Shown: positions 1-64,000 of the stretch, one piece after another
How the letters are laid out: each line of letters starts with the position of its first letter
Numbering within the stretch: position 1 is the first letter of the stretch
NCBI RefSeq assembly: GCF_900182745.1
Contig: NZ_FXTY01000011.1
Location: forward strand, 1-64,000
DNA from: Shimia sagamensis
GTDB taxonomy: Bacteria; Pseudomonadota; Alphaproteobacteria; Rhodobacterales; Rhodobacteraceae
DNA: 64,000 nucleotides
Reading direction: 5' to 3'
Notes under the pieces: model-generated
The model's database searches: none
The model's input: only the letters and a program-made list of their open reading frames with translations
What the model was told of the DNA's origin: nothing
Position numbers and translations under genes: made by a program

Positions 1-1
1 A

Positions 2-196
2 AGGCTGCACGATCGTTTGGATAGCCTGGAACGCATGCTGTCGACCTCTACGGTCACGCCGCAACCTGAATGGCTTTCCGTCACCGCGGCAGCAAACCAT
101 CTGGAATGTTCCGAAAGCACCATCCGCCGCAAAATCGCTTTGGGAGAGTTTCAAGCCAAAGGAAGCGGCAAAAGCAAACGTGTTCGCATCAGTTGA
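2..196 (+). CDS. Partial helix-turn-helix (excisionase-like) protein, 5' end cut off
   Basis: The open frame enters from the left edge and ends with TGA at 194-196, leaving 64 residues. The C-terminal half reads as a short MerR/excisionase-type helix-turn-helix: SVTAAANHLECSESTIRRK followed by a wing-like segment GEFQAKGSGKSKRVRIS. That pattern (helix, turn, recognition helix, basic wing) is typical of proteins that bind DNA at mobile element ends. The N-terminal part (RLHDRLDSLERML) looks like a coiled segment. It lies in the same accessory block as the integrase at 8160-9122, so an excisionase or regulator role is reasonable but inferred. The missing N-terminus prevents a firmer family call. 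Confidence 0.6.
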   Translation, partial: RLHDRLDSLERMLSTSTVTPQPEWLSVTAAANHLECSESTIRRKIALGEFQAKGSGKSKRVRIS

Positions 197-483
197 TGGC
201 ACCTTCAATTATCGCGTCCGTGCTCTGTACGTACTGCCATAACCATCTGCCAGGTGAGAGTGTTCAATTGTCGATCATGGCCGATTGGAATGAGCTCGGT
301 TGCTCAACTCAACCGAAGCGGTTCTCATAACTCGGAACAAGGGCGGAACCGCCACCACTCTCGCCAATGAACTGGGTGAAACCCGGCAGGCCATGATCGA
401 TACACAGTCCCGGTCTTCACCGACTGTATTTGGTGCCAACTGGACCGGAGAAAACTCGACAAGACATACTGGGGGGTGGCGCA

Positions 484-675
484 ATGGCATTGTGCGTCTT
501 TTTTGTTTTTGGCGTTTTGGCCGCTTTCTATTCCGTGCACCAACTTACGCTTGGCACAGAGCTCATGGAGGCCTTAATCTCATTTGTGCTGATCGGTGGC
601 GTTATGCCCCTACTGTTGCTCCTGATCACAGCCGTCCGCGATTACTGGAAATCTCAGAATAGACGCTTTAAGTGA
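484..675 (+). CDS. Small hypothetical membrane protein
   Basis: A 63-residue product starting at the ATG at 484, preceded by a G-rich stretch (ggggggtggcgca) that could serve as a ribosome binding site. Two hydrophobic segments are visible: residues about 2-17 (ALCVFFVFGVLAAFYS) and about 27-47 (ALISFVLIGGVMPLLLLLITA). A basic C-terminal tail (KSQNRRFK) fits two transmembrane helices with a cytoplasmic end. I recognise no family. It converges on the TPR regulator gene that ends at 685. An upstream in-frame start exists at 430 but would add 18 residues without obvious character. Small membrane ORFs are easily mispredicted, so this is a moderate call. Confidence 0.45.
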   Translation: MALCVFFVFGVLAAFYSVHQLTLGTELMEALISFVLIGGVMPLLLLLITAVRDYWKSQNRRFK

Positions 676-684
676 CACCGATTT

Positions 685-2259
685 TCAATGGCTCACCCGC
701 GTGTCTTCCAGGCGTTGGATTTCCGCCATTAGAGCCGTCACCAAGCCTGCTTCATACTTCCGCCGCTCATACATCTCTCTAACGTCAGGCTCCTGCTCCA
801 GAAGCTGCTCATACCTTGCCTGAGCCTCTTCTCTGCGGCCCACAATATTCAATCCAATGGCGGTGGCCGCTAGCAACAGGGGGTTGTTTGCCCCTTCTAG
901 AGTTGGGCTAATCTCTGCTGCCCCAGCCCGATTTCCAACACCAATTTGTGCAAGGAAAACTCCGTAGTTTCTCCAGTTAAGCTGGCCTGGATTAAGTTCC
1001 ATTGACCTCTCAAACATCTCCAATGCATCCGCATAGTGACCAACGGAAACCAAACGAGAGGCAAATCCGCCAAGGATACTCCCGTCAAGTGGCGCGAGCT
1101 TCACTGCAATGTTGCCTGCATTTACCGCCTCGGGGACGCTTCCCATCGCGAACAGCACTGTCATCAGAGCGTAGTGGTTGTTGGCGTCAAATGGATCTAT
1201 ATCGATGGCGGTTCTTGCTGCCTCCATCGCTCGAAACAAAGGATCCCCTGGCATCACATTGCGCTTGTCGCTGTATTCTTCACGATAGATCAAAGCGAGA
1301 TTTGCAAAGAGAGTTGCGCTGCGTTCGCCCTTGCCTATCTGATCTAACAGACAATCACGTGCCTCCGAATGTGCGGCATCCGTTTGGTTTCCAAAATAGG
1401 TCTCCGTCAAGTAGCGGCAACGAAAGACTGGGCTGAATTCACCCCTTCGCATGTAGTCCTTTTCAATCAATCCATTCAGCTGAGCGACACTGGAAAGCCA
1501 TTTCTCAAAATCGCCTTCGTTGTCATGGTGGCCTGGTCCGAAAACAGACGACGAAACCACTTGGCCACTCAGGGAGTGAATAACCTTTCCTTGAATAGTT
1601 GTGCCGTTGTCACCCATCAAAAACACAAGTCTGTAGTCAGCTTCGTCCTTCGAATACTTCTCGAGGATCGTGTGGATGTTTTTAAAGCCGGAAAGTGTTT
1701 CAAGGACCTCTGACATATCCTCAGTTGAGAACTCACCAGAAACACGCACGACCGGACGATCCGGGACTATTCGCTGAGTGTCCATAGATCGAAAATGAGT
1801 CATCAAGAAAGTGAACGATCCAACGATCAAAACGGCAGAACAAACCAAATAGGCTCTCAAACATAGCCGATGCCATCGGCCGCCTTCTTCAGTCTTCGAC
1901 ACGCTTTCGTCCAATGTGCAAATTTCATTAAACTCTGGGCGATAAGTGCCCTTTGGTATCTCGATCCTGAGACCTGTTTGGTGGGTATGATAAAAGATAC
2001 TGAGAGCGGTTCGAAGTCGCGCCATTTCAACTCGAACAATGCTGTCCTCTGACGGGTCAAAATCTGCGCGGCGGTCCAAAACATCGACACCGATCGCGTA
2101 TGCCTTCAGTCGGTCACCGTTTCCTTCAGTTTCAGCCGTCACTAAGTATTCCAGGATCCGATATTTCCTGGATCCTTCTGCAAACTCCTTAGTGCTCCGT
2201 AGGGTCGCAAGATGCTCAGCTATCGCAGCTCTTTGTTCGTCGGAAAAAGGTGTCTTCAT
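685..2259 (-). CDS. Membrane-anchored winged-helix / TPR regulator
   Basis: A 524-residue protein in three parts. Residues about 25-110 form a domain with the pattern GDRLKAYAIGVDVLDR, then DFDPSEDSIVRVEMARLR, then IEIPKGTYRPEF. I know this domain from the N-terminus of many proteobacterial TPR or cyclase-like signalling proteins, where it is thought to be a winged helix. Residues about 132-154 form one transmembrane helix. From about residue 310 to the end there are several TPR-like helix pairs, for example DANNHYALMTVLFAMGSVPE and GQLNWRNYGVFLAQIG. The likely topology is a cytoplasmic DNA- or protein-binding head and a periplasmic TPR sensor. Its promoter side faces the Hint genes, but a regulatory link to them is only inferred from position. 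Confidence 0.7.
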   Translation of the reverse strand: MKTPFSDEQRAAIAEHLATLRSTKEFAEGSRKYRILEYLVTAETEGNGDRLKAYAIGVDVLDRRADFDPSEDSIVRVEMARLRTALSIFYHTHQTGLRIEIPKGTYRPEFNEICTLDESVSKTEEGGRWHRLCLRAYLVCSAVLIVGSFTFLMTHFRSMDTQRIVPDRPVVRVSGEFSTEDMSEVLETLSGFKNIHTILEKYSKDEADYRLVFLMGDNGTTIQGKVIHSLSGQVVSSSVFGPGHHDNEGDFEKWLSSVAQLNGLIEKDYMRRGEFSPVFRCRYLTETYFGNQTDAAHSEARDCLLDQIGKGERSATLFANLALIYREEYSDKRNVMPGDPLFRAMEAARTAIDIDPFDANNHYALMTVLFAMGSVPEAVNAGNIAVKLAPLDGSILGGFASRLVSVGHYADALEMFERSMELNPGQLNWRNYGVFLAQIGVGNRAGAAEISPTLEGANNPLLLAATAIGLNIVGRREEAQARYEQLLEQEPDVREMYERRKYEAGLVTALMAEIQRLEDTRVSH

Positions 2260-3036
2260 AGCGCGAGGCCTTGCTAGGTACGGTTCGTTTGAGCACCTGC
2301 ATTGCTATAACCCGATGTCCAATGGGCTTGCCTGCAAACCACTATCCGGTTCAAAGAAAGTGGCATCTTTTATGATGTTCAAACGAAGCACGTCATATTT
2401 GTCGTACTACGTTTCGCCAAAAGTTCGGCTTCCGCACAGCTATCAACCGGGCACTTAAGAATGCGAGCACTAGAAGCGAACATAGCTTCGCCTGCCCCGC
2501 TCACTCGTGCCCGCCCAAAAGATGGAACGACCAAACTAGACTGCAACCTGATACGATGTTGCCGCAGGGTAAAGCCAATCTGGCGAGTTGCGGGTTACTC
2601 CTATGCGACGAACCGGTACGTACGACCGACATATGTGGGACTTTCTCCCGCAGTCTGGCAGATAACCCCAACTTTCGGGCTCGATGTCCGCGGCGCCCAG
2701 AAGTCAGCCAGGTTGTGCAAGGCCAACTCTCGCACCCCGAAGAGACATCGACTGCGCTATCAGGCGTTGGTTCACACTTTCTCATTTGAAATTTGCATTT
2801 TGGGCGAGCGTCGCTCCGTTGGCAGGTCGTCATTGACGATTGCGGCAAGGCCCGTGAGACAAAACGCTTTTGCCAAGCGTTAAGTACCCCGAGCTAACGG
2901 CAGAGTACTGGCGCGCGCAAAGACACTCGTACTCAAATCAGGCTGAACTACGAACGCCACAATTGGCGATGCAAAAATACCAAGCTCCTCTTTCAGCAAC
3001 GAAACGGGAGCACGTACAGCTGGTGAAAATACGAAA
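2260..3036. other. Long stretch without a convincing gene
   Basis: These 777 bases lie between the regulator start at 2259 and the first Hint gene. Short open frames exist on both strands (for example 2461-2883 plus and 2501-2848 minus). Their translations are rich in Arg, Cys, Ser and Pro with no hydrophobic or motif pattern, and neither has a good ribosome binding site. I see no tRNA-like cloverleaf or strong terminator. It probably holds the divergent promoters of the flanking genes and perhaps decayed coding sequence. Confidence 0.5.
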
Positions 3037-3903
3037 ATGTCACGCAAACAGAACCCGATAATTGAACGTTTTGACAGATATCTCGCGTCCATTGGTCACT
3101 TAAGCGATCCAAACGACTCTCAAAAATCCGCTTCAACACGTCAGACCATGCAAAAGGCTTCAAGTACTGACAAAGGGGTGGCGCATGTCTTGGGTGAGCG
3201 GGGTCCAAATAAGGTCAAGGAAGGCCAGTTGGCGAACTCCGGTAGCTGCTTGGACCTAAATGTGCTGAACTCTTCCCTTGGTGAAGATGAAAACCTGTCG
3301 TCGTGTTTCACTTCGGGCACTCAAATACTCACGCCCATTGGAGAACTTCCAATTGAAGACCTGGAAGTCGGCGACAGCGTCATCACTAGAGACAATGGCA
3401 CAATCGACATTTGCTGGATCGGTCGAAAAAACCTGACAGCCGAAGACCTGGAGCTTAACCCGCATCTTTATCCAATTCTGATCGAAGAAAGCTCTTTGGC
3501 AAACTACTTACCAGATCGCGACACGTGGGTTTCGCCACAGCATAGGATACTCTTCTCCTGCGCGGATGCTCCGTTGCTTTTTGAAGAACCTGAAGTCTTG
3601 GTGGAAGCTCGGCATCTTACCCAACTGAAAGGTGTCCGGAGAGCGGCATGTGACCAAGTTACATACATCTACTTGATGTTTGAAAGGCACGAACTTGTAC
3701 TCTCGAATGGACTATGGAGCGAGAGCCTTCAGCCATGCCTTCAATCTCTCGGCTGTATGGACGACCACCAGCGAACCGAAGTCCTAGAACTCTTTCCAGA
3801 TCTCGCAGCCGATCCAAGCCTAAGCAAATATTCGTCGAATTATCGCTCATTGAACAAATTTGAGACGGACCTGCTTCTTACCCAAGGAACTTCGCTTCTT
3901 TGA
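3037..3903 (+). CDS. Hint-domain (Hedgehog/intein type) protein
   Basis: A 288-residue protein whose centre is a Hint_2-type autoprocessing domain. It begins at Cys90 in the motif CFTSGTQILTPIGELPIEDL, continues with GDSVITRDNG and CWIGRK, and has the conserved SPQHR with His169 followed by hydrophobic ILF. It closes with FERHELVLSNGLWSESLQP, typical for this family in Roseobacters. The nucleophile Cys and the block His are both present, so autoproteolytic chemistry is possible. The first 89 residues are polar and probably disordered. The start at 3037 is weakly supported because no strong ribosome binding site precedes it. A paralogue follows at 4082-5053. The function of these proteins is unknown. 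In the family they often sit on secreted or surface proteins. Confidence 0.75.
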   Translation: MSRKQNPIIERFDRYLASIGHLSDPNDSQKSASTRQTMQKASSTDKGVAHVLGERGPNKVKEGQLANSGSCLDLNVLNSSLGEDENLSSCFTSGTQILTPIGELPIEDLEVGDSVITRDNGTIDICWIGRKNLTAEDLELNPHLYPILIEESSLANYLPDRDTWVSPQHRILFSCADAPLLFEEPEVLVEARHLTQLKGVRRAACDQVTYIYLMFERHELVLSNGLWSESLQPCLQSLGCMDDHQRTEVLELFPDLAADPSLSKYSSNYRSLNKFETDLLLTQGTSLL

Positions 3904-4081
3904 GCGCAAGCACATGCAGGTTTGGGCTGCCCAGAATTCCACGATCCACTCGGGAGCGTCGAAGGGGATTTCTTTGGCGCGGAGGCCGCAATTCGGCGAA
4001 CAGAAATTCAAAATGCGGCTCCAGGACTAAAGACAGCCGTTTGGGACGCGCTTGACGATCAAGCAGCAAAATGAGGTTGAA

Positions 4082-5053
4082 ATGCAAACGAGTTACACCG
4101 TCCAGTTTTACTGCTTGGATCCTCGCAAGGGTATTCCGCCTGGCGATTTCCTTGTGCCAATCAAAATGCAAGTTTCTGTCTCTGAGAACGATGGAACCGT
4201 TGCGGCCATCTCACAGGATGACAACGATCGCCTTCTTCTTGGTATGAAGCTCACCCAGATCTTTGAAGGTGACGTTATTGGTTTGGAAGCGGGCGGAATC
4301 TATAAGGAGGTCGAAGGTATCTCCTTTGTCTTATGCAGCAAAGACGGCGCTCGCTACTTGTTTGCGCCAACGGACGGAAGCATCTTGCAGGGAGCTAGAT
4401 TCCTATGGTCGTCCATCAAAAATCGTTCTGCCCTGGAACAAGTTGTTATTGGCCAAATAACCGTTCCAAGCGCCACACCTGGCAAATTGATTGCAACGCC
4501 ATCGGGGCAAAAACCCGTCACCGAACTCCAAAAAGGCGATCAAGTGATAACTCGTGGTCATGGGATCCAAGAAGTCTCTTGGATTGGCCATCGAAAGATT
4601 TGCGAACGCGAACTGCAATTTTTTCCTAAGTCCGTTCCCGTTTTGATTGGGCAAGGTGCCATGGGTCATGGGCTTCCTGAACGAGATGTCTTGGTCGGGT
4701 CGAGCACACGCGTCCTGCTCACGAACCGCTTACTTAAGCCTGGGCATCGTAAGCCGGGACTACTGGTTGCTGCTCGTTACCTGACGAGTTTTGCCGGCGT
4801 TAGCATTGCGGATTGCAACAGCTTCTGCTGGACGCATTTCAATTTTGATCGTCACGAACTGGTCTTGATTGATGGCATCTGGATAGAAAGCTTCCAACCG
4901 AATGATCCTTCACTGCAGGGCCTTAGCAACGTTCAGAGAGACGAACTATTCCAATTTTTTCCGGAACTACGTCAAAAGCAACCAAGGGCTTCCAACCGGT
5001 GTCATTTGAACAGCGTCAAAAAGGGCGCACTCTACCCATTTCGAACTGATTGA
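4082..5053 (+). CDS. Degenerate Hint-domain paralogue
   Basis: A 323-residue protein resembling its upstream neighbour in its second half: LIATPSGQKPVTELQKGDQV, SWIGHRKI, GLPERDVLVGSSTRVLL and FDRHELVLIDGIWIESFQP. At the position of the catalytic Cys it has Ser130 (VPSATPGKLI), and where the family has SPxHR it reads GSSTR, so Thr209 replaces the key His. The fold is probably kept but self-cleavage is likely lost or altered. Residues 1-120 carry a separate region (QFYCLDPRKGIPPGDFLVPI and onward) absent from the first protein. I chose the ATG at 4082 because gaggttga sits just upstream. A TTG at 4052 would add ten residues. Confidence 0.65.
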   Translation: MQTSYTVQFYCLDPRKGIPPGDFLVPIKMQVSVSENDGTVAAISQDDNDRLLLGMKLTQIFEGDVIGLEAGGIYKEVEGISFVLCSKDGARYLFAPTDGSILQGARFLWSSIKNRSALEQVVIGQITVPSATPGKLIATPSGQKPVTELQKGDQVITRGHGIQEVSWIGHRKICERELQFFPKSVPVLIGQGAMGHGLPERDVLVGSSTRVLLTNRLLKPGHRKPGLLVAARYLTSFAGVSIADCNSFCWTHFNFDRHELVLIDGIWIESFQPNDPSLQGLSNVQRDELFQFFPELRQKQPRASNRCHLNSVKKGALYPFRTD

Positions 5054-5091
5054 GCGGCCAATCCGGCATCATTTTTGGGAAGGGACAACTG

Positions 5092-5175
5092 ATGTCACTT
5101 CTTCCTGCTCCTTCCTCGCCGCTCCAATCGAGTAGAAGACATCGTCTCTACCCCTTCCAGCAATCCGTTTCATAG
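5092..5175 (+). CDS. Possible 27-residue small ORF
   Basis: An ATG at 5092 is preceded by aagggacaact, a fair ribosome binding site, and the frame ends at a TAG at 5173-5175. The peptide is Pro/Ser/Arg-rich (begins MSLLPAPSSPLQSS). It sits between the second Hint gene and the GNAT gene. No family or function is evident and chance occurrence is quite possible. It is listed because the spacing and Shine-Dalgarno-like sequence are better than for most random short frames nearby. Confidence 0.2.
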   Translation: MSLLPAPSSPLQSSRRHRLYPFQQSVS

Positions 5176-5208
5176 CGGCGGAGCAAGTGACTAAACGAGA
5201 GCAAACTA

Positions 5209-5667
5209 ATGATCATCAGACTCGCCAAAGAAAGCGACACAGAGAGTTTGAGAAAAATCCAGAAACAACTGACTGCTTCTGGGAAACACAAACGCTCGGA
5301 TACCGCTGCTTTAATTCTCTACTACTACCTCCAGAACGCCAACAAAGCCCTGTGCTATCTCGCTGAAGAAAAGGGGAAGTTACTAGGCTTCCAGTCACTC
5401 CAAAGAGCCGAATTTGACAACCCATGGGGTGTCAAACCTGGCTGGGGTATTGTTGGCACACATGTCAGTCCTCTCTCTGCGAACAGAGACATAGGGCGCA
5501 TTCTGTTCAACGAAACCTGCAAGGCAGCTTCGATCGCTTCTCTACCAATGCTCGATGCCACTATCGCCGCGGACGATCCGGTGTCTCTCTCGTATTACGA
5601 TGTGATGGGGTTCAAGACCTACCGCACACCGGGCAATCTGATCAGCAAATACTACAAAGTTGATTAG
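5209..5667 (+). CDS. GNAT-family N-acetyltransferase
   Basis: A 152-residue protein with the GNAT layout. It starts with the beta-strand and helix MIIRLAKESDTESLRKIQ, then a hydrophobic strand KLLGFQSL. The acetyl-CoA binding motif A region is GTHVSPLSANRDIGRILFNE (V-x-P followed by a glycine loop and helix). The C-terminal motif is DDPVSLSYYDVMGFKTYRT, typical of phosphinothricin acetyltransferase-like members. The enzyme should transfer an acetyl group from acetyl-CoA to an amine. The substrate cannot be read from sequence. It ends 166 bases before the small peptide gene at 5834 and an AT-rich promoter-like region separates them, so it may or may not belong to that locus. Confidence 0.8.
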   Translation: MIIRLAKESDTESLRKIQKQLTASGKHKRSDTAALILYYYLQNANKALCYLAEEKGKLLGFQSLQRAEFDNPWGVKPGWGIVGTHVSPLSANRDIGRILFNETCKAASIASLPMLDATIAADDPVSLSYYDVMGFKTYRTPGNLISKYYKVD

Positions 5668-5750
5668 GGGAATTGATCTTAAATCAACATGTTAAAGCCA
5701 TTTTTCGTTATTCAACCAAATAATATATGGCCGAACTCCTGTTAATCGAA

Positions 5751-5779
5751 TTGACTCCCCAAAATATTCTCCACACAAT
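5751..5779 (+). promoter_or_regulatory. Putative sigma-70 type promoter for the peptide operon
   Basis: A TTGACT hexamer at 5751-5756 is followed 17 bases later by CACAAT at 5774-5779, inside an AT-rich stretch between the GNAT stop and the peptide gene. Spacing and the -35 match are good and the -10 match is fair. The transcript would start about 45 bases before the peptide ATG. This is a pattern match only. Confidence 0.4.
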
Positions 5780-5833
5780 CTATACGTGCGCACAGTAGAT
5801 TCGATCAACTTAAACGAAAAACTGGAGACTACA

Positions 5834-5965
5834 ATGAACGCAACATCTGCACATTTTACGACCAAACGTGAGACCACTACCGCGAAAAATCCGTCGCTAC
5901 TGGCAGCACTTCTTGGCGCCAAACGAGGATGTACCCACACCTGCTCAGGCGGCTGGAACTGGTAA
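5834..5965 (+). CDS. Candidate RiPP/bacteriocin-like precursor peptide (43 residues)
   Basis: A short gene starting at ATG 5834, with GGAG seven bases upstream (actggagactaca), ending in TAA at 5963-5965. The first 31 residues are Thr/Ala/Lys-rich with a Leu/Ala helix (NPSLLAALLGAKR), as in a leader peptide. The last 12 are GCTHTCSGGWNW, a compact tail with two Cys, two Gly and two Trp, as in a modified or disulfide-bonded core. The good ribosome binding site, promoter-like upstream region, hairpin downstream and exporter-like gene in the same direction fit a ribosomally made secreted peptide. I recognise no family. Alternatives are a toxin, a signal peptide, or a small protein with a structural role. 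The core boundary (after KR or G) is inferred. Confidence 0.65.
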   Translation: MNATSAHFTTKRETTTAKNPSLLAALLGAKRGCTHTCSGGWNW

Positions 5966-5969
5966 ATAA

Positions 5970-5996
5970 AAGTGGCTGCACCTTGTGCAGCCACTT
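5970..5996 (+). terminator. Strong hairpin behind the peptide gene (partial terminator or mRNA stabiliser)
   Basis: A perfect 12-bp stem, AAGTGGCTGCAC at 5970-5981 pairing with GTGCAGCCACTT at 5985-5996, with a three-base loop CTT. It begins five bases after the peptide stop and is followed by gttcgagg, which contains no T tract. Without that tract it is unlikely to be a full terminator. Such hairpins after precursor genes commonly make the peptide message more abundant or stable than the downstream genes. It lies 18 bases before the next ATG and could also mask that gene's ribosome binding region. Confidence 0.7.
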
Positions 5997-6013
5997 GTTC
6001 GAGGAATTGAACA

Positions 6014-6724
6014 ATGTATTGGCCAACAAATTCTCCACCTCCGCCCGACCTACCGCGACAAATACTTCAAGCACATATGCTGACCAGCGCGTACGTCAAT
6101 GAATTCTTGGTGGATCAGCATCCGTACCGAAAAGGACATGTCTGTCCATTCGTAAAGTCCAGCCTTATAATTGAAGGTGTAGTCTTTTCTTTTGTAGAAG
6201 CGACCGACGGAACAGAACTAAAAAATCAGGTCAAACAAAGAATACAGGAGTATCTGGACTTCAAATCAGATTTCCAAGAAACTCAGTCAAGCATGGTAAT
6301 ACTATTTCCAGCCAGTTTCTCAGAGAGAACCTTGGTCAAGCTTCAGCTGAGTTTGAAAGCTTACTGTATAAAAAGAGAAATTATGATTGGGGCGCTTTAC
6401 CCAAACAGTACCGCTCCGAGCCTGCATAGCGAAGATTACTTCCCATTAAGAACGCCAACTCCGACACTTGTTCTTCGCGACCTTGTTCCAATGGACATAC
6501 TGTTCCTCACTCAAGACAGGCATCACTCTGTGAGCAAAATCGGATTTTTAAAGGAATACATCCAGAAATTTTCCGATCACCCGTCAAAAATTGTTCGAGA
6601 CAAGGTACAAGAGGCTCGGCAAGCCCGCCGTGCGTTAAGGCGCTTCTTGATTATAAGAGGTGGAGCTGTGCTCCTAACCATAGCAATCACATCTGTCTCT
6701 TTAGGAGCTTACTTTGCACTATAG
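6014..6724 (+). CDS. Unknown protein with HPYRKGHVCPF motif and C-terminal membrane anchor
   Basis: A 236-residue protein. The start is well supported by cgaggaattgaaca before the ATG at 6014. Near the N-terminus, residues about 36-46 read HPYRKGHVCPF. From memory an H-P-x-R-x-G-x-V-C-P-F pattern marks an uncharacterised family (I believe DUF6875), but I could not check this. The central part alternates strands and helices without known catalytic motifs. Residues about 197-208 are very basic (VQEARQARRALRR), followed by one transmembrane helix at about 210-235 (LIIRGGAVLLTIAITSVSLG). It is therefore probably a cytoplasmic domain tethered to the membrane. It sits between the peptide gene and the ABC exporter gene, so handling, modifying or presenting the peptide is a reasonable guess. 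Confidence 0.6.
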   Translation: MYWPTNSPPPPDLPRQILQAHMLTSAYVNEFLVDQHPYRKGHVCPFVKSSLIIEGVVFSFVEATDGTELKNQVKQRIQEYLDFKSDFQETQSSMVILFPASFSERTLVKLQLSLKAYCIKREIMIGALYPNSTAPSLHSEDYFPLRTPTPTLVLRDLVPMDILFLTQDRHHSVSKIGFLKEYIQKFSDHPSKIVRDKVQEARQARRALRRFLIIRGGAVLLTIAITSVSLGAYFAL

Positions 6725-6731
6725 AAGTCAC

Positions 6732-8090
6732 ATGCTAACGCTCGCCGTTGTTCTAATTTTTCTTCAACAAATCGCGCTGGCGTTTTCGACATTTTTCATT
6801 GCCCGTGCCGGAACAAGCGTTGCGACCGGTGACTCCAACTTGGCAATCGACTATGTGGTTCTATTTTTCGTAACCGCGCTCGTTGGCTTTGGCCTCAACT
6901 CTTTTTCTGAAGTTTGTGCTGAAAAATCAAAAAACGTAATTCTAGCAAGGTACTACAGCTCTACACATTTGCTTCTCAAAGCTAGGCAGCTATCCAACGT
7001 GAGACAGATGAGATCAAAGTATCATAGCTGGATGGCAGGTGAGGTTGCGCCCACGATCGACGAATTTGTCAGCTTTTTTCTAATGAGCATCAACTCAGTT
7101 CTCAATGTCTGCCTAACACTACTGGTTTTTTCGGCAGTTTTTAGCATTGAGGTCTCGATCATAGTTCTTGTTCAGCTTATTGCTTCAGCTTTGTTGATTT
7201 CCGTCATTAGAAAAACGGTTTCAGGTCTGGGAACCCAACTTCAAGAGAAAAAGCTTGAGAGCAATCAGTATTTAGAGACTTTCTGGAATTCTCACTTCAT
7301 GATGTCACCGCCCATGGGCGAAAAGCTTCAGAATATACAATTTCAAAAACTTCAGGGGTTCTTCGATACACGAGTAAAATACAAAATTTGGGAGCAGTCC
7401 ATCGCTGCCGCACCAATTCTTCTCTCTGTGGGATCTCTACTGGTCTATATCAGTGCATTTCAAAGCTGGTCGGCTGTGGAAATAGGTGCTGCGGTTGCCG
7501 TCTTACCTAGGACTTTGCAACTACTCGGGAATGCTCACACCCTTACAGTCATAGGAACCAAATTCTTTGAAATCCGGCAAAAACGCCGCAACTTGTCACA
7601 CTTTTTGACGGATTCGCAGGATGTGGACTTTTCGGCGTTCGCTTCCCTGGATGGGCTAAGTGTCACTGATGTTGGCAGGGGAAGCCTTGTTGATCCAAAA
7701 GAATTTCTGGATCGGGTCAGCAAAGGAGCAATAACACAGGGTCGTTTTCTTGTGACCGGTGAGAACGGCAGCGGAAAATCGACGTTTGTGAAGCGAGTGT
7801 ACCTAGCCAGCAACAAGGCTATTCTTGTGGAGCCCACAACAAATTTTACCCCTGAAAACGGTGGAAACCAATCAACCGGCAACCTTTTCCTAGCTAGTTT
7901 GCAAACAATTCTAGGAGAAGGCCCTGATGTTGTAATCCTTGATGAGTGGGATGCAAACTTGGACGAAAACAACACTCAAATTATTGACGAGAAACTTCAG
8001 CACTTTTCCGGATCTCACCTGGTTCTTGAGGTACGGCACAAAATCACAAGCCACAACGTCGTAAAAAGCCGGCAAAGAGAAGTTTCCTGA
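6732..8090 (+). CDS. ABC exporter-like protein with a minimal ATPase domain
   Basis: A 452-residue protein. Residues 1 to about 260 carry several hydrophobic helices (for example LAVVLIFLQQIALAFSTFF and LTLLVFSAVFSIEVSIIVLV) in the arrangement of an ABC-B type exporter membrane domain. The ATPase part is unusual. Walker A is GENGSGKST (343-351) and Walker B is VVILDEWDANLD, starting at about residue 400. Only about 50 residues lie between them instead of roughly 120, and no LSGGQ signature or clear Q-loop is visible. A switch-like His is present in VLEVRHK. The protein may work with another ATPase or use ATP differently. Start choice: the ATG at 6732 is used. A TTG at 6714, with aggag just upstream, would overlap the preceding gene by 11 bases and is a real alternative. 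Confidence 0.7.
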   Translation: MLTLAVVLIFLQQIALAFSTFFIARAGTSVATGDSNLAIDYVVLFFVTALVGFGLNSFSEVCAEKSKNVILARYYSSTHLLLKARQLSNVRQMRSKYHSWMAGEVAPTIDEFVSFFLMSINSVLNVCLTLLVFSAVFSIEVSIIVLVQLIASALLISVIRKTVSGLGTQLQEKKLESNQYLETFWNSHFMMSPPMGEKLQNIQFQKLQGFFDTRVKYKIWEQSIAAAPILLSVGSLLVYISAFQSWSAVEIGAAVAVLPRTLQLLGNAHTLTVIGTKFFEIRQKRRNLSHFLTDSQDVDFSAFASLDGLSVTDVGRGSLVDPKEFLDRVSKGAITQGRFLVTGENGSGKSTFVKRVYLASNKAILVEPTTNFTPENGGNQSTGNLFLASLQTILGEGPDVVILDEWDANLDENNTQIIDEKLQHFSGSHLVLEVRHKITSHNVVKSRQREVS

Positions 8091-8159
8091 TTTCTGGGAA
8101 CCTGTCTCGAACCAATGGGTGTCGCGCAGAACTAACATGCTTTGCGCGATCCCCTCCCC

Positions 8160-9122
8160 TTATCCAAGACGTCGCGCTAGGCTTTCTGCACTTTCATTGT
8201 AGTACGTGAGCAGCTGGGAAAGGTTTCGATGCCCAACCATTCGTGCCAGATCCATGACATCCAGCTTTTTGGCCAGGTGCGTGATCGCGTAGTGTCGAGA
8301 GTCATGAAAAGTTAGATCGTGCACCCCCGCGGTGTCGCGTGATTTGCGGAATAGAACATCCAACTGGCGCGACGTAAGCCCAAAGACAGGATCCTGCTCC
8401 TGCAAATCCTGCAATAGCTTGATCGCCACGGAGGACAGCGGCACCTCTCTGGACGTACCATTCTTGGTTACAGGCAGTGTGGCGACCCTGCGGTCCAGAT
8501 CAACGCGCTTCCAGGTCAATCCAACGATTTCCCCTGCCCGCATGGCCGTCTCGCCAGCAAACAGAAAGGCGTGAAACGCTCTCGCCGTTGCTTTGGTCAA
8601 ATCGCTGCCCGCGACGTACTGCATGCGCTCAATTTCTTCAGCTGAAGGCAGCCTGTCTCTGGCTGCTGATTGGGGCGGCTTGCGAACATCCTGAAGTGGG
8701 TTTTCGGACATAAGGCCCCATTCTTTTCGCGTCACATTGAACACAGAGGACAGCAGAACCATTTCCCGCCGAACAGACGCTCCTGTCACCTCGCGAAGCC
8801 GACGATCCCGATAGTCAGCCAAATCCCCAGCGGAGAGTTCACCCAAACTGATACCAGCGATTTTATCTCGTTGGATCTTCTCCAGCCTCACGACCTCCCA
8901 ACGATGCCCCTTTTTGGCGGGGCTCACTTCCCTGGCGTAGCGGTCAAGAACGTCACCCAACTGGGTTTTGGCCGCGACTTTATCGCTGTGCAGAATCTCA
9001 TACTCAGTGCGAGCCGCCCAATCTTTGGCCTGCTGTAAGGTAGGCCAGACTTTCGATTTTCGTTTGCCCTTGCGAGATACCTCTGCCCGATACCCCGATT
9101 TGAGCTTTCTGAACGTAGCCAT
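8160..9122 (-). CDS. Tyrosine site-specific integrase of the tRNA-Leu island
   Basis: A 320-residue phage-type tyrosine recombinase. Residues 1-40 form the arm-binding region (MATFRKLKSGYRAEVSRKGK), about 50-140 the SAM-like core-binding domain, and about 160-320 the catalytic domain. The active-site set is visible: R195 (AMRAGEI), K220 (VTKNGTS), H273 and R276 (HDSRH), H298 (GHRN) and Y307 or Y308. The box reads HDSRH rather than the commoner HDLRH. The gene begins 143 bases from the 3' end of the tRNA-Leu gene, the classic arrangement for an integrase that uses the tRNA end as attachment site, with its island extending to the left. It converges with the ABC gene that ends at 8090. Confidence 0.93.
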   Translation of the reverse strand: MATFRKLKSGYRAEVSRKGKRKSKVWPTLQQAKDWAARTEYEILHSDKVAAKTQLGDVLDRYAREVSPAKKGHRWEVVRLEKIQRDKIAGISLGELSAGDLADYRDRRLREVTGASVRREMVLLSSVFNVTRKEWGLMSENPLQDVRKPPQSAARDRLPSAEEIERMQYVAGSDLTKATARAFHAFLFAGETAMRAGEIVGLTWKRVDLDRRVATLPVTKNGTSREVPLSSVAIKLLQDLQEQDPVFGLTSRQLDVLFRKSRDTAGVHDLTFHDSRHYAITHLAKKLDVMDLARMVGHRNLSQLLTYYNESAESLARRLG

Positions 9123-9264
9123 GATGCGTAACCGATTGCGTAAGAAAAGCGTAAATGGTTACGCAATACTGGCAGTTACGGCTGATCCGTCGCAACAACT
9201 TCAACACGGAAGCCGTTGGTATTGCGCGACTTTACGCCGATCTAATCATTTTTACGGAGGTATG

Positions 9265-9350
9265 TGGTGCCCAAGGAGAGACTCGAACTCTCACGCCCGT
9301 GAAGGCGGGGGATTTTGAATCCCCTGCGTCTACCATTCCGCCACTTGGGC
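9265..9350 (-). tRNA. tRNA-Leu (anticodon CAA)
   Basis: Read on the minus strand, the gene runs from GCCCAAGTGG at 9350 to GGGCACCA at 9265, with encoded CCA. The acceptor stem GCCCAAG pairs with CTTGGGC. The anticodon loop TTCAAAA lies in the stem GGGGA/TCCCC, giving anticodon CAA at 9317-9315, which reads UUG leucine codons. A long variable arm (class II) and a GTTCGAGTC T-loop are present, as expected for tRNA-Leu. The 86-base length is normal. The 3' end is the likely attachment site of the integrase encoded at 8160-9122. No second copy of the 3' end was found by eye inside this window. Confidence 0.95.
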
Positions 9351-9518
9351 CACGACCCTGATTTAGCCAAGGTTTTGAGGAAGGTCCAGACACAAAACGA
9401 ATTGTTTTTGCCTCTGTGAAAAAAAGCTATCCGGGAGGAGATCACAATTTATTTGCTTGCACTTCAGAAGCAAACGCCTAGGCAAGACAGGACGATTTCT
9501 AAGGCCAAAGAGACATTT

Positions 9519-10097
9519 ATGCTGCAACGCCTCTATTCCTGGACCATGCGCCTTGCCGACCATCCGCGCGCATTGTGGGCGTTGGCGATTGTCAGCTTTG
9601 CTGAAAGTTCGTTCTTTCCGATCCCGCCAGACGTGCTGATGATTCCGATGATTCTTGCGCGGCCAAGTCGGGCTTGGCTCATCGCACTCGTTGCGCTGAT
9701 AGCTTCGGTGATTGGTGGCCTGTTTGGCTACGCCATAGGCTATTTTGCCTTTGAGCAAGTTGGTGAGCCTATACTGCAGTCCCTCGGCAAAACGGACGCG
9801 GTGGCGGAGTTTTCCACCCGTTTCAACGACTTTGGCTTCTGGGCTGTACTGGGAGCCGGGGTCACCCCCTTCCCATACAAGGTCATCACCATCATGTCCG
9901 GCTTCACACACATGCCGTTGGCAACTTTTATGGCGACATCTGTATTGGCCCGCGGCATCCGGTTCTTCTTGGTTGCTGCCCTTTTGCGCAAATTTGGCGA
10001 ACCTGTGCGCGACTTCATTGAGCAGCGGTTGGGCCTCGTCTCAGCCCTGTTCCTCATTCTGCTGTTTGGCGGATTTTTGGCGGTGAAATACCTATGA
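9519..10097 (+). CDS. YqaA/DedA-family membrane protein
   Basis: A 192-residue inner-membrane protein with several hydrophobic helices and the DedA/SNARE-associated pattern: FAESSFFPIPPDVLMIPMIL near residues 27-46, then SVIGGLFGYAIGYF and GAGVTPFPYKVITIMSG. The proline-rich FPIPPD and TPFPYK loops are the re-entrant segments of this family, linked to lipid scrambling or membrane homeostasis. I chose the ATG at 9519 (MLQRLYSW) because aaagagacattt provides a ribosome binding site and family members begin here. An earlier in-frame start at 9453 adds a non-hydrophobic stretch. The stop overlaps the dsbB start by four bases, so the two are translationally coupled. Confidence 0.85.
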   Translation: MLQRLYSWTMRLADHPRALWALAIVSFAESSFFPIPPDVLMIPMILARPSRAWLIALVALIASVIGGLFGYAIGYFAFEQVGEPILQSLGKTDAVAEFSTRFNDFGFWAVLGAGVTPFPYKVITIMSGFTHMPLATFMATSVLARGIRFFLVAALLRKFGEPVRDFIEQRLGLVSALFLILLFGGFLAVKYL

Positions 10098-10561
10098 CAC
10101 TCACACAACGACTCGCGTTTATTCTGCTGACTGGGTTTTCTGTTTCTATGATCCTTGGCGCATGGGGCTTTGAATTCATTGGCGAAATGCCACCGTGCAA
10201 GCTTTGCTACTACCAACGTTACCCACACTGGGTCGCGTCCGGTGCAGGCATACTGGCCATTCTTACCGGCACCGCACTGTTTGCCTATTTGGCCGCTGCG
10301 GGCGCTGCGGGCTCCGGCATCGTTGGATTGTACCACACCGGTGTCGAACGCAAATGGTGGGATGGTCCATCCACCTGTACCAGCTCCGATGTGTCCAACA
10401 TGAGCGCCGACGATCTGTTCAATCAGATCATGCAAGCCCCGCTTGTACGCTGTGACGAAATTCCTTGGGAATTGTTTGGTTTCTCGATGGCAAATTACAA
10501 TGCGCTGTTGTCCCTCGGCGCAGGCGTGTTTTGGATCTACGCGATCAAAAAGCTGACATGA
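10094..10561 (+). CDS. dsbB: Disulfide bond formation protein DsbB
   Basis: A 155-residue membrane protein that should reoxidise periplasmic DsbA and pass electrons to quinone. The first redox pair is in PPCKLCYYQRYPHW (Cys35, Cys38), a hallmark of the family. The second pair is Cys95 (STCTSS) and Cys120 (LVRCDE) in the second periplasmic loop. Four hydrophobic helices are visible. Length is close to the usual 160-180. It overlaps the upstream DedA-like gene by four bases (ATGA), so they form one operon. It converges on the Lrp gene with an inverted repeat between the two. Confidence 0.92.
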   Translation: MTLTQRLAFILLTGFSVSMILGAWGFEFIGEMPPCKLCYYQRYPHWVASGAGILAILTGTALFAYLAAAGAAGSGIVGLYHTGVERKWWDGPSTCTSSDVSNMSADDLFNQIMQAPLVRCDEIPWELFGFSMANYNALLSLGAGVFWIYAIKKLT

Positions 10562-10570
10562 AACAACTTA

Positions 10571-10604
10571 CAACGCGCAGGCCCCTACCCGGACTTGCGC
10601 GTTG
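10571..10604. terminator. Inverted repeat between dsbB and the Lrp gene
   Basis: CAACGCGCA at 10571-10579 pairs with TGCGCGTTG at 10596-10604 around a 16-base loop. It lies between two convergent genes and overlaps the last codons of the Lrp gene. No long T tract is present on either strand, so it may be a weak or factor-assisted terminator for both. Confidence 0.4.
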
Positions 10605-11010
10605 ACAACAAAAGGTTGGTTTCGCTGGTGGCGATCCCGTCCAAGCGGCGGATTTGGGTCAGTACGTCGTCCAAATAATCCAGTGTATCCGTGCCAAGCT
10701 CCAAAATCAGATCCCAGCGCCCATTGGTGCTGTGGATCGCCCGAACTGCGGTCAGCCCAGTCAACTGTCGCACAATCCGGTCAGTGCCACGCCCTTCGAT
10801 GCCAAGCATCATCAACCCACGCACAGGATCGCTCTTGGCGTCGTCCTGAAGGACAACGGTGAAACCAACAATGTCCCCGCGTTGACGCAAGCGTTCAATC
10901 CGCCCCCGAACCGTGGTACGAGACACACCAAGATCAATGGCAAGGTCCGACAGCGAAGCACGTGCGTCGTGACGCAGAGCTGAAATCAGCTTTCGATCAA
11001 TATCGTCCAT
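10585..11010 (-). CDS. Lrp/AsnC-family regulator of arginine/ornithine catabolism
   Basis: A 141-residue Lrp/AsnC regulator. Residues 1-60 are the winged helix-turn-helix (DDIDRKLISALRHDARASLS then LAIDLGVSRTTVRGRIERL). Residues about 65-140 are the ligand-sensing RAM/ACT-like domain with the pattern IHSTNGRWDLILELGT. It is divergent from arginase across a 117-base intergenic region with inverted repeats. In proteobacteria this position marks Lrp-type activators that sense arginine or ornithine and switch on the neighbouring catabolic operon. The specific ligand is inferred from context. Confidence 0.9.
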   Translation of the reverse strand: MDDIDRKLISALRHDARASLSDLAIDLGVSRTTVRGRIERLRQRGDIVGFTVVLQDDAKSDPVRGLMMLGIEGRGTDRIVRQLTGLTAVRAIHSTNGRWDLILELGTDTLDYLDDVLTQIRRLDGIATSETNLLLSTRKSG

Positions 11011-11062
11011 TTTGCACAGCTCCTAGCGCCATTTTGGGAAATCACTTCCCGTTATGTGCAAA
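11011..11062. promoter_or_regulatory. Inverted repeats in the Lrp-arginase divergent promoter region
   Basis: An outer repeat TTTGCACA at 11011-11018 matches TGTGCAAA at 11055-11062, with 36 bases between. Nested inside is GGGAA (11036-11040) with TTCCC (11046-11050), five bases apart. Widely spaced half-sites suit an octameric Lrp-type regulator binding several helical turns, so this is a candidate operator for the adjacent Lrp protein. No experiment supports it here. Confidence 0.45.
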
Positions 11063-11127
11063 TTGAGGGGTGTGAATCAACCCATTTCGGAAGGATTTTG
11101 CGTAAATCGCCGAACATGGAACAAAAC

Positions 11128-12054
11128 ATGACACAGAAAAACTGCCTGTTGGTGGGCGCTCCAGTAGACAGCGGCAAACGCCGTCGCGGATGTTTGATGG
11201 GACCAGATGCCTACCGGACCGCCCGATTGGGTGAAACCTTGAAAGACTTGGGACACACGGTTCAGGACCTTGGCAACTTGCGCCCTGCCCCGTTTGAGCC
11301 AGACTTAAAAGACGACGGATTGCACGCACTCAATGAAACTGTTGCCTGGACAGCGGCGCTCACTGAAGCCGCAGAATCCGCCATAGAGACCGGATTCCCC
11401 ATCTTTCTAGGCGGTGATCACAGCCTGTCAGCAGGTACCGTTGCCGGGGTTGCAAATCATGCAGCCAGGCTGGAACGGCCACAGTTTGTCCTGTGGTTGG
11501 ACGCACACACGGATTTCCACACACCGCAGAGCACCGGCAGCGGCAACCTGCATGGCACACCAGTGGCCTACTTTGCAGGCCGTGATGGCTTCGACGCCTT
11601 CCCAACCGTACAAAACCCAGTGCCAGAAGAGAACATCTGCATGATTGGTCTACGCTCAGTAGACAATGCGGAGCGGGAATCTCTGCAACCCACCAAAATT
11701 CGCCGACATGACATGCGCGAAATAGACGAAAACGGCATTGCCCGCCCCTTGGCGGCATTTCTGAAACACGTTGCCGCTCAAAATGGTATGTTGCACGTAT
11801 CGTTGGATGTCGACTTTTTGGACCCTTCGGTTGCGCCCGCAGTGGGCACAACGGTTCCAGGTGGGGCCACTGTGCGCGAGGCCCATCTGGTGATGGAAAT
11901 GTTGCACGACAGCGCGTTGATGACGTCGCTTGATTTGGTCGAACTCAACCCATTCTTGGACGAACGTGGACGTACTGCCAAGCTAATGGTTGATCTTGCG
12001 GCTTCCGCCCTTGGCCGTCGCGTATTTGACCGTCCTACGCGGAGTTTCTCATGA
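11128..12054 (+). CDS. rocF: Arginase
   Basis: A 308-residue ureohydrolase converting arginine to ornithine and urea. The three metal-binding signatures are present: GGDHS (95-99), DAHTD (125-129) and DVDFLDP (227-233), giving the His and Asp ligands of the binuclear manganese centre. GSGNLHGTP following DAHTD is the substrate loop typical of arginases rather than agmatinases. I start at the ATG at 11128 (MTQKNCLLVGAP), where family members begin, with gga seven bases upstream. The ATG at 11116 would add four residues. The stop overlaps the ctlX start by four bases. With ctlX and ocd it forms one operon. Confidence 0.92.
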   Translation: MTQKNCLLVGAPVDSGKRRRGCLMGPDAYRTARLGETLKDLGHTVQDLGNLRPAPFEPDLKDDGLHALNETVAWTAALTEAAESAIETGFPIFLGGDHSLSAGTVAGVANHAARLERPQFVLWLDAHTDFHTPQSTGSGNLHGTPVAYFAGRDGFDAFPTVQNPVPEENICMIGLRSVDNAERESLQPTKIRRHDMREIDENGIARPLAAFLKHVAAQNGMLHVSLDVDFLDPSVAPAVGTTVPGGATVREAHLVMEMLHDSALMTSLDLVELNPFLDERGRTAKLMVDLAASALGRRVFDRPTRSFS

Positions 12055-12974
12055 GCCCCGTGCAAGCCCCGAACGCGGTTGTGATGATCCGCCCTCACAA
12101 TTTCCGTTCCAATCCTGAAACTCGAGAAGACAACGCGTTTCAAACAGGCGCGGAGGGGGAAAATGTGGCCGTGCAGGCCCGCAACGAATTTGATTCAGCC
12201 GTGGAACAATTGCGGGCTGCCGGCGTGCAGGTACATGTTTTTGAAGATGAAAGTAACCAAACACCAGATAGCGTTTTCCCCAACAACTGGTTTTCGACCC
12301 ATGCGGGTGGTCATGTTGCAATCTATCCGATGTTTGCCAAAAACAGGCAGTCTGAGCGTCGCATAGATGTAGTCGAGATGTTGAAACGGGACTACCGTGT
12401 GCAAGATGTCATCGATTTCTCGGGACTGGAAGCAGACGGGCTCGCACTGGAAGGCACCGGCGCCATGGTGCTCGATCACGTTGAGCGCGTCGCTTACACT
12501 GTGGAATCCAATCGCGCTGATCCAGTTATTCTAGAGCGGTTCTGCACCCATTTTGGCTACGAGCCTATCGCCTTTGAGGCTCGAGATCGATTTGGCAATC
12601 GCGTGTATCACACAAATGTCTTGATGGGGATTGGTACACACTACGCCCTTGTGTGTCTGGACATGATTGTTGATCCGAACCGCCGCACGATGGTGCAGGA
12701 TCGGTTGGTGCAGTCAGGTCGCGAAGTGATTGACCTCTCAGAGGCCCAAATCGAGGCGTTTGCGGGCAATGCCATCGAATTGACCGGGACCACGCGGGTG
12801 CTGGCTTTGTCAAAGACTGCCATCGACGCACTTCAACCGGATCAAATCACAATCATCGAAAAGACGGCAAAACTTGTGCCACTTTCAATACCAACCATTG
12901 AGACAGCAGGCGGCTCGGTACGCTGCATGCTGGCAGGCGTGCACCTGACCCGCCGCAAGTCGAGGATCAATTAA
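12051..12974 (+). CDS. ctlX: Citrulline hydrolase CtlX (amidinotransferase fold)
   Basis: A 307-residue guanidine-group modifying enzyme fold protein. The N-terminal APNAVVMIRPHNF, the segment FPNNWFSTHAGG, the catalytic GTGAMVLDHVERVAY and the late HTNVLMGIGTHYALVCLD give the Asp, Glu/Asp and His core. Cys302-equivalent chemistry is suggested by GGSVRCMLAGVHL near the C-terminus. I recognise the family known as CtlX, which hydrolyses citrulline to ornithine, ammonia and carbon dioxide. That fits its place between arginase and ornithine cyclodeaminase, all feeding ornithine to proline. An arginine deiminase-like activity is the alternative. Confidence 0.85.
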   Translation: MSPVQAPNAVVMIRPHNFRSNPETREDNAFQTGAEGENVAVQARNEFDSAVEQLRAAGVQVHVFEDESNQTPDSVFPNNWFSTHAGGHVAIYPMFAKNRQSERRIDVVEMLKRDYRVQDVIDFSGLEADGLALEGTGAMVLDHVERVAYTVESNRADPVILERFCTHFGYEPIAFEARDRFGNRVYHTNVLMGIGTHYALVCLDMIVDPNRRTMVQDRLVQSGREVIDLSEAQIEAFAGNAIELTGTTRVLALSKTAIDALQPDQITIIEKTAKLVPLSIPTIETAGGSVRCMLAGVHLTRRKSRIN

Positions 12975-14021
12975 ATGACACAACCCTCTGAAAAAGCTAT
13001 AGTTCCTTTTGTTTCGGTCGACAATATGATGCGGCTTGTGCATCACGTCGGTGTCGAGCAAATGCTCAAAGATCTGACCACTTATGTGGAAGAGGACTTT
13101 CGCCGCTGGGAGCTGTTTGACAAAACCCCACGTGTGGCAAGCCACTCCGACGTTGGGGTGATTGAGCTGATGCCAACATCCGACGGAGAAGCCTACGGCT
13201 TCAAATATGTTAACGGACATCCCAAAAACACCGCGGAGGGTCTACAAACCGTAACCGCTTTTGGCCTTTTGGCAGATGTTTACACCGGCTATCCGGTATT
13301 GCTCACCGAGATGACAATCTTGACTGCCCTGCGCACTGCGGCAACATCTGCAATGGTGGCCAAATACCTGGCACCCAAAGGCGCAGACACGATGGCGATG
13401 ATCGGTAACGGCGCACAATCAGAATTCCAAACATTGGCGATGAAAGCCATCCTGGGGCTGAAATCCGTTCGGTTGTTTGACAAAGACCCTGCGGCCACTG
13501 CCAAATGTGCCGCCAACCTCGCCGACACCGGCATCGACGTGGTGATTTGTAAAAGCCCGGAGGAGGCAATTGAGGGCGCACAGATCCTGACAACCTGTAC
13601 GGCAGACAAGCAAAACGCCACCATTTTGAGCGACAATATGGTGGGAGCGGGTGTGCACATCAACGCGATCGGCGGCGACTGCCCCGGAAAGACCGAGCTG
13701 GCAAAAGGAATTCTAGAACGCTCTGACGTATTTGTGGAGTTCCCGGAACAGACGCGCATCGAAGGCGAAATCCAACAGATGGATCCCGACTTTGCCGTCA
13801 CGGAAATGTGGCAAGTGATCACCGGCCAAAAACAAGGTCGGCAGGACGCACGTCAGATCACACTTTTTGACAGCGTAGGCTTTGCCATCGAGGATTTCTC
13901 TGCACTGCGCTACATCCGCGAAAAAGTGGTGGAAACCCCATTCCATGAAGATCTGGATATGTTGGCTGATCCGGATGATCCCCGCGATCTGTTTGGCATG
14001 CTCCAGCGCGCAAAATCCTAA
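12975..14021 (+). CDS. ocd: Ornithine cyclodeaminase
   Basis: A 348-residue NAD-dependent enzyme of the OCD/mu-crystallin family that turns ornithine into proline with release of ammonia. The Rossmann segment MAMIGNGAQSEFQTLAM binds NAD. Substrate-binding and catalytic segments include LTEMTILTALRTAATSAM and the late INAIGGDCPGKTEL, where the Asp is the catalytic residue of true ornithine cyclodeaminases. Length matches the long OCD subgroup. The ATG follows the ctlX stop directly, so the two are co-transcribed. It completes the arginine/citrulline to proline route of this operon. Confidence 0.93.
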   Translation: MTQPSEKAIVPFVSVDNMMRLVHHVGVEQMLKDLTTYVEEDFRRWELFDKTPRVASHSDVGVIELMPTSDGEAYGFKYVNGHPKNTAEGLQTVTAFGLLADVYTGYPVLLTEMTILTALRTAATSAMVAKYLAPKGADTMAMIGNGAQSEFQTLAMKAILGLKSVRLFDKDPAATAKCAANLADTGIDVVICKSPEEAIEGAQILTTCTADKQNATILSDNMVGAGVHINAIGGDCPGKTELAKGILERSDVFVEFPEQTRIEGEIQQMDPDFAVTEMWQVITGQKQGRQDARQITLFDSVGFAIEDFSALRYIREKVVETPFHEDLDMLADPDDPRDLFGMLQRAKS

Positions 14022-14032
14022 ACCACGTAAAA

Positions 14033-14062
14033 GCGCCTGCTGATTTATACCTCGGCAGGCGC
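14033..14062. terminator. Inverted repeat between ocd and the DUF3445 gene
   Basis: GCGCCTGC at 14033-14040 pairs with GCAGGCGC at 14055-14062 around a 14-base loop. It sits between convergent genes and overlaps the final codons of the DUF3445 gene. It probably ends transcription from both sides, although T tracts are short. Confidence 0.45.
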
Positions 14063-14803
14063 ATCAAGGATATCTTCACGGCGCACCATGAAAGTGTGGA
14101 TGGAGAACACCACCGCATCTGTATTGGGCAACCGAAGAATACATTGCCTTTCAGACCGTAGATATGGGCCACTTTTGGCAGGCACAGGTTCCCGAGGTGC
14201 CGCTTCCACCCGCGGGGTAAAGAGCTCTGGGGTGTCGTACCACAAGGCGTTCTTGCGCCAGAGCGGTTGCCCGACACGGACCCCATCAAACAACCGCTGA
14301 ACGCGCTTGGCAATATTTGCATCGTACTCCGAAACTGGCACGTGAATGCCTGTCAGAGGGCGCATGAACTTCTCCGCCAACGTCCAGCTCGCAGGAAAAC
14401 ACAGCACTGCGCCGGTCAACACATGTTCATCGCCTACTTTCTGCAACAGGCAGATATCTTCCTGAATGATTTGTCCTGCCGTTAACAATGGCTGCGCCCA
14501 ATCCACTGTCACGTTCCGACCGTCTGGGCACATTACCTCATCGTTGTTTATCCGAAAGTCAGTTCGTTTTCTCAGGTGATCCAACACAAGCTGAAGGACT
14601 TCCTGAGCAGCAAGCAACGCGCCTGGGTCGCAAGCCAAAACCAAATCAGGCTTGCCACTCAACAAACTGAAACGCATAGACATTTGCCCACGATACGCTT
14701 CATCGACAATCAACCAATCGGCAACTGTCAGCGGCGCGATTCCGGGCAAAGGGTGCTTCTTCAGCGCATCGTAGGGAATGGAAGATTGCAAAACCTCGGT
14801 CAT
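14045..14803 (-). CDS. DUF3445 protein (heme-dependent oxidative N-demethylase-like)
   Basis: A 252-residue protein of the DUF3445 family, to which the alpha subunit of dimethylamine oxidative N-demethylases belongs. Recognisable segments are ALKKHPLPGIAPLTVADWL at the N-terminus, ICLLQKVGDEHVLTGAVLCF followed by PASWTLAEKFMRPLTGIHVP in the middle, and RNALWYD-like WRKNALWYDTPELF later. SIHTF near the end may hold a heme or substrate contact. No partner subunits lie next to it, so a stand-alone role or another N-demethylation substrate is possible. It is convergent with ocd and divergent from the hydrolase-OsmC fusion. Confidence 0.8.
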   Translation of the reverse strand: MTEVLQSSIPYDALKKHPLPGIAPLTVADWLIVDEAYRGQMSMRFSLLSGKPDLVLACDPGALLAAQEVLQLVLDHLRKRTDFRINNDEVMCPDGRNVTVDWAQPLLTAGQIIQEDICLLQKVGDEHVLTGAVLCFPASWTLAEKFMRPLTGIHVPVSEYDANIAKRVQRLFDGVRVGQPLWRKNALWYDTPELFTPRVEAAPREPVPAKSGPYLRSERQCILRLPNTDAVVFSIHTFMVRREDILDAPAEV

Positions 14804-14975
14804 TCCAAACTGCTAGCGTAGCGATGCAAGTTCCGCATCAACTTTTTTTGTGTCGCTGCGTAGTCTGGGCTTGGCCCGCTCGCATTTGCTCACCATGCCG
14901 TGATCCCAGGTTTCAAGCGGTTTGTCTTTGCGGCAATCACGCTCACATTGGACAGGCAATTAAAGGGAGCGCCCC

Positions 14976-16187
14976 ATGCCTACAGAACGCATCACATTTG
15001 CCGGTCACGCCGGAGACACTTTGGCCGCGCGGCTGGACATGCCCGAAGGTCCTCATCTCGCGACGGCCATTTTTGCGCATTGCTTTACTTGTTCCAAAGA
15101 CATTCCTGCGGCACGGCGAATTGCAGCGCGGCTGGCAAATATGGGGATTGCTGTGTTGAGGTTTGATTTCACAGGTCTTGGCCATTCAGGAGGTGAGTTT
15201 GCCAACACGCACTTTTCTAGCAATGTCGCCGACCTGATTGCTGCGGCAAACTATCTGGAAACTCGCGAGATGGCGCCGTCATTGATGATCGGACATAGTT
15301 TGGGCGGCGCTGCTGTTCTACGCGCGGCCACTCAAATTGCATCCTCAAGGGCGGTGGTAACATTGGGCGCACCGTCTGATCCGGCGCATGTTGTACATCA
15401 GTTTGACGACCACCGGAACGCTATCATCAAGAATGGCCAGGCAATGGTTTCACTTGGTGGGAGGCCCTTCGAAATCAAAAAAGCCTTTCTGGAGGACATT
15501 TCGGATCAAAACCTGCGCGCGTGCATTGCCAACTTGAAACAAGCGCTTTTGGTGTTGCACGCCCCCCGCGACAACACCGTAAGCATCACCAACGCCGCAC
15601 AGATTTTTGAAGCCGCCAAACACCCCAAAAGCTTTGTTACCTTAGATGACGCCGATCACTTGATCACCAATCCCCAAGACGCGAATTACGCAGCTGAAGT
15701 GATCGCCTCTTGGGTGGGCCGGTATTTGGAACTGACCCCACCTGCCCCGCCACCTGGAGCGCCGGAAGGTATTGTGCGTGTGTCGGAAGCCAATTCCGAA
15801 GGCTTTTTACAGGACGTGAACGCAGGGCCGCTGCATCACGCGTTGGCAGATGAGCCCTTGGCATACGGCGGTAGCAATCGGGGCATGACACCGTATGGGT
15901 TTCTCTCAGCTGGGTTGGGCGCCTGTACCTCTATGACCATTCGCATGTACTCACGGCGCAAAAATTGGCCTCTGGATCATGTTTGGGTCGACGTGAGTCA
16001 CGACAAAATCCACGCGGCTGACGCCGTAGCGCCAGCTGGCCAAAAGGTGGATCAGTTCCGTCGTGTGATCCACCTGGAAGGCGCCCTGACACAAGAACAG
16101 CGCGCCCGATTGTTAGAGATTTCCGATCGATGCCCGGTGCATCGGACATTGGAGCAATCCAGTGAGGTGGTCACCCTGCTGGCGTAA
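14976..16187 (+). CDS. Alpha/beta hydrolase fused to an OsmC-like domain
   Basis: A 403-residue fusion. Residues 1-255 are an alpha/beta hydrolase with the oxyanion segment FAHCFTCSKD, the nucleophile elbow MIGHSLGGAA (Ser in GHSLGG), an acid in LHAPRDNTVS and the catalytic His in DDADHLI. Residues about 265-403 are an OsmC domain with the redox Cys pair in SAGLGACTSMTIRMYSRRK and SDRCPVHRTLEQS, as in Ohr/OsmC hydroperoxide reductases. The two-domain protein is widespread but its physiological substrate is not established. It probably acts on lipid- or ester-linked peroxides. The start at 14976 has aaagggagcgcccc upstream. Confidence 0.9.
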   Translation: MPTERITFAGHAGDTLAARLDMPEGPHLATAIFAHCFTCSKDIPAARRIAARLANMGIAVLRFDFTGLGHSGGEFANTHFSSNVADLIAAANYLETREMAPSLMIGHSLGGAAVLRAATQIASSRAVVTLGAPSDPAHVVHQFDDHRNAIIKNGQAMVSLGGRPFEIKKAFLEDISDQNLRACIANLKQALLVLHAPRDNTVSITNAAQIFEAAKHPKSFVTLDDADHLITNPQDANYAAEVIASWVGRYLELTPPAPPPGAPEGIVRVSEANSEGFLQDVNAGPLHHALADEPLAYGGSNRGMTPYGFLSAGLGACTSMTIRMYSRRKNWPLDHVWVDVSHDKIHAADAVAPAGQKVDQFRRVIHLEGALTQEQRARLLEISDRCPVHRTLEQSSEVVTLLA

Positions 16188-16209
16188 TCCCCTCACGGAA
16201 TACTCAAAA

Positions 16210-16515
16210 TTAGCGCCGTGGCGATGGACGTGGCGCCGGTCGAGGTGTTGGCCGTGGCGCGGGTGTCGGACGCGACACAGGTGGCCGAGGCGCGATTGGA
16301 TGTACCGGGCGCTCTGGTGGACGTTCAATTGGATGTTCTGGACGTGGAGGGCGATCGGGACGGGGCGGATAAGGCCGGTAGTAGTAATCGTTCCACATCA
16401 TAGAGTCGTAATAGGCGCCGGACGAGCCGCTGCCAGTGTTTTCACAAGCGCTCAGCAAAAGTGTCCCAGCCGCCAAAACGGCAAGAAATCTTAATGGTCT
16501 CTTAAAAGAAGTCAT
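16210..16515 (-). CDS. Small Pro/Arg-rich lipoprotein
   Basis: A 101-residue protein with a lipoprotein signal peptide: basic KRPLR, a hydrophobic stretch and the lipobox LLSAC with Cys at residue 24. The mature part starts with a Gly/Ser linker, then YYDSMMWNDYYYRPYPPRP, then dense Pro/Arg repeats (PPRPEHPIERPPERPV and onward) to the end. It is predicted to be anchored to the outer membrane. The basic proline-rich tail could contact lipopolysaccharide, nucleic acid or peptidoglycan, but this is inference. It lies just upstream of, and convergent with, the fusion gene ending at 16187. Confidence 0.7.
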   Translation of the reverse strand: MTSFKRPLRFLAVLAAGTLLLSACENTGSGSSGAYYDSMMWNDYYYRPYPPRPDRPPRPEHPIERPPERPVHPIAPRPPVSRPTPAPRPTPRPAPRPSPRR

Positions 16516-16527
16516 TTTCCGGCCTCC

Positions 16528-17085
16528 CTAGCGTGCTTTGATGGATTGAAGAATGGCATTCACATCAGTCAGCGCGCTTTGGTCAAAGCCCTGAGACATG
16601 ATGGTCAGTGCCACCACAACCCGACCATTCTGGATATCGAGCAGAGTCACGTTAAAGGATACAGGCTTGCCATCTCGACGTCCTGTTCCGGTGATCACTG
16701 TGGCAGGATAATTGCCGACTCGCCGGTCTTCCGCAGTCAGGATCTCGGTGGTTTTCGCCAGTTGACCGCTCAATCCACGCGCGTATTCCTTAGCATCTTC
16801 CAAAGTTCGGAATTTTTGCGGAGAAATCAGCCCTACCCAGACACCGTGATCACTCTCCGGCTCCAATCCAAACACGCGTTCCACTGCGCGAATATCGTCA
16901 TCGTTTGAGGGAGCCAAATCCCTTGGACCACCCACTCGCAGGTTCCAAAAATCAGGCACATCAACCTGAAACACGTTACGAGTTTGATCACTATAGGCAA
17001 CTTGAGTGCCCGCCAGCGCCAACGAGGACGCAGCACAAAGCACAGCACTTAGGAGTAGGCCGACAAGCCTCAATGTCTTTTGCAT
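16528..17085 (-). CDS. Secreted hypothetical protein
   Basis: A 185-residue protein with an N-terminal signal peptide (MQKTLRLVGLLLSAVLCAAS then SLALAGTQ). The ATG at 17085 is preceded by gctggaggcattt, a strong ribosome binding site, so I prefer it to the earlier in-frame start at 17121. The mature part has alternating strands and segments such as VFQVDVPDFWNLRVGGPRDL and YPATVITGTGRRDGKPVSF, which suggests a small beta-rich periplasmic domain. I do not recognise the family. It lies 12 bases upstream of the lipoprotein gene, and the two may be co-transcribed. Confidence 0.75.
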   Translation of the reverse strand: MQKTLRLVGLLLSAVLCAASSLALAGTQVAYSDQTRNVFQVDVPDFWNLRVGGPRDLAPSNDDDIRAVERVFGLEPESDHGVWVGLISPQKFRTLEDAKEYARGLSGQLAKTTEILTAEDRRVGNYPATVITGTGRRDGKPVSFNVTLLDIQNGRVVVALTIMSQGFDQSALTDVNAILQSIKAR

Positions 17086-17250
17086 AAATGCCTCCAGCAA
17101 AATATCCCGACCATAGGACACTCAATCTAAACGGTTGTATAGGGATTTCTGAGGGAAATCGCCGCATTGCAGCGTGAAATCCTTGCTGTTTTTGGCCGCA
17201 CCGTCTAAACGGGCCGCGACCCCATTAGCTAACAACGCAAGGCTGAGATT

Positions 17251-18555
17251 ATGATCCCGCGCTATGCCCGCCCCGATATGGTTGCCGTTTGGTCGCCTGA
17301 AACCAAATTCAAAATCTGGTACGAGATCGAGGCGCATGCCTGTGACGCACAAGCCAAGCTGGGTGTGATCCCGCAAGAAAACGCAGACGCCGTCTGGAAA
17401 GCCAAAGACGTTGAGTTTGATGTGGCGCGCATCGACGAGATCGAAGCTGTGACCAAGCACGACGTGATCGCGTTCTTGACCCACTTGGCCGAACATGTTG
17501 GCTCTGAAGAGGCGCGTTTTGTGCACCAAGGCATGACAAGTTCTGACGTGCTCGACACGTGCTTTAACGTGCAACTGGTACGCGCCTCTGACATCCTATT
17601 GGCAGGCTTGGATCGCGTACTGGCAGCGCTAAAAACACGCGCTTTGGAGCACAAAGACACACTGCGCGTCGGACGCTCGCACGGTATTCACGCCGAACCC
17701 ACCACCATGGGCCTGACGTTTGCGCGCTTCTACGCTGAGATGGACCGCAACAAAACGCGTTTGCAGCAAGCCCGTGAAGAGATCGCCACCGGTGCCATCT
17801 CCGGCGCGGTTGGCACTTTTGCCAACATTGATCCGGCTGTTGAAGAGCATGTATGTGAGCAGCTTGGCCTGACGCCAGAGCCAATCTCCACCCAAGTGAT
17901 CCCACGTGACCGTCACGCGATGTTCTTTGCCGTGTTGGGTGTGATTGCCTCTTCGATTGAAAACGTGGCCATCGAAATCCGCCACATGCAGCGCACCGAG
18001 GTGCTGGAAGGCGCGGAATTCTTCTCCATGGGTCAAAAGGGCTCTTCAGCGATGCCGCACAAGAAGAACCCAGTGCTGACAGAGAACTTGACTGGTCTGG
18101 CCCGTCTGGTGCGCATGACCGTGATCCCCGCGATGGAAAACGTCGCCCTGTGGCACGAGCGTGATATTTCGCATTCTTCGGTGGAACGAGGCATTGGCCC
18201 AGACGCAACAGTGACACTCGACTTCGCACTGAACCGTCTGGCGGGTGTAGTCGAGAAAATGCTGATCTTCCCAGAGAACATGCTCGACAACATGAACAAG
18301 TTCCCAGGCCTGGTGATGTCGCAGCGTGTGCTGTTGTCTCTAACCCAAGCTGGCGTGTCTCGCGAAGATGCCTATTCCATGGTGCAACGCAACGCGCTGA
18401 AGGTCTGGGAAGAGCGCGTTGATTTCCAAGAACAACTTCTGGCGGACGAAGATGTGGTTGCCGCATTGGGTGTCGATGGCATCAACGAGAAGTTCAACAT
18501 GGATTATCACACCAAACACGTCGATACGATTTTTGCACGCGTCTTCAAAGACTAA
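17251..18555 (+). CDS. purB: Adenylosuccinate lyase
   Basis: A 434-residue lyase of the fumarase/aspartase superfamily acting twice in purine synthesis, releasing fumarate from SAICAR and from adenylosuccinate. The signature loop SSAMPHKKNP is present, with catalytic His regions GRSHGIHAEPTTMG and TSSDVLDTCFNVQL. Length is standard for the short bacterial type. The start ATG at 17251 follows a short leader. A clear terminator follows the stop, so it is probably a single-gene unit. Confidence 0.97.
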   Translation: MIPRYARPDMVAVWSPETKFKIWYEIEAHACDAQAKLGVIPQENADAVWKAKDVEFDVARIDEIEAVTKHDVIAFLTHLAEHVGSEEARFVHQGMTSSDVLDTCFNVQLVRASDILLAGLDRVLAALKTRALEHKDTLRVGRSHGIHAEPTTMGLTFARFYAEMDRNKTRLQQAREEIATGAISGAVGTFANIDPAVEEHVCEQLGLTPEPISTQVIPRDRHAMFFAVLGVIASSIENVAIEIRHMQRTEVLEGAEFFSMGQKGSSAMPHKKNPVLTENLTGLARLVRMTVIPAMENVALWHERDISHSSVERGIGPDATVTLDFALNRLAGVVEKMLIFPENMLDNMNKFPGLVMSQRVLLSLTQAGVSREDAYSMVQRNALKVWEERVDFQEQLLADEDVVAALGVDGINEKFNMDYHTKHVDTIFARVFKD

Positions 18556-18578
18556 CCTGGCGTATTGAAAGTAAAAGA

Positions 18579-18607
18579 AGGCGTGCCGATCCGGCGCGCC
18601 TTTTTTT
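18579..18607 (+). terminator. Rho-independent terminator of purB
   Basis: The stem AGGCGTGCC at 18579-18587 pairs with GGCGCGCCT at 18593-18601 (one G-U pair) around loop GATCC, followed by a run of seven T's from 18601. It lies 24 bases after the purB stop. Confidence 0.9.
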
Positions 18608-18696
18608 GTTATCTCCACTGACGGCTCCGTGATTTTTGCATTCGGCCTGCCCGTGATACCCTGCCTCCAAAGAGTGTTCTTTTGGTGGAGTTCTTC

Positions 18697-19233
18697 ATGA
18701 CTTTTATGCGCGGGTTAATTTCGATTGCCTTGGTAACAACCCTGGCCAGCCCTCTTTGGGCGGCTGGCAGTGGCTCCTCCGAGCCGAAACCCAAAACCGT
18801 GACTTGCACCAAAGGCAATGTATTTAGCGAGAGCAAAGGCAAATGTGTGCCGCAACAAGACAGCTCTTTGACGGATGAGGATCGCATTGAGGAATTGAGA
18901 TCTTTGGCATATGCGGGCCACAATGCAGAAGCGCAGGCTTTATTGAGTGCGCTCGAAGACCCAACCACGGATCAGGCTTTGACCTATTGGGGGTTCACCC
19001 ACCGCAAGCTGGGCAACGTGGATACTGGAATGGTGTTTTATGCCAAAGCATTGGAACAAAACCCAAACAACCTGTTGGCTCGCTCCTACCTTGGGCAGGC
19101 GCATGTGGAAGCTGGACGTTTTGATCTGGCGCGACTTCAGTTGACTGAAATCCGCGAAAGAGGTGGCGAAGGCAGCTGGCCTGAAGCCTCTCTGGCAGAG
19201 GCCCTTCGTTCGGGAATTACTTTCAATTATTAA
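18697..19233 (+). CDS. Secreted TPR-repeat protein
   Basis: A 178-residue protein with a signal peptide (MTFMRGLISIALVTTLASPL then WAAGSG). A short Cys-containing segment follows (TVTCTKGNVFSESKGKCVPQ), then TPR-like helices (RIEELRSLAYAGHNAEAQAL, then LTYWGFTHRKLGNVDTGMVF and NNLLARSYLGQAHVEAGRFD). I start at the ATG at 18697 because ggtggag is correctly spaced. It probably acts as a periplasmic protein-interaction module. It stands between purB and fliG in the same direction but with its own promoter space. No specific partner can be named. Confidence 0.8.
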   Translation: MTFMRGLISIALVTTLASPLWAAGSGSSEPKPKTVTCTKGNVFSESKGKCVPQQDSSLTDEDRIEELRSLAYAGHNAEAQALLSALEDPTTDQALTYWGFTHRKLGNVDTGMVFYAKALEQNPNNLLARSYLGQAHVEAGRFDLARLQLTEIRERGGEGSWPEASLAEALRSGITFNY

Positions 19234-19299
19234 CCATCTTATTCAGGGTTTCTTTAGGCTTGGGTGATTGATTGGCGCTCAAGACATATGGAGACTTTG

Positions 19300-20379
19300 A
19301 TGGACAATGCGATTCCTTTGGCGCCTTTAGGCGGCATCGATGACATGCCTGCATTGGGCGGCATGCGCAAAACCAATCTCTCCCGCCCGCAGAAAGCGGC
19401 AATCATCGTACGCTTTCTGCTTAACGAAGGGGCGGAACTTGCCCTTGCGGAACTGTCTGATAACCATCAGGCAGATCTCACCTATATGATGGGTGACATG
19501 GGATATATCGACCGTGAGACACTCGGCGATGTGCTTATGGAGTTTGCGCAAGAACTTGAATCGATTGGTCTTTCTTTCCCAAACGGCATTTCTGGTGCAC
19601 TCAGTGTGCTTCAGGGGCAGATCAGCCCAATGACTGAAGCTCGCCTGCGAAAAGAAGCCGGGGTGCGCATGATTGGGAACCCATGGGCGCGGATCAAAGA
19701 GTTGTCCACCCAAGAGCTGATCGAAATGGTTGATGGTGAGAGCATCGAAGTCTCAGCTGTCCTGATCTCCAAGCTGCCCGTAGACAAAGCCGCCGAGGTA
19801 CTGGCCAAACTTCCGGGCGACAAGGCACGCCGCATCACATTTGCCATGTCCATGACGGCAAGCATCACGCCGGAGGCAGTGGACCGCATTGGCCTAACCT
19901 TGGCCTGCCAGATCGAGGACCGCCCTCCTAAAGCCTTCAAACAAGGCCCTGAAGACCGTTTGGGCGCGATTCTCAACAGCGCATCCACCGCAACCCGCGA
20001 CGAAGTCCTGGATTCGCTGGACGAAAAGGATGCCGAGTTTGCTGGGGCCGTACGTCGTCGCATCTTCACCTACGCGCATATCGCAAAACGCGTAAAGCCG
20101 CTGGATGTTCCAAAGCTGGTAAAAGACCTCGACGAAGCCGCATTGATCACGGCGTTGGCTTTTGCGACCGAAGGCGACTTCGGCATGTCGACCGAGTTTA
20201 TTCTCTCCAACATGTCAAGTCGTATGGCCGATCAATTGCGCGAAGGCATCACAGAGCGTGGCAAAGTGAAGACCAAGGAGGCTGAAGCCGCTATGTCAGA
20301 GATCACAAAAGCGGTTCGCGACTTGGTTGAACTTGGCGAGATTGAACTCATTTCCGAAGATGACGAGGAAGACGAGTAA
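19300..20379 (+). CDS. fliG: Flagellar motor switch protein FliG
   Basis: A 359-residue FliG-family protein forming the rotor ring of the flagellar motor together with FliM and FliN. FliG-N, middle and C-terminal armadillo-like segments are recognisable: LSRPQKAAIIVRFLLNEGAE at the N-terminus, LSTQELIEMVDGESIEVSAV and LPVDKAAEVLAKLPGDKARR in the middle, and torque-helix-like DEAALITALAFATEGDFGMS with ILSNMSSRMADQLREGITER at the C-terminus. The acidic tail SEDDEEDE is notable. The ATG at 19300 has tggagac upstream and is preferred to 19264. It lies apart from any other flagellar gene in the window. Confidence 0.88.
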   Translation: MDNAIPLAPLGGIDDMPALGGMRKTNLSRPQKAAIIVRFLLNEGAELALAELSDNHQADLTYMMGDMGYIDRETLGDVLMEFAQELESIGLSFPNGISGALSVLQGQISPMTEARLRKEAGVRMIGNPWARIKELSTQELIEMVDGESIEVSAVLISKLPVDKAAEVLAKLPGDKARRITFAMSMTASITPEAVDRIGLTLACQIEDRPPKAFKQGPEDRLGAILNSASTATRDEVLDSLDEKDAEFAGAVRRRIFTYAHIAKRVKPLDVPKLVKDLDEAALITALAFATEGDFGMSTEFILSNMSSRMADQLREGITERGKVKTKEAEAAMSEITKAVRDLVELGEIELISEDDEEDE

Positions 20380-20393
20380 TTTCGTGACTTCAT

Positions 20394-21116
20394 TTACTTG
20401 ATACGTGCGGCGGTCTCGATGGGGCCGCCGTTTTCACGTTGGATCAGCACCACGATTGGCGCGTCCCCCTTTACCCGCACATTGGTAGAAAACGCAGAGC
20501 GGCCATTCCAGTCTTTCACAGTTGTCCACTCCGAAACGATATTGGCATAAGTGAGCACTCGACCCGCATTTTCACCGCGCTTGATCGAGACTTTTTCCGC
20601 CTGCTTGTAGCGAATTACGTGAACTTGCATGGGTTTGGGTTGTGTTGCCGTGGCCTTGATCCGCAGCTGATTGCCGTCCCGGGCGATGGACAGATCAACA
20701 GACGCTGTATTTTTCTTGTGGGTCTTGATGAGACCCTCAACCTTGCCGGGATGGGCGCCAACCACATGGTCTTTGCCGTTTACAATCATCTGAGGTGTAT
20801 AGACTGACCGATGGCCGGCCGCTCGAGCGTAGCTGTGCTGACGCTGAGTATAGGCCGGATCAGCGTGGATATCCTTCCAGCCGATATAATCCCAGTAGTC
20901 CACGTGGAACGCCAAGGCGATCACATCCTCGCGCCCAGCCAATTCTCTATGAAAATAGTCATCCGCAGGGGGACAGCTGGAACAGCCTTGAGAGGTGTAA
21001 AGCTCCACCACCACCGGAGCAGTTTCTGCAGCCAGCGGTGATGTCAGGCTCAGCCACAGCGCAGCAAATGCGCCCGTGGCTCGGATGCCAATCTGTCCGA
21101 TCATACTCTGGTCCAT
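20394..21116 (-). CDS. DUF1223 secreted thioredoxin-like protein
   Basis: A 240-residue protein with a signal sequence (FAALWLSLTSPLAAE) and the DUF1223 pattern VVVELYTSQGCSSCPPADDY, where CSSC is a thioredoxin-type redox pair. Further family blocks are ALAFHVDYWDYIGWKDIHAD and RSVYTPQMIVNGKDHVVGAH. It should act in the periplasm, perhaps in thiol redox reactions, but no substrate is known. It converges on fliG with a 14-base gap. Confidence 0.85.
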   Translation of the reverse strand: MDQSMIGQIGIRATGAFAALWLSLTSPLAAETAPVVVELYTSQGCSSCPPADDYFHRELAGREDVIALAFHVDYWDYIGWKDIHADPAYTQRQHSYARAAGHRSVYTPQMIVNGKDHVVGAHPGKVEGLIKTHKKNTASVDLSIARDGNQLRIKATATQPKPMQVHVIRYKQAEKVSIKRGENAGRVLTYANIVSEWTTVKDWNGRSAFSTNVRVKGDAPIVVLIQRENGGPIETAARIK

Positions 21117-21296
21117 TCCATAGAGTGTATCCCCTCTTTTGTTTTATGCGCATAGCATGTGACATGCCAATCAAGGTTTCGAGAGAAAGAGTGAGCGTCA
21201 CCTCGTGATCACAGGCCACGGCCTGTTTGGCGCAATTGCGCTTGGGCGATAATGTCCCTATGGACAGGCCATCACTCACAACAAGGTCTGCCTCTC

Positions 21297-21737
21297 ATGT
21301 CTGACACCAAACGTATCGTGCTCTCCAGCGACCACGCCGCCATTGATCTACGCCAAGCGGTTGCCACCCATGTGACTGCCAAAGGATATGAGGTGGTCGA
21401 CATCGGTCCAATCACCACCGAAAGCACCCACTACCCTTTGCACGGCAAGGCCGCTGCGGAACGTGTGGCCTCTGGTGACTGCGATCTGGGCATCATCCTC
21501 TGCGGCACGGGCCAAGGCATCATGATGGCGGCCAACAAGGTGCCTGGCATTCGCTGCGGCGTGTGCTCGGACACGTTTTCCGCCGCAATGATCCGCGCCC
21601 ACAATAACGCCAACATGCTGTCGATTGGGGCACGTGTCGTGGGCGAAGGTGTCGCGCTGGAGATTGTGGACGCCTATCTCGACGCAGAATTCGAAGGAGG
21701 TCGCCACGGCACCCGCGTGGACATGATTGAGGACTAA
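21297..21737 (+). CDS. rpiB: Ribose-5-phosphate isomerase B
   Basis: A 146-residue enzyme interconverting ribose 5-phosphate and ribulose 5-phosphate. The family signatures are SSDHAAIDLR near the N-terminus, HYPLHGKAAAERVASG, and LGIILCGTGQGIMMAANKV with the catalytic Cys, followed by AHNNANMLSIGARVVG. I start at the ATG at 21297, where homologues begin. An earlier in-frame start at 21252 adds an unrelated stretch. A strong hairpin terminator follows, shared with the convergent ccm operon. Confidence 0.95.
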   Translation: MSDTKRIVLSSDHAAIDLRQAVATHVTAKGYEVVDIGPITTESTHYPLHGKAAAERVASGDCDLGIILCGTGQGIMMAANKVPGIRCGVCSDTFSAAMIRAHNNANMLSIGARVVGEGVALEIVDAYLDAEFEGGRHGTRVDMIED

Positions 21738-21754
21738 GCCTCGGCCGGTCAAAG

Positions 21755-21790
21755 AAAAGGCCTCGGCGCATCCCTGCACCGAGGCCTTTT
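21755..21790. terminator. Bidirectional terminator between rpiB and ccmG
   Basis: A perfect 12-bp stem, AAAAGGCCTCGG at 21755-21766 with CCGAGGCCTTTT at 21779-21790, around a 12-base loop. A/T runs at both ends allow termination of rpiB on the plus strand and of the ccm operon on the minus strand. Confidence 0.9.
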
Positions 21791-21813
21791 CTTGTTTCTG
21801 AGGGTGGGTCGCG

Positions 21814-22365
21814 TTAGTTGAGCGCTTCCAGTGCGGGGCGGATACGACCTTCCACTTCTCGCTCGGTCACCGGGCCTGCAATGCGCAGCAGGATGTTGCC
21901 TTCGCCATCCACCAAATAGGTTTCTGGCACGCCATATACGCCCCAGTTCAGCGCCATCCGGCCTGTGGTGTCCGCTCCGCCGGCAGTATAGGGATTGCCC
22001 AATTCACTTAGGAAGCTCAAAGCATTACCTGGAGAATCCTTATAGTTCACACCAAGAATGGTCAGACCTTCGGCTTGGAGATCCATCAGGTTTGGATGCT
22101 CCACGCGGCACGGGCCGCACCAGCTGGCCCAGAAATTCACCAATGTCGGTTTGCCGGTGCGTAGCGCACTGTCGTCCCACATCTCTTTGTCGCCCAGCAT
22201 GGTGATCTGTACATCCGGGGCTTGCTCGCCCACCAAGGCGCTTGGTAGCTCATTGGGGTTTTCCCGTTGCATGCCCAAGAGGAACATCGCCGCCAGACCC
22301 GCAAACAGCAGCGGCGGAAGAAACATCAGCGGAGAGATTTTCTTTTTTGCTGGCGTATCACTCAT
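21814..22365 (-). CDS. ccmG: CcmG/DsbE thiol:disulfide oxidoreductase
   Basis: A 183-residue membrane-anchored thioredoxin-like protein that reduces apocytochrome c or the CcmH/apocytochrome complex before heme attachment. One N-terminal transmembrane helix (LMFLPPLLFAGLAAMFLLG) is followed by a TlpA-type domain with NFWASWCGPCRVEHPNL, where CGPC is the redox pair, and the typical cis-Pro region YGVPETYLVD. I start at the ATG at 22365, which overlaps the ccmD stop by four bases. Last gene of the ccm operon here. Confidence 0.93.
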   Translation of the reverse strand: MSDTPAKKKISPLMFLPPLLFAGLAAMFLLGMQRENPNELPSALVGEQAPDVQITMLGDKEMWDDSALRTGKPTLVNFWASWCGPCRVEHPNLMDLQAEGLTILGVNYKDSPGNALSFLSELGNPYTAGGADTTGRMALNWGVYGVPETYLVDGEGNILLRIAGPVTEREVEGRIRPALEALN

Positions 22366-22511
22366 TTGCGGCGCCCTTCCACATCGTCCAGGTCTGCACG
22401 GGCTTTGCGCGCCGCGCGTAGGCTCCACCAGATCAAGCCGCCAATCAACAGCAATGAGACCGCGTAAGACGACAACACCGTGTCGGCGTATTTCCCCAGA
22501 TCAGGCATCAT
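22362..22511 (-). CDS. ccmD: CcmD heme exporter small subunit
   Basis: A 49-residue protein overlapping ccmC and ccmG by four bases each. It begins MMPDLGKYADTVLSSYAVSL, has one transmembrane helix (about residues 15-31, containing LLLIGGLIWWSLRA) and ends in a charged tail (ARADLDDVEGRRK). This length, topology and position between ccmC and ccmG identify CcmD, which helps the CcmABC complex release heme-loaded CcmE. It is too short for many gene finders. Confidence 0.9.
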   Translation of the reverse strand: MMPDLGKYADTVLSSYAVSLLLIGGLIWWSLRAARKARADLDDVEGRRK

Positions 22512-23260
22512 GCCAAACGCTCCCGTGCCAGCAACGCGCGGGTGCGCCGCTTGTGAATTTCAGTGCGTGTGCGCAGCAGCACCAACGCGACGAAGAATAG
22601 AACAAAGCCAATAATGCACATCATCAGTGGGTAGAAAAACACGTTGGAAACCTTTTCCTCCGTGTCTCCCCCAGTCACGGCCCCTGCCCGCATGATGGAT
22701 GCGCCCTGGTGCAGCCCCTGGTTCCAGAAGTTCACCGCATAGCGGCTGAGCATGGCAAAGACGGAGCCAACAATACAGAGCACGGCGGTCAAATCGGCCG
22801 CGGTGTCCGGGTTATCAATCGCTTCCCAAAGTGCAATGTACCCGAGGTAAAACAGGAACAAGATCAAGAAAGACGTCAGACGTGGATCCCAGGCCCACCA
22901 AGTGCCCCACATCGGCTGTCCCCAGACCGCACCGGTCCACAGAGCGATCAAAGTCATCACAACACCCACAGGCGCTGCAGCTTTGGCAGCCAAGGCACTC
23001 ACATGATGGCGACGTACAAGCCAGATCAGCGAAGTCACCAGCATCATGAACCAGATGTTGATTGCCATCAGTGCCGCGGGCACATGCAAATAGATGATTT
23101 TTACGGTTGCGCCTTGGCGGTAGTCATCCGGCGTGAAGAAAAAACCCCAGATCAATCCCACAACCGTTGCGATTGCGGCAATTGTGGCTACCGGCAGCAA
23201 AAACCGCGATACGGTTTGGCTGAACTTCACCGGATTGGCATATTCCCAGATCGATCCCAT
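22508..23260 (-). CDS. ccmC: CcmC heme-handling membrane protein
   Basis: A 250-residue, six-helix membrane protein that passes heme to CcmE on the periplasmic side. The tryptophan-rich WWD heme-binding domain is present as WGTWWAWDPRLTSFLILF, flanked by the conserved His regions VKIIYLHVPAALMAINIW and VNFWNQGLHQGASIMR. Length and hydrophobic profile match the family. The start at 23260 (MGSIWEYANPVKF) fits homologues. It overlaps ccmD by four bases and lies 90 bases after ccmB. Confidence 0.95.
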   Translation of the reverse strand: MGSIWEYANPVKFSQTVSRFLLPVATIAAIATVVGLIWGFFFTPDDYRQGATVKIIYLHVPAALMAINIWFMMLVTSLIWLVRRHHVSALAAKAAAPVGVVMTLIALWTGAVWGQPMWGTWWAWDPRLTSFLILFLFYLGYIALWEAIDNPDTAADLTAVLCIVGSVFAMLSRYAVNFWNQGLHQGASIMRAGAVTGGDTEEKVSNVFFYPLMMCIIGFVLFFVALVLLRTRTEIHKRRTRALLARERLA

Positions 23261-23350
23261 GAGGATGTCCTATCTTGTCGTCGTTGTTTGTGCACTTCAC
23301 TTCCATGAGAGCAACACAGGTGCCTTGATATGGATTAAGTCCGGCGCAGG

Positions 23351-24007
23351 CTAGCGCAGATTCATCCGCAACACCAAAGCACTGGCAAATGGCAAAAGCG
23401 CTATCACGCCAAAGGTGATCCCCGCGAGCATCAGCAGCGGTGTGGTTACATCCTGACCTTCCGCACCGCGACGGGCAAGCTCTGCGCCGAAGATCAGCGT
23501 TGGCACGTAAAGTGGTAGAATCAAAAGAGAAAGTAGCAAACCTCCGCGTTTGATACCCACTGTAAGAGCGGCGCCAAAAGTGCCGATCACGCTGAGCGCA
23601 GGCGTGCCAAGAGCCAGAGATGCCACCAGCCAGACAAAGCCTTGCGGCGGTAGATTGAGCAGCACGCCAAACACCGGGGCAGCAACGACCAGCGGCACGC
23701 CAGTGGTGATCCAATGTGCCAGTGCTTTGACGGAGACCACCCCTTCCAGCGGAAGTGGGGATGTGGCGACGAGATCAAGCGTGCCGTCTTCCCAGTCCAG
23801 CGCGAGAATGCGGTCCAGCGAAAGGAGACAGGCGAGCAAAGCGCCAAGCCACAGAACACCGGGTGCAATCTTGGTCAGAAGGCCACTTTCCGGGCCAACC
23901 GAAAAAGGCACAAGTATCACAACAATAAGGAAAAACGCGATGCCAAGACCAAAGCCGCCACCGGCCCGGAAGGCGAGTTTCAAGTCGCGAAGCAGCAGTG
24001 CTTTCAT
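23351..24007 (-). CDS. ccmB: CcmB heme exporter permease
   Basis: A 218-residue permease with six hydrophobic helices and family patterns [17 protein letters not shown] at the N-terminus and [20 protein letters not shown] in the first loop. It forms the membrane part of the CcmAB ABC complex that drives release of holo-CcmE. Its ATG overlaps the ccmA stop by four bases, showing translational coupling. Confidence 0.93.
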
Positions 24008-24624
24008 AGGAACGCCTCATCATAGCCGCTGATCGGCGCGTCGCCTTGTTTGGCGCGAAACGGACCCACGTCCAGCATGGTCACGTCCAAACCAAGATCA
24101 ATGTGGGTCGCAAGCAAGGCGCTGCCCCCTTCGGCCAGATGGGCACGCACGGCATCAGCAAAAAGCTGCACAGACGCGGTGTCCAGCGAGACGGTTGGCT
24201 CATCCAGAACCCAAATCGGTCGACCGGTCACCAGCAAGCGCGCAAGGCCAAGACGGCGCTTTTGACCGGCTGAAAGACTGCCCGCCAAGCGGCTTCGTAG
24301 CTCAACAAGATCAAAGGCTTGAATGGCTTTTTCGATATCTGACTGACCAAAGACATCAGCCCAAAATCGCAGGTTCTCTTCGACGCTGAGCATGGTTTTT
24401 AGGCCATCGCTGTGCGCGGCGTAGGCCACCGCTTCCTCCGGTGCTTCCACTTGGCCCTTGAAAGGCGGTTGCAGGCCAGCAACCGTGCGCAACAGCGTGG
24501 TTTTACCAACGCCATTTGGGCCTTTTACGATCAACGCCTGTCCTGGGTTGATCTCAAAGCTGAGACCTTCCAAAACTGCCACACCGCCGCGGGCCACGCT
24601 GACATCTTTGACACGTAAAATCAT
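24004..24624 (-). CDS. ccmA: CcmA heme exporter ATP-binding protein
   Basis: A 206-residue ABC ATPase with Walker [10 protein letters not shown], signature [14 protein letters not shown] and Walker [14 protein letters not shown] followed by the switch His in LATHIDL. Length is typical for CcmA. It powers the CcmABCD complex during cytochrome c maturation. It is the first ccm gene of this minus-strand operon and lies 173 bases downstream of the Mth938 gene end. Confidence 0.94.
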
Positions 24625-24797
24625 ATTGTGAGGCTTACCCCATCCCCTTGGCCGGCAAAAGGATTAACCTTTTGAACCCGCTGAATTTCGACGTCGGTAT
24701 CACGTCTGTATTGTGGCTGTATCGCGGAGGTGGGGATGTGCACCTTAACCTAAATCAAACACTGTGATCGCACCGACCGTTGCGCAACACTTTTGCC

Positions 24798-25163
24798 TTA
24801 GCTTTCCTCTGGCACAGGCAACATCACCGCCGCCACACGGCGGCCTTCGCTGACCAGCACGTTATAGGTGCGGCACGCCGTCGGCGAAGCCATCGGCTCT
24901 ACGCCGATGCCCGCCTCTTCCAACGTCTGGCGAAAGGCAGAGTGCACCGGCGTCAGATTTGCGCCCGTACCCATTAAGATGAAGTCGATTTCACCTTTTA
25001 TGGCCAACACCGACTCAACGTCCTCAAAACCGCTCCAACTGCGTGCGCCCTTGGCATGGATAATCACACCGCCGGTAATGACTTCGCCGCCAATGCGGAA
25101 AAAGCCCGGTCCGTAGCTATCGATCGGAATTGCGTCCGCATAGGTCACTTCGGTCATCTGCAT
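24798..25163 (-). CDS. Mth938-like domain protein (DUF498)
   Basis: A 121-residue protein of the Mth938/NDUFAF3-like family, with GPGFFRIGGEVITGGVIIHA, then FILMGTGANLTPVH and a C-terminal ACRTYNVLVSEGRRVAAVML. Human relatives assist complex I assembly. The bacterial role is not settled. Rhodobacterales often keep it beside secF and the ccm genes, as here. The start at 25163 has aggatgacccc upstream. The gap to the upstream TSUP gene is four bases, so they are co-transcribed. Confidence 0.85.
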   Translation of the reverse strand: MQMTEVTYADAIPIDSYGPGFFRIGGEVITGGVIIHAKGARSWSGFEDVESVLAIKGEIDFILMGTGANLTPVHSAFRQTLEEAGIGVEPMASPTACRTYNVLVSEGRRVAAVMLPVPEES

Positions 25164-25167
25164 GGGG

Positions 25168-25941
25168 TCATCCTCCGCCGCTTAGGAAAGGCAATCCGGA
25201 CACCGCCGCGCTGGCGATGATCAAATAGGCCACACCTCGGTATAGCCGCTCATAACGCGGATGGAAGAGCCAGCCGCCCAAAAGATTGCCCGCCATGGCC
25301 GGGATCGAGAGCATGAGGCCCAGAACAAAAGGCGCCGGATCAAATTGGCCGAGGATCAACAGAACAATCACCAGCAGGATGTCATAGAAAAACAGATAGG
25401 CAGAGGTGTTGGCACGGATCACGGACGGCCCATGGGGGCTAGCCATGTAGAATAGAATTACCGGCGGACCGGGCAGGCCTGCGGCTCCACCAAGCAAGCC
25501 ACCTGCCCCGCCAATACCATAGACCATTGGGCCGGTGACAGTGCCGCGATAGCGAAACCCCAACAGCAGCACGGCCAACATGCCAATGGACAGCACAGAC
25601 ACGAGATAGCGAAAAATGCTGGGGTCCGTGCGCGTCAGCAGCCAAAGGCCCACAGGTAGCATGAGAACCACACCGATCATCAGGCGCAGCAGATCACGTT
25701 TGTGGCCATTGCGCAGCGCAGCAGGGATATGAACCGAGGGGGCAATGATGTCCAAGCCAGCCAAGGAAACAATCGCCCAGAGGGGCGGCATGACTTGTGC
25801 GGCGATGGGGAGATAGATCAGCGCGGTGCCAAAACCGGAGAAGCCACGCACAATGCCGGCCACAAAGGCGGCCAAAGCAACCCAGGCAAGGCCATCAATG
25901 GCCAGTGCCTGGGTCAGGAGATCAGGCGTCGATATCGGCAA
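25168..25941 (-). CDS. TSUP (TauE/SafE) family permease
   Basis: A 257-residue membrane protein with about eight hydrophobic helices. It shows the TSUP duplicated motif: FVAGIVRGFSGFGTALIYLP in the first half and GIGGAGGLLGGAAGLPGPPV in the second. Family members move sulfite, organosulfonates or similar anions. It overlaps the secF 3' end by 20 bases, so it is part of the sec-ccm transcript. A second, unrelated TSUP gene lies at 57525-58352. Confidence 0.87.
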   Translation of the reverse strand: MPISTPDLLTQALAIDGLAWVALAAFVAGIVRGFSGFGTALIYLPIAAQVMPPLWAIVSLAGLDIIAPSVHIPAALRNGHKRDLLRLMIGVVLMLPVGLWLLTRTDPSIFRYLVSVLSIGMLAVLLLGFRYRGTVTGPMVYGIGGAGGLLGGAAGLPGPPVILFYMASPHGPSVIRANTSAYLFFYDILLVIVLLILGQFDPAPFVLGLMLSIPAMAGNLLGGWLFHPRYERLYRGVAYLIIASAAVSGLPFLSGGG

Positions 25942-26890
25942 ACTTGTTGCCGGCGGTGTTGGCCTGCTTGGACCAATCGCGTTTTACGCCAAATTTCAGA
26001 AGCGCTGCAGAGGCGATGAAGATCGAGGAATAGGTCCCGACAATCACGCCCCAGATCATGGCAAAGACAAAGCCACGGATCACGTCGCCGCCTAGCACAA
26101 ACAGGGAAATCAGCGCCAGCAATGTGGTGGCGGAGGTCATCACCGTCCGGCTCAAGGTTTCGTTGATCGAGAGGTTCAGCACCTCCTTTAGCTCCAACTT
26201 CTTGTATTTCCGCAGATTTTCCCGCACGCGGTCAAACACCACCACCGTATCGTTCAGCGAGTAGCCGACAATGGTCAGCAGCGCCGCGATAATGGCCAGG
26301 TCAAATTTGATCTGCAGCTCCGAGAACACACCGATGGTCAGCACCACGTCGTGTATCAGCGCCATCACAGCGCCCACAGCAAACTGCCACTCAAAGCGTA
26401 GCCAGATGTAAACAAGTACAGCACCAATCGCGAGCAGAACCGCAATCACCGCAGTGTTGATCAACTCGCCAGACACTTTTGGGCCAACCGACTCGACCGA
26501 CACAAAGGTAATATCCGGCGCCACGGTTTGCAGCTGTACTTCTACCTTTTTGATCATGTCAGCGGTCACCGCCTCTTCGCCCTCTTGGGCCTGAATGCGG
26601 ATCATGGTGACGTGCTGATCTTCTTCAAAGGTCACATCAAACACCTCGGTGATTGAAATGTCCCCGAGCTCCAGCGGCTCAATCGCTTGGCGGTAATCTG
26701 CGATCACCACCTCCTGCGCGCTTTCGGTACGGATGGTGGTTCCGCCCCGGAAGTCGATGCCGAAGTTAAGGCCCTGAAGGAAGAAGCTCACCATAGCCGC
26801 CACCATCAAAGCACCGGAGATGCCAAGCCACAGCGTTGGGCGGGCGAAGAAATCCCATTTGGTCTCTTGTGGAACAAGTCTCAAACGCAT
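25922..26890 (-). CDS. secF: Protein translocase subunit SecF
   Basis: A 322-residue RND-like membrane protein, with six helices and the N-terminal FGIDFRGGTTIRTES block of SecF, the YIWLRFEWQFAVGAV helix, and the DTVVVFDRVRENLRK motif in the second half. With SecD and YajC it uses proton motive force to pull proteins through SecYEG. It starts three bases after the secD stop. Confidence 0.96.
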   Translation of the reverse strand: MRLRLVPQETKWDFFARPTLWLGISGALMVAAMVSFFLQGLNFGIDFRGGTTIRTESAQEVVIADYRQAIEPLELGDISITEVFDVTFEEDQHVTMIRIQAQEGEEAVTADMIKKVEVQLQTVAPDITFVSVESVGPKVSGELINTAVIAVLLAIGAVLVYIWLRFEWQFAVGAVMALIHDVVLTIGVFSELQIKFDLAIIAALLTIVGYSLNDTVVVFDRVRENLRKYKKLELKEVLNLSINETLSRTVMTSATTLLALISLFVLGGDVIRGFVFAMIWGVIVGTYSSIFIASAALLKFGVKRDWSKQANTAGNKFADIDA

Positions 26891-26893
26891 GGC

Positions 26894-28555
26894 TTATACC
26901 TCGATTGTCTTGGGACGGCGGCGTTCAAACCACATCACGATCAGCACACGCGTCACAAAGATCGCGGTGAAGACCGAGGTGAGAATGCCAAGGCCGAGCG
27001 TGATGGCAAAGCCGCGCACAGGGCCAGAGCCCACAGCGAACAGGATCACAGCGGTGATGAAGGTCGTGATATTAGCGTCCAAGATTGCAGAGAGCGCTTT
27101 CTCATAGCCAAGCTCAATGGCACGGGCTGGACCTTTGGCGGATTTCAGCTCTTCGCGGATGCGTTCAAACACCAACACGTTGGCGTCCACCGCCATCCCG
27201 ATGGTCAGAACGATCCCGGCAATACCCGGCAAAGTCAGCGTCGCACCGATGAGGCTCAACAGGCCGAAGATCAGGCCAACGTTGATGATCAGCGCGATAT
27301 TGGCAAAGACGCCAAACGTGCCGTAGCTCAGGAACATAAACACCAGCACACCAACAAAAGCCACGATACAGGCAATGCGGCCTGCTTCGATGCTGTCTTG
27401 CCCCAGCTCTGGACCAATGGTGCGTTCTTCGAGGAAAGTTAGCTCCGCAGGCAAGGCGCCCGCACGCAGAAGCACAGCCAAGTTGGTGCTTTCTTCGACA
27501 GAGAAACGACCCGTGATGATGCCGGAGCCGCCTGCAATGTGCGCCTGAATGACCGGTGCCGAGATAACTTCGTCATCCAGCACAATGGCAAACGGGCTGC
27601 CGATGTTTTGCGCCGTGTAGTCGCCAAACTTGCGCGCACCAGTTGGGTTGAACCGGAAAGACACCGCAGGACGGTTGTTTTGATCAAAGCTAGGCTGCGC
27701 GTCGACCAGCTCTTCGCCGGTCACAACAGGGGCCGCTTCAACGATGTAATACACACCCTCTTCGTCAAGCGATGGCAGCACTTTGTTGCCAACACCTGCG
27801 GAGGCGTCTGGATCAGAGGCACGGCCGACAACCGGATTGAAGGTCAACTGCGCGGTGGTGCCAATGATCTCTTTGAGTTCCGACGCGGAGCCAATGCCCG
27901 GCACTTGAATAAGAATGCGATCCGAGCCCTGACGCTGAATGGTGGGCTCGCGTGTGCCCACTTCGTCAATCCGGCGGCGGATGATTTCCAGTGCCTGCTG
28001 CACGGTACGTTGGTCAGAGGCGAGTTTCTCGGCGTCTGACAATTCCACAATGATGGTGTCCCCTTCGGTGCGCACCACAATGTCGCTGGCCCCGGCCCCG
28101 GTGATCGAGGTCACCGGACGGGCCAAACCACGCACAAGGCTTGCGGCCTCCTGAATGGCTTCCGGCTTGGAGATTTTGAAGCGCAGCTCGGTTTCTGGAC
28201 CCGGCTGCTGGCGGATGGTGCCAACGGTGGAACGTTCGCCACGCAGTAGGTCCCGCACCTCTGGCCACATTGATGTCATGCGCGCGGCATAGACATCTTC
28301 GACCTTCACTTCGGCCAGAAGGTGTGCACCACCGCGCAGATCAAGACCAAGGTTCACCAGGCGCGACGGCAGGAAGGATGGCCATCCGGCAATCAGCGCC
28401 TCGGTGTTTTCGTTCACAATGCCAACCTCGCGGTCAGCAACAGCATCATTATGGGCCTCAACCCTCGGATAAAACGCGTTTGGCATGGCCAGAAGCAAGC
28501 CCACCACGCAGGTGAGCCAGATCAGGACCCGTTTCCAAAGGTCAATTTGCAGCAT
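26894..28555 (-). CDS. secD: Protein translocase subunit SecD
   Basis: A 553-residue membrane protein. An N-terminal helix is followed by a large periplasmic domain starting GLDLRGGAHLLAEVKVED, with later SFRFNPTGARKFGDYT and IVLDDEVISAPVIQ. Five C-terminal helices follow, with ALPAELTFLEERTIGPELGQ and MAVDANVLVFERIREELK. It assists late steps of protein export with SecF. It lies 34 bases after yajC in the same direction. Confidence 0.97.
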   Translation of the reverse strand: MLQIDLWKRVLIWLTCVVGLLLAMPNAFYPRVEAHNDAVADREVGIVNENTEALIAGWPSFLPSRLVNLGLDLRGGAHLLAEVKVEDVYAARMTSMWPEVRDLLRGERSTVGTIRQQPGPETELRFKISKPEAIQEAASLVRGLARPVTSITGAGASDIVVRTEGDTIIVELSDAEKLASDQRTVQQALEIIRRRIDEVGTREPTIQRQGSDRILIQVPGIGSASELKEIIGTTAQLTFNPVVGRASDPDASAGVGNKVLPSLDEEGVYYIVEAAPVVTGEELVDAQPSFDQNNRPAVSFRFNPTGARKFGDYTAQNIGSPFAIVLDDEVISAPVIQAHIAGGSGIITGRFSVEESTNLAVLLRAGALPAELTFLEERTIGPELGQDSIEAGRIACIVAFVGVLVFMFLSYGTFGVFANIALIINVGLIFGLLSLIGATLTLPGIAGIVLTIGMAVDANVLVFERIREELKSAKGPARAIELGYEKALSAILDANITTFITAVILFAVGSGPVRGFAITLGLGILTSVFTAIFVTRVLIVMWFERRRPKTIEV

Positions 28556-28589
28556 GTTAGATGCCCTGTTGGTCTTGTTTAAAGGTGGA

Positions 28590-28874
28590 TTAGTCGGCTT
28601 TGGCCGGCTCGGTCTTGGAGGTGACCTGAGCGATGGTGGTTTTCACCACGCGCACTTTCACGCCTTCGGCCAGCTCAACTTCAACTTCATTGTCGTCTTT
28701 GACCTTGCTCACCTTACCGATCAGACCACCCTGGGTCACAACCTGATCACCGCGACGCACGGCGGTCACCATAGCTTGGTGTTCTTTTACTTTTTTCTGC
28801 TGCGGACGGATCAGCAGGAAATACATGATCGCAAAGATCAGAATGAGCGGCAGAAACTGGCCGATTTGGTCCAT
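28590..28874 (-). CDS. yajC: Preprotein translocase subunit YajC
   Basis: A 94-residue single-helix membrane protein: PLILIFAIMYFLLIRPQQKK followed by the KBOW-like domain RRGDQVVTQGGLIGKV. Both are YajC hallmarks. The ATG at 28874 (MDQIGQFLP) is chosen because homologues begin there. The frame extends upstream to 28952 but codes an unrelated basic stretch. First gene of the yajC-secD-secF operon, divergent from serS. Confidence 0.93.
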   Translation of the reverse strand: MDQIGQFLPLILIFAIMYFLLIRPQQKKVKEHQAMVTAVRRGDQVVTQGGLIGKVSKVKDDNEVEVELAEGVKVRVVKTTIAQVTSKTEPAKAD

Positions 28875-29096
28875 GGTGTCAGGTCCTCTGTAAGTGCGGG
28901 ATTGCCCCGTAAAAGTCGCAGGGAACCTATGGGGCATTGGCGACACTTGCAAGGTGTCAAAGCCCTTGACGAAGCGCCTTGTTCCCTTAAGAGGCTGTAG
29001 GGCGCGCTGCGAACGCCGGGTGGTTACGATGAAGCCCGATTTCCGGCATAAGCGGAAGCGTGAAACGACTCAGCTTAAGCATGAAGGATAAGAGAG

Positions 29097-30389
29097 ATGC
29101 ATGACATTAAGGCGATCCGCGAAAACCCGGCCGCTTTTGACGCCGCCCTGACCCGCCGTGGGGATGCGGCCATGTCATCCTCCCTGTTGGCTTTGGATGA
29201 AGAGCGCCGTGCCAAAATTGGCGCGGCTGAGGCGGCTCAAGCGGCACAAAAAGCGGCGGCCAAAGAGGTTGGCGCTGCCAAAGCCAAAGGTGACGAGGCT
29301 GAATTTGAACGGCTGCGCGCACTAGTGGGTGAGAAAAAAACCGAAGTGGCCGCGATGCAAAACGAGGCCAAAGAGATCGACGCCAAGCTGACCGACGCTT
29401 TGGCGCGGATTGCCAACTTGCCAGCCGAGGATGTGCCAAACGGCGCGGATGAGGACGACAACGTTGAGATCAAGCAGTGGGGCACGCCAAAATCTTTTGA
29501 TTTCACACCGGTTGAACACTTCGAGATTGGCGGCGTTTCTGCAAGCATGGATTTCGAAACCGCCGCCAAAATCTCCGGCGCTCGGTTTGTGATGCTCAAA
29601 GGCGCTGTGGCGCGTATCCATCGCGCGCTGGCGCAGTTCATGATCGACACCCATGTGGATGAAAACGGGCTGACCGAGGTCAACACACCGGTTCTGGTGC
29701 GCGATGAGGCGATGTATGGCACCGACAAGCTGCCAAAATTTGCTGAGGACAGCTATCAGACCACCAATGGCTGGTGGTTGATTTCCACCTCAGAAATCCC
29801 GCTCACCTACTCGGTTGCCGCTGACATTCTGGACGAAAGTGCGCTGCCGATCCGTATGACCGCGCATTCGCTGTGTTTCCGCAGCGAGGCTGGCAGCGCA
29901 GGCAAAGACACCTCCGGTATGTTGCGTCAGCACCAGTTTGAAAAAGTGGAGATGGTCTCGATCACCCACCCAGACGAGTCTGACAATGAGCAGAAACGCA
30001 TGTTGGGCTGCGCCGAGGGCATTCTGGAAAAACTGCAGATCCCTTACCGCACCGTTGTGCTCTGCACCGGCGACATGGGTTTTGGCGCGCGCCGCACCTA
30101 TGACATCGAGGCGTGGATTCCGGGCCAAGATGCCTATCGCGAGATCAGCTCTGTTTCCACCACTGGTGCCTTTCAGGCCCGCCGCATGAACGCCCGCTTC
30201 CGCCCCGCCGATGGCGGAAAACCGGAATATGTGCACACGTTAAATGGCTCTGGCCTTGCGGTAGGCCGCTGCTTGATTGCGGTTCTGGAAAACGGTCAAC
30301 AGGCCGATGGCTCCGTGGTGCTGCCAGAGGTGCTGGTGCCCTATCTGGGTGGCAAATCCACGCTAACAGCGGACGGAAATCTGACCTAA
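29097..30389 (+). CDS. serS: Seryl-tRNA synthetase
   Basis: A 430-residue class II synthetase. The first roughly 110 residues form the long tRNA-binding coiled-coil arm, rich in Ala, Lys and Glu. The catalytic part has motif 2 [20 protein letters not shown] and motif 3 [16 protein letters not shown] near the C-terminus. It charges tRNA-Ser, including tRNA-Sec where present. A ribosome binding site (ataagagag) precedes the ATG at 29097. A terminator follows the stop. Confidence 0.98.
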
Positions 30390-30413
30390 GTCACTGCTCA
30401 ACAACAAAAAATC

Positions 30414-30443
30414 AAAGCGCGGCCCGATGGAGCCGCGCTTTTT
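30414..30443 (+). terminator. Terminator of serS
   Basis: The stem AAAGCGCGGC at 30414-30423 pairs with GCCGCGCTTT at 30432-30441, loop CCGATGGA, followed by T's. It lies 25 bases after the serS stop. A second G/C-rich inverted sequence (cgggggtccgggggatggccccc) lies just after it and may add to termination for the convergent desaturase gene. Confidence 0.88.
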
Positions 30444-30492
30444 GTTTTCTCATTCCCCAAATATCCCGGGGGTCCGGGGGATGGCCCCCGGC

Positions 30493-31473
30493 CTACTCCG
30501 CCGGTACCGCGCCTTGCGTTTGGTTCTTGGGAAACGGCACCAGCCGCTCCTGCTCCTCATCCCATAACTTCAACGAAAACGACCGGATCGCTTCTGGCCA
30601 CTCGATGGTGGGCAGGTCATATTCCGCACGGATCATCTGGTGGCATTTACGCAGGTTGTAATGTGGAATGCGGGCGTTGAAGTGATGGATGTCGTGATAG
30701 GCAATATTGGCTGAGGCCAGATCCATCCACCAGCCGAGATCCAGCGCGGAGGAGCCTTGCAACGCCGCGAGACGTGGGTCGAGGTCCGGGCGGCGATCCC
30801 AATAAGTGTCCTCAAAATTATGCTGCAGGTAGACCATAAACACCCCAACCATGCCGCCAAAGAACGACGCCAGGAACCAGATCAAAACACCGCCCCAGCC
30901 TGCGAGGGCATAGAGCACCCCCATATAGGAAAAGATCGCAACATTGTGCAGCAGAACCGATTTCCACATGCTGAGCGCACTCTTGGGCCAACGGTAGCGG
31001 ATGAAATAGGTGAACAGGCTGCCCAGAGGAATCAGAACAAACGGGTTACGGTAAAGCCGATATTGCAGGCGTTCCCAAAAACCAGCCTCGTTCCATTCCC
31101 GAACTGTCATGGTGTGGATTTCGCCGGTTTCGCGATGCTCCAGATTACCAAGGTGGCTGTGGTGCATGTTGTGATTGTGACGCATAGCGGCGTATGGCGC
31201 GAAGGTCACAACCGACAGCACCTCGCCGGCCCAGTCGTTGTGTTTGCGACTTTTGAACAGTGACGCGTGGCCGGTGTCATGCTGTAACACATAAAGCCGC
31301 ACCGCTGAGAGGCCGTTGAGCACCATCATTGGGATCAGGATGTACCAGGTGCCCTGATTGACAATTGCCCCGTAAAGCGTGGCAAAGTAGACCACAAAGG
31401 TACCAAAGAAACTGACCGCGCCAAGCCGGTCATCTTGCACTGTGAATTCTTTCAAGCGCTCGCGAATCTCCAT
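30493..31473 (-). CDS. Membrane fatty acid desaturase
   Basis: A 326-residue membrane di-iron desaturase. The three histidine boxes are present: HDTGH (first), HNMHHSH (second) and HDIHH (third), with hydrophobic helix pairs between them. The pattern resembles the omega-6 / delta-12 desaturase group. It probably introduces double bonds into membrane lipid acyl chains, or acts on a carotenoid or similar lipid; regiospecificity cannot be read. It stands alone between serS and der. Confidence 0.88.
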   Translation of the reverse strand: MEIRERLKEFTVQDDRLGAVSFFGTFVVYFATLYGAIVNQGTWYILIPMMVLNGLSAVRLYVLQHDTGHASLFKSRKHNDWAGEVLSVVTFAPYAAMRHNHNMHHSHLGNLEHRETGEIHTMTVREWNEAGFWERLQYRLYRNPFVLIPLGSLFTYFIRYRWPKSALSMWKSVLLHNVAIFSYMGVLYALAGWGGVLIWFLASFFGGMVGVFMVYLQHNFEDTYWDRRPDLDPRLAALQGSSALDLGWWMDLASANIAYHDIHHFNARIPHYNLRKCHQMIRAEYDLPTIEWPEAIRSFSLKLWDEEQERLVPFPKNQTQGAVPAE

Positions 31474-31665
31474 CGCAAACCTCTCTTCTCAAATCAATAT
31501 TTCTGCCTGGGCCCTATGGGGCTTGGGTATCAAGGCACACGCAGTCCCAGAATATACAGACCACATAACAAGACTATAACGCGAATTTACGTCGCCACAA
31601 TGCACAGTCGCCGCGCAGAAGACTGCACGGCGACGAAAAACTTAAGAATGACTTTGTGAAGGCGA

Positions 31666-33156
31666 TTAGAAACCCGCGTCACGTCCCTTGATATGTTTGC
31701 GCAAGCGAGACGGGGTCGACTTCTTTTTGCCCTTATAGGGGTTTTTGTCGCCCTGCCCGCGCATAAACAGACGAATGGGTGTGCCTGGCATGTCAAAGGT
31801 TTCCCGCAACCCATTTACCAGATAACGCGAATAGCTTTCCGGCAGCTTGTCCGGGTGAGAACACATCACCACAAACCCAGGAGGACGGGTCTTGGCTTGC
31901 GTCATATAGCGCAGTTTGATGCGCTTACCCTGCGGCGCGGGGGGCGGGTGCTGTTGCAGCATTTCCACCAGCCAACGGTTCAACCAAGACGTCGGAATGC
32001 GGCGGTTCCATGTGTCATAGGCTCGCAGAATCGCTTCGTTCAAGCGGTCCAGGCCACGTCCCGTCTTTGCCGAAACCGTGATCAGGGGGGCGCCCCGCAG
32101 TTGCGGAAGAAGGCGATTGAAGGATTCTTTGAGGTCGCGCAGCTTCTCTTGCTTGTGTTCCTCAATGTCCCATTTGTTGACGGCCACGACCACGGCGCGG
32201 CCTTCGCGCTCTGCCAAATCGGCAATGCGCAGATCTTGCTGTTCAAATGGAATAGCGGCATCCAAAAGCACGACAACAACTTCGGCAAATTTCACCGCAC
32301 GTAGACCATCGCCGACCGACAGTTTTTCCAACTTGTCTTGCACCTTGGCTTTTTTACGCATGCCAGCGGTGTCAAAGATCCGCATCGGGGTGTCGTTCCA
32401 CGTGGTGCGCAGGCTGATCGCATCGCGGGTGATGCCGGCCTCAGGCCCTGTGAGAAGACGATCCTCACCAATGATCTGGTTGATCAGGGTGGACTTGCCC
32501 GCATTGGGTCGTCCCACCACGGCAATCTGCAAAGGGCGCTGCTCTGTGATCAGTTGGGATGGTTTCTGGTTTTCAGGATCAAAATGCTCATCTTCCTCCT
32601 CCTCGTCCAGCTCCACATCCACTTCAACTTCATCAGCCAAGGCTTCGGCTTTGCTGGAGAAATCATCTGCGATTGGCATGAGGTGGGTATAGAGATCATT
32701 CAACCCTTCACCGTGCTCTGCTGAAAGGCGGATCGGCTCGCCAAGCCCAAGAGAATAGGCCTCAATCATACCCGCATCCGCAGCCCGGCCTTCGCCTTTG
32801 TTGGCGGCAAGGATCACATGTGCGGACCGTTTGCGCAGAATTTCTGCAAAAATCATATCGGTTGGTGTCACACCCGCACGGGCATCAATCATAAACAGAC
32901 ACACGTCCGCCATATCCACTGCACGTTCAGTCAGACGCCGCATGCGGCCTTCCAGACTGTCGTCAGTGGCGTCTTCCAGACCGGCGGTATCAATCACCGT
33001 GAACCGCAAGTCCGCCAGTTTGGCATCCCCCTCGCGCAAATCCCGCGTGACGCCAGGCTGGTCGTCAACCAACGCCAGCTTTTTGCCCACAAGGCGATTG
33101 AACAGGGTGGATTTGCCCACATTTGGGCGGCCCACGATGGCGAGCGTAAAACTCAT
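31666..33156 (-). CDS. der: Ribosome-associated GTPase Der (EngA)
   Basis: A 496-residue protein with two GTPase domains and a C-terminal KH-like domain, needed for 50S ribosome assembly. Domain 1 has GRPNVGKST and DTAGLE, with a specificity motif reading NKGE in place of NKxD. Domain 2 has [17 protein letters not shown] and NKWD. An acidic linker separates them (about residues 180-205, [13 protein letters not shown]). The third gene of a yfgM-bamB-der series, as in many proteobacteria. Confidence 0.97.
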
Positions 33157-33204
33157 GACAGATCTCCGGAACGTCTGAAGTCGCTCCGATACATCATAAA
33201 TGCG

Positions 33205-34509
33205 TCAACGGAAAGCGTACAATTCGCCTTTGCGGTTCACCACGTAGAGAACACCACCTGCCACAACCGGATTGGTGGCCGCGCCATGCGGCAATTCCAC
33301 CGTGTGGGTGAGCAGGCCATTGCGCGGATTGTAGAAGCGGACCACTTCGTCTGAAGACGGAACAACCAACTGTCCGCCTGCGAGAATAGGACCATAGTGC
33401 GCGTGCACTGCTGATTGCTTCTTGGGTTTGTCTTTTACAAATTGTGGCAGAGTATAGCCCCAGATACGGGTGCCGTCACGGGCGTCCAGTCTCAACAGTT
33501 CATTGGTTTCCGACACCAGGAACAGCGAGCCGCCTGCGGGGAAAACTGGGCTTAGAGCGCCCTGACCCGCAGTCCATTTACGTTGACCGGTTTCAGCGTC
33601 AAACGCCGCCATGCGGCCAGAGTGGTTGGCCACATAAATTGTATCACCAACAACAACCGGGTCTCCGGAGATGTCGCCCACGGTATTCACAGCGCGCCCT
33701 GGGCGGGTGTCTGATAGGCCTGCGGTCCAACGAGACACACCACCGCGGCGGAACGCGGCTTGGATTTCACCGGACCCATAAGGGAAAATTGCCAAACGAT
33801 CCGTGATGGCAGGTGCCGCCGGGCTTTGTACGTTTTGCACGTTTGGAATGGACAGCATTTGCCAGGCAATCTTGCCGGTTTCCACTTCAAGCGCCCAGGC
33901 CGTGGCGTCGCCGGAAACCACATAGACAAGGTCCCCGTAGACTGTGGGTGTGCCGCTGCCGACGGATTGGAACTTTTGCTCCCAAAGATCGGCGCCGGTT
34001 GCCGGATCCAACGCACGAATGCTGCCAAAGCCAGTGGTGACAAAGAGTTTGCCCTTGCCGTAGGCCAATCCGCCTGTGGAGGCTTGACCGGCTTTGTCAT
34101 TGGGGGGTGTCATGTCTCGGGACCAAAGCAATTGACCACCGCTGCTTGTGGCTGTCACCGTCGCTTCTGCATCCACGGTGAAGATGCGGCCCTCGGCGAC
34201 CACCGGATCAGCGGTAATACGTGTTTTGCGCGACTCACCGGCGCCGATGGACGTCGACCAAGCGAGTACTGGGCGCTGAGATAGCGCTGCGTTTGCTGTG
34301 CGCGTGCTGGGCGTGCCAATACGACCGGTCCACTGAGCATTATTGCTCTGCGCTGGTAAACTGATGGCGAGGTCTTTGTTTTCGATCACTTCCTCTGACG
34401 GAATAAGATCTTCACGGTCGCCAACCAGGATGATTTCTGGCTCCGCACAAGCCGACAGCAGTGCCGCGGAGGCAACACCCGCGGTCAAAATCCAAGACAA
34501 ACGTTTCAC
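33205..34509 (-). CDS. bamB: Outer membrane assembly lipoprotein BamB
   Basis: A 434-residue PQQ-type beta-propeller lipoprotein of the BAM complex. The lipobox is LLSAC, with Cys near residue 20, and repeated propeller blades are visible, for example SIRALDPATGADLWEQKFQS, then AAFDAETGQRKWTAGQ and LLRLDARDGTRIWGY. I start at the GTG at 34509, which puts the signal peptide at the N-terminus and has ggggg upstream. The frame extends back to 34590 but would bury the signal and overlap the upstream gene. It lies 25 bases after the YfgM-like gene. Confidence 0.9.
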   Translation of the reverse strand: MKRLSWILTAGVASAALLSACAEPEIILVGDREDLIPSEEVIENKDLAISLPAQSNNAQWTGRIGTPSTRTANAALSQRPVLAWSTSIGAGESRKTRITADPVVAEGRIFTVDAEATVTATSSGGQLLWSRDMTPPNDKAGQASTGGLAYGKGKLFVTTGFGSIRALDPATGADLWEQKFQSVGSGTPTVYGDLVYVVSGDATAWALEVETGKIAWQMLSIPNVQNVQSPAAPAITDRLAIFPYGSGEIQAAFRRGGVSRWTAGLSDTRPGRAVNTVGDISGDPVVVGDTIYVANHSGRMAAFDAETGQRKWTAGQGALSPVFPAGGSLFLVSETNELLRLDARDGTRIWGYTLPQFVKDKPKKQSAVHAHYGPILAGGQLVVPSSDEVVRFYNPRNGLLTHTVELPHGAATNPVVAGGVLYVVNRKGELYAFR

Positions 34510-34534
34510 TGCTGAGTCCCCCACCCTGCAACTC

Positions 34535-35215
34535 TTATTGATCAGCCAGAACGGGCGCGGTGTTCGCCGGTGTTCCGCCAAGTGCCACAATCAACTGAGA
34601 CGCGCGGTTGCGCAAGCCTGAGGTGACTGCCGCATCTTGAATGAGAGCCTGTAGCTGCGTGATGGCACCTTCAACATCACCTTCTTCTAGGCTCAGCAGC
34701 GCCAGTTGCTCTTGGGCAGGCAGTGCCAGCGGCATACCGGGACCGGCCAACGCTTCAAGCGCCAAGCGCCGATCGGCAACCGGCGTGTTTTTACCTTCCG
34801 CCAGAACCGCCTTGAAGGCGGCAATCTGACGATAGATTTCCGGTGTCTCAAGATCACTCGTAGTGATCCCATTCAGAGTTTGCGCCGCTTCTTCGCCGGA
34901 GCCAACTTCGATCTGGTGGGTGGCCAAAAGCATATCGGCAACAACCTGAGCGTCTGGCGACTCAGTGGTCAGATCGCTGAGGCCTGCTACCCGTTCTGCC
35001 GCGTCACTGGAGGACACTGCACCAATCAAAGCGTCACCCGTGTTTTGGGCTGCGGTGCGAGCCTTGCTTTTCTGGTACTCGTTGAACGCTGCGGCGCCAA
35101 CAATGGCGATAACAGTCACAACGGCTATCCAGCCATAGCGGCGGATGAGGCCAAATAGGCGGTCACGGCGCACTTCTTCGGTGACTTCTTCGATGAAACT
35201 GTCGGTATTGCTCAC
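34535..35215 (-). CDS. YfgM-like membrane TPR protein
   Basis: A 226-residue protein with a cytoplasmic N-terminus (EEVTEEVRRDRLFGLIRRY), one transmembrane helix at about residues 28-46 (GWIAVVTVIAIVGAAAFNEY) and a periplasmic TPR-like domain, matching the TPR_21/YfgM family. In E. coli YfgM is an ancillary SecYEG subunit linking to periplasmic chaperones and is encoded just before bamB and der, the same order as here. First gene of this group. Confidence 0.88.
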   Translation of the reverse strand: MSNTDSFIEEVTEEVRRDRLFGLIRRYGWIAVVTVIAIVGAAAFNEYQKSKARTAAQNTGDALIGAVSSSDAAERVAGLSDLTTESPDAQVVADMLLATHQIEVGSGEEAAQTLNGITTSDLETPEIYRQIAAFKAVLAEGKNTPVADRRLALEALAGPGMPLALPAQEQLALLSLEEGDVEGAITQLQALIQDAAVTSGLRNRASQLIVALGGTPANTAPVLADQ

Positions 35216-35441
35216 GCCTGCTCTCCTGTCGGTTTGCCTTGTCTTATCGTTTTGTTTTCAAAGTGCCAAGTACTGTGGCAAAGGCACATCGTTCCCACAG
35301 CTTTTTTAGAAACTTCCGGAGTAATTTGAACCGATGAGTCCAAATTTTAGCATCTGAGGTTGTTTCTCGGGGCGCGAACGCCAATATGTCGTCCAATATT
35401 TGTGCGCGGGAGGGCGCACGTTAAGCAACAGGGGCCATAAT

Positions 35442-36689
35442 ATGCGGCTTATTCCGGTTCTGACCGCACTTCTTGTCGCGGCAGTTTTGTATTTTGTAGT
35501 GGTAGAACGTGACCGACTCGCTGCTTTTGCTGGTAACGGCGCTGCCGAAGAGGTGAGCGAAGAGAATGCTGACGTCGCTGCCGAAACCGAGACAGACGAG
35601 ACACCTGAAACGTCCAAACTTATTCGTGTTGTCGCTGTACGCAGTGAAGCCCGCACCATCGATAGCGCAGTTGTACTGCGTGGCGAAACCGAGGCGGATC
35701 GTGAGGTTGAGGTACGTGCGGAAACCAGTGGTCTGGTGATCACTGAACCGCTGAGACGCGGCTCCAGCGTGAGCGCAGGTCAGGAACTATGTCGTCTGGA
35801 CGTGGGCACCAGTACAGCGGTTTTGGCGGAAGCTAAGGCAAGACTTCTCGAGGCACGAGCGCGCATTCCAAGCGCGCAGGCCTCTGTAGCGGAAGCCGAA
35901 GCGCGGCTGGAAGAGGCAAAAATCAACGACAATGCAGCGCGCAAACTGTCGGAAGGTGGCTTTGCCTCTTCCACACGTGTTGCGAGCACTGCGGCAGGCG
36001 TACGCGCTGCTGAGGCGTCGATTCAAGCGGCCACTTCGGGTTTGGAAAGCACGCAGGCCGGCATCGAATCGGCTCAGGCGCTTGTCGCCGCTGCGGAGCG
36101 CGAGGTTGACCGGTTGACCATGGTGGCGCCGTTTGACGGCCTACTTGAGAGCAAAACGGCAGAACTGGGTAGCTTGATGCAACCGGGCAGCCTCTGCGGC
36201 ACTGTCTTGCGGCTTGACCCCATTCGCGTGGTTGGCTTTGTGCCGGAAACCGACATCAGCCGCGTAAACGAAGGATCTCTGGCGGGTGCACGCCTGACAA
36301 CCGGTCAGGAAGTGACCGGCCAAGTGACCTTTGTGTCCCGGTCTGCTGACCCTCAAACGCGCACGTTCCGTGTTGAAGTCACCGTGCCAAACCAAGACTT
36401 GGCTATCCGTGACGGTCAAACCGCCGAAATTATGATCTCAGCCGACGGCGCAGCCGCACATTTCTTGCCCCAGTCCTCGCTGACACTGAATGATGAGGGC
36501 ACCTTGGGGGTTCGCATCGTGCAAGACGGCGGCATTGTGGCGTTCAAAGCAGTGGATCTGCTCCGGGATGGAATTGACGGTATCTGGGTTGGCGGATTGC
36601 CGGACAAGGCTGACGTGATCATCGTGGGTCATGAATTTGTGATAGAGGGTGTTCACGTCGCGCCGACATATCGGGAGCTTGACCAATGA
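35442..36689 (+). CDS. RND efflux periplasmic adaptor (membrane fusion protein)
   Basis: A 415-residue membrane fusion protein. An N-terminal hydrophobic anchor (MRLIPVLTALLVAAVLYFVV) precedes an acidic linker. The lipoyl-type halves surround a long alpha-hairpin (about residues 115-200, Ala/Glu-rich coiled coil), then comes the beta-barrel domain with FDGLLESKTAELGSLMQPGS and a late VGFVPETDISRV segment. It bridges the inner-membrane pump to an outer-membrane channel. The start at 35442 has caggggccataat upstream. Its stop overlaps the permease gene by four bases. Confidence 0.9.
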   Translation: MRLIPVLTALLVAAVLYFVVVERDRLAAFAGNGAAEEVSEENADVAAETETDETPETSKLIRVVAVRSEARTIDSAVVLRGETEADREVEVRAETSGLVITEPLRRGSSVSAGQELCRLDVGTSTAVLAEAKARLLEARARIPSAQASVAEAEARLEEAKINDNAARKLSEGGFASSTRVASTAAGVRAAEASIQAATSGLESTQAGIESAQALVAAAEREVDRLTMVAPFDGLLESKTAELGSLMQPGSLCGTVLRLDPIRVVGFVPETDISRVNEGSLAGARLTTGQEVTGQVTFVSRSADPQTRTFRVEVTVPNQDLAIRDGQTAEIMISADGAAAHFLPQSSLTLNDEGTLGVRIVQDGGIVAFKAVDLLRDGIDGIWVGGLPDKADVIIVGHEFVIEGVHVAPTYRELDQ

Positions 36690-39600
36690 CCGGCGCCATC
36701 ACCTGGGCCGCCGAACGCGCCCGAATGATCCTGGCGTTCATCGTCATTTCCCTGGTGATTGGCGCCTTTTCCTACGCAAGCCTTCCTAAGGAAGGCGAGC
36801 CAGACATCGACATCCCAATCCTTTACGTCTCTGTCAGCTATCCAGGGATTTCCGCAGAGGATGCAGAAAGCCTTTTGGTGAAACCAATGGAGACAGAGGC
36901 TGTCGATCTGGATGGCCTCGACAAGATGAGCGGCATCGCCTCAGAAAACCACGCCTCTTTGCTGCTGGAATTCGACTTTGGCTGGGACAAAAGCGCAACG
37001 ATCGCTGATGTGCGCGACGCCATGAACACGGCGCAAGCCAATTTCCCCGAAGGCGCCGATCAATACACAATCTCGGAAATCAACTTTTCTGAGTTCCCAA
37101 TCGTGATTGTGAACCTGTCCGGTGATGTTCCTGAACGCACGATGGCGCGTTTGGCCAAAGACCTGCAGGATGATTTTGAAGCCATCGACGCGGTTCTGGA
37201 AGCGCCGATTGCCGGCAACCGCGACGAAATGGTTGAGGTCGTGATCGACCCGCTGCGACTGGAATCCTACAACGTCACCGCGCCCGAGCTGATCAGTGTT
37301 GTTCAGAACAACAACCAACTGATTGCGGCGGGTGAAGTCGAAACCAATCAAGGTACGTTCTCTGTCAAAATCCCCTCCTCGTTCAACGATGTCAGCGACA
37401 TTTATGAATTGCCGGTGAAAACCAACGGTGAGCGGATTGTGACGCTGGGCGATCTTGCTGAGATCAACTTCACCTTTGAAGACCGTGCGGGCACTGCGCG
37501 GTTTGACGGCGAAAACACGGTTGCACTGCAGGTGGTGAAAGGCAAAGGCTTCAACATCATCGACACCGTGGATCAAATCAAAACCACACTGGCCAAGGCG
37601 CAAGAAAGCTGGCCTGAAGAGCTTCAGGCGGCGGTACATGTTGGCACCTCCAATGATCAGAGCCGCGTTGTCGGCTCAATGGTGCGTCAGCTCGAAGGCT
37701 CAGTTCTGACGGCGATTGCACTGGTGATGATTGTGGTTCTGGCCTCGCTGGGCAGTCGCGCCGCCATGCTGGTGGGTTTTGCTATTCCAGCCTCTTTCCT
37801 GCTGTGTTTTGCCTTCCTCGCACTGATGGGTGTGACCATCTCCAACATGGTGATGTTTGGTCTGATCCTTGCTGTGGGGATGCTGGTGGACGGCGCCATT
37901 GTTGTGGTGGAATACGCCGACAAACGCATCAAGGAGGGTGTCGGCCCGATGCACGCCTATGTTGAGGCTGCGCAGCGGATGTTTTGGCCCATCGTCAGTT
38001 CCACCGCGACCACGCTTTGTGCCTTCCTGCCGATGCTGTTCTGGCCGGGTGTGCCGGGCGAATTCATGGGCATGTTGCCGGTCACAATGATCTTTGTACT
38101 GTCGGCATCCTTGCTGGTGGCACTGATCTATCTGCCGGTTGTGGGCGGTATCTCTGGCCGCTTGAGCCGGGTGTTCGATCATGCGTCTGAAGGGTTAAAA
38201 GCCCGTCTGCCGTGGGTCGTTCGCGCCCTGATGGTTCCGGTCCCGCTCTACGGTATGTTTGCTGGCCTAATGCAGATGTTGAACGCAACTTATGCATCTG
38301 GCGACGATGGCTCCACCACAGGGGTTCTGATAGCCGGAGGCGTGCTGTTTGTTTTGTCTGCGTTTGCAGCATCGATCACCATGAGTGCCGCCGAAATCAC
38401 ACGCAAACGCCGCAACGTGAAATCTGGCTTCCGTCACAATGGCTTTGGCTACCTGATGCGCTTTATCGTCGGCAACCCAATCATGCCGCTGGTTTCCATC
38501 GCTGCGGTGATCTTCACTGTTGTCTCGATCCTCGGGTACTTTGGCGAGAACAGTAAAGGTGTCGAATTCTTCGTCGCCACTGAGCCGGAGCAAGCCACGG
38601 CTTATGTGCGGGCACGTGGCAACCTATCGCTTGCTGAAAAAGACGACATGGTGCGTGAAGCTGAAACCATCATCATGCAGCATCCGGCAGTGATCAACGT
38701 GTTCTCCTTTGCCGGCAAGGGAGGCTTGGACACAGGCGGCCCAGGGGGTGGCAACTCGCCACCTGACACAGTTGGCCAGGTCCAGTTTGAGATCATCCCT
38801 TGGGAAGATCGCCCTACTGCGCGCGAGACATGGTTCTTTGGCCTCTTGGAGCGGGACGTAAGTTCGCCAGAATTTGGTGGCAATCGCGTGCTGAGCGAGT
38901 TGGACGCGGAACTGGCAAAACTGCCTGGGTTCTTTGTGGAAACCAGCCCCATCGAACAGGGTCCTGGCTCTGGCAAACCCATTCATCTGCGGATTAAAGG
39001 TGATGGCTGGGACGAACTCAACGTCGCCGCTGCCACCGCACGGGAGACCTTTGAGGCGACCACAGGTTTGACTTTGGTTGAAGACACCCTGCCCTTGCCT
39101 GGCATTGACTGGCAAATTGACGTGGATGTGGCCAAAGCCGGCCGCTACGGCGCGGATGTGGCCACCGTTGGTGCGATGGTGCAACTGGTGACGCGTGGCA
39201 TTCTGCTGGACACCATGCGCGTGGAAAGCTCAGATGAAGAAATTGAAATCCGTCTGCGTTTGCCTGATCAAGACCGTGTGCTTTCAACATTGGACACACT
39301 TAAGGTACGCACCAACGACGGGCTTGTCCCGTTGTCCAACTTTGTTACACGCTTCCCTGTGCCAAAACGCGCCTCGATCAGCCGGGTTGATCAAGAGCGC
39401 TACTATGACGTGAAAGCCGACTTTGTGCCGGGTCTTGTCAAAATTGTATCCGGTGACGGCGAAGAAGCCCGCACTCTGGCTGTTTTGAAGACACTAGCGG
39501 ACGGTGAGTCCACAAGCGACACAGTGATCTCCACTCCAAATGGCGATCAATTCACCTTATTTGCCCTAGAAAATGCGAAGTCCGCCATCGAGTTGCAGGC

Positions 39601-40567
39601 GGCCATTAATGATGGAGCACGTCGCATCCCTGTGACGGCAACGGAACGCATCGAAGTGCTGACAGAGTGGCTCAACACCAATCCATTTGGCAGCTCAATC
39701 AGTTGGGAGTGGACCGGCGATCAGGAAGAACAGGCCGAATCCGGCGCCTTCTTGATGAGCGCCTTCTCCGCTGCACTGGGGTTGATGTTTGTGATCCTGT
39801 TGGCGCAGTTCAACAGCTTCTACAACTCGGTGCTGGTGCTTCTGGCGGTCGTTCTGTCCACGGCCGGTGTGCTGGTAGGAATGCTGGTGATGGATCAAAC
39901 GTTCTCGATCATCATGACCGGTACCGGCATTGTAGCCCTGGCGGGGATTGTGGTGAACAACAACATTGTTCTGATCGATACCTATCAAGAATACAGCCAA
40001 TACATGCCGCGGATCGACGCAATTGTGCGCACCGCACAGAGCCGTATCCGTCCAGTACTGCTGACCACCATCACCACAATGGCAGGCCTCGCGCCGATGA
40101 TGTTTGGCCTGAGCCTGGACTTCATCAATGGTGGCTACTCCATCGACAGCCCCACGTCCCTGTGGTGGAAACAGCTGGCGACGGCCGTGGTGTTTGGTCT
40201 GGGCATCGCAACTGTGCTGACATTGGTGTTCACACCTTCCATGTTGGCAGCGCGGGTTTGGGCCAGCACCTACTTCAACTGGATGATGCGCCTGTTGGCA
40301 CGCCTGTCCTTTGGCCGCACCTCGCAAGCTGGTCAGGATTGGGCGCTGCGCCGCGCGGCGCGCAAAGTAAAACACCCGGTGTTGCTGTGGGATGAAACCA
40401 CCGAAGTGGTGATGGAAAGCTCCTCTCCGAGCGGACGCACCACAAAACCGTCCAACCGCCCTGCCAAGGTCGACCCCAATGACCTTGCGCCAGAGGTTGA
40501 GGCCCCGCGTGGTGGCAAAGCGGCCAATGACGATCCAGATACTGGGGGCATTCAAGCCGCTGAATAA
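36686..40567 (+). CDS. RND efflux permease with extra inter-domain helices
   Basis: A 1293-residue proton-driven RND pump. Typical blocks are LPKEGEPDIDIPILYVSVSY near residue 33, the helix-4 segment MLVDGAIVVVEYADKR and the second-half NNNIVLIDTYQEY. The region between helix 6 and helix 7 (about residues 512-566) carries two further hydrophobic stretches, RALMVPVPLYGMFAGLMQML and GVLIAGGVLFVLSAFAA, not seen in AcrB-type pumps. A basic, proline-rich C-terminal tail of about 80 residues follows the last helix. The substrate is unknown. It is coupled to the adaptor gene. No outer-membrane channel gene lies nearby, so a TolC-like protein from elsewhere would be needed. Confidence 0.92.
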   Translation: MTGAITWAAERARMILAFIVISLVIGAFSYASLPKEGEPDIDIPILYVSVSYPGISAEDAESLLVKPMETEAVDLDGLDKMSGIASENHASLLLEFDFGWDKSATIADVRDAMNTAQANFPEGADQYTISEINFSEFPIVIVNLSGDVPERTMARLAKDLQDDFEAIDAVLEAPIAGNRDEMVEVVIDPLRLESYNVTAPELISVVQNNNQLIAAGEVETNQGTFSVKIPSSFNDVSDIYELPVKTNGERIVTLGDLAEINFTFEDRAGTARFDGENTVALQVVKGKGFNIIDTVDQIKTTLAKAQESWPEELQAAVHVGTSNDQSRVVGSMVRQLEGSVLTAIALVMIVVLASLGSRAAMLVGFAIPASFLLCFAFLALMGVTISNMVMFGLILAVGMLVDGAIVVVEYADKRIKEGVGPMHAYVEAAQRMFWPIVSSTATTLCAFLPMLFWPGVPGEFMGMLPVTMIFVLSASLLVALIYLPVVGGISGRLSRVFDHASEGLKARLPWVVRALMVPVPLYGMFAGLMQMLNATYASGDDGSTTGVLIAGGVLFVLSAFAASITMSAAEITRKRRNVKSGFRHNGFGYLMRFIVGNPIMPLVSIAAVIFTVVSILGYFGENSKGVEFFVATEPEQATAYVRARGNLSLAEKDDMVREAETIIMQHPAVINVFSFAGKGGLDTGGPGGGNSPPDTVGQVQFEIIPWEDRPTARETWFFGLLERDVSSPEFGGNRVLSELDAELAKLPGFFVETSPIEQGPGSGKPIHLRIKGDGWDELNVAAATARETFEATTGLTLVEDTLPLPGIDWQIDVDVAKAGRYGADVATVGAMVQLVTRGILLDTMRVESSDEEIEIRLRLPDQDRVLSTLDTLKVRTNDGLVPLSNFVTRFPVPKRASISRVDQERYYDVKADFVPGLVKIVSGDGEEARTLAVLKTLADGESTSDTVISTPNGDQFTLFALENAKSAIELQAAINDGARRIPVTATERIEVLTEWLNTNPFGSSISWEWTGDQEEQAESGAFLMSAFSAALGLMFVILLAQFNSFYNSVLVLLAVVLSTAGVLVGMLVMDQTFSIIMTGTGIVALAGIVVNNNIVLIDTYQEYSQYMPRIDAIVRTAQSRIRPVLLTTITTMAGLAPMMFGLSLDFINGGYSIDSPTSLWWKQLATAVVFGLGIATVLTLVFTPSMLAARVWASTYFNWMMRLLARLSFGRTSQAGQDWALRRAARKVKHPVLLWDETTEVVMESSSPSGRTTKPSNRPAKVDPNDLAPEVEAPRGGKAANDDPDTGGIQAAE

Positions 40568-40586
40568 AACGACGTACAGTGAAAAA

Positions 40587-40615
40587 AAAACGCGCTCCTT
40601 CCGGGGGCGCGTTTT
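40587..40615 (+). terminator. Terminator of the RND efflux operon
   Basis: CGCGCTCC at 40591-40598 pairs with GGGGCGCG at 40604-40611 (one T-G pair) around a short loop. A long A run precedes it and a T run follows it. It lies 20 bases after the permease stop. Confidence 0.88.
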
Positions 40616-40707
40616 TCATTCATCCATAATGTTCTTTTTTTGCAGCGCATTTCGCCTTATACGTGTCGCACTACAATTCTTGCGGCGACATTATTACAGG
40701 CCTTTTT

Positions 40708-41088
40708 ATGTTGGACTTAGCAGTCAGCACGTCTCTGTCACCTGCGCTCCCAGCCCTTATTTTAACGGGTTTGGTGATGGTGTTTTGGCTTGCGCTGAAC
40801 CTGGTGACATACACCTTTTTTCACGCAGACAAGGAACGCGCCATATACGGTGAAGACCGTATTTCCGAGCGCACACTCCTGTCGCTCGCGCTCATTGGGG
40901 GGTCTGTAGGCGCAAAAGTGGCGCAGAAACGGTTTCATCACAAAACCCGCAAACAGCCGTTTGGGTATTATCTCAACGCCATTGTTGTTTTGCACCTGGG
41001 GTTGATTGTCCTGGGAACCTACCTGGCAGTTGCCGGAGCAAACGGTACTTGGATATCGGAAGAAATCGCCACAATCTGGCTGACCTAA
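40708..41088 (+). CDS. DUF1294 small membrane protein
   Basis: A 126-residue membrane protein. Hydrophobic helices at about residues 12-34 and 95-115 flank the DUF1294 block FHADKERAIYGEDRISERTL, then LALIGGSVGAKVAQKRFHHK and KQPFGYYLNAIVVLHLG. Function is unknown; in some proteins the domain follows a cold-shock domain. I start at the ATG at 40708 with acagg upstream. It stands alone and converges on the Atm1-type gene. Confidence 0.8.
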   Translation: MLDLAVSTSLSPALPALILTGLVMVFWLALNLVTYTFFHADKERAIYGEDRISERTLLSLALIGGSVGAKVAQKRFHHKTRKQPFGYYLNAIVVLHLGLIVLGTYLAVAGANGTWISEEIATIWLT

Positions 41089-41144
41089 CCAAACCCACAA
41101 CCAGCCCGTCAAAGACAGGCTGGTCCCTGAGGTTTTGATGAAAC

Positions 41145-42965
41145 TCAGGCGGCGTCTTCATCCGCCTGCTGACGGGTCCAGAGCTGCGCGTAGCGGCCTC
41201 TTTTTTCCAAAAGCGCACCGTGCGTGCCTTCTTCGACCACCTCGCCTTTTTCTAACACAACAATCCGATCAGCTTCTGCGATGGTGGACAGACGGTGTGC
41301 GATTGTTATCACGGTGCGGCCCTCTCCAGCTCGCGCCAAAGCTTCCTTGATGCCTTGCTCGGTTTCGGTGTCCAGCGCTGAGGTGGCCTCGTCCAACAAC
41401 AGGATCGGCGGGTTCTTCAGCAACGTCCGTGCAATGCCCACACGCTGTTTCTCGCCGCCAGAAAGTTTGAGCCCCCGTTCACCAACCGCCGTGTCATAGC
41501 CATCCGGCAACGCCGCAATGAAGTCATGGATTTGCGCAGCCTGGGCAGCAGCGACAACATCGTCCTGCGTCGCCCCGTCGCGCCCATACGCAATGTTGTA
41601 GCGGATGGTGTCGTTGAACAGCACCGTGTCTTGCGGCACCACCCCAATAGCGTCATGCAGACTCTCTTGTTGCACGTCACGCACGTCTTGGCCGTCAATC
41701 CTTAGCGCCCCCCCCTGCACATCATAGAACCGGAACAACAGACGGCCGATGGTGGATTTCCCGGATCCCGACGCACCCACAATCGCAACCGTCTGCCCAC
41801 CCGGCACTTCTAGGCTCACGCCCTTCAGAATGGCGCGTTCGGCCTCATAGCCAAAGGCCACAGAGTCCAGCGAAATGGACCCGTCTTTGATGGCCAAGGG
41901 CTTTGCATCAGGTTTGTCAGCCACTTCGGCGGGCTGTTCGAGCAGTTCAAACATCTCGCCCATGTCGACAAGGCTCTGACGGATTTCGCGATAGACCGTG
42001 CCCAGGAAATTCAACGGCATGGTGATCTGCACCATATAGGCGTTGACCATGACAAAATCGCCCACAGTCAGGTCGCCGTTTTGCACGCCAATCGCAGCCA
42101 TAACCATCACAATGACAAGCCCGGAGGTGATCAGAAAGGACTGTCCAAAGTTCAAAAAAGCCAAGGAATATGAAGTCTTTAGCGCGGCTTCCTCATAACC
42201 GGCCATGGCGCTGTCATAGCGCGCAGCCTCTCGTTTTTCCGCACCAAAATACTTGACAGTCTCAAAATTCAGCAGGCTGTCGATCGCCTTCTGATTGGCA
42301 TCCGTATCTTGGTCATTCATCTGACGGCGCAGCTTCACGCGCCATTCGGTGACCTTGAACGTGAACCAGATGTAGATCGAGATGGTCACGCCCACAACGG
42401 CCAGATAGCGCGCGTCAAACAGCCAATAGAAGATCGCGGAGATCATCAACAGTTCGAGCACCAGCGGGCCGATGGAGAACAGCAGGAAGCGCAGTAGGAA
42501 CTCCACACCTTTCACACCGCGCTCAATGATGCGGCTCAAGCCGCCAGTTTTGCGGGTGATGTGATAGCGCATCGACAGGCGGTGGATGTGCTCAAAGGTT
42601 TCCAGTGCCAGTTGGCGCAGGGCACGTTGCGCCACTTTGGCAAACACCGCATCGCGCAACTGCTGGAAGCCATTGGTCATCAAACGGGCCATGCCATAGG
42701 CAACAGTCAACCCAACCGCCCCGAGGGCCAATGGCGGCACACCTTCATTGGCCAGCGCATCCACGGCGCCTTTGTAAAGCATCGGCGAATAGACAGCGAT
42801 CACCTTGGAAGCCAACAGCATGCACAATGCCAGCACCACGCGATGTTTCACCCATGGTTTGTCATCTGGCCAGAGATAAGGAGAAACTTTCCGTATCGTA
42901 CGCCAACCGGAGCGTTGCTCATTGCGCGCGAGTTCCTCAGCCGTAGCCGTGTGCCATTTCGTCAT
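41145..42965 (-). CDS. Atm1-type ABC exporter
   Basis: A 606-residue half-transporter: about six membrane helices (residues 35-330), then an ATPase domain with Walker A GASGSGKST, signature LSGGEKQRVGIARTLL, Walker B ILLLDEATSALD and switch His in ITIAHRLSTI. The sequence ahead of the helices (LWPDDKPWVKHRVVLALCML) and the inner segment KTGGLSRIIERGVKGVEFLL are typical of the bacterial Atm1/HMT group, which exports glutathione-linked metal or sulfur compounds. I prefer the ATG at 42965 over a TTG at 42998. Confidence 0.92.
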   Translation of the reverse strand: MTKWHTATAEELARNEQRSGWRTIRKVSPYLWPDDKPWVKHRVVLALCMLLASKVIAVYSPMLYKGAVDALANEGVPPLALGAVGLTVAYGMARLMTNGFQQLRDAVFAKVAQRALRQLALETFEHIHRLSMRYHITRKTGGLSRIIERGVKGVEFLLRFLLFSIGPLVLELLMISAIFYWLFDARYLAVVGVTISIYIWFTFKVTEWRVKLRRQMNDQDTDANQKAIDSLLNFETVKYFGAEKREAARYDSAMAGYEEAALKTSYSLAFLNFGQSFLITSGLVIVMVMAAIGVQNGDLTVGDFVMVNAYMVQITMPLNFLGTVYREIRQSLVDMGEMFELLEQPAEVADKPDAKPLAIKDGSISLDSVAFGYEAERAILKGVSLEVPGGQTVAIVGASGSGKSTIGRLLFRFYDVQGGALRIDGQDVRDVQQESLHDAIGVVPQDTVLFNDTIRYNIAYGRDGATQDDVVAAAQAAQIHDFIAALPDGYDTAVGERGLKLSGGEKQRVGIARTLLKNPPILLLDEATSALDTETEQGIKEALARAGEGRTVITIAHRLSTIAEADRIVVLEKGEVVEEGTHGALLEKRGRYAQLWTRQQADEDAA

Positions 42966-43038
42966 GCCTGCCTGCCTGTCAGTTGGTGAGCCTGACAAAC
43001 CTAATCATCAGGCGCAGGACTTGCCAGCCCTGACGGCG

Positions 43039-44907
43039 TTATTCTTCCGGCACCGTAAAGACTTGGCCCGGATAGATCAGATTTGGATCGCGGATTTTGT
43101 CTTTGTTGGCTTCAAAGACCTGCAAGTAAAGCTCACCTTCGCCGTAGCGGTCCCGCGCAATCGCCCAAAGCGTGGCGCCCGGTTGCACGGTGACAATGCG
43201 GACTGGAGGTTGGGCCGCTTCGGTCTGGTTGTCAGGTTCTGATATCGTTTCAGTGGACGCCGCCACACTTGTCGCTGTCGCCGTATCTGTGCCGGCTTGT
43301 TCCACGCCGGTTGGCTGCTCTGCTTCCGCAGTAGTGGCAGGCTGTTCCGGGGTGCTGGTTTCGACCGGGTCTGTGTCACGCGCGCTTGTGGTTGCCACAA
43401 CAGCTGGCACAGAAGCCGCGTCTTTAGAGGTTTCGATCTTCGCCGCGTCGTCCTCAATTGTCGCCGCAACGGCAGGAGCTTTGGCCTCCGAAACACTGTC
43501 AGTCTTCGCCGGTGTCTCAGTCACTTCGACTTGCGTTGCCACGGGCGCCTCCGTTTTTGCGACTGCCTCCTGTGTATCCGCACCACCAGTGTCGTTTGAA
43601 GAATCAGTTGCCGTCTTCGCAGTGGTTTCAGCCGCTGCGACAGTTTCTGCCTGCGCACGGGCCTGGGCGACAGTTTCCGGCGTTTCACGCTTAAACGGCG
43701 TTACCACGCGGGACAGCACTTTGGCCGACTCGTCCACTTCATCCGCACGCAATTCGTACAAGCCACCGGCCACATCTTCCAACTGCGTAGACCATAGACC
43801 CGTGTTATTGATCTGCGTGGTCGCGGCCAAAGCATTGTCCAGATACAGCCGCACAAAAGCACTTGGGTTGCCGCGTCCGGAGACCATTACTGCACCGGTG
43901 TCGGTATAGCTGATCGAGTCTATCGATACCGCTGCCATGACCTCAGGTGTGGACTCTTCCGGCGCGGCCGGTTGCACCACGCGCACGCCTTCGGAATCCG
44001 ACACGATCACCGCTGGCGCCTTGGGTTTTGGGGAGGCCTCTACCGCAGCGGTCTCTTCTTTGGCTTCAGGTTTCGGCGCGACTTCCGACGACCCTTCATC
44101 CAATTTTTCAGCAACCCCTTCAACACGTTGCAGATCGTTACTCACTTTAGAAGCAGTGTCCTCAGCCTCCCCAACAGCGTTGTCAGTTGCCGCTTCTTCC
44201 GCCGATGTCGATGCGATTTCCGGTGCCGCATTTTCCTGCGTAACCTCTGGCTCGACCACGTCATTTGCGGCAGGCTCTTCCACTACATCAGGCGCAGTAA
44301 CGGCCTCCGCCACAGCCAACACAGGCGCTACAATAACGGTGGCATCAGAGGACAGATCGCCATCATCCCGCCGCTCAACCAGGCTCAACACACGCGGTGC
44401 ATCACTTGGTTCAATTGCAAGGATAGCGGCAAATTTTCCGGCTGTGTCCACAGGCGCCAAAGCCACCTCGGTACCATCAAGCAAAATGCCAAGCATGGCC
44501 CCTGGTGCGGCCGCGCCTGCGACCACGGTATTGCCTTCAGCATCCACACGCACCACGTCAAAACTGGGCGCGATGGCGGGTGTTGTTGTTTCGCTTGTAG
44601 CCTCCGCTGCCGCTTGTTCCGCAGACTGCACCTCGGCTTCTTCTGTGTCGTCCACCTCAGATTGGGCTTCCGCAACCTCTGGTATAACAACGGTTTCCTG
44701 CGTTGGTTCTGGCGTGGCGTCAGCCGCAGGCTCCGTTGGAGTTGCAATGGCAGGTGAAGAGGTTTCGGTTGTGGCCGCATCATCAACGCTCTGATCGCTG
44801 CCATCGAGCACGCCAGTGGATACCAGCGCAAAGACGGACACGCCCATCGCCACCACAACGCCAGCCACCCAGGCCACATTTCCACTAAAAATCGAAGTTT
44901 TGTCACT
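43039..44907 (-). CDS. LysM-domain membrane-anchored protein
   Basis: A 622-residue protein with an N-terminal transmembrane helix (NVAWVAGVVVAMGVSVFALV), a very long low-complexity region rich in Ala, Thr, Glu and Pro, two Ig-like or beta-rich insertions (FDVVRVDAEGNTVVAGAAAP and SYTDTGAVMVSGRGNPSAFV) and a C-terminal LysM domain (TVQPGATLWAIARDRYGEGE then DPNLIYPGQVFTVPEE). LysM binds peptidoglycan, so it probably spans the periplasm from the inner membrane to the wall. The start at 44907 (MSDKTSIFSG) is chosen because the helix follows at once. It is divergent from the LOG gene. Confidence 0.88.
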   Translation of the reverse strand, partial: SDKTSIFSGNVAWVAGVVVAMGVSVFALVSTGVLDGSDQSVDDAATTETSSPAIATPTEPAADATPEPTQETVVIPEVAEAQSEVDDTEEAEVQSAEQAAAEATSETTTPAIAPSFDVVRVDAEGNTVVAGAAAPGAMLGILLDGTEVALAPVDTAGKFAAILAIEPSDAPRVLSLVERRDDGDLSSDATVIVAPVLAVAEAVTAPDVVEEPAANDVVEPEVTQENAAPEIASTSAEEAATDNAVGEAEDTASKVSNDLQRVEGVAEKLDEGSSEVAPKPEAKEETAAVEASPKPKAPAVIVSDSEGVRVVQPAAPEESTPEVMAAVSIDSISYTDTGAVMVSGRGNPSAFVRLYLDNALAATTQINNTGLWSTQLEDVAGGLYELRADEVDESAKVLSRVVTPFKRETPETVAQARAQAETVAAAETTAKTATDSSNDTGGADTQEAVAKTEAPVATQVEVTETPAKTDSVSEAKAPAVAATIEDDAAKIETSKDAASVPAVVATTSARDTDPVETSTPEQPATTAEAEQPTGVEQAGTDTATATSVAASTETISEPDNQTEAAQPPVRIVTVQPGATLWAIARDRYGEGELYLQVFEANKDKIRDPNLIYPGQVFTVPEE

Positions 44908-45008
44908 CATCGCCGAATATCCCCCGAAGTCGGCTGCATCTTGGTTGAGAGACCCTACCAACCCAGATATTGCTGGTCAAAACTGCTTTGAACATATTGG
45001 AGACTTTC

Positions 45009-45560
45009 ATGACCACACGCTCGATCTGTGTCTTTTGTGGTTCACGTTTTGGCGGCGACGCAGCCTATAAGGAGGCCGCGGAGGCCTTTGGCGCGCGGTT
45101 TGGCGACAAAAACTGGCGTCTGGTCTATGGCGCGGGGGACGTGGGACTGATGGGCGCGGTTGCCAATGCGGCGCAGGCCGCAGGGGCGGATACCTTTGGC
45201 GTGATCCCGACCCATTTGCTGGAATGGGAGGTCGGCAAACGCGATCTGACCAATTTCATTGTGACTGAGAACATGCACGAGCGCAAAAAGGTCATGTTCA
45301 TGAACAGCGACGCCATTGTGGTCTTACCGGGTGGCGCGGGCTCGCTGGACGAGTTCTTCGAAGTACTGACATGGCGGCAACTGGGCCTGCATGAGAAACC
45401 CATTGTGGTGTTGAATGTGAATGGGTTTTGGGATCCGCTGATTGGGCTTGTAGACCACGTGATTGCACAGGGTTTTGCAGAGGACAGCATACGCGACTTT
45501 ATCCATGTCGCCGATGATGTGACAGCGCTGGAAACTATTTTGGATCGCGCGTTTGGCTAA
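45009..45560 (+). CDS. LOG-family TIGR00730 Rossmann protein
   Basis: A 183-residue protein of the LOG family (cytokinin riboside monophosphate phosphoribohydrolase or nucleotide 5'-monophosphate nucleosidase). It begins with ICVFCGSRFGGD, then the GAGDVGLMGAVANAAQAAGA nucleotide-binding strand and the motif LPGGAGSLDEFFEVLTWRQL, a Ser variant of PGGxGTxxE. The ATG at 45009 has ggagactttc upstream and fits homologues. A strong terminator follows, shared with convergent sodB. Confidence 0.9.
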   Translation: MTTRSICVFCGSRFGGDAAYKEAAEAFGARFGDKNWRLVYGAGDVGLMGAVANAAQAAGADTFGVIPTHLLEWEVGKRDLTNFIVTENMHERKKVMFMNSDAIVVLPGGAGSLDEFFEVLTWRQLGLHEKPIVVLNVNGFWDPLIGLVDHVIAQGFAEDSIRDFIHVADDVTALETILDRAFG

Positions 45561-45584
45561 AACTTCTATGTCCTAGAGACACAA

Positions 45585-45610
45585 AAAAGCCCGCCAGTTG
45601 GCGGGCTTTT
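45585..45610. terminator. Bidirectional terminator between the LOG gene and sodB
   Basis: GCCCGCC at 45589-45595 pairs with GGCGGGC at 45600-45606 around loop AGTT. Flanking AAAA and TTTT extend the stem to 11 pairs and provide U tracts in both directions. It lies between the convergent stops. Confidence 0.92.
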
Positions 45611-45630
45611 CTTATTGGATCTAGATCCGC

Positions 45631-46230
45631 TTACATACGCGAAGCAACGTTTTCCCAGTTCACCAGGTTGTCCAGGAAGTTGGACAGGTACACCGGACGT
45701 TTGTTGCGGAAGTCGATGTAATAGGAGTGCTCCCACACATCACAGCCCAGCAGCGCGGTCTGGTTGAAGCACAGTGGGTTCACACCGTTTTCGGTCTTGG
45801 TCACAGCCAAGGAACCGTCCGCATTTTTCACCAGCCAGCACCAGCCGGAGCCAAACTGACCTGCGCCTGCGGCGGAGAATTGGGATTTGAATTCTTCCAC
45901 GGAGCCAAAGGACTCAACCAGCGCTTTTTCCAGCTCGCCTGGCATCGCGTTTGTGCCCGGGCCCATCATTTCCCAAAACTGGTTGTGGTTCCACAGCTGA
46001 GAGATGTTGTTGAAGATGCCGTTTTGCGCAACGGATTTGGCGTCGTAGGTGCCAACGATGATCTCTTCGAGAGACTTGTTTTCCCACTCTGTGCCAGCGA
46101 TGGCAGCGTTACCATTGGTCACATAGGCATTGTGGTGCAGGTCGTGGTGGAATTCCAGCGTTTCTGCAGACATGCCTTTGTCGGCCAGAGCGTCGTGGGC
46201 ATAAGGAAGATCAGGGAGTTGAAAAGCCAT
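45631..46230 (-). CDS. sodB: Iron superoxide dismutase
   Basis: A 199-residue Fe/Mn superoxide dismutase. The ligand set is visible: His in ETLEFHHDLHHNAYVTN, His in SQLWNHNQFWEMM, and Asp and His in GCDVWEHSYYIDFRNKRPVY. The GSGWCWLV and AGQFGSGW region is typical of the Fe-type. It converts superoxide to peroxide and oxygen in the cytoplasm. The start at 46230 (MAFQLPDLPY) fits homologues. It is a single-gene unit. Confidence 0.95.
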   Translation of the reverse strand: MAFQLPDLPYAHDALADKGMSAETLEFHHDLHHNAYVTNGNAAIAGTEWENKSLEEIIVGTYDAKSVAQNGIFNNISQLWNHNQFWEMMGPGTNAMPGELEKALVESFGSVEEFKSQFSAAGAGQFGSGWCWLVKNADGSLAVTKTENGVNPLCFNQTALLGCDVWEHSYYIDFRNKRPVYLSNFLDNLVNWENVASRM

Positions 46231-46360
46231 TGCAGCATCCTCTTCTGTTGCGCGAATTATCTTTGCCAGACACATGTGGGCGATTGGACCGTGAGGTCAA
46301 GAGCAAAGCGGCAAAATGCGTCGCCACACTGCATCTTGCCAACCTAAAGCGCAGCACGAT

Positions 46361-46762
46361 CTACTTTTGAAGCGCGCAGGAACCGTTGCCAGTTTCAGTG
46401 TTTGGGTATCCAAAGGCGTTGAATGTCAAATGGGCACGGTTGCGTTTCTTTTTATACACCAAGGACCATTCCAGGGTGGCCTTTTGACCTTTGCCGCTCA
46501 CCACATCTTCTAGACGCCATCGCACCCGCATCTGCTTGTCATTGTCCTGAACAAACTTCGCCTGCACCGGGGAGCGCCCATGGTGCTTGGACAGGCGATC
46601 GGTGATTTGCGCGCCACCTTTGCCATCGAACTCGACCAGAACCTCAGGCGAAATAGTGCCATTGGAGCCCCCGCCGCGGAATTTACAAATATAGGTTTGT
46701 GCATGCACAGATGTCGCTGCCGCAAGAGAAAGGCCAAGCGCAAAAGAAATCGTTTTCAACAT
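46361..46762 (-). CDS. Small secreted hypothetical protein
   Basis: A 133-residue protein with a signal peptide (MLKTISFALGLSLAAATSVH then AQTY). The mature part is beta-rich, with two Cys near its ends (YICKFRG and NGSCALQ) that could form a disulfide. Segments such as EVLVEFDGKGGAQITDRLSK and RAHLTFNAFGYPNTETGNGS show no known motif. I recognise no family with confidence. It lies between sodB and the sox operon and has a palindrome just upstream of its start. Confidence 0.75.
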   Translation of the reverse strand: MLKTISFALGLSLAAATSVHAQTYICKFRGGGSNGTISPEVLVEFDGKGGAQITDRLSKHHGRSPVQAKFVQDNDKQMRVRWRLEDVVSGKGQKATLEWSLVYKKKRNRAHLTFNAFGYPNTETGNGSCALQK

Positions 46763-46769
46763 AGTTTAA

Positions 46770-46799
46770 TATGGTCCCGAAACTGTTTTCGGGACCATA
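46770..46799. terminator. Perfect palindrome between soxG and the secreted-protein gene
   Basis: TATGGTCCCGAAA at 46770-46782 pairs with TTTCGGGACCATA at 46787-46799 around a four-base loop. It is 13 perfect pairs long and lies downstream of the sox operon on the minus strand, only seven bases upstream of the next start. There is no long T tract. It probably ends sox transcription, although an operator for the secreted-protein gene cannot be excluded. Confidence 0.6.
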
Positions 46800-46872
46800 G
46801 GGGCACAACGTGCAACCGCAAGTGGAAATTGTGTCTTAGGCACGCGGCCTTTTGGCCACCTGCAAAGATGCC

Positions 46873-47439
46873 TCAGTGAAAGCCCACTTCACCCCCCGAT
46901 TGCGCCGAAATTTTCAGCACATCAAAGACATATTGCGCCACAGAGCGGAAGCAGATGATTTCAAAACTGCCATCGTCGTTGCCCCACACAGCCGCAGGCA
47001 CCTGCGCGATGCGAGAGCGGCGAATGCCGCCAGAACCAAAGGCGTCTTGGGCAAAGTCAACAGGTGCAAGCTTGGCCAACACATCGCGACTGCCATCACC
47101 AGACAGACGGAAAACGGCACGCGCGTCTGACACATTGGCAACCAGCGCGTGGACACCGCTCAGTACCTCATTCATCTGTACAACAGTGGCCTCGGCTTGA
47201 TCATAATCCACCACAACAAGCAGCTCGTCCGGAGACATCCACGCCACCACACCGCTGCCGCCTACCGCGACCTTGCGCTGTACCGGAACAGCTGCACCGG
47301 TGGCTGTCTTCACAGCCGCCGCCATTTCTTTGGACGTCAGATCACCCCGCACAGTGATCATGCCGCGCAGGCCGGTTTCTTCCACCTTGGCAAAGCCTTC
47401 GAAACTTGCGCCATTCAGGGCGCTCACAGCCTCAGACAT
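46873..47439 (-). CDS. soxG: Sarcosine oxidase gamma subunit
   Basis: A 188-residue subunit of heterotetrameric sarcosine oxidase. The pattern LRGMITVRGDLTSKEMAAAV near the N-terminus, then WMSPDELLVVV and a late CFRSVAQYVFDVL are typical. It is related to the small GcvT-like fold and helps the assembly bind folate. The start at 47439 overlaps the soxA end by eight bases. Last gene of soxBDAG. Confidence 0.9.
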   Translation of the reverse strand: MSEAVSALNGASFEGFAKVEETGLRGMITVRGDLTSKEMAAAVKTATGAAVPVQRKVAVGGSGVVAWMSPDELLVVVDYDQAEATVVQMNEVLSGVHALVANVSDARAVFRLSGDGSRDVLAKLAPVDFAQDAFGSGGIRRSRIAQVPAAVWGNDDGSFEIICFRSVAQYVFDVLKISAQSGGEVGFH

Positions 47440-50400
47440 TCTGCTTCTCCCCGTCTTTGTCATAGAACACCGGATCCACCACTTTGGCCTTCACCGTACT
47501 GCCGTCCACTTTGTTGAATTCGACCACATCACCCAGACGTTTCATGCCACCATGGATCAGCCCCATTGCGATGCCACGGTCCAGCGACGGCGAATAGTAA
47601 GACGAGGTTACACGGCCCTGCGTGTTGCGCTGGCCATTTGCATTGGTGCCATGATCGACAATGTAGGCCCCATCGGGAATGACCGAACCGTCTTCAGTTT
47701 CAAAGCCAGCCAGTTTCCAGCGATCTTCCGACGCCATATGGTCACGCATCTGCGCACGTTTGCCCAAGAAGTCGTCTTTCTTCTTGGAAATCGCCCACTG
47801 CATGTTGAGATCCTGTGGGATCACCGTGCCATCGGTCTCATCGCCAATCATGATGAAGCCTTTTTCGGCCCGCATCACATGCAGCGCTTCGGTGCCATAC
47901 GGCATGATGCCGAACTCTTCGCCCGCCTCCAACAGCGCGTCCCAGAAGGCACGGCCCTGGCTCGCCGGAACGGCGATTTCGTAAGACAGTTCACCGGAGA
48001 ACGAAATCCGGTAGGCACGGGCGTCAAACTCGCCGATCTTGCCGTCTTTCCACTCCATGAAGGCCAGACCTTCTTTGGAGACATCCATTTCACCGCCAAG
48101 TTTCTCGATCACCTTACGGGCGTTCGGGCCAACCACGGCAATCTGGGCGTATTGCTCAGTGACATTGGCGGTGTAGACCTGCCAGTCCCACCATTCACAT
48201 TGCAGCCAGTCTTCCATCCAGCCGTGAATACGCTCAGCCCCGCCGGTGGTGGTGTGACACAGGAAAGTGTCCTCATCGATGCGCGCGACCACGCCGTCAT
48301 CCATCAGGAAGCCGTTTTCGTTACACATCAGGCCGTAGCGACATTTGCCCACCTTCAGCGTCGACATCATGTTGGTGTACATCATGTTCAGGAATTTGCC
48401 CGCATCCGGCCCTTTGACGATGATCTTACCCAGCGTGGATGCATCCAGAAGCCCAACGCTGTCGCGGGTCTGGCGGATTTCACGGCTCACTGCATCAGCA
48501 TGGCTTTCGCTGCCCCGTGGGAAGCAATACGGACGCCGCCAATGGCCAACCGGTTCAAAGAAAGCACCATTGGCCTCGTGCCAGTCGTGGACTGGCGTGC
48601 GGCGCAGCGGTTGGAACACCTCGTCACGCGCCTCGCCTGCAATTGCGCCCATGGAGATCGGTGTGTAAGGCGGACGGAAGGTGGTGGTGCCAGTGGCCGG
48701 AATAGGTTGATTGAGCGCATCAGAAAGAACCGCCAATCCATTGATATTACTCAATTTACCTTGATCTGTCGCCATGCCCAGCGTGGTGTAGCGCTTGGTG
48801 TGCTCCACACTTTCATAGCCTTCTTGCGCCGCCAGTTTCACGTCCGACACTTTCACGTCGTTCTGATAATCCAGCCAGGCTTTCATGCGCAGCTTTGGTC
48901 CTGCGCCTTGCGGCATCAACCAACAGGGCACAAGCGGTGCTTCGTCATGTACATCACCTTTGGGGGCGTTGGTCGACGTCACATCAAAGCCTGCGGCTTG
49001 TGCAGCGGCTTCACCAGCTTTCTGACCATCAACCAACACGTCACCCAGTTTGAGTGGACCACTTGCGGAGCCTGCCGTGACCACAAAAGGGTTGCCATCA
49101 TGGCTTGTCGGCGCGCGGTCCGGATCGGGGCGGAAATGCGCCTGCGCTTCGTCCCAGATCAGCTTGCCGCCGCAGTGGGACCAGAGGTGCACCACCGGAG
49201 ACCAGCCGCCGGACATGGCCACTGCGTCACAGGCGATGTCTTCGAGCACTGCGCCCTCGCCCGCCTGGGCGCAGATCGCCACGCTGGTCACGCGTTTTCC
49301 ACCTTTGACCTTGGCAATGCCTTTGCCATTCTCGACGCGGAAACCTTGTTCGCGTGCCGCATCAGCCAGAGGACCCCCGCCATTTGGGCGCGCGTCGAGA
49401 ATTACCGGCACTTCAAGGCCGTGAATTTTGAGCGTAAAGGCGGTGCGATAGGCATCGTCGTTGTTGGCCACAACCACCACGCGGTCACCGGAAGAAGTGC
49501 CAAAGTTGACAATATAGTCGCGCATCGCGCTGGCCAGCATCACGCCGGGAATGTCATTGCCCGCAAAGGACAGCGGGCGTTCAATGGCGCCGGTCGCCGT
49601 TACGATCTGCTTCGCGCGAATGCGCCACAGGCGGTGACGCGGACCCTCCATCAGAGGTGCGTGATCGGTCAGGCGTTCATAGCCAAGGATGTAGCCGTGG
49701 TCATAGACCCCTGCCCCCATCATACGGTTGCGCAAAGTGACGTTTTCCATCGCCTCAAGCTCGGCCACAGTGGCGTCGATGAAGTCATCCACCTTCACGC
49801 CGTCAACCTTGCCGCCATCAACCGGCGCGCGGCCACCCCAGTGGGCTGTTTGCTCCATCAGCAGCACTTTGGCACCAGCCTGACCAGCGGCTTTGGCGGC
49901 CATCAGACCTGCGACGCCGCCGCCAACAACAACCACATCAAAGAAGGCGTAAAAATGCTCGTAACGGTCCGCATCGCGGTCTTTAGGTGCTTTGCCCAGA
50001 CCTGCTGAGTGGCGCACGATGGGTTCAAACACATGTTTCCACGCCGCTGCGGGCGCCATGAAGGTTTTGTAGTAAAAGCCTGCGGGCAAAGCGCGCGCCA
50101 CATAGTTGTTGACCACGCCCACGTCGAACTCGAGGCTCGGCCAATGGTTCTGAGAGGTGCAGGTCAGCCCGTCATAGAGCTCGGTGGTGGTGGCGCGTTG
50201 GTTGGGCTCAAACTTGCCACCCTGACCCATGTTCACCAAGGCATTGGGCTCTTCCGCACCCGAGGCCACGACGCCACGCGGGCGGTGGTATTTGAACGAG
50301 CGGCCCATCATCATCTGGTCATTTGCCAGAAGCGCGGAGGCCAGCGTGTCGCCTTCAAAGCCGGTGAACTGTTTGCCGTTAAAGGAGAATGTCACCTGTT

Positions 50401-50446
50401 TGGCTTTGTTCAAAAGCCGCCCGCCGGTGGTCAGACGTGTGCTCAT
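47432..50446 (-). CDS. soxA: Sarcosine oxidase alpha subunit
   Basis: A 1004-residue subunit. The N-terminal 2Fe-2S-like/ferredoxin region has FNGKQFTGFEGDTLASALLA, then FAD/NAD-binding VVVVGGGVAGLMAAKAAGQA, and a C-terminal aminomethyltransferase (GcvT-like) half with GLLDASTLGKIIVKGPDAGK and FAWD-like WDALLEAGEEFGIMPYGTEA binding tetrahydrofolate. It oxidises sarcosine to glycine, with methylene-THF and hydrogen peroxide as products. The ATG at 50446 is preceded by ggagggaattct. It overlaps soxD by four bases. Confidence 0.95.
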   Translation of the reverse strand: MSTRLTTGGRLLNKAKQVTFSFNGKQFTGFEGDTLASALLANDQMMMGRSFKYHRPRGVVASGAEEPNALVNMGQGGKFEPNQRATTTELYDGLTCTSQNHWPSLEFDVGVVNNYVARALPAGFYYKTFMAPAAAWKHVFEPIVRHSAGLGKAPKDRDADRYEHFYAFFDVVVVGGGVAGLMAAKAAGQAGAKVLLMEQTAHWGGRAPVDGGKVDGVKVDDFIDATVAELEAMENVTLRNRMMGAGVYDHGYILGYERLTDHAPLMEGPRHRLWRIRAKQIVTATGAIERPLSFAGNDIPGVMLASAMRDYIVNFGTSSGDRVVVVANNDDAYRTAFTLKIHGLEVPVILDARPNGGGPLADAAREQGFRVENGKGIAKVKGGKRVTSVAICAQAGEGAVLEDIACDAVAMSGGWSPVVHLWSHCGGKLIWDEAQAHFRPDPDRAPTSHDGNPFVVTAGSASGPLKLGDVLVDGQKAGEAAAQAAGFDVTSTNAPKGDVHDEAPLVPCWLMPQGAGPKLRMKAWLDYQNDVKVSDVKLAAQEGYESVEHTKRYTTLGMATDQGKLSNINGLAVLSDALNQPIPATGTTTFRPPYTPISMGAIAGEARDEVFQPLRRTPVHDWHEANGAFFEPVGHWRRPYCFPRGSESHADAVSREIRQTRDSVGLLDASTLGKIIVKGPDAGKFLNMMYTNMMSTLKVGKCRYGLMCNENGFLMDDGVVARIDEDTFLCHTTTGGAERIHGWMEDWLQCEWWDWQVYTANVTEQYAQIAVVGPNARKVIEKLGGEMDVSKEGLAFMEWKDGKIGEFDARAYRISFSGELSYEIAVPASQGRAFWDALLEAGEEFGIMPYGTEALHVMRAEKGFIMIGDETDGTVIPQDLNMQWAISKKKDDFLGKRAQMRDHMASEDRWKLAGFETEDGSVIPDGAYIVDHGTNANGQRNTQGRVTSSYYSPSLDRGIAMGLIHGGMKRLGDVVEFNKVDGSTVKAKVVDPVFYDKDGEKQNV

Positions 50447-50772
50447 GAGAATTCCCTCCACGACCAATTTGGAATTTTGGCCGAGATTTTATCTTTGATA
50501 TCCTGTGGCGGTTCCAGCGTTTGCGCAGCATAGGTCCCAAACACCTCCAGCGTCGTTGTGGAGCGTGCCGCGTGGAAGAACTTGCCGCAGCCGGATGCAT
50601 GCCGCCACCGTTCCAAATGCACCCCTTTGGGGTTCTCGCGCATAAAGAGGTAGCTTTCAAAGTCCGCGTCGTCAGAGCCGGGGCCAAAGCGTTTCAGATG
50701 GGCCTCACCTTCGGCGTGAAGCTCGGTTTCCTCGGCCCAGACGCCGCAATAGGGACATTGAAGGGTTAGCAT
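50443..50772 (-). CDS. soxD: Sarcosine oxidase delta subunit
   Basis: A 109-residue zinc-binding subunit. The Cys/His ligands lie in LQCPYCGVWAEETELHAEG and RHASGCGKFFHAARS, and the segment FESYLFMRENPKGVHLERWR is the family hallmark. It is structural in the heterotetramer. The stop overlaps soxA. Upstream, 260 bases separate it from soxB, an unusually large gap for this operon. Confidence 0.93.
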   Translation of the reverse strand: MLTLQCPYCGVWAEETELHAEGEAHLKRFGPGSDDADFESYLFMRENPKGVHLERWRHASGCGKFFHAARSTTTLEVFGTYAAQTLEPPQDIKDKISAKIPNWSWREFS

Positions 50773-50807
50773 TGAAACTCTCCCGTTTCATTCCTAGGTT
50801 GATTGTT

Positions 50808-51008
50808 ATGGAAACAAGCACCGTTATTAATTGGATTATGTTCTCGAGTGTGCCCGTGGGCGCGCTCGTAATTTGGCTGTACTACCGGCGCCAGCGTAAA
50901 GTGCCCGAACAACAATCGCATCAGCCGCACAGCAAATTGACGTCCAACAACAGCGCTGAGATCTCTAACAGCCATCAGGTTGGTGCCAGCTATCAAGGGT
51001 CGGAATAA
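50808..51008 (+). CDS. Possible small membrane protein antisense to the sox operon
   Basis: A 66-residue frame in the soxB-soxD gap, on the opposite strand to the operon. It starts METSTVINWIMFSSVPVGAL, has one hydrophobic helix (about residues 5-24, ending VIWLYYRRQRK), then a polar tail rich in Gln, Ser and His. Helix plus basic stop-transfer segment looks protein-like. No good ribosome binding site is present. A competing 88-residue minus-strand frame at 50766-51032 tiles exactly between soxB and soxD but has a less protein-like composition. Only one, or neither, may be real. Confidence 0.35.
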   Translation: METSTVINWIMFSSVPVGALVIWLYYRRQRKVPEQQSHQPHSKLTSNNSAEISNSHQVGASYQGSE

Positions 51009-51031
51009 AGGCACATCTTTAAGCGCTGACA

Positions 51032-52279
51032 TCAGTGAGCCACCCCTGCTGCAACGCTCTCGTCGATAAACCGGCCTTCGATAAACCGTTCCATGCCAAA
51101 CTCAGCCGCCAGCGGCCCCGGCTCGCCTTTGGCGATCAGTTCGGCTGTTGCCCAGCCGCCACCCGGAATGGCTTTGAAGCCGCCAGTGCCCCAGCCTGCG
51201 TTGATGAAGCAATTGCCCAGTGGCGTCTTGCCGATCACCGGAGAGCGGTCGCCGGTCACATCCACGATGCCGCCCCACTGACGCAGCATTTTAAGGCGGC
51301 TGACCATCGGGAAGGTTTCGCAGAGCGCCCGTACGGTTTCCTCAACATGATGAAAGCTGCCGCGTTGGGTGTAGTTATTGAACCCATCGGTGCCGCCGCC
51401 AATCACCATCTCACCTTTGTCTGACTGAGACATATAGCCATGCACGGTGTTGGCCATCACCACCACATCCATGCAAGGTTTGATGGGCTCTGACACCAGC
51501 GCCTGTAGTGCGACGCTTTCCATCGGCAGACGGAAACCCGCCATATTGGCCAAATCGCCGGAATTGCCCGCCACAACAAGCCCTAGCTTATCACAGTCGA
51601 TGGGGCCTTTGGTGGTGTCGACACCCACCACATTGCCACCTTCAGAACGTACACCAACCACTTCACATTTCTGGATAATATCCATTCCCATGTCGGAACA
51701 GGCACGGGCATAGCCCCAGGCCACCGCATCATGGCGGCCAGTGCCACCGCGCGCCTGCCAGAGGCCACCAAGAACTGGATAGCGTGGACCATCGATGTTG
51801 ATGATCGGCACCAATTCTTTCACACGCTCCGGCCCGATGAACTCGGTTGGTACGCCTTGCAGAGCATTGGCATGGGCCGTGCGCTGATAGCCGCGCACCT
51901 CATGTTCGGTCTGCGCCAGCATGATCACACCGCGCGGCGAGAACATGACGTTGTAATTTAGGTCCTGGCTCATGGTCTCATAAAGAGAGCGCGCCTTTTC
52001 ATAAAGCGCAGCGGAGCTGTCCTGCAGGTAGTTTGAGCGGATGATGGTGGTGTTACGTCCGGTGTTGCCGCCTCCGAGCCAGCCTTTCTCGATAATGGCG
52101 ACATTGGTGATTCCGAAGTTTTTGCCCAGATAGAACGCAGTCGCGAGGCCATGGCCACCGGCGCCCACAATGATCACGTCATACTTCTTCTTAGGTTCCG
52201 GAGAGCGCCAAGCGCGTTCCCAGCCGGTGTGGAACCGGGCGGCTTCGCGGGCGATGGCAAAGGCTGAATATTTTCTCAT
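51032..52279 (-). CDS. soxB: Sarcosine oxidase beta subunit
   Basis: A 415-residue flavoprotein of the DAO family. The FAD-binding start KKYDVIIVGAGGHGLATAFY is clear, followed by EKGWLGGGNTGRNTTIIRSN with the typical substrate region, and a C-terminal NCFINAGWGTGGFKAIPGGG. It carries the covalent FMN/FAD site of the complex and dehydrogenates sarcosine. First gene of soxBDAG, divergent from ccmI across about 177 bases, where the promoters for both should lie. Confidence 0.96.
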   Translation of the reverse strand: MRKYSAFAIAREAARFHTGWERAWRSPEPKKKYDVIIVGAGGHGLATAFYLGKNFGITNVAIIEKGWLGGGNTGRNTTIIRSNYLQDSSAALYEKARSLYETMSQDLNYNVMFSPRGVIMLAQTEHEVRGYQRTAHANALQGVPTEFIGPERVKELVPIINIDGPRYPVLGGLWQARGGTGRHDAVAWGYARACSDMGMDIIQKCEVVGVRSEGGNVVGVDTTKGPIDCDKLGLVVAGNSGDLANMAGFRLPMESVALQALVSEPIKPCMDVVVMANTVHGYMSQSDKGEMVIGGGTDGFNNYTQRGSFHHVEETVRALCETFPMVSRLKMLRQWGGIVDVTGDRSPVIGKTPLGNCFINAGWGTGGFKAIPGGGWATAELIAKGEPGPLAAEFGMERFIEGRFIDESVAAGVAH

Positions 52280-52456
52280 GAGCGTGATTCCGAATTGGAG
52301 GCAACTTCTCTCAGTTTATGAACTTTTTGGTAATGTGGTCACCACGGTTAAAGCGCCTATTTGCGCCCCGGTTGCGACATGTCGCGCCGGAAGTCGATTT
52401 TCCCTTTCAGCCACCGGTGTGCGGCACTACATGTGGGTCACCACTTTGGAGGCCAC

Positions 52457-53698
52457 ATGATTTTCTGGATTGCTGCAGCTGCCCTTGCCCTTGTCACCGC
52501 CGGTTTGTTTGCGCTCGCATTAATGCGCCGCGCGGAGGACGAAGAGCACCCCGCCGCTTATGATTTGCAGGTCTATCGCGACCAGCTCAAAGAGGTCGAC
52601 AAAGACAAGGCGCGCGGTGTGATCGGCGATGAAGACGCCGCCCGCATGAAAACCGAGATTTCGCGCCGCATACTGGCGGCTGACGCGCAGATGCAAGAAA
52701 CCATGAGTGATGAGACAGGTGGTGGCCGCAAATCCATGGTGGTTGCCGTTGTACTGGCACTGGTGGTTTTTGGCAGTAGCTTTGGTCTCTATTATAAACT
52801 GGGCGCACCGGGTTACCGCGATATGCCGCTGCAAGAACGTGCAGCCGAAGCACAGGCACGTCGGGACAATCGAGACAGTCAGTCGGTGGCAGAAACCAAA
52901 GTGCCGCCACGTCCAGCCGTGGACGCGGGTGAAGAGTTCCTGGAGTTGATGACCAAGCTGCGTGCCGCCGTGAAGGAAAACCCAAACGATCTGCAGGGTC
53001 AGGAGCTTTTGGCCCGCAACGAAGCCAACCTTGGCAACATGCCAGCCGCTTACGCCGCACAGGCCAAGGTCATTGAACTCAAAGGCGCAGACGTCACCGC
53101 AGGTGATTATGTGCTACACGCCAATCTGCTGATTTCGGCGGCTGGGGATTATGTGTCACCGGAAGCGGAGCAAAGCCTCACCAAAGCCTTGGAGCTGGAC
53201 CCGTTTAACAATCTGGGGCGCTATTACATGGGTCTGATGATGTGGCAGACCGGTCGTCCTGATGCGACTTTCCGCATTTGGGATCAAGTCCTGCGCCAAA
53301 GCCCAAATGACGCCCCGTGGGTGCCGTCCATTCGCAAAACCATCACCGAATTGGCCTGGTATGCCGGCATTGACTACAAAATGCCCGCACCGGTGCCGAC
53401 CCATAATCCGGACGGCCTGTCCGGCCCGTCTGCTGAAGACATGGAGGCAGCCGGAGAGCTGGATGTGGAAGACCGTCAAGCGATGATCCAAGGCATGGTG
53501 GACCAGCTGTCTGATCGGTTGGCCACCGAAGGCGGTACGCCACAGGAATGGGCGCAGTTGATTGGTGCGTATGGTGTGATGGGCAACACAGAGCGTGCGC
53601 AGGCCATCTGGGCCGAAGCGCAACAGGTGTTTGCCGAAGTCCCCGAGGCGCTGGAGATTGTCCGCGCCGGTGCCGCACAGGCCGGTGTGCTACAGTGA
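52457..53698 (+). CDS. ccmI: Cytochrome c biogenesis protein CcmI
   Basis: A 413-residue membrane protein: two transmembrane helices, at about residues 2-19 (IFWIAAAALALVTAGLFA) and 95-114 (MVVAVVLALVVFGSSFGLYY), flanking a cytoplasmic leucine-zipper-like loop with YRDQLKEVDKDKARGVIGDE. A large periplasmic TPR region follows from about residue 160. CcmI is the apocytochrome c chaperone that delivers substrate to the heme-ligation complex. The start at 52457 has ttggaggccac upstream. It lies about 28 kb from the other ccm genes. Confidence 0.93.
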   Translation: MIFWIAAAALALVTAGLFALALMRRAEDEEHPAAYDLQVYRDQLKEVDKDKARGVIGDEDAARMKTEISRRILAADAQMQETMSDETGGGRKSMVVAVVLALVVFGSSFGLYYKLGAPGYRDMPLQERAAEAQARRDNRDSQSVAETKVPPRPAVDAGEEFLELMTKLRAAVKENPNDLQGQELLARNEANLGNMPAAYAAQAKVIELKGADVTAGDYVLHANLLISAAGDYVSPEAEQSLTKALELDPFNNLGRYYMGLMMWQTGRPDATFRIWDQVLRQSPNDAPWVPSIRKTITELAWYAGIDYKMPAPVPTHNPDGLSGPSAEDMEAAGELDVEDRQAMIQGMVDQLSDRLATEGGTPQEWAQLIGAYGVMGNTERAQAIWAEAQQVFAEVPEALEIVRAGAAQAGVLQ

Positions 53699-54177
53699 GC
53701 GAGATCTACCAATCTATCGAAGAAATGGCCCCGCAGCTGGCCCCGATGCAGGCGCTGATGGGATTGGACCTCGGCACAAAAACCATTGGTGTGGCGGTCA
53801 GTGACAGTTTCCGCTCTGTGGCCACGCCGATTGAAACCGTGAAGCGTAAGAAGTTTGGCGCGGATGCGCAGCGGCTGATTGAAATTGCCAATGATCGCAG
53901 CATTGGCGGGATCATCCTTGGGTTGCCAATGAACATGGATGGCAGTGAAGGCCCACGGGCGCAATCCACCCGCGCTTTTGCCCGAAACCTCTCTGCGTTG
54001 GTCGAGGTACCAATTGGCTTCTGGGATGAGCGCTTGTCCACTGTTGCAGCCGAAAGGGCGCTATTGGAGGCGGATACGTCACGCAAACGTCGCGCAGAGG
54101 TGATCGACCATGTGGCAGCCTCGTATATCCTGCAGGGAGTACTGGACCGGCTGAGCCATCTTGGGAGCGCATTGTGA
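53695..54177 (+). CDS. ruvX: RuvX/YqgF Holliday-junction resolvase-like nuclease
   Basis: A 160-residue RNase H-fold protein. The catalytic segments are GLDLGTKTIGVAVSD (first Asp), GIILGLPMNMDGSEGPRAQS, then FWDERLSTVAAERALLE and a late DHVAASYILQ (last Asp). This family processes 16S rRNA ends and may act on recombination intermediates. The GTG at 53695 overlaps the ccmI stop by four bases. The next gene starts within its stop, so the three are one transcript. Confidence 0.9.
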   Translation: MSEIYQSIEEMAPQLAPMQALMGLDLGTKTIGVAVSDSFRSVATPIETVKRKKFGADAQRLIEIANDRSIGGIILGLPMNMDGSEGPRAQSTRAFARNLSALVEVPIGFWDERLSTVAAERALLEADTSRKRRAEVIDHVAASYILQGVLDRLSHLGSAL

Positions 54178-54407
54178 GCAAAGACATCGTGTGGAAACGC
54201 AGCGAAGTGGAAAGCCCGTGCATACAAGTCTGCGTTGTGCACCCCGAAGAGCGGATTTGCACCGGCTGCTTGCGCAGCATTGATGAAATCACCCGCTGGT
54301 CAAAGATGGCACCCGATGAGCGCAGCGAAATCATGGCAGAGCTGCCCACCCGCGCACCACGTTTGAAAAAGCGTCGAGGGGGCCGGAACGCGCGCCTAAA
54401 GCGCTAA
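54174..54407 (+). CDS. DUF1289 protein
   Basis: A 77-residue protein starting with a GTG that overlaps the ruvX stop by four bases. The DUF1289 core is visible: SPCIQVCVVHPEERICTGC followed by RSIDEITRW, with four Cys that could bind metal. A basic C-terminal tail (KKRRGGRNARLKR) follows. Function unknown. Co-transcribed with ccmI and ruvX. Confidence 0.88.
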   Translation: MSKDIVWKRSEVESPCIQVCVVHPEERICTGCLRSIDEITRWSKMAPDERSEIMAELPTRAPRLKKRRGGRNARLKR

Positions 54408-54428
54408 GGCCACGCAACAGCTCAAACA

Positions 54429-54456
54429 AAAAGCGCGCCCGAAAAAGCGCGCTTTT
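54429..54456. terminator. Terminator after the ccmI-ruvX-DUF1289 unit
   Basis: AAAAGCGCGC at 54429-54438 pairs with GCGCGCTTTT at 54447-54456. The T run serves the plus strand and the A run serves the convergent RTX gene on the minus strand. Confidence 0.9.
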
Positions 54457-54475
54457 GTCATTTTGAGGAGACGTC

Positions 54476-55480
54476 CTACAACACCTCTACCGAAGGCTCG
54501 AACTCCGGCTCTATGTAGCGAGACTCAACAACCGACACGTGGCTTATATTCATGCCAGGCCCGTAAACGGAGGCCATCGGTTCACCATCGTAAGTGACCG
54601 TAAACCAGCCTTCTCCTTTGTCAGGATCAGGATCCACTGCCACAGTGCCATCAGCAAAACTCCCAGGAGTTCCGCTTTCTGACACCCATTCCGGCACGTG
54701 AATCTCAAAGACATCTTCTGTGACGTCGAAATCCTCCACTACTGGCAGATTGTCTGGGTCTATCCATGTGCCAGAGGCAAACGTGTCGGCGCCCTCTCCG
54801 CCTTCAGCAATATCGCCAGAGCCCATAATTAAGGTGTCATCCCCCTCATCACCCCGCATCGTGTCAACATCCTGAGCGCTGCTATGTGGCTGCCCTACAA
54901 TATGGAATTCGTTGAAACTGTCTTCGACCCCCCAAAAGACATCGTTTCCAGAACCACCTTCCATGCTGTCCGTGCCATCGCCGCCAATTAACGTGTCGTT
55001 GCCACGTCCCCCTATCAGGGTGTCTTCACCGTCCTCGCCATACAGGCTGTCGTCAGAAGTTTGACCGGAGAGATGATCATCTCCCTTGCCGCCTTCCAGC
55101 GTGTCAGCGCTGTTACCGCCCCATAGCGAGTCATTGCCAGCACCACCGATCAGGCTGTCTTCGCCGTCGTCACCAAGAAGGCTGTCGTTTCCTTCGCCGC
55201 CGTCTACCCTATCATTGCCATCGCCAGCAGAAATCGAGTCGTCACCTGCAAGGCCTGAAACAACATCGTCACCGGCAAGCGCGTCGATCTGTTCACTAAG
55301 TTCGGTACCCGAAAGATTTTCAGCGTCTTCTGTCCCAGTGATTGGGGGACCGATAGGTACAACTTCCGGTTCCTCCGGCTCTCGAGTTTCTGGCTCATTG
55401 TCCATGTCTTCGGATTCTGAGCCGCTAAACACCATTGTGCCACCGAAGGCAGCAAGCCCTAACAGTAATAGTAAATGCAC
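54476..55480 (-). CDS. RTX calcium-binding repeat protein 1
   Basis: A 334-residue protein. The N-terminus is a hydrophobic helix (MHLLLLLGLAAFGGTMVFSG), followed by an acidic Glu/Pro linker. About residues 55-185 hold tandem glycine/aspartate nonapeptides (GGxGxDxLxGG type, for example [20 protein letters not shown]) that bind calcium in a beta roll. The last 120 residues form a conserved C-terminal domain, with [20 protein letters not shown] and GEGWFTVTYDGEPMASVYG, shared with its neighbour at 55815-57155. No type I secretion genes lie nearby, and the N-terminal helix suggests Sec export or anchoring instead. Confidence 0.85.
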   Translation of the reverse strand: MHLLLLLGLAAFGGTMVFSGSESEDMDNEPETREPEEPEVVPIGPPITGTEDAENLSGTELSEQIDALAGDDVVSGLAGDDSISAGDGNDRVDGGEGNDSLLGDDGEDSLIGGAGNDSLWGGNSADTLEGGKGDDHLSGQTSDDSLYGEDGEDTLIGGRGNDTLIGGDGTDSMEGGSGNDVFWGVEDSFNEFHIVGQPHSSAQDVDTMRGDEGDDTLIMGSGDIAEGGEGADTFASGTWIDPDNLPVVEDFDVTEDVFEIHVPEWVSESGTPGSFADGTVAVDPDPDKGEGWFTVTYDGEPMASVYGPGMNISHVSVVESRYIEPEFEPSVEVL

Positions 55481-55814
55481 CTTAATACCCTTAATTCGAA
55501 GCAGAACGACCTTAACTGCACTCTTCTTTCAAAGCAACCTTAAGTAGAATGGCTGTTGAGATCCAATCCTTTAAATCGTCCAAGCAGACTCGACACTTTT
55601 CAGTTTTGACGAAATCGACTAACGGCAGCCTTTCCAGCGTGTCGAATGCAGAGACATTTAACCAACCATTCGCTCGACCAAGCTGACGTCACCGTGGTCG
55701 GAGCCTAATCGCCAAATGTCGCTGACACACCACAGCCCCAGTCAGGCGCTTTATCAATACAAATAAAAAACGCGCCCACCGGGAGCGCGCTTTTGTCGTT
55801 TATGAGTTACGATC
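55481..55814 (-). other. Spacer between the two RTX genes, with a terminator at 55767-55796
   Basis: No convincing gene. Near its right side a hairpin (read on the minus strand AAAAGCGCGCTCCC, then GGGCGCG and a T run) at 55767-55796 should terminate the upstream RTX gene. The rest probably carries the promoter of the RTX gene at 54476-55480. Confidence 0.6.
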
Positions 55815-57155
55815 TTATGGGGTCGCAACCGGCACTGCCGAGGCTACCACGTCAGTTTCCACAACCGACACATTGGCTGGTGTCATACCTGCGCCAAAGA
55901 CTGTGGCAACGGGAACGCCGTCATAGGAGACCGTGAACCAACCTTCACCAGCGTCCGCATCTGCATCTACCGTCACAGTGCCAGAGCCTTCTCCTTCAGG
56001 AACCAGAACCGCAAAGACGTCTTCTGCAACGTCAAAGTCTTCAATGACAGGCAAGTTGTCTGGGTCTACCCAAGTGCCCGACGCAAAGGTATCGGCCCCC
56101 GCACCGCCTTCGGCCACATCGCCGGACCCAAGGATGAAGGTGTCATCGCCAACGCCACCGCGCATAGTGTCAGCATCAAGCACGTCAGTGGTTGCAATCA
56201 TGTCGTCGTCGGAGCCGTCTTCCACACCAACAAAGACGTCATTGCCAAGTCCACCTTCCATGCTGTCCTCGCCAACGCCGCCAATCAGCGTGTCGGTACC
56301 GCGACCACCCAGAAGCGTGTCCGCTCCCGCGCCACCGTTGAGGCTATCATCAGAGGTCTGCCCGGAGAGGTGATCATCACCCTCGCCGCCTTCCAGCGTG
56401 TCATCGCTGTTGCCGCCCCAGAGCGAGTCATTGCCTTCGCCGCCAATCATGCTGTCGTTGCCGTCACCACCCAGCAGGCTGTCAGCCCCTTCGCCGCCAT
56501 CCAGCGTGTCGTTGCCATCTTCGCCAGCCAGAGCGTCGTTACCCAATCCACCAGAAAGGGAATCTAGCCCCAAACCACCAAGCAGACTGTCATCATCGTC
56601 ACCACCCTCAAGCGTGTCGTTACCCCAACCACCTAAAAGCGTGTCAGCGCCGGCATCACCGGTCAAACTGTCATCCGACGTGCCACCACCCATAAGGTCG
56701 TTACCGTCACCACCGACTAGAGTGTCCGCATCGTTGCCGCCGGAGATTTTGTCGTCGCCCTCGCCACCATCCACAGAATCGCTGCCGTCCCCGGCCAGAA
56801 TTGTGTCGTCGCCGGCAAGGCCGGTTACAACATCCGCGCCCGCGGCCGCGTCAATCCTCTCCCCTTCTTCGGTGCCCGCAAGCGTGTCCGCTTCATCAGT
56901 GCCGGTGATTGGGTCCGCTGTCGTGGTCGGGTCGCCAGTCGTGGTTGGGTCACCGGTTGTGGTTGGATCGTCGCCAGTCGTGGTTGGGTCACCGGTTGTG
57001 GTTGGATCGTCGCCAGTCGTGGTTGGGTCACCAGTTGTGGTCGGGTCGTCGTTTGTGTCCGGCTCTGCGCCGTCATCGTCATCGTCATCGGTAATTTCAT
57101 AAATCAGCGCGCCACCTAAGACCGCCAGGCCCAAAATCCAAAGTAATTGCATCAC
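55815..57155 (-). CDS. RTX calcium-binding repeat protein 2
   Basis: A 446-residue paralogue of the neighbouring RTX protein. An N-terminal hydrophobic helix ([20 protein letters not shown]) is followed by Asp-rich DDDDDDG and a tandem Asp-Pro-Thr-Thr-Thr-Gly linker ([19 protein letters not shown]). About residues 95-315 hold RTX nonapeptides, and a C-terminal domain follows with [19 protein letters not shown] and [19 protein letters not shown]. It probably folds on binding calcium outside the cytoplasm. Linker length is likely variable between strains because the DNA is a tandem repeat. Duplication with its neighbour is evident. Confidence 0.87.
56941..57051. repeat. 39-bp tandem repeat in the RTX linker
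   Basis: Two identical 39-base units at 56941-56979 and 56980-57018, beginning gtggttgggtcaccggttgt, followed by a third, diverged and shorter copy to 57051. On the minus strand each unit encodes two Asp/Pro/Thr/Gly blocks of the RTX protein 2 linker. The length is a multiple of three, so copy number changes keep the frame. Confidence 0.9.
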
Positions 57156-57524
57156 TTACACCCATAATCCGAAATGAATTTCCTAAACTCTACACAAATT
57201 TTATTGAAATTTTAAGCGGCCATTTTGTTACGATGCCGACTTCGAAACAATGCGAGCGAAGTTGTTCCAAACGTTTCCAACATAGAAACGTGACCTCGGG
57301 TTTTGCCCACCTATAGGTGAAAAATTTGCGACTTAATCGCCACCGATGCCCCGACTTTTTTGAGTTTGGCTGGGACACGTACTTCGGGGTGCCTCTCAGA
57401 CAGGCCTTTGTGAGTCGGAGAAACTGCACGCCGATTCGTCTTATTGATTATACTCAAGCCTAGTATCCACCTATGGCGGAGCTTAGCTGACATCAGGCCA
57501 ACCGCCAGCGCATAAAAGGTGGAG
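57156..57524. other. Spacer without a convincing gene
   Basis: This 369-base stretch separates the RTX protein 2 start from the TSUP gene end. Short frames on the minus strand (57190-57429 and 57311-57493) translate to basic, unpatterned peptides without good start signals. It is AT-rich near 57180-57215 and should hold the RTX gene promoter. Confidence 0.5.
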
Positions 57525-58352
57525 TCACAACCCCGCCGCCTTACGCAGCATGTTCAGCGCCACCAGGGTCAAAAACACCGCAAACACACGTTTGAGGGGC
57601 TTGGGATCCATCGCATGCGCCAATCTAACACCCAACGGCGCAGTCAAAAGCGTCATCATTATGATCAGGCCAAATGCCACCATATTCACTGCCCCCACCG
57701 TGAACGGCGGGCGGGTCGCTGGATCAATCTCCATAAACAGAAAGCCAATCACAGCGGGCACAGCGATGGTCACGCCAAAGCCTGCTGCCGTGGCCACTGC
57801 GCGGTGGATTGGCACGTTAAACAGCGTCATCAGCGGCACACCAAAACTGCCACCGCCGATGCCCATCAAAACCGACAAAAACCCAACACACGGACTTACA
57901 ATCGCCCGAGCAAGCCCGTTGGGCATAGCCAGCCCCAACCGCCAATGTGCCTTGCCCAGCCCCATATAAGCGCCAATCACAAACGCCAGAGTCCCAAACA
58001 CAATCTGCAAAGTCACCGAGCGCAAATTGGCAGCAACCAGCACACCAATGAAAGCGCCAACCACAATGCCCGGCGCCCAGGTGCGCAAGATGTCCCAATC
58101 CACAGCACTTTTTTTGTTGTGGCTGGCAACAGACCGTAGCGACGTCACAATGATGGTCGCCAGTGAAGTGGCCAAGCAGACCTGCATCAGTTGCGGACCA
58201 TCATAACCAAGCGCTTGAAACGCATAGAAAAAGGCCGGCACCAGCACGATGCCTCCACCAACGCCAAGCAGCCCCGCCAACACGCCGGCAACGCCGCCAA
58301 TTACCAGTAAAAGCAGCAGCATTTGAAAAAGCAAAGCAGGATCGTGGGCCAT
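57525..58352 (-). CDS. TSUP (TauE/SafE) family permease, second copy
   Basis: A 275-residue membrane protein with about eight helices and the TSUP repeats LLGVGGGIVLVPAFFYAFQA in the first half and CVGFLSVLMGIGGGSFGVPL in the second. The substrate is likely a sulfur-containing or other anion; the operon gives no clue. The ATG at 58352 has cggagagactt upstream, so I prefer it to an in-frame start at 58415. It lies 78 bases downstream of dusA in the same direction. Confidence 0.88.
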   Translation of the reverse strand: MAHDPALLFQMLLLLLVIGGVAGVLAGLLGVGGGIVLVPAFFYAFQALGYDGPQLMQVCLATSLATIIVTSLRSVASHNKKSAVDWDILRTWAPGIVVGAFIGVLVAANLRSVTLQIVFGTLAFVIGAYMGLGKAHWRLGLAMPNGLARAIVSPCVGFLSVLMGIGGGSFGVPLMTLFNVPIHRAVATAAGFGVTIAVPAVIGFLFMEIDPATRPPFTVGAVNMVAFGLIIMMTLLTAPLGVRLAHAMDPKPLKRVFAVFLTLVALNMLRKAAGL

Positions 58353-58430
58353 AAGTCTCTCCGGGGAACGGTTGCGCAGCGAGATAAAGCGGAAAACCTG
58401 CGTGTCCGCAAGCAAGGCCCCCGTGCTCGG

Positions 58431-59471
58431 TTACACAGCCGCCTGTGTTACGTTTTGTAAAGCAGCCAGAACGGTGTCGGGGCCCGCCCCTCGGGTGGTG
58501 GCATGCTCCGACAAATAGCGCCGCCAGGCCCGCGCGCCGGGTTTGCCTGCAAACAAGCCCAACATATGACGAGTTATCTGATTGAGCTTACCACCTTGTG
58601 TGAGGTGCGTTTCGATATATGGCAGCATCTGATGAACAACATGGATCGGATCGGTGTCTGCACCCATTCCATAGATCTCGCGATCCGCAGTGCTCAATAT
58701 GTCGGTTGGATTATGGTATGCGGCACGGCCGATCATAACGCCATCCATGCCATGCGCCAAATGGGCAAGCGCTTCTTCTAAAGTCGAAACGCCGCCATTG
58801 ATCGACAAATGCAACGCGGGAAAGTCGCGTTTCATTTGATAGACCAACGGGTAGTCCAAGGGCGGAACATCGCGGTTCTCTTTTGGGCTCAACCCCTTTA
58901 GCCACGCCTTGCGCGCATGAATGGAAATGCGTTTAATTCCAGCATCTTGCATCCGACTTATAAAGTCAGGCAGAACCTCTTCGGGTGCTTGATCATCTAC
59001 CCCAATCCGGCATTTGACCGTAATTTCAGCATCCGTTTCTGTCTGCATCGCGCGGACACAGTCAGCCACCAACTCCGGCGCCTTCATCAAGACGGCGCCA
59101 AAAGTGCCAGACTGTACCCGATCAGACGGGCAACCCACGTTGAGATTGATCTCATCATAGCCCGCGTCGGCCCCAAGTTTGGTGGCTTGCGCCAGTTCCT
59201 GTGGATCACTGCCCCCAAGTTGCAACGCCACCGGATATTCATCAACGCTATGATCCAACAAATGCACAGCACCACCGCGTACCAAGGCTGGAGCTGTGAC
59301 CATTTCGGTATACAACAAAGTGTTCCGAGACAGCAGTCGGTGAAGATACCGACAATGACGATCCGTCCAATCCATCATGGGCGCAACGGACAATCTTGCC
59401 GCTTTGGAAACATTGGATTTTTTATTATCTATCAACACGTTGCGTTCCGTTGCTTGTGTTTTCAGTTGCAT
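58431..59471 (-). CDS. dusA: tRNA-dihydrouridine synthase A, with its 5' end remade by a mobile element
   Basis: A 346-residue flavin enzyme reducing uridines in the tRNA D-loop. Recognisable blocks are RLSVAPMMDWTDRHCRYLHR at the N-terminus, then LNVGCPSDRVQSGTFGAVLM with the catalytic Cys, ITVKCRIGVDD, ISIHARKAWLKGLSPKENR and a late INGGVSTLEEALAHL. The residues before RLSVAPMMDW (about 28) are not conserved in the family. They lie beyond the likely attachment core at 59363-59384, so they come from the element on the right. The start at 59471 is my choice; the frame is open further upstream to 59585, overlapping the integrase start. Confidence 0.88.
   Translation of the reverse strand: MQLKTQATERNVLIDNKKSNVSKAARLSVAPMMDWTDRHCRYLHRLLSRNTLLYTEMVTAPALVRGGAVHLLDHSVDEYPVALQLGGSDPQELAQATKLGADAGYDEINLNVGCPSDRVQSGTFGAVLMKAPELVADCVRAMQTETDAEITVKCRIGVDDQAPEEVLPDFISRMQDAGIKRISIHARKAWLKGLSPKENRDVPPLDYPLVYQMKRDFPALHLSINGGVSTLEEALAHLAHGMDGVMIGRAAYHNPTDILSTADREIYGMGADTDPIHVVHQMLPYIETHLTQGGKLNQITRHMLGLFAGKPGARAWRRYLSEHATTRGAGPDTVLAALQNVTQAAV
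59363..59384. other. Probable dusA attachment site
   Basis: The segment ccgtccaatccatcatgggc and its next two bases encode, on the minus strand, the conserved APMMDWTD region at the start of DusA. Published dusA-associated integrases recombine within the 5' end of dusA, in this conserved region, leaving a hybrid intact gene. The integrase gene 200 bases to the right fits. The exact crossover cannot be set without the other end of the element. Confidence 0.6.
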
Positions 59472-59583
59472 CTGATGTGGTCCGAATGTGGTCTGATTGT
59501 GCAAACCGTTGCAAACGCCATGCAAACGAGAGTATGAATTGCAAACAACTCTCACACCGTTTGCAAACACAGGAATCGTCTGC

Positions 59584-60618
59584 ATGGCTTCGATCTATAA
59601 ATCACGGGACAAATGGACCGCGCAAGTAAACTTGGACGGAAAGCGTCGATCCAAAACATTTGACCGCAAGCGCGATGCGGAACGATGGGCGCGGCAAGAG
59701 GAAGCGCAACAAGACACCACAGGCACCGTCATGTCGTCTGTTGCCGACCTGCGCTTTAACGACATCATTGAAGCCTACCTGGATGAATTTGGCGATCAGG
59801 CCAGCCGATCCAAACTAGGCACGATCCGTCACATATCGGAACTGATTGGCAGGACTCCCCTGCCCGATCTGACATCGGCACGGATACGCGAATTTGCAAA
59901 GATGCGGAAAGCCGAGCGCGCTGGACCTGCAACGATAGGTCAAGACCTGACTTACATCCACACGATCCTGAAAATGGGCGGCGCGATTGCGGATGTGGAC
60001 ACAGATGCCGCGCTTGGGGCTTACACAAAAGCCCGCGCGATCCTGAATGCCTCTGGCGCGGTGGCGAGGCCCAAGGAACGCGACAGACGCCCGACAGACG
60101 CCGAGCTGGTGGCCTTGCGCGATCAATGGGCCAAGCGCCGCCGTGTCGTGCCGATGTGGGATGTGACGCGCTTTGCCATCGCAACTGCCATGCGCCTGAG
60201 TGAGATCACACGCCTGACATGGGACGATCTGGACGTGGAAGGCCGCATGATCTGGATACGGGACCGAAAGCACCCACGCGCCAAAATCGGCAATGATCAA
60301 AATATTCCGCTCTTAAATGGTCCCGTTGTGATCGACGGTGAGACAGTGGACCCGCTTGCGATCATCCAAAGCCAGCACCGAACCGATCCCGAAATATTCC
60401 CGCACGACCCCCGCACGATCAGCACCACATTCACGCGCGGCGTGGCGTCGTGCGGTATCTCTGACCTGAGATTTCACGATCTGCGTCATGATGGTGTGTC
60501 GCGTTTGTTTGAGGCTGGTTTCCAGATCGAACAAGTCTCGCTGGTATCGGGACACCAAGACTGGGCGCAACTGCGCAGATACACCAATTTGCGCGGCGAG
60601 GATTTGCACCATGTCTGA
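59584..60618 (+). CDS. dusA-associated tyrosine integrase
   Basis: A 344-residue tyrosine recombinase. The N-terminal arm-binding segment is MASIYKSRDKWTAQVNLDGK, the core-binding domain is at about residues 50-150, and the catalytic residues are R204 (AMRLSEITRL), K229, H298 and R301 (FHDLRHDG), H324 (SGHQDW) and Y333 (RRYTNL). I start at the ATG at 59584; the frame is open back to 59497, but that portion shows no domain. It reads away from dusA, placing the element to its right. It overlaps the next gene by eight bases. Confidence 0.93.
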   Translation: MASIYKSRDKWTAQVNLDGKRRSKTFDRKRDAERWARQEEAQQDTTGTVMSSVADLRFNDIIEAYLDEFGDQASRSKLGTIRHISELIGRTPLPDLTSARIREFAKMRKAERAGPATIGQDLTYIHTILKMGGAIADVDTDAALGAYTKARAILNASGAVARPKERDRRPTDAELVALRDQWAKRRRVVPMWDVTRFAIATAMRLSEITRLTWDDLDVEGRMIWIRDRKHPRAKIGNDQNIPLLNGPVVIDGETVDPLAIIQSQHRTDPEIFPHDPRTISTTFTRGVASCGISDLRFHDLRHDGVSRLFEAGFQIEQVSLVSGHQDWAQLRRYTNLRGEDLHHV

Positions 60619-61048
60619 GCCGATTGTTTGGGGTCCGGTTTCGTGGCTTATCGAACCGATTGACCTTGAGTCAGATTGGTACAAAGCGGCGATGGAAAAG
60701 CGGACATATGATTTAGGTTTTTCCGATTTTTCCGAATTGGCCGAGGCCGAACATGTAAGCAATCGAGCCAGTGACGGTGACGAAATGGCGGCGGTAGCCA
60801 TGCCCTACATCGAATGGAAACGCACCCGCGTCATGCAAGCACGGAAAGCTGCGGGCGGGAAGCGACGCGGCAAGTGGGATCATGTGCGTGGCGATGCTTT
60901 GGAGATTGCAAAGCAGGTACGGGCCGCACGTCCTGATCTGAAAGCGTCCAGTGTGGCGGGAGTTGTGATGGATCGTTTGGCAGACGAACACGCCGAGATT
61001 CCCGCCAGAACAACGATCATGGGTTGGATGAAAGATTTTGACGGTTAG
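60611..61048 (+). CDS. Unknown mobile-element protein
   Basis: A 145-residue protein starting inside the integrase 3' end. N-terminal part: MSEPIVWGPVSWLIEPIDLE. The middle contains a basic stretch (RTRVMQARKAAGGKRRGKWD). The C-terminal part, AKQVRAARPDLKASSVAGVV followed by TTIMGWMKDF, resembles a helix-turn-helix or a terminase-small-subunit-like DNA-binding segment. I recognise no family. It is cotranscribed with the integrase and probably regulates or assists the element. Confidence 0.6.
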   Translation: MSEPIVWGPVSWLIEPIDLESDWYKAAMEKRTYDLGFSDFSELAEAEHVSNRASDGDEMAAVAMPYIEWKRTRVMQARKAAGGKRRGKWDHVRGDALEIAKQVRAARPDLKASSVAGVVMDRLADEHAEIPARTTIMGWMKDFDG

Positions 61049-61119
61049 CGCCGCTAGTCGGCAGACTCGTGAAAAAATGTGCTTACTAAAAGTCTCCATC
61101 AAACACGATGGAGAATCAA

Positions 61120-61473
61120 ATGCCCGAACCCAAATACATGACGCCCCAAGGGGCAGACCTGCCCGACTTTGCGGATGGAACCCACGAGGCTTGGCAACAA
61201 CTGGACGTTCAAGCCCGCGCCGATCTGCTTTTGCAGGGTGTTCCGTTTCCGTCCGAAACAGCAACCGAAACCCGATGCCGCCTGAAACGGGACATGGGTC
61301 TTTATGACGATGACGATCTGTGCGCCTTGCTGGACAAGAGCCACGACACCTTAGCCCGTATGCGCGTCAAAGGCACAGGCCCGACACCGATCCGTGTGGT
61401 GCGCGAAATCTTCTATGACCGAGAGGACGTACACGATTGGATCAAACGTCACCGCGACGGGGTGGCGGCGTGA
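61120..61473 (+). CDS. AlpA/excisionase-like DNA-binding protein
   Basis: A 117-residue protein whose C-terminal half is a winged helix-turn-helix typical of AlpA/excisionase regulators: LCALLDKSHDTLARMRVKGT, then PIRVVREIFYDREDVHDWIK. The N-terminal half (ADLPDFADGTHEAWQQLDVQ) is unassigned. I start at the ATG at 61120 because ggagaatcaa is well placed; the ATG at 61108 would add four residues. Proteins of this sort control excision or integrase expression in P4-like satellites. Confidence 0.75.
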   Translation: MPEPKYMTPQGADLPDFADGTHEAWQQLDVQARADLLLQGVPFPSETATETRCRLKRDMGLYDDDDLCALLDKSHDTLARMRVKGTGPTPIRVVREIFYDREDVHDWIKRHRDGVAA

Positions 61474-61640
61474 GTTGTGCGCCTTGTGCGATCTGCAAGC
61501 CCCCCCCTTCAGCCTCGACCTCGGGTGTCATGCGAAAGTCCGCACCGCAAAGGCCACTATCGACGACGGCAGAAGTGTATCGGGACTTGAAGCCAAAGCG
61601 GCCATTGCGGACGACCCGCAAAGTTTACCCTGACGTTTGA
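61470..61640 (+). CDS. Small Cys-containing mobile-element protein
   Basis: A 56-residue frame with a GTG start overlapping the upstream stop by four bases (gtga). It begins MSCAPCAICKPPPSASTSGV, with three Cys in a CxxCxxC pattern that could bind metal, then a basic Lys/Arg/Thr/Pro-rich tail ending RKVYPDV. The stop overlap is the main evidence that it is translated. No family recognised. Confidence 0.5.
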   Translation: MSCAPCAICKPPPSASTSGVMRKSAPQRPLSTTAEVYRDLKPKRPLRTTRKVYPDV

Positions 61641-61819
61641 GGTGAAACGATACGGAAAAACAATCTGTAACAGGTTGTGCGGAACCGTCCGTACTTTCCT
61701 GCCTCAACAGCACCAACTTCGCGCAAACTGATCCTTTGGTGCGATACGACCCGCAGAGCGATGGGGCACCTGCGGGCCGTGAAATTGTAGCCCCCGCACG
61801 ACTACAAAGGATCAATCCA

Positions 61820-64000
61820 ATGAATATACCGTCAAAAACGACCGCACAAGGTCTGCACCAATGGGCTTTGTCAGCAGGATTCTGTGACACAATCCCCGTC
61901 ATTCCAGCAGGTGCGACGTTACACCCCGAGTCCCGCGTTGATCCCCGCCACTGCGGCAAGGTGCCGGGGCTGTACTATGAAGGCGGATGGCATGCGTCAG
62001 CGGGTTGGCCTGAATATCAGATGGATAATGCGCTTGCGGACCGATGGGACAGGCTGGGGGCCAATGTCGGTTTGAAGATGGGAACGACCTACTGCGCGTT
62101 GGATGTGGACATCCTGGACGACGTTACGGCACAGGCCGTGCGGACCCTGCTGGCACAGATGCGCGTGACAGCGCCTGTCCGCGTCGGCAAAGCCCCTAAG
62201 TTTCTGATGCTTTTCAAGGTGCAGGGTGACGCGGTGATGCGCCGCCAGTATCCGCTAAAAAACGGTGACGTCGAAGCCATGGTGGAAGTGATGGGGCAGT
62301 CACGCAAGAACCGCCCAACACAAGCTGTGATACTGGGAACGCACCCTGAAGGTCACACCTACACTTGGGAGTCACCGATCAGCGATGCGACACTGCCGAC
62401 ACTCACACAGGTCCAGATGGACAACTTGGTTGAAGCTGTTTTGCAGGTCTGTGTCGAACGAGGCTGGGAACGCGGTCGGCCCAGTGCTGGCGGTAGCAAC
62501 GGTGATGGCCGCACGTCCGATCTAGGCAACCCAATGGACGACACGTTGGTTGCGGACGTTCTGCGGTATGTACCCAACGACAATCGGTCATGGGACGACT
62601 GGATCAGGATCGGTCTGTGTCTGCGCACGGTCCTTGGGTTTGATGACGGATGGCCCTTCTTTTGGGAATGGTCCAGTCGGTCGAGTAAATTCGATCCGGC
62701 ATTCACGGAACAGAAATGGGCCAACTTTGAACCGGACGGATCACTGTCGTTTGGGACGCTGGTGCATGAGGCGCGAGAGGCCGGCTTACCGGAAGAAATC
62801 AGCCGCCGTGTGACGACAGACAGCGACTTTCGCAAGGCCGCTGCCGCAGGTATGCCGATCGAGGCACCCGCGCTGCCCATACTGCCGTCAGACACCACAC
62901 CAGCCGCACCACGGGTGCAACCGCCCCCCCTCGCATTTGAAGACGGCACGTTCACGTACCGTGGCGACGGTACGTTGCACCCCAACACAAACAATGTGTT
63001 CCTGTATCTGAAAAATCAGGAACCCTGGAACAACGTCTTTGCGTTCGATGCGTTCCGGGGCGAAGCGGTTGTAAAGATACCCTATCCGGGTGAAGTGCAG
63101 ACCCTACCACATCCACGACCGCTGGAAGATGCCGATTACAGGTCTATTCACGCAATGATGCAGCAAACCGGACTATGGCCCGCGACCATATCCAAACTGA
63201 CCGTCATGGATGCTGTGGATCGCTTGTGCGACGCCAACAGCGAAGAACCCGTGCAAAACTATCTGAACAATCTGCCTTCATTCATGCCGATGGGTCTGCT
63301 GGACAATTGGCTGTTTCTGTATCTGGGTGTCGAACGCACAGGTGACGCCCTCACGGACGAATACATCCGTCAGGTGGGTCGATGCTGGATGGTAGGAGCC
63401 GTGGCACGGGCGTTTGAACCTGGATGCCAGATGGATAATGCGCTGATCCTTGAGGGACCGCAGGGTGTCGGTAAGTCGTCAGCATTGCGGACCCTACTGC
63501 CAGATCCCGAATGGTTTGGTGACGCCCTGCCCGATTTCCACAGCAAGGATTCGTCAGAGTACATGAACGGCCTGTGGATCATCGAAATGTCAGAACTGAC
63601 TAACGTGATCAAATCTGAGGTCGAAGACATGCGCAAGTTTATGACGCGACGAGTTGAGAAGTATCGCCCTAGCTACGGGCGCAAGGATATCCGCAGACCG
63701 CGCCGCGCCGTGCTTGCTGGATCAACCAATCGCGACGACTACCTGAAGGACGTTGACGGCGAACGTCGGTTCTGGCCCGTCGTTGTGGGGCAGATCGACT
63801 TGGAAGGGCTGAAAGCGAACCGTGACCCGCTTTGGAAGGAAACCTACGACGCCTATCAACGCGGTGAGCGTTGGCACATGGACCCGATTGTGGCTGGTTA
63901 CGCCAAGATGCTACAGCAAGAACGTGTCGAAGATGATCCGTGGGAACCAAAGATCGTACCCATCGTTCGTGATTTAAACGAAGTTTCACCGCAATTCATA
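61820..64000 (+). CDS. Primase-polymerase / VapE-type helicase, 3' end beyond the window
   Basis: An open frame of 727 codons without a stop up to the right edge, starting at the ATG at 61820 with caaaggatcaatcca upstream. Residues 1 to about 200 resemble a bifunctional primase-polymerase (QWALSAGFCDTIPVIPAGAT, then GLYYEGGWHASAGWPEYQMD and catalytic LDVDILDD). A PriCT-like segment follows, NDNRSWDDWIRIGLCLRTVL. From about residue 500 comes the virulence-associated E type ATPase with Walker A LEGPQGVGKSSALRTLLPD and a second-motif WIIEMSELTN, then GSTNRDDYLKDVDGERRFWP. It should start replication of the mobile element. Confidence 0.88.
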   Translation, partial: MNIPSKTTAQGLHQWALSAGFCDTIPVIPAGATLHPESRVDPRHCGKVPGLYYEGGWHASAGWPEYQMDNALADRWDRLGANVGLKMGTTYCALDVDILDDVTAQAVRTLLAQMRVTAPVRVGKAPKFLMLFKVQGDAVMRRQYPLKNGDVEAMVEVMGQSRKNRPTQAVILGTHPEGHTYTWESPISDATLPTLTQVQMDNLVEAVLQVCVERGWERGRPSAGGSNGDGRTSDLGNPMDDTLVADVLRYVPNDNRSWDDWIRIGLCLRTVLGFDDGWPFFWEWSSRSSKFDPAFTEQKWANFEPDGSLSFGTLVHEAREAGLPEEISRRVTTDSDFRKAAAAGMPIEAPALPILPSDTTPAAPRVQPPPLAFEDGTFTYRGDGTLHPNTNNVFLYLKNQEPWNNVFAFDAFRGEAVVKIPYPGEVQTLPHPRPLEDADYRSIHAMMQQTGLWPATISKLTVMDAVDRLCDANSEEPVQNYLNNLPSFMPMGLLDNWLFLYLGVERTGDALTDEYIRQVGRCWMVGAVARAFEPGCQMDNALILEGPQGVGKSSALRTLLPDPEWFGDALPDFHSKDSSEYMNGLWIIEMSELTNVIKSEVEDMRKFMTRRVEKYRPSYGRKDIRRPRRAVLAGSTNRDDYLKDVDGERRFWPVVVGQIDLEGLKANRDPLWKETYDAYQRGERWHMDPIVAGYAKMLQQERVEDDPWEPKIVPIVRDLNEVSPQFI

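What the first reader, a model, noticed from the sequence alone, without database searches (positions are those of the whole stretch)
5668..8090. Candidate RiPP locus of unrecognised class: short peptide, VCPF protein and unusual ABC exporter
Three genes in one direction follow a promoter-like region. A 43-residue peptide with a Lys/Thr/Leu leader and a GCTHTCSGGWNW tail comes first, then a perfect 12-bp hairpin, then a membrane-anchored protein of unknown family, then an ABC-exporter-like protein whose gene nearly touches the previous one. Precursor, attenuating hairpin and exporter are the usual ingredients of a ribosomal peptide operon. No LanM, LanB, YcaO, radical SAM or lasso enzyme is visible in the window. 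The VCPF protein could be the modifying or carrier factor. The unit lies on a tRNA-Leu island, as such clusters often do.
Basis: partly seen in the sequence, partly recalled or inferred. Interest (0 to 1): 0.85.

Follow-up and report, generated by a model that had tools for sequence, protein, structure and literature searches.

The report
Mobile tryptophan-peptide cassette with heme-type enzyme
A small mobile gene cassette seems to make and export a short peptide ending in tryptophan-X-tryptophan, with its likely tryptophan-oxidising enzyme (a recently recognised heme protein family) encoded next to it, which would be a new way for bacteria to tailor ribosomal peptides.

Summary
A 43-aa peptide gene (5834-5965), a perfect 12-bp hairpin, a 236-aa protein and an exporter gene form one block beside a tRNA-Leu integrase. 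A same-genus relative has the same island without the block. The "VCPF protein" is not of unknown family: it is DUF6875 (Pfam E 2e-26), which a 2026 paper, citing a preprint, calls heme proteins that oxidise tryptophan, including at C7. I found the same order (peptide, hairpin, DUF6875, ABC) on two gammaproteobacterial plasmids of different orders. The three peptides end W-N-W, W-R-W and W-S-W. Of 3,249 distinct 30-110-aa frames in the DNA held, only these three end W-x-W. Relatives of the exporter also stand with aKG-HExxH peptide hydroxylases; those peptides carry another motif, MIA[YF]. Peptide motif and enzyme thus change together while the exporter stays. Best reading: a RiPP system in which a DUF6875 heme enzyme oxidises or crosslinks a C-terminal W-x-W, with export through a shortened ABC exporter. 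Only three such cassettes are known to me, both motifs were chosen after seeing the peptides, and no chemistry was tested. The P422 preprint could not be read, so the RiPP link may already be in print there.

The parts
5834..5965 (+). precursor peptide, 43 aa, C-terminus GGWNW; predicted modified site is the C-terminal W-N-W
   Evidence: ORF; GGAG upstream of start; W-x-W-stop at the same place in L027 and L028
5970..5996 (+). 12-bp perfect hairpin between precursor and maturase genes (likely partial terminator or mRNA stabiliser)
   Evidence: comparable hairpins in L027 (z -5.6) and L028 (z -3.7) and L067 (z -3.4)
6014..6724 (+). DUF6875 protein, 236 aa, putative heme-thiolate tryptophan-oxidising maturase (Cys44 of VCPF as candidate ligand), C-terminal transmembrane anchor
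   Evidence: PF21780 E 2.3e-26; R39 G41 C44 P45 K115 R155 D161 among the columns invariant in 10 of 10 aligned members
6714..8090 (+). ABC half-exporter with six long helices and a shortened NBD (C-loop 30 aa after Walker A, Walker B/D-loop LDEWDANLD); no peptidase domain
   Evidence: model pLDDT 73; PDB matches led by PCAT1 (E) and McjD (TM-score 0.52)
5671..8184 (.). cargo block absent from the same island in a same-genus relative (edges approximate)
8160..9122 (-). tyrosine integrase of the island (carrier, not part of the peptide system)
   Evidence: PF00589; conserved in the relative
9265..9350 (-). tRNA-Leu(caa) at the island edge

Best explanation
This is a compact RiPP cassette. The ribosome makes a 43-aa precursor; its N-terminal part acts as leader and its C-terminal W-N-W is the modified site. 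The DUF6875 protein, a thiolate heme enzyme held at the membrane here, oxidises one or both tryptophans of W-x-W: hydroxylation at indole C7, or a further oxidation that links the two residues. The ABC half-exporter, probably made by coupled translation, carries the product out; with no peptidase domain, leader removal must rely on another protease. The hairpin lets the precursor message outnumber the enzyme messages. The block travels as cargo of a tRNA-Leu island. Shown: gene order, its recurrence, the W-x-W end in three of three, family membership, presence or absence as one block. Inferred: heme binding in this protein, action on the peptide, export, and an antibacterial or signalling role of the product.
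For: DUF6875 over the Pfam cut-off. DUF6875 proteins are stated to be heme proteins oxidising L-Trp, with C7 hydroxylases named (PMC13307353, passages). Same cassette on a Moraxella osloensis and a Methylophaga thalassica plasmid. W-x-W-stop in 3 of 3 cassettes; of 3,249 distinct frames of 30-110 aa in 393 kb, 3 end W-x-W and all 3 are these. In an alignment of the three peptides only M1, S5, T9, W41 and W43 are invariant. Control: 0 of 6 DUF6875 genes outside this cassette have such a frame within about 260 bp upstream (L030 and L036, and L034 and L035, are close pairs). Enzyme and motif change together: three relatives of the exporter sit with an aKG-HExxH peptide beta-hydroxylase (TIGR04267, 59.7, 41.9 and 55 bits against a cut-off of 40) and a short peptide with MIA[YF] in its last 22 residues. 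Exporter fold. Presence or absence as one block.
Against: Only three cassettes were found, and the W-x-W and MIA[YF] motifs were chosen after seeing the peptides. 4 of the 10 exporters compared stand with neither enzyme (L031, L041, L043, L066). No solved structure matches DUF6875 by sequence, and the single-sequence model is poor (pLDDT 52), so heme binding is carried over from a paper's statement about the family. Other DUF6875 genes stand in non-peptide settings. The leader parts of the three peptides are hardly alike. No protease, electron-donor or immunity gene was recognised in the block.
Confidence: 0.74

Rival explanations
1. The short frame is a regulatory leader peptide, as in trp or tna attenuation (recalled): ribosomes reading the W-x-W codons before the hairpin sense tryptophan and control a Trp-oxidising enzyme and an exporter of its small-molecule product.
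For: Trp codons lie just before the stop, and the hairpin starts 4, 17 and 14 nt after the stop in window, L027 and L028; the enzyme family acts on free L-Trp in reported cases; in L027 and L028 the stem end or tail is T-rich, as in a terminator.
Against: The peptides are 40-52 aa, with ribosome-binding sites of their own. In the window the hairpin is kept in both the minimum-energy and centroid folds of 5780-6030, and the scan found no terminator-like T-tract on the + strand. The same layout with hairpin occurs behind a peptide without W-x-W in the Acinetobacter HExxH cassette. Three exporter relatives go with peptide hydroxylases.
Confidence: 0.1
2. The peptide is an unmodified bacteriocin or signal; DUF6875 acts on free Trp or serves immunity, and only the exporter concerns the peptide.
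For: Other DUF6875 genes lie with Trp-biosynthesis genes, as on the Streptomyces plasmid L029, or beside a YbaK gene, as in L030.
Against: The main shared feature of the three peptides is two tryptophans at the end, the residue that this family is said to oxidise; where the enzyme is HExxH, the motif differs.
Confidence: 0.12
3. The block is a defence or toxin-antitoxin cargo unrelated to a secreted peptide.
For: It sits on an integrative island; relatives sit on plasmids; PADLOC gives ATPase-type matches for the ABC protein, best mad3 at 8.5e-12.
Against: The best mad3 stretch (382-434) covers ATPase motifs; PADLOC has no match for peptide or DUF6875; the six-helix exporter fold and the peptide hydroxylase partners of relatives point to peptide export.
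Confidence: 0.04

Closest known systems
DUF6875 / cytochrome P422 tryptophan oxidases (ZigI in zigralone biosynthesis; PMC13307353, passages read; the cited preprint by Ma et al. was not available, only its reference line seen)
   Same: Pfam family; invariant Cys and basic residues
   Different: ZigI is expected to act on a Trp-derived indole in a terpenoid cluster; here the gene is coupled to a W-x-W peptide and an exporter, and in the window it has a membrane anchor
YqcI/YcgG heme hydroxylases (AglA; PMC12866846, passages read)
   Same: weak similarity around the Cys (E 0.015); AglA has Cys44 as heme ligand and Arg/Lys at the propionates
   Different: below the Pfam cut-off; AglA acts on arginine
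Darobactin / daropeptides (PMC8694152 and PMC12995848, passages read)
   Same: modified W-N-W; ether from Trp1 C7 to Trp3 beta-carbon; small Gram-negative cluster with precursor, one oxidative enzyme and transport genes
   Different: enzyme is radical SAM DarE; core WNWSKSF continues after W3; no radical SAM enzyme in this cassette
aKG-HExxH peptide-hydroxylase RiPP clusters (TIGR04267; PMC12636437, passages read)
   Same: short precursor plus an oxidative enzyme; three TIGR04267 cassettes found here carry relatives of this exporter
   Different: enzyme is an aKG-dependent HExxH protein and the motif found here is MIA[YF]; the paper's clusters were not compared with this exporter
Peptide exporters PCAT1 and McjD
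   Same: six-helix half-exporter fold (TM-scores only 0.38-0.52)
   Different: no peptidase domain; C-loop STG(Q/N) only about 30 aa after Walker A, so the helical NBD subdomain is largely missing (usual spacing recalled)

Membership tests
DUF6875 (PF21780) | score over the curated cut-off | tested here: met
   93.4 bits against 24.5
P422 heme tryptophan oxidases | conserved candidate heme Cys and basic residues | tested here: met
   C44, R39, K115, R155 invariant in 10 of 10 aligned DUF6875 proteins; that C44 is the ligand is inferred from AglA; the paper's own motif was not seen
P422 heme tryptophan oxidases | binds heme; oxidises Trp | not testable with these tools
   needs spectra and assay
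RiPP cluster | short precursor gene beside a candidate modifying enzyme, conserved across taxa | tested here: met
   3 of 3 cassettes
RiPP cluster | conserved core motif in the precursor | tested here: met
   W-x-W-stop in 3 of 3, no other such frame among 3,249; n is small and the motif post hoc
RiPP cluster | modified peptide product | not testable with these tools
   no mass data
Daropeptides | radical SAM enzyme of DarE type in the cluster | tested here: not met
   the cassette holds only peptide, DUF6875 and ABC genes
Lanthipeptide, lasso, YcaO classes | class enzyme in the cassette | tested here: not met
   Pfam scan of 8 and NCBIfam scan of 6 proteins of the cassette and its flanks show none; the rest of the window was not scanned
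PCAT exporters | N-terminal C39 peptidase domain | tested here: not met
   458 aa, first helix starts at residue 6
ABC exporter | six-helix domain plus NBD with Walker A, C-loop, Walker B, His switch | tested here: met
   Pfam ABC_tran itself is below its cut-off (17 against 25 bits)

The most novel reading that the evidence does not exclude
A DUF6875 heme enzyme forms the darobactin-like Trp C7-O-Trp ether (or another W-to-W link) across a C-terminal W-x-W. This would be a heme-based route, independent of radical SAM chemistry, to one of the two rings that shape darobactin, spread between proteobacteria on small plasmids and islands as a self-contained peptide/enzyme/exporter cassette whose enzyme can be exchanged (DUF6875 or HExxH) in front of one exporter family.
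Probability: 0.2. Interest if true: 0.92.

Novelty: new variant of a known kind. Interest (0 to 1): 0.76.

Why it matters
If true, it adds a heme enzyme family newly tied to tryptophan chemistry to the enzymes that act on ribosomal peptides, with a substrate rule (C-terminal W-x-W) that can be searched and tested with two genes in E. coli. It also points to a shortened ABC exporter family as a marker for small RiPP cassettes that are easy to miss: the Moraxella peptide gene is not in the gene table that PLSDB gives for its plasmid (that table is incomplete and the original record was not seen).

Tried and rejected
Homologues of the 43-aa peptide by sequence alone: 209 of 390 genomes, the own one included, gave something at E up to 1; the best other E is 0.001; the list was cut. 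Treated as chance: none of the fetched loci L004-L022 has a frame of 30-110 aa ending W-x-W. DUF6875 in the family: 2 of 394 genomes, one being the window's own; the other (L002, 33% over 63 aa, E 6e-5) lies in a frame antisense to a frame that looks like a peroxiredoxin (by eye) and is treated as spurious. PF21780 over cut-off in 2 of 289 genomes of the class and 7 of 398 of the phylum, the own genome included in each; the other loci of these two searches (about 1.5 kb each side at most) did not show the cassette. The weak hits L025, L038 and L039 look like DUF1415 proteins (by eye). Family of G1068, 48 genomes: none at 1e-8, no positive control. Exporter profile in 99 genomes of the Xenorhabdus locus's family: that locus and one more, L065/L066. 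Viral contigs: three scans, no relative. Phages: none. Of 52 plasmid records with a DUF6875 match, 20 were listed and 4 regions opened. The broken exporter copy in L032 and the second Acinetobacter plasmid (H36) were left out of the counts. DUF6875 model too poor to search.

Considered and dropped: GNAT gene 5209-5667 and the Hint-domain genes as cluster members, because the relative keeps them without the cassette; disulphide or Cys-based chemistry, because the Moraxella peptide has no Cys. HExxH partners near the four exporters without one: no TIGR04267 match in 9 neighbouring proteins; HE..H only in one frame of L041, antisense to a gene.

Full report
What is there. The block 5671-8184 holds three genes on the + strand: a 43-aa peptide (5834-5965), a 236-aa protein (6014-6724) and a 458-aa exporter-like protein (6714-8090), with a 12-bp perfect hairpin after the first. 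All three have plausible ribosome-binding sites, and the third overlaps the second by 11 nt. The block has 45% G+C against 55% for the whole window and 51% for 1-5667. It lies between a GNAT gene and an integrase next to tRNA-Leu. Of 25 genomes of the genus with a match around this tRNA, the own one included, I opened four others. One (G423, locus L061) has the same island, 82-87% identical in the pieces on both sides, but about 85 bp in place of the 2.5-kb block; in the other three (L060, L062, L063) only the tRNA side aligns. So the three genes came or went together, and the GNAT and Hint-domain genes are not part of the unit.

The VCPF protein. It is DUF6875 (PF21780, 93.4 bits, cut-off 24.5). 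One paper in the library names this family. [quoted passage not shown] that ZigI has the heme motif of L-Trp C7 hydroxylases; and that deleting zigI led to a demethoxylated product, so that ZigI is expected to hydroxylate C7 (PMC13307353; passages). The preprint, on a 'cytochrome P422' family, is not held. In an alignment of 10 DUF6875 proteins (two pairs of close relatives among them), R39, G41, C44, P45, K115, R155 and D161 (window numbering) are among the invariant columns. In AglA of the weakly similar YqcI/YcgG family, Cys44 is the heme ligand, with Arg/Lys at the propionates (PMC12866846, passages). I infer that C44 of the VCPF motif is the heme thiolate here; this is not shown.

Recurrence. 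tblastn over 72,556 plasmid records found 52 records with a DUF6875 match; the two best are Moraxella osloensis NZ_CP069433 (40%) and Methylophaga thalassica NZ_CP143310 (34%). In both the gene is followed within 8 bp by a relative of the window's exporter (33% and 28% identical) and preceded by a short gene and a hairpin. The two other regions opened (Streptomyces L029, Rhizobium L030) have no such cassette. The peptides are 40, 52 and, in the window, 43 aa and end TPWRW, GGWSW and GGWNW; only M1, S5, T9, W41 and W43 are invariant in their alignment.

Is W-x-W chance? I listed all distinct frames of 30-110 aa (from the first ATG, GTG or TTG) in the window and 59 fetched loci (393 kb): 3,249 frames, of which 3 end W-x-W, and these are the three cassette peptides. 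The motif was chosen after seeing the peptides. With looser spacing (two Trp near the end) 25 frames qualify, 22 of them elsewhere. With a lower limit of 20 aa, one further frame of 27 aa in L028 ends W-x-W, away from the cassette. Upstream of six other DUF6875 genes (L029, L030, L033-L036) no frame ends W-x-W within about 260 bp.

The exporter and the exchange of enzymes. Ten exporters, the window's included, were compared. Nine match the Walker B/D-loop pattern DEWxx[NH]LD (not G1436), and the C-loop S[TS]G comes only 29-35 residues after Walker A (59 in one), so most of the usual helical subdomain seems missing. The model has six long helices; among the 50 PDB matches listed, PCAT1 leads by E-value and McjD has the highest TM-score (0.52). 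Three of the ten go with DUF6875 and W-x-W peptides. Three (Photorhabdus L042, Bdellovibrionales L044, Acinetobacter plasmid L067) go with an aKG-HExxH peptide beta-hydroxylase (TIGR04267 over its cut-off, L044 only just) and a short peptide with MIA[YF] in its last 22 residues; of four frames with that motif among 3,249, three are these. Four (L031, L041, L043, L066) show neither enzyme nor motif. The three DUF6875-linked exporters group together with moderate support (93/92). The Acinetobacter cassette also has the hairpin after its peptide gene (z -3.4). Peptide motif and enzyme change together while exporter and layout stay, as expected if the enzyme acts on the peptide.

How it most likely works. 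A leader-bearing precursor is made in excess over enzyme and exporter, helped by the hairpin. The DUF6875 protein oxidises the tryptophans of the C-terminal W-x-W. The ABC protein exports the product. Removal of the leader is left to a protease outside the cassette, since the exporter has no peptidase domain. The product could be a 7-hydroxytryptophan peptide. A bolder option follows from darobactin: there the modified sequence is W-N-W, and an ether runs from C7 of Trp1 to the beta-carbon of Trp3 (PMC12995848, passages; PMC8694152, passages). A family with C7 tryptophan oxidation joined to a W-N-W peptide makes that link worth testing, though darobactin's enzyme is a radical SAM protein. Apart from the darobactin facts, this paragraph is inference.

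Limits. No chemistry, expression or heme data. Searches for print on DUF6875 or P422 with RiPPs, or on RiPPs with W-x-W: no such paper in the listings; the P422 preprint remains unread, so novelty is provisional.

Noticed in passing
L042:3033-6350, L044:2941-5360, L067:3443-5942: Cassettes of short peptide with MIA[YF], aKG-HExxH peptide beta-hydroxylase and the same shortened ABC exporter (Photorhabdus with an extra methyltransferase-like gene, Bdellovibrionales MAG, Acinetobacter plasmid).
   Followed up: partly
   Followed up: partly
L032:5001-7604: Moraxella osloensis pNP7-3 carries a copy of the exporter gene interrupted by an IS3-type element; no DUF6875 match in that plasmid.
   Followed up: no
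window 3037-3903 and 4052-5053: Two Hint_2-domain proteins side by side on the island, also kept in the same-genus relative.
   Followed up: no
window 685-2259: TPR-repeat protein on the minus strand, in the stretch also kept in the relative's island; role unknown.
   Followed up: no
   Followed up: no
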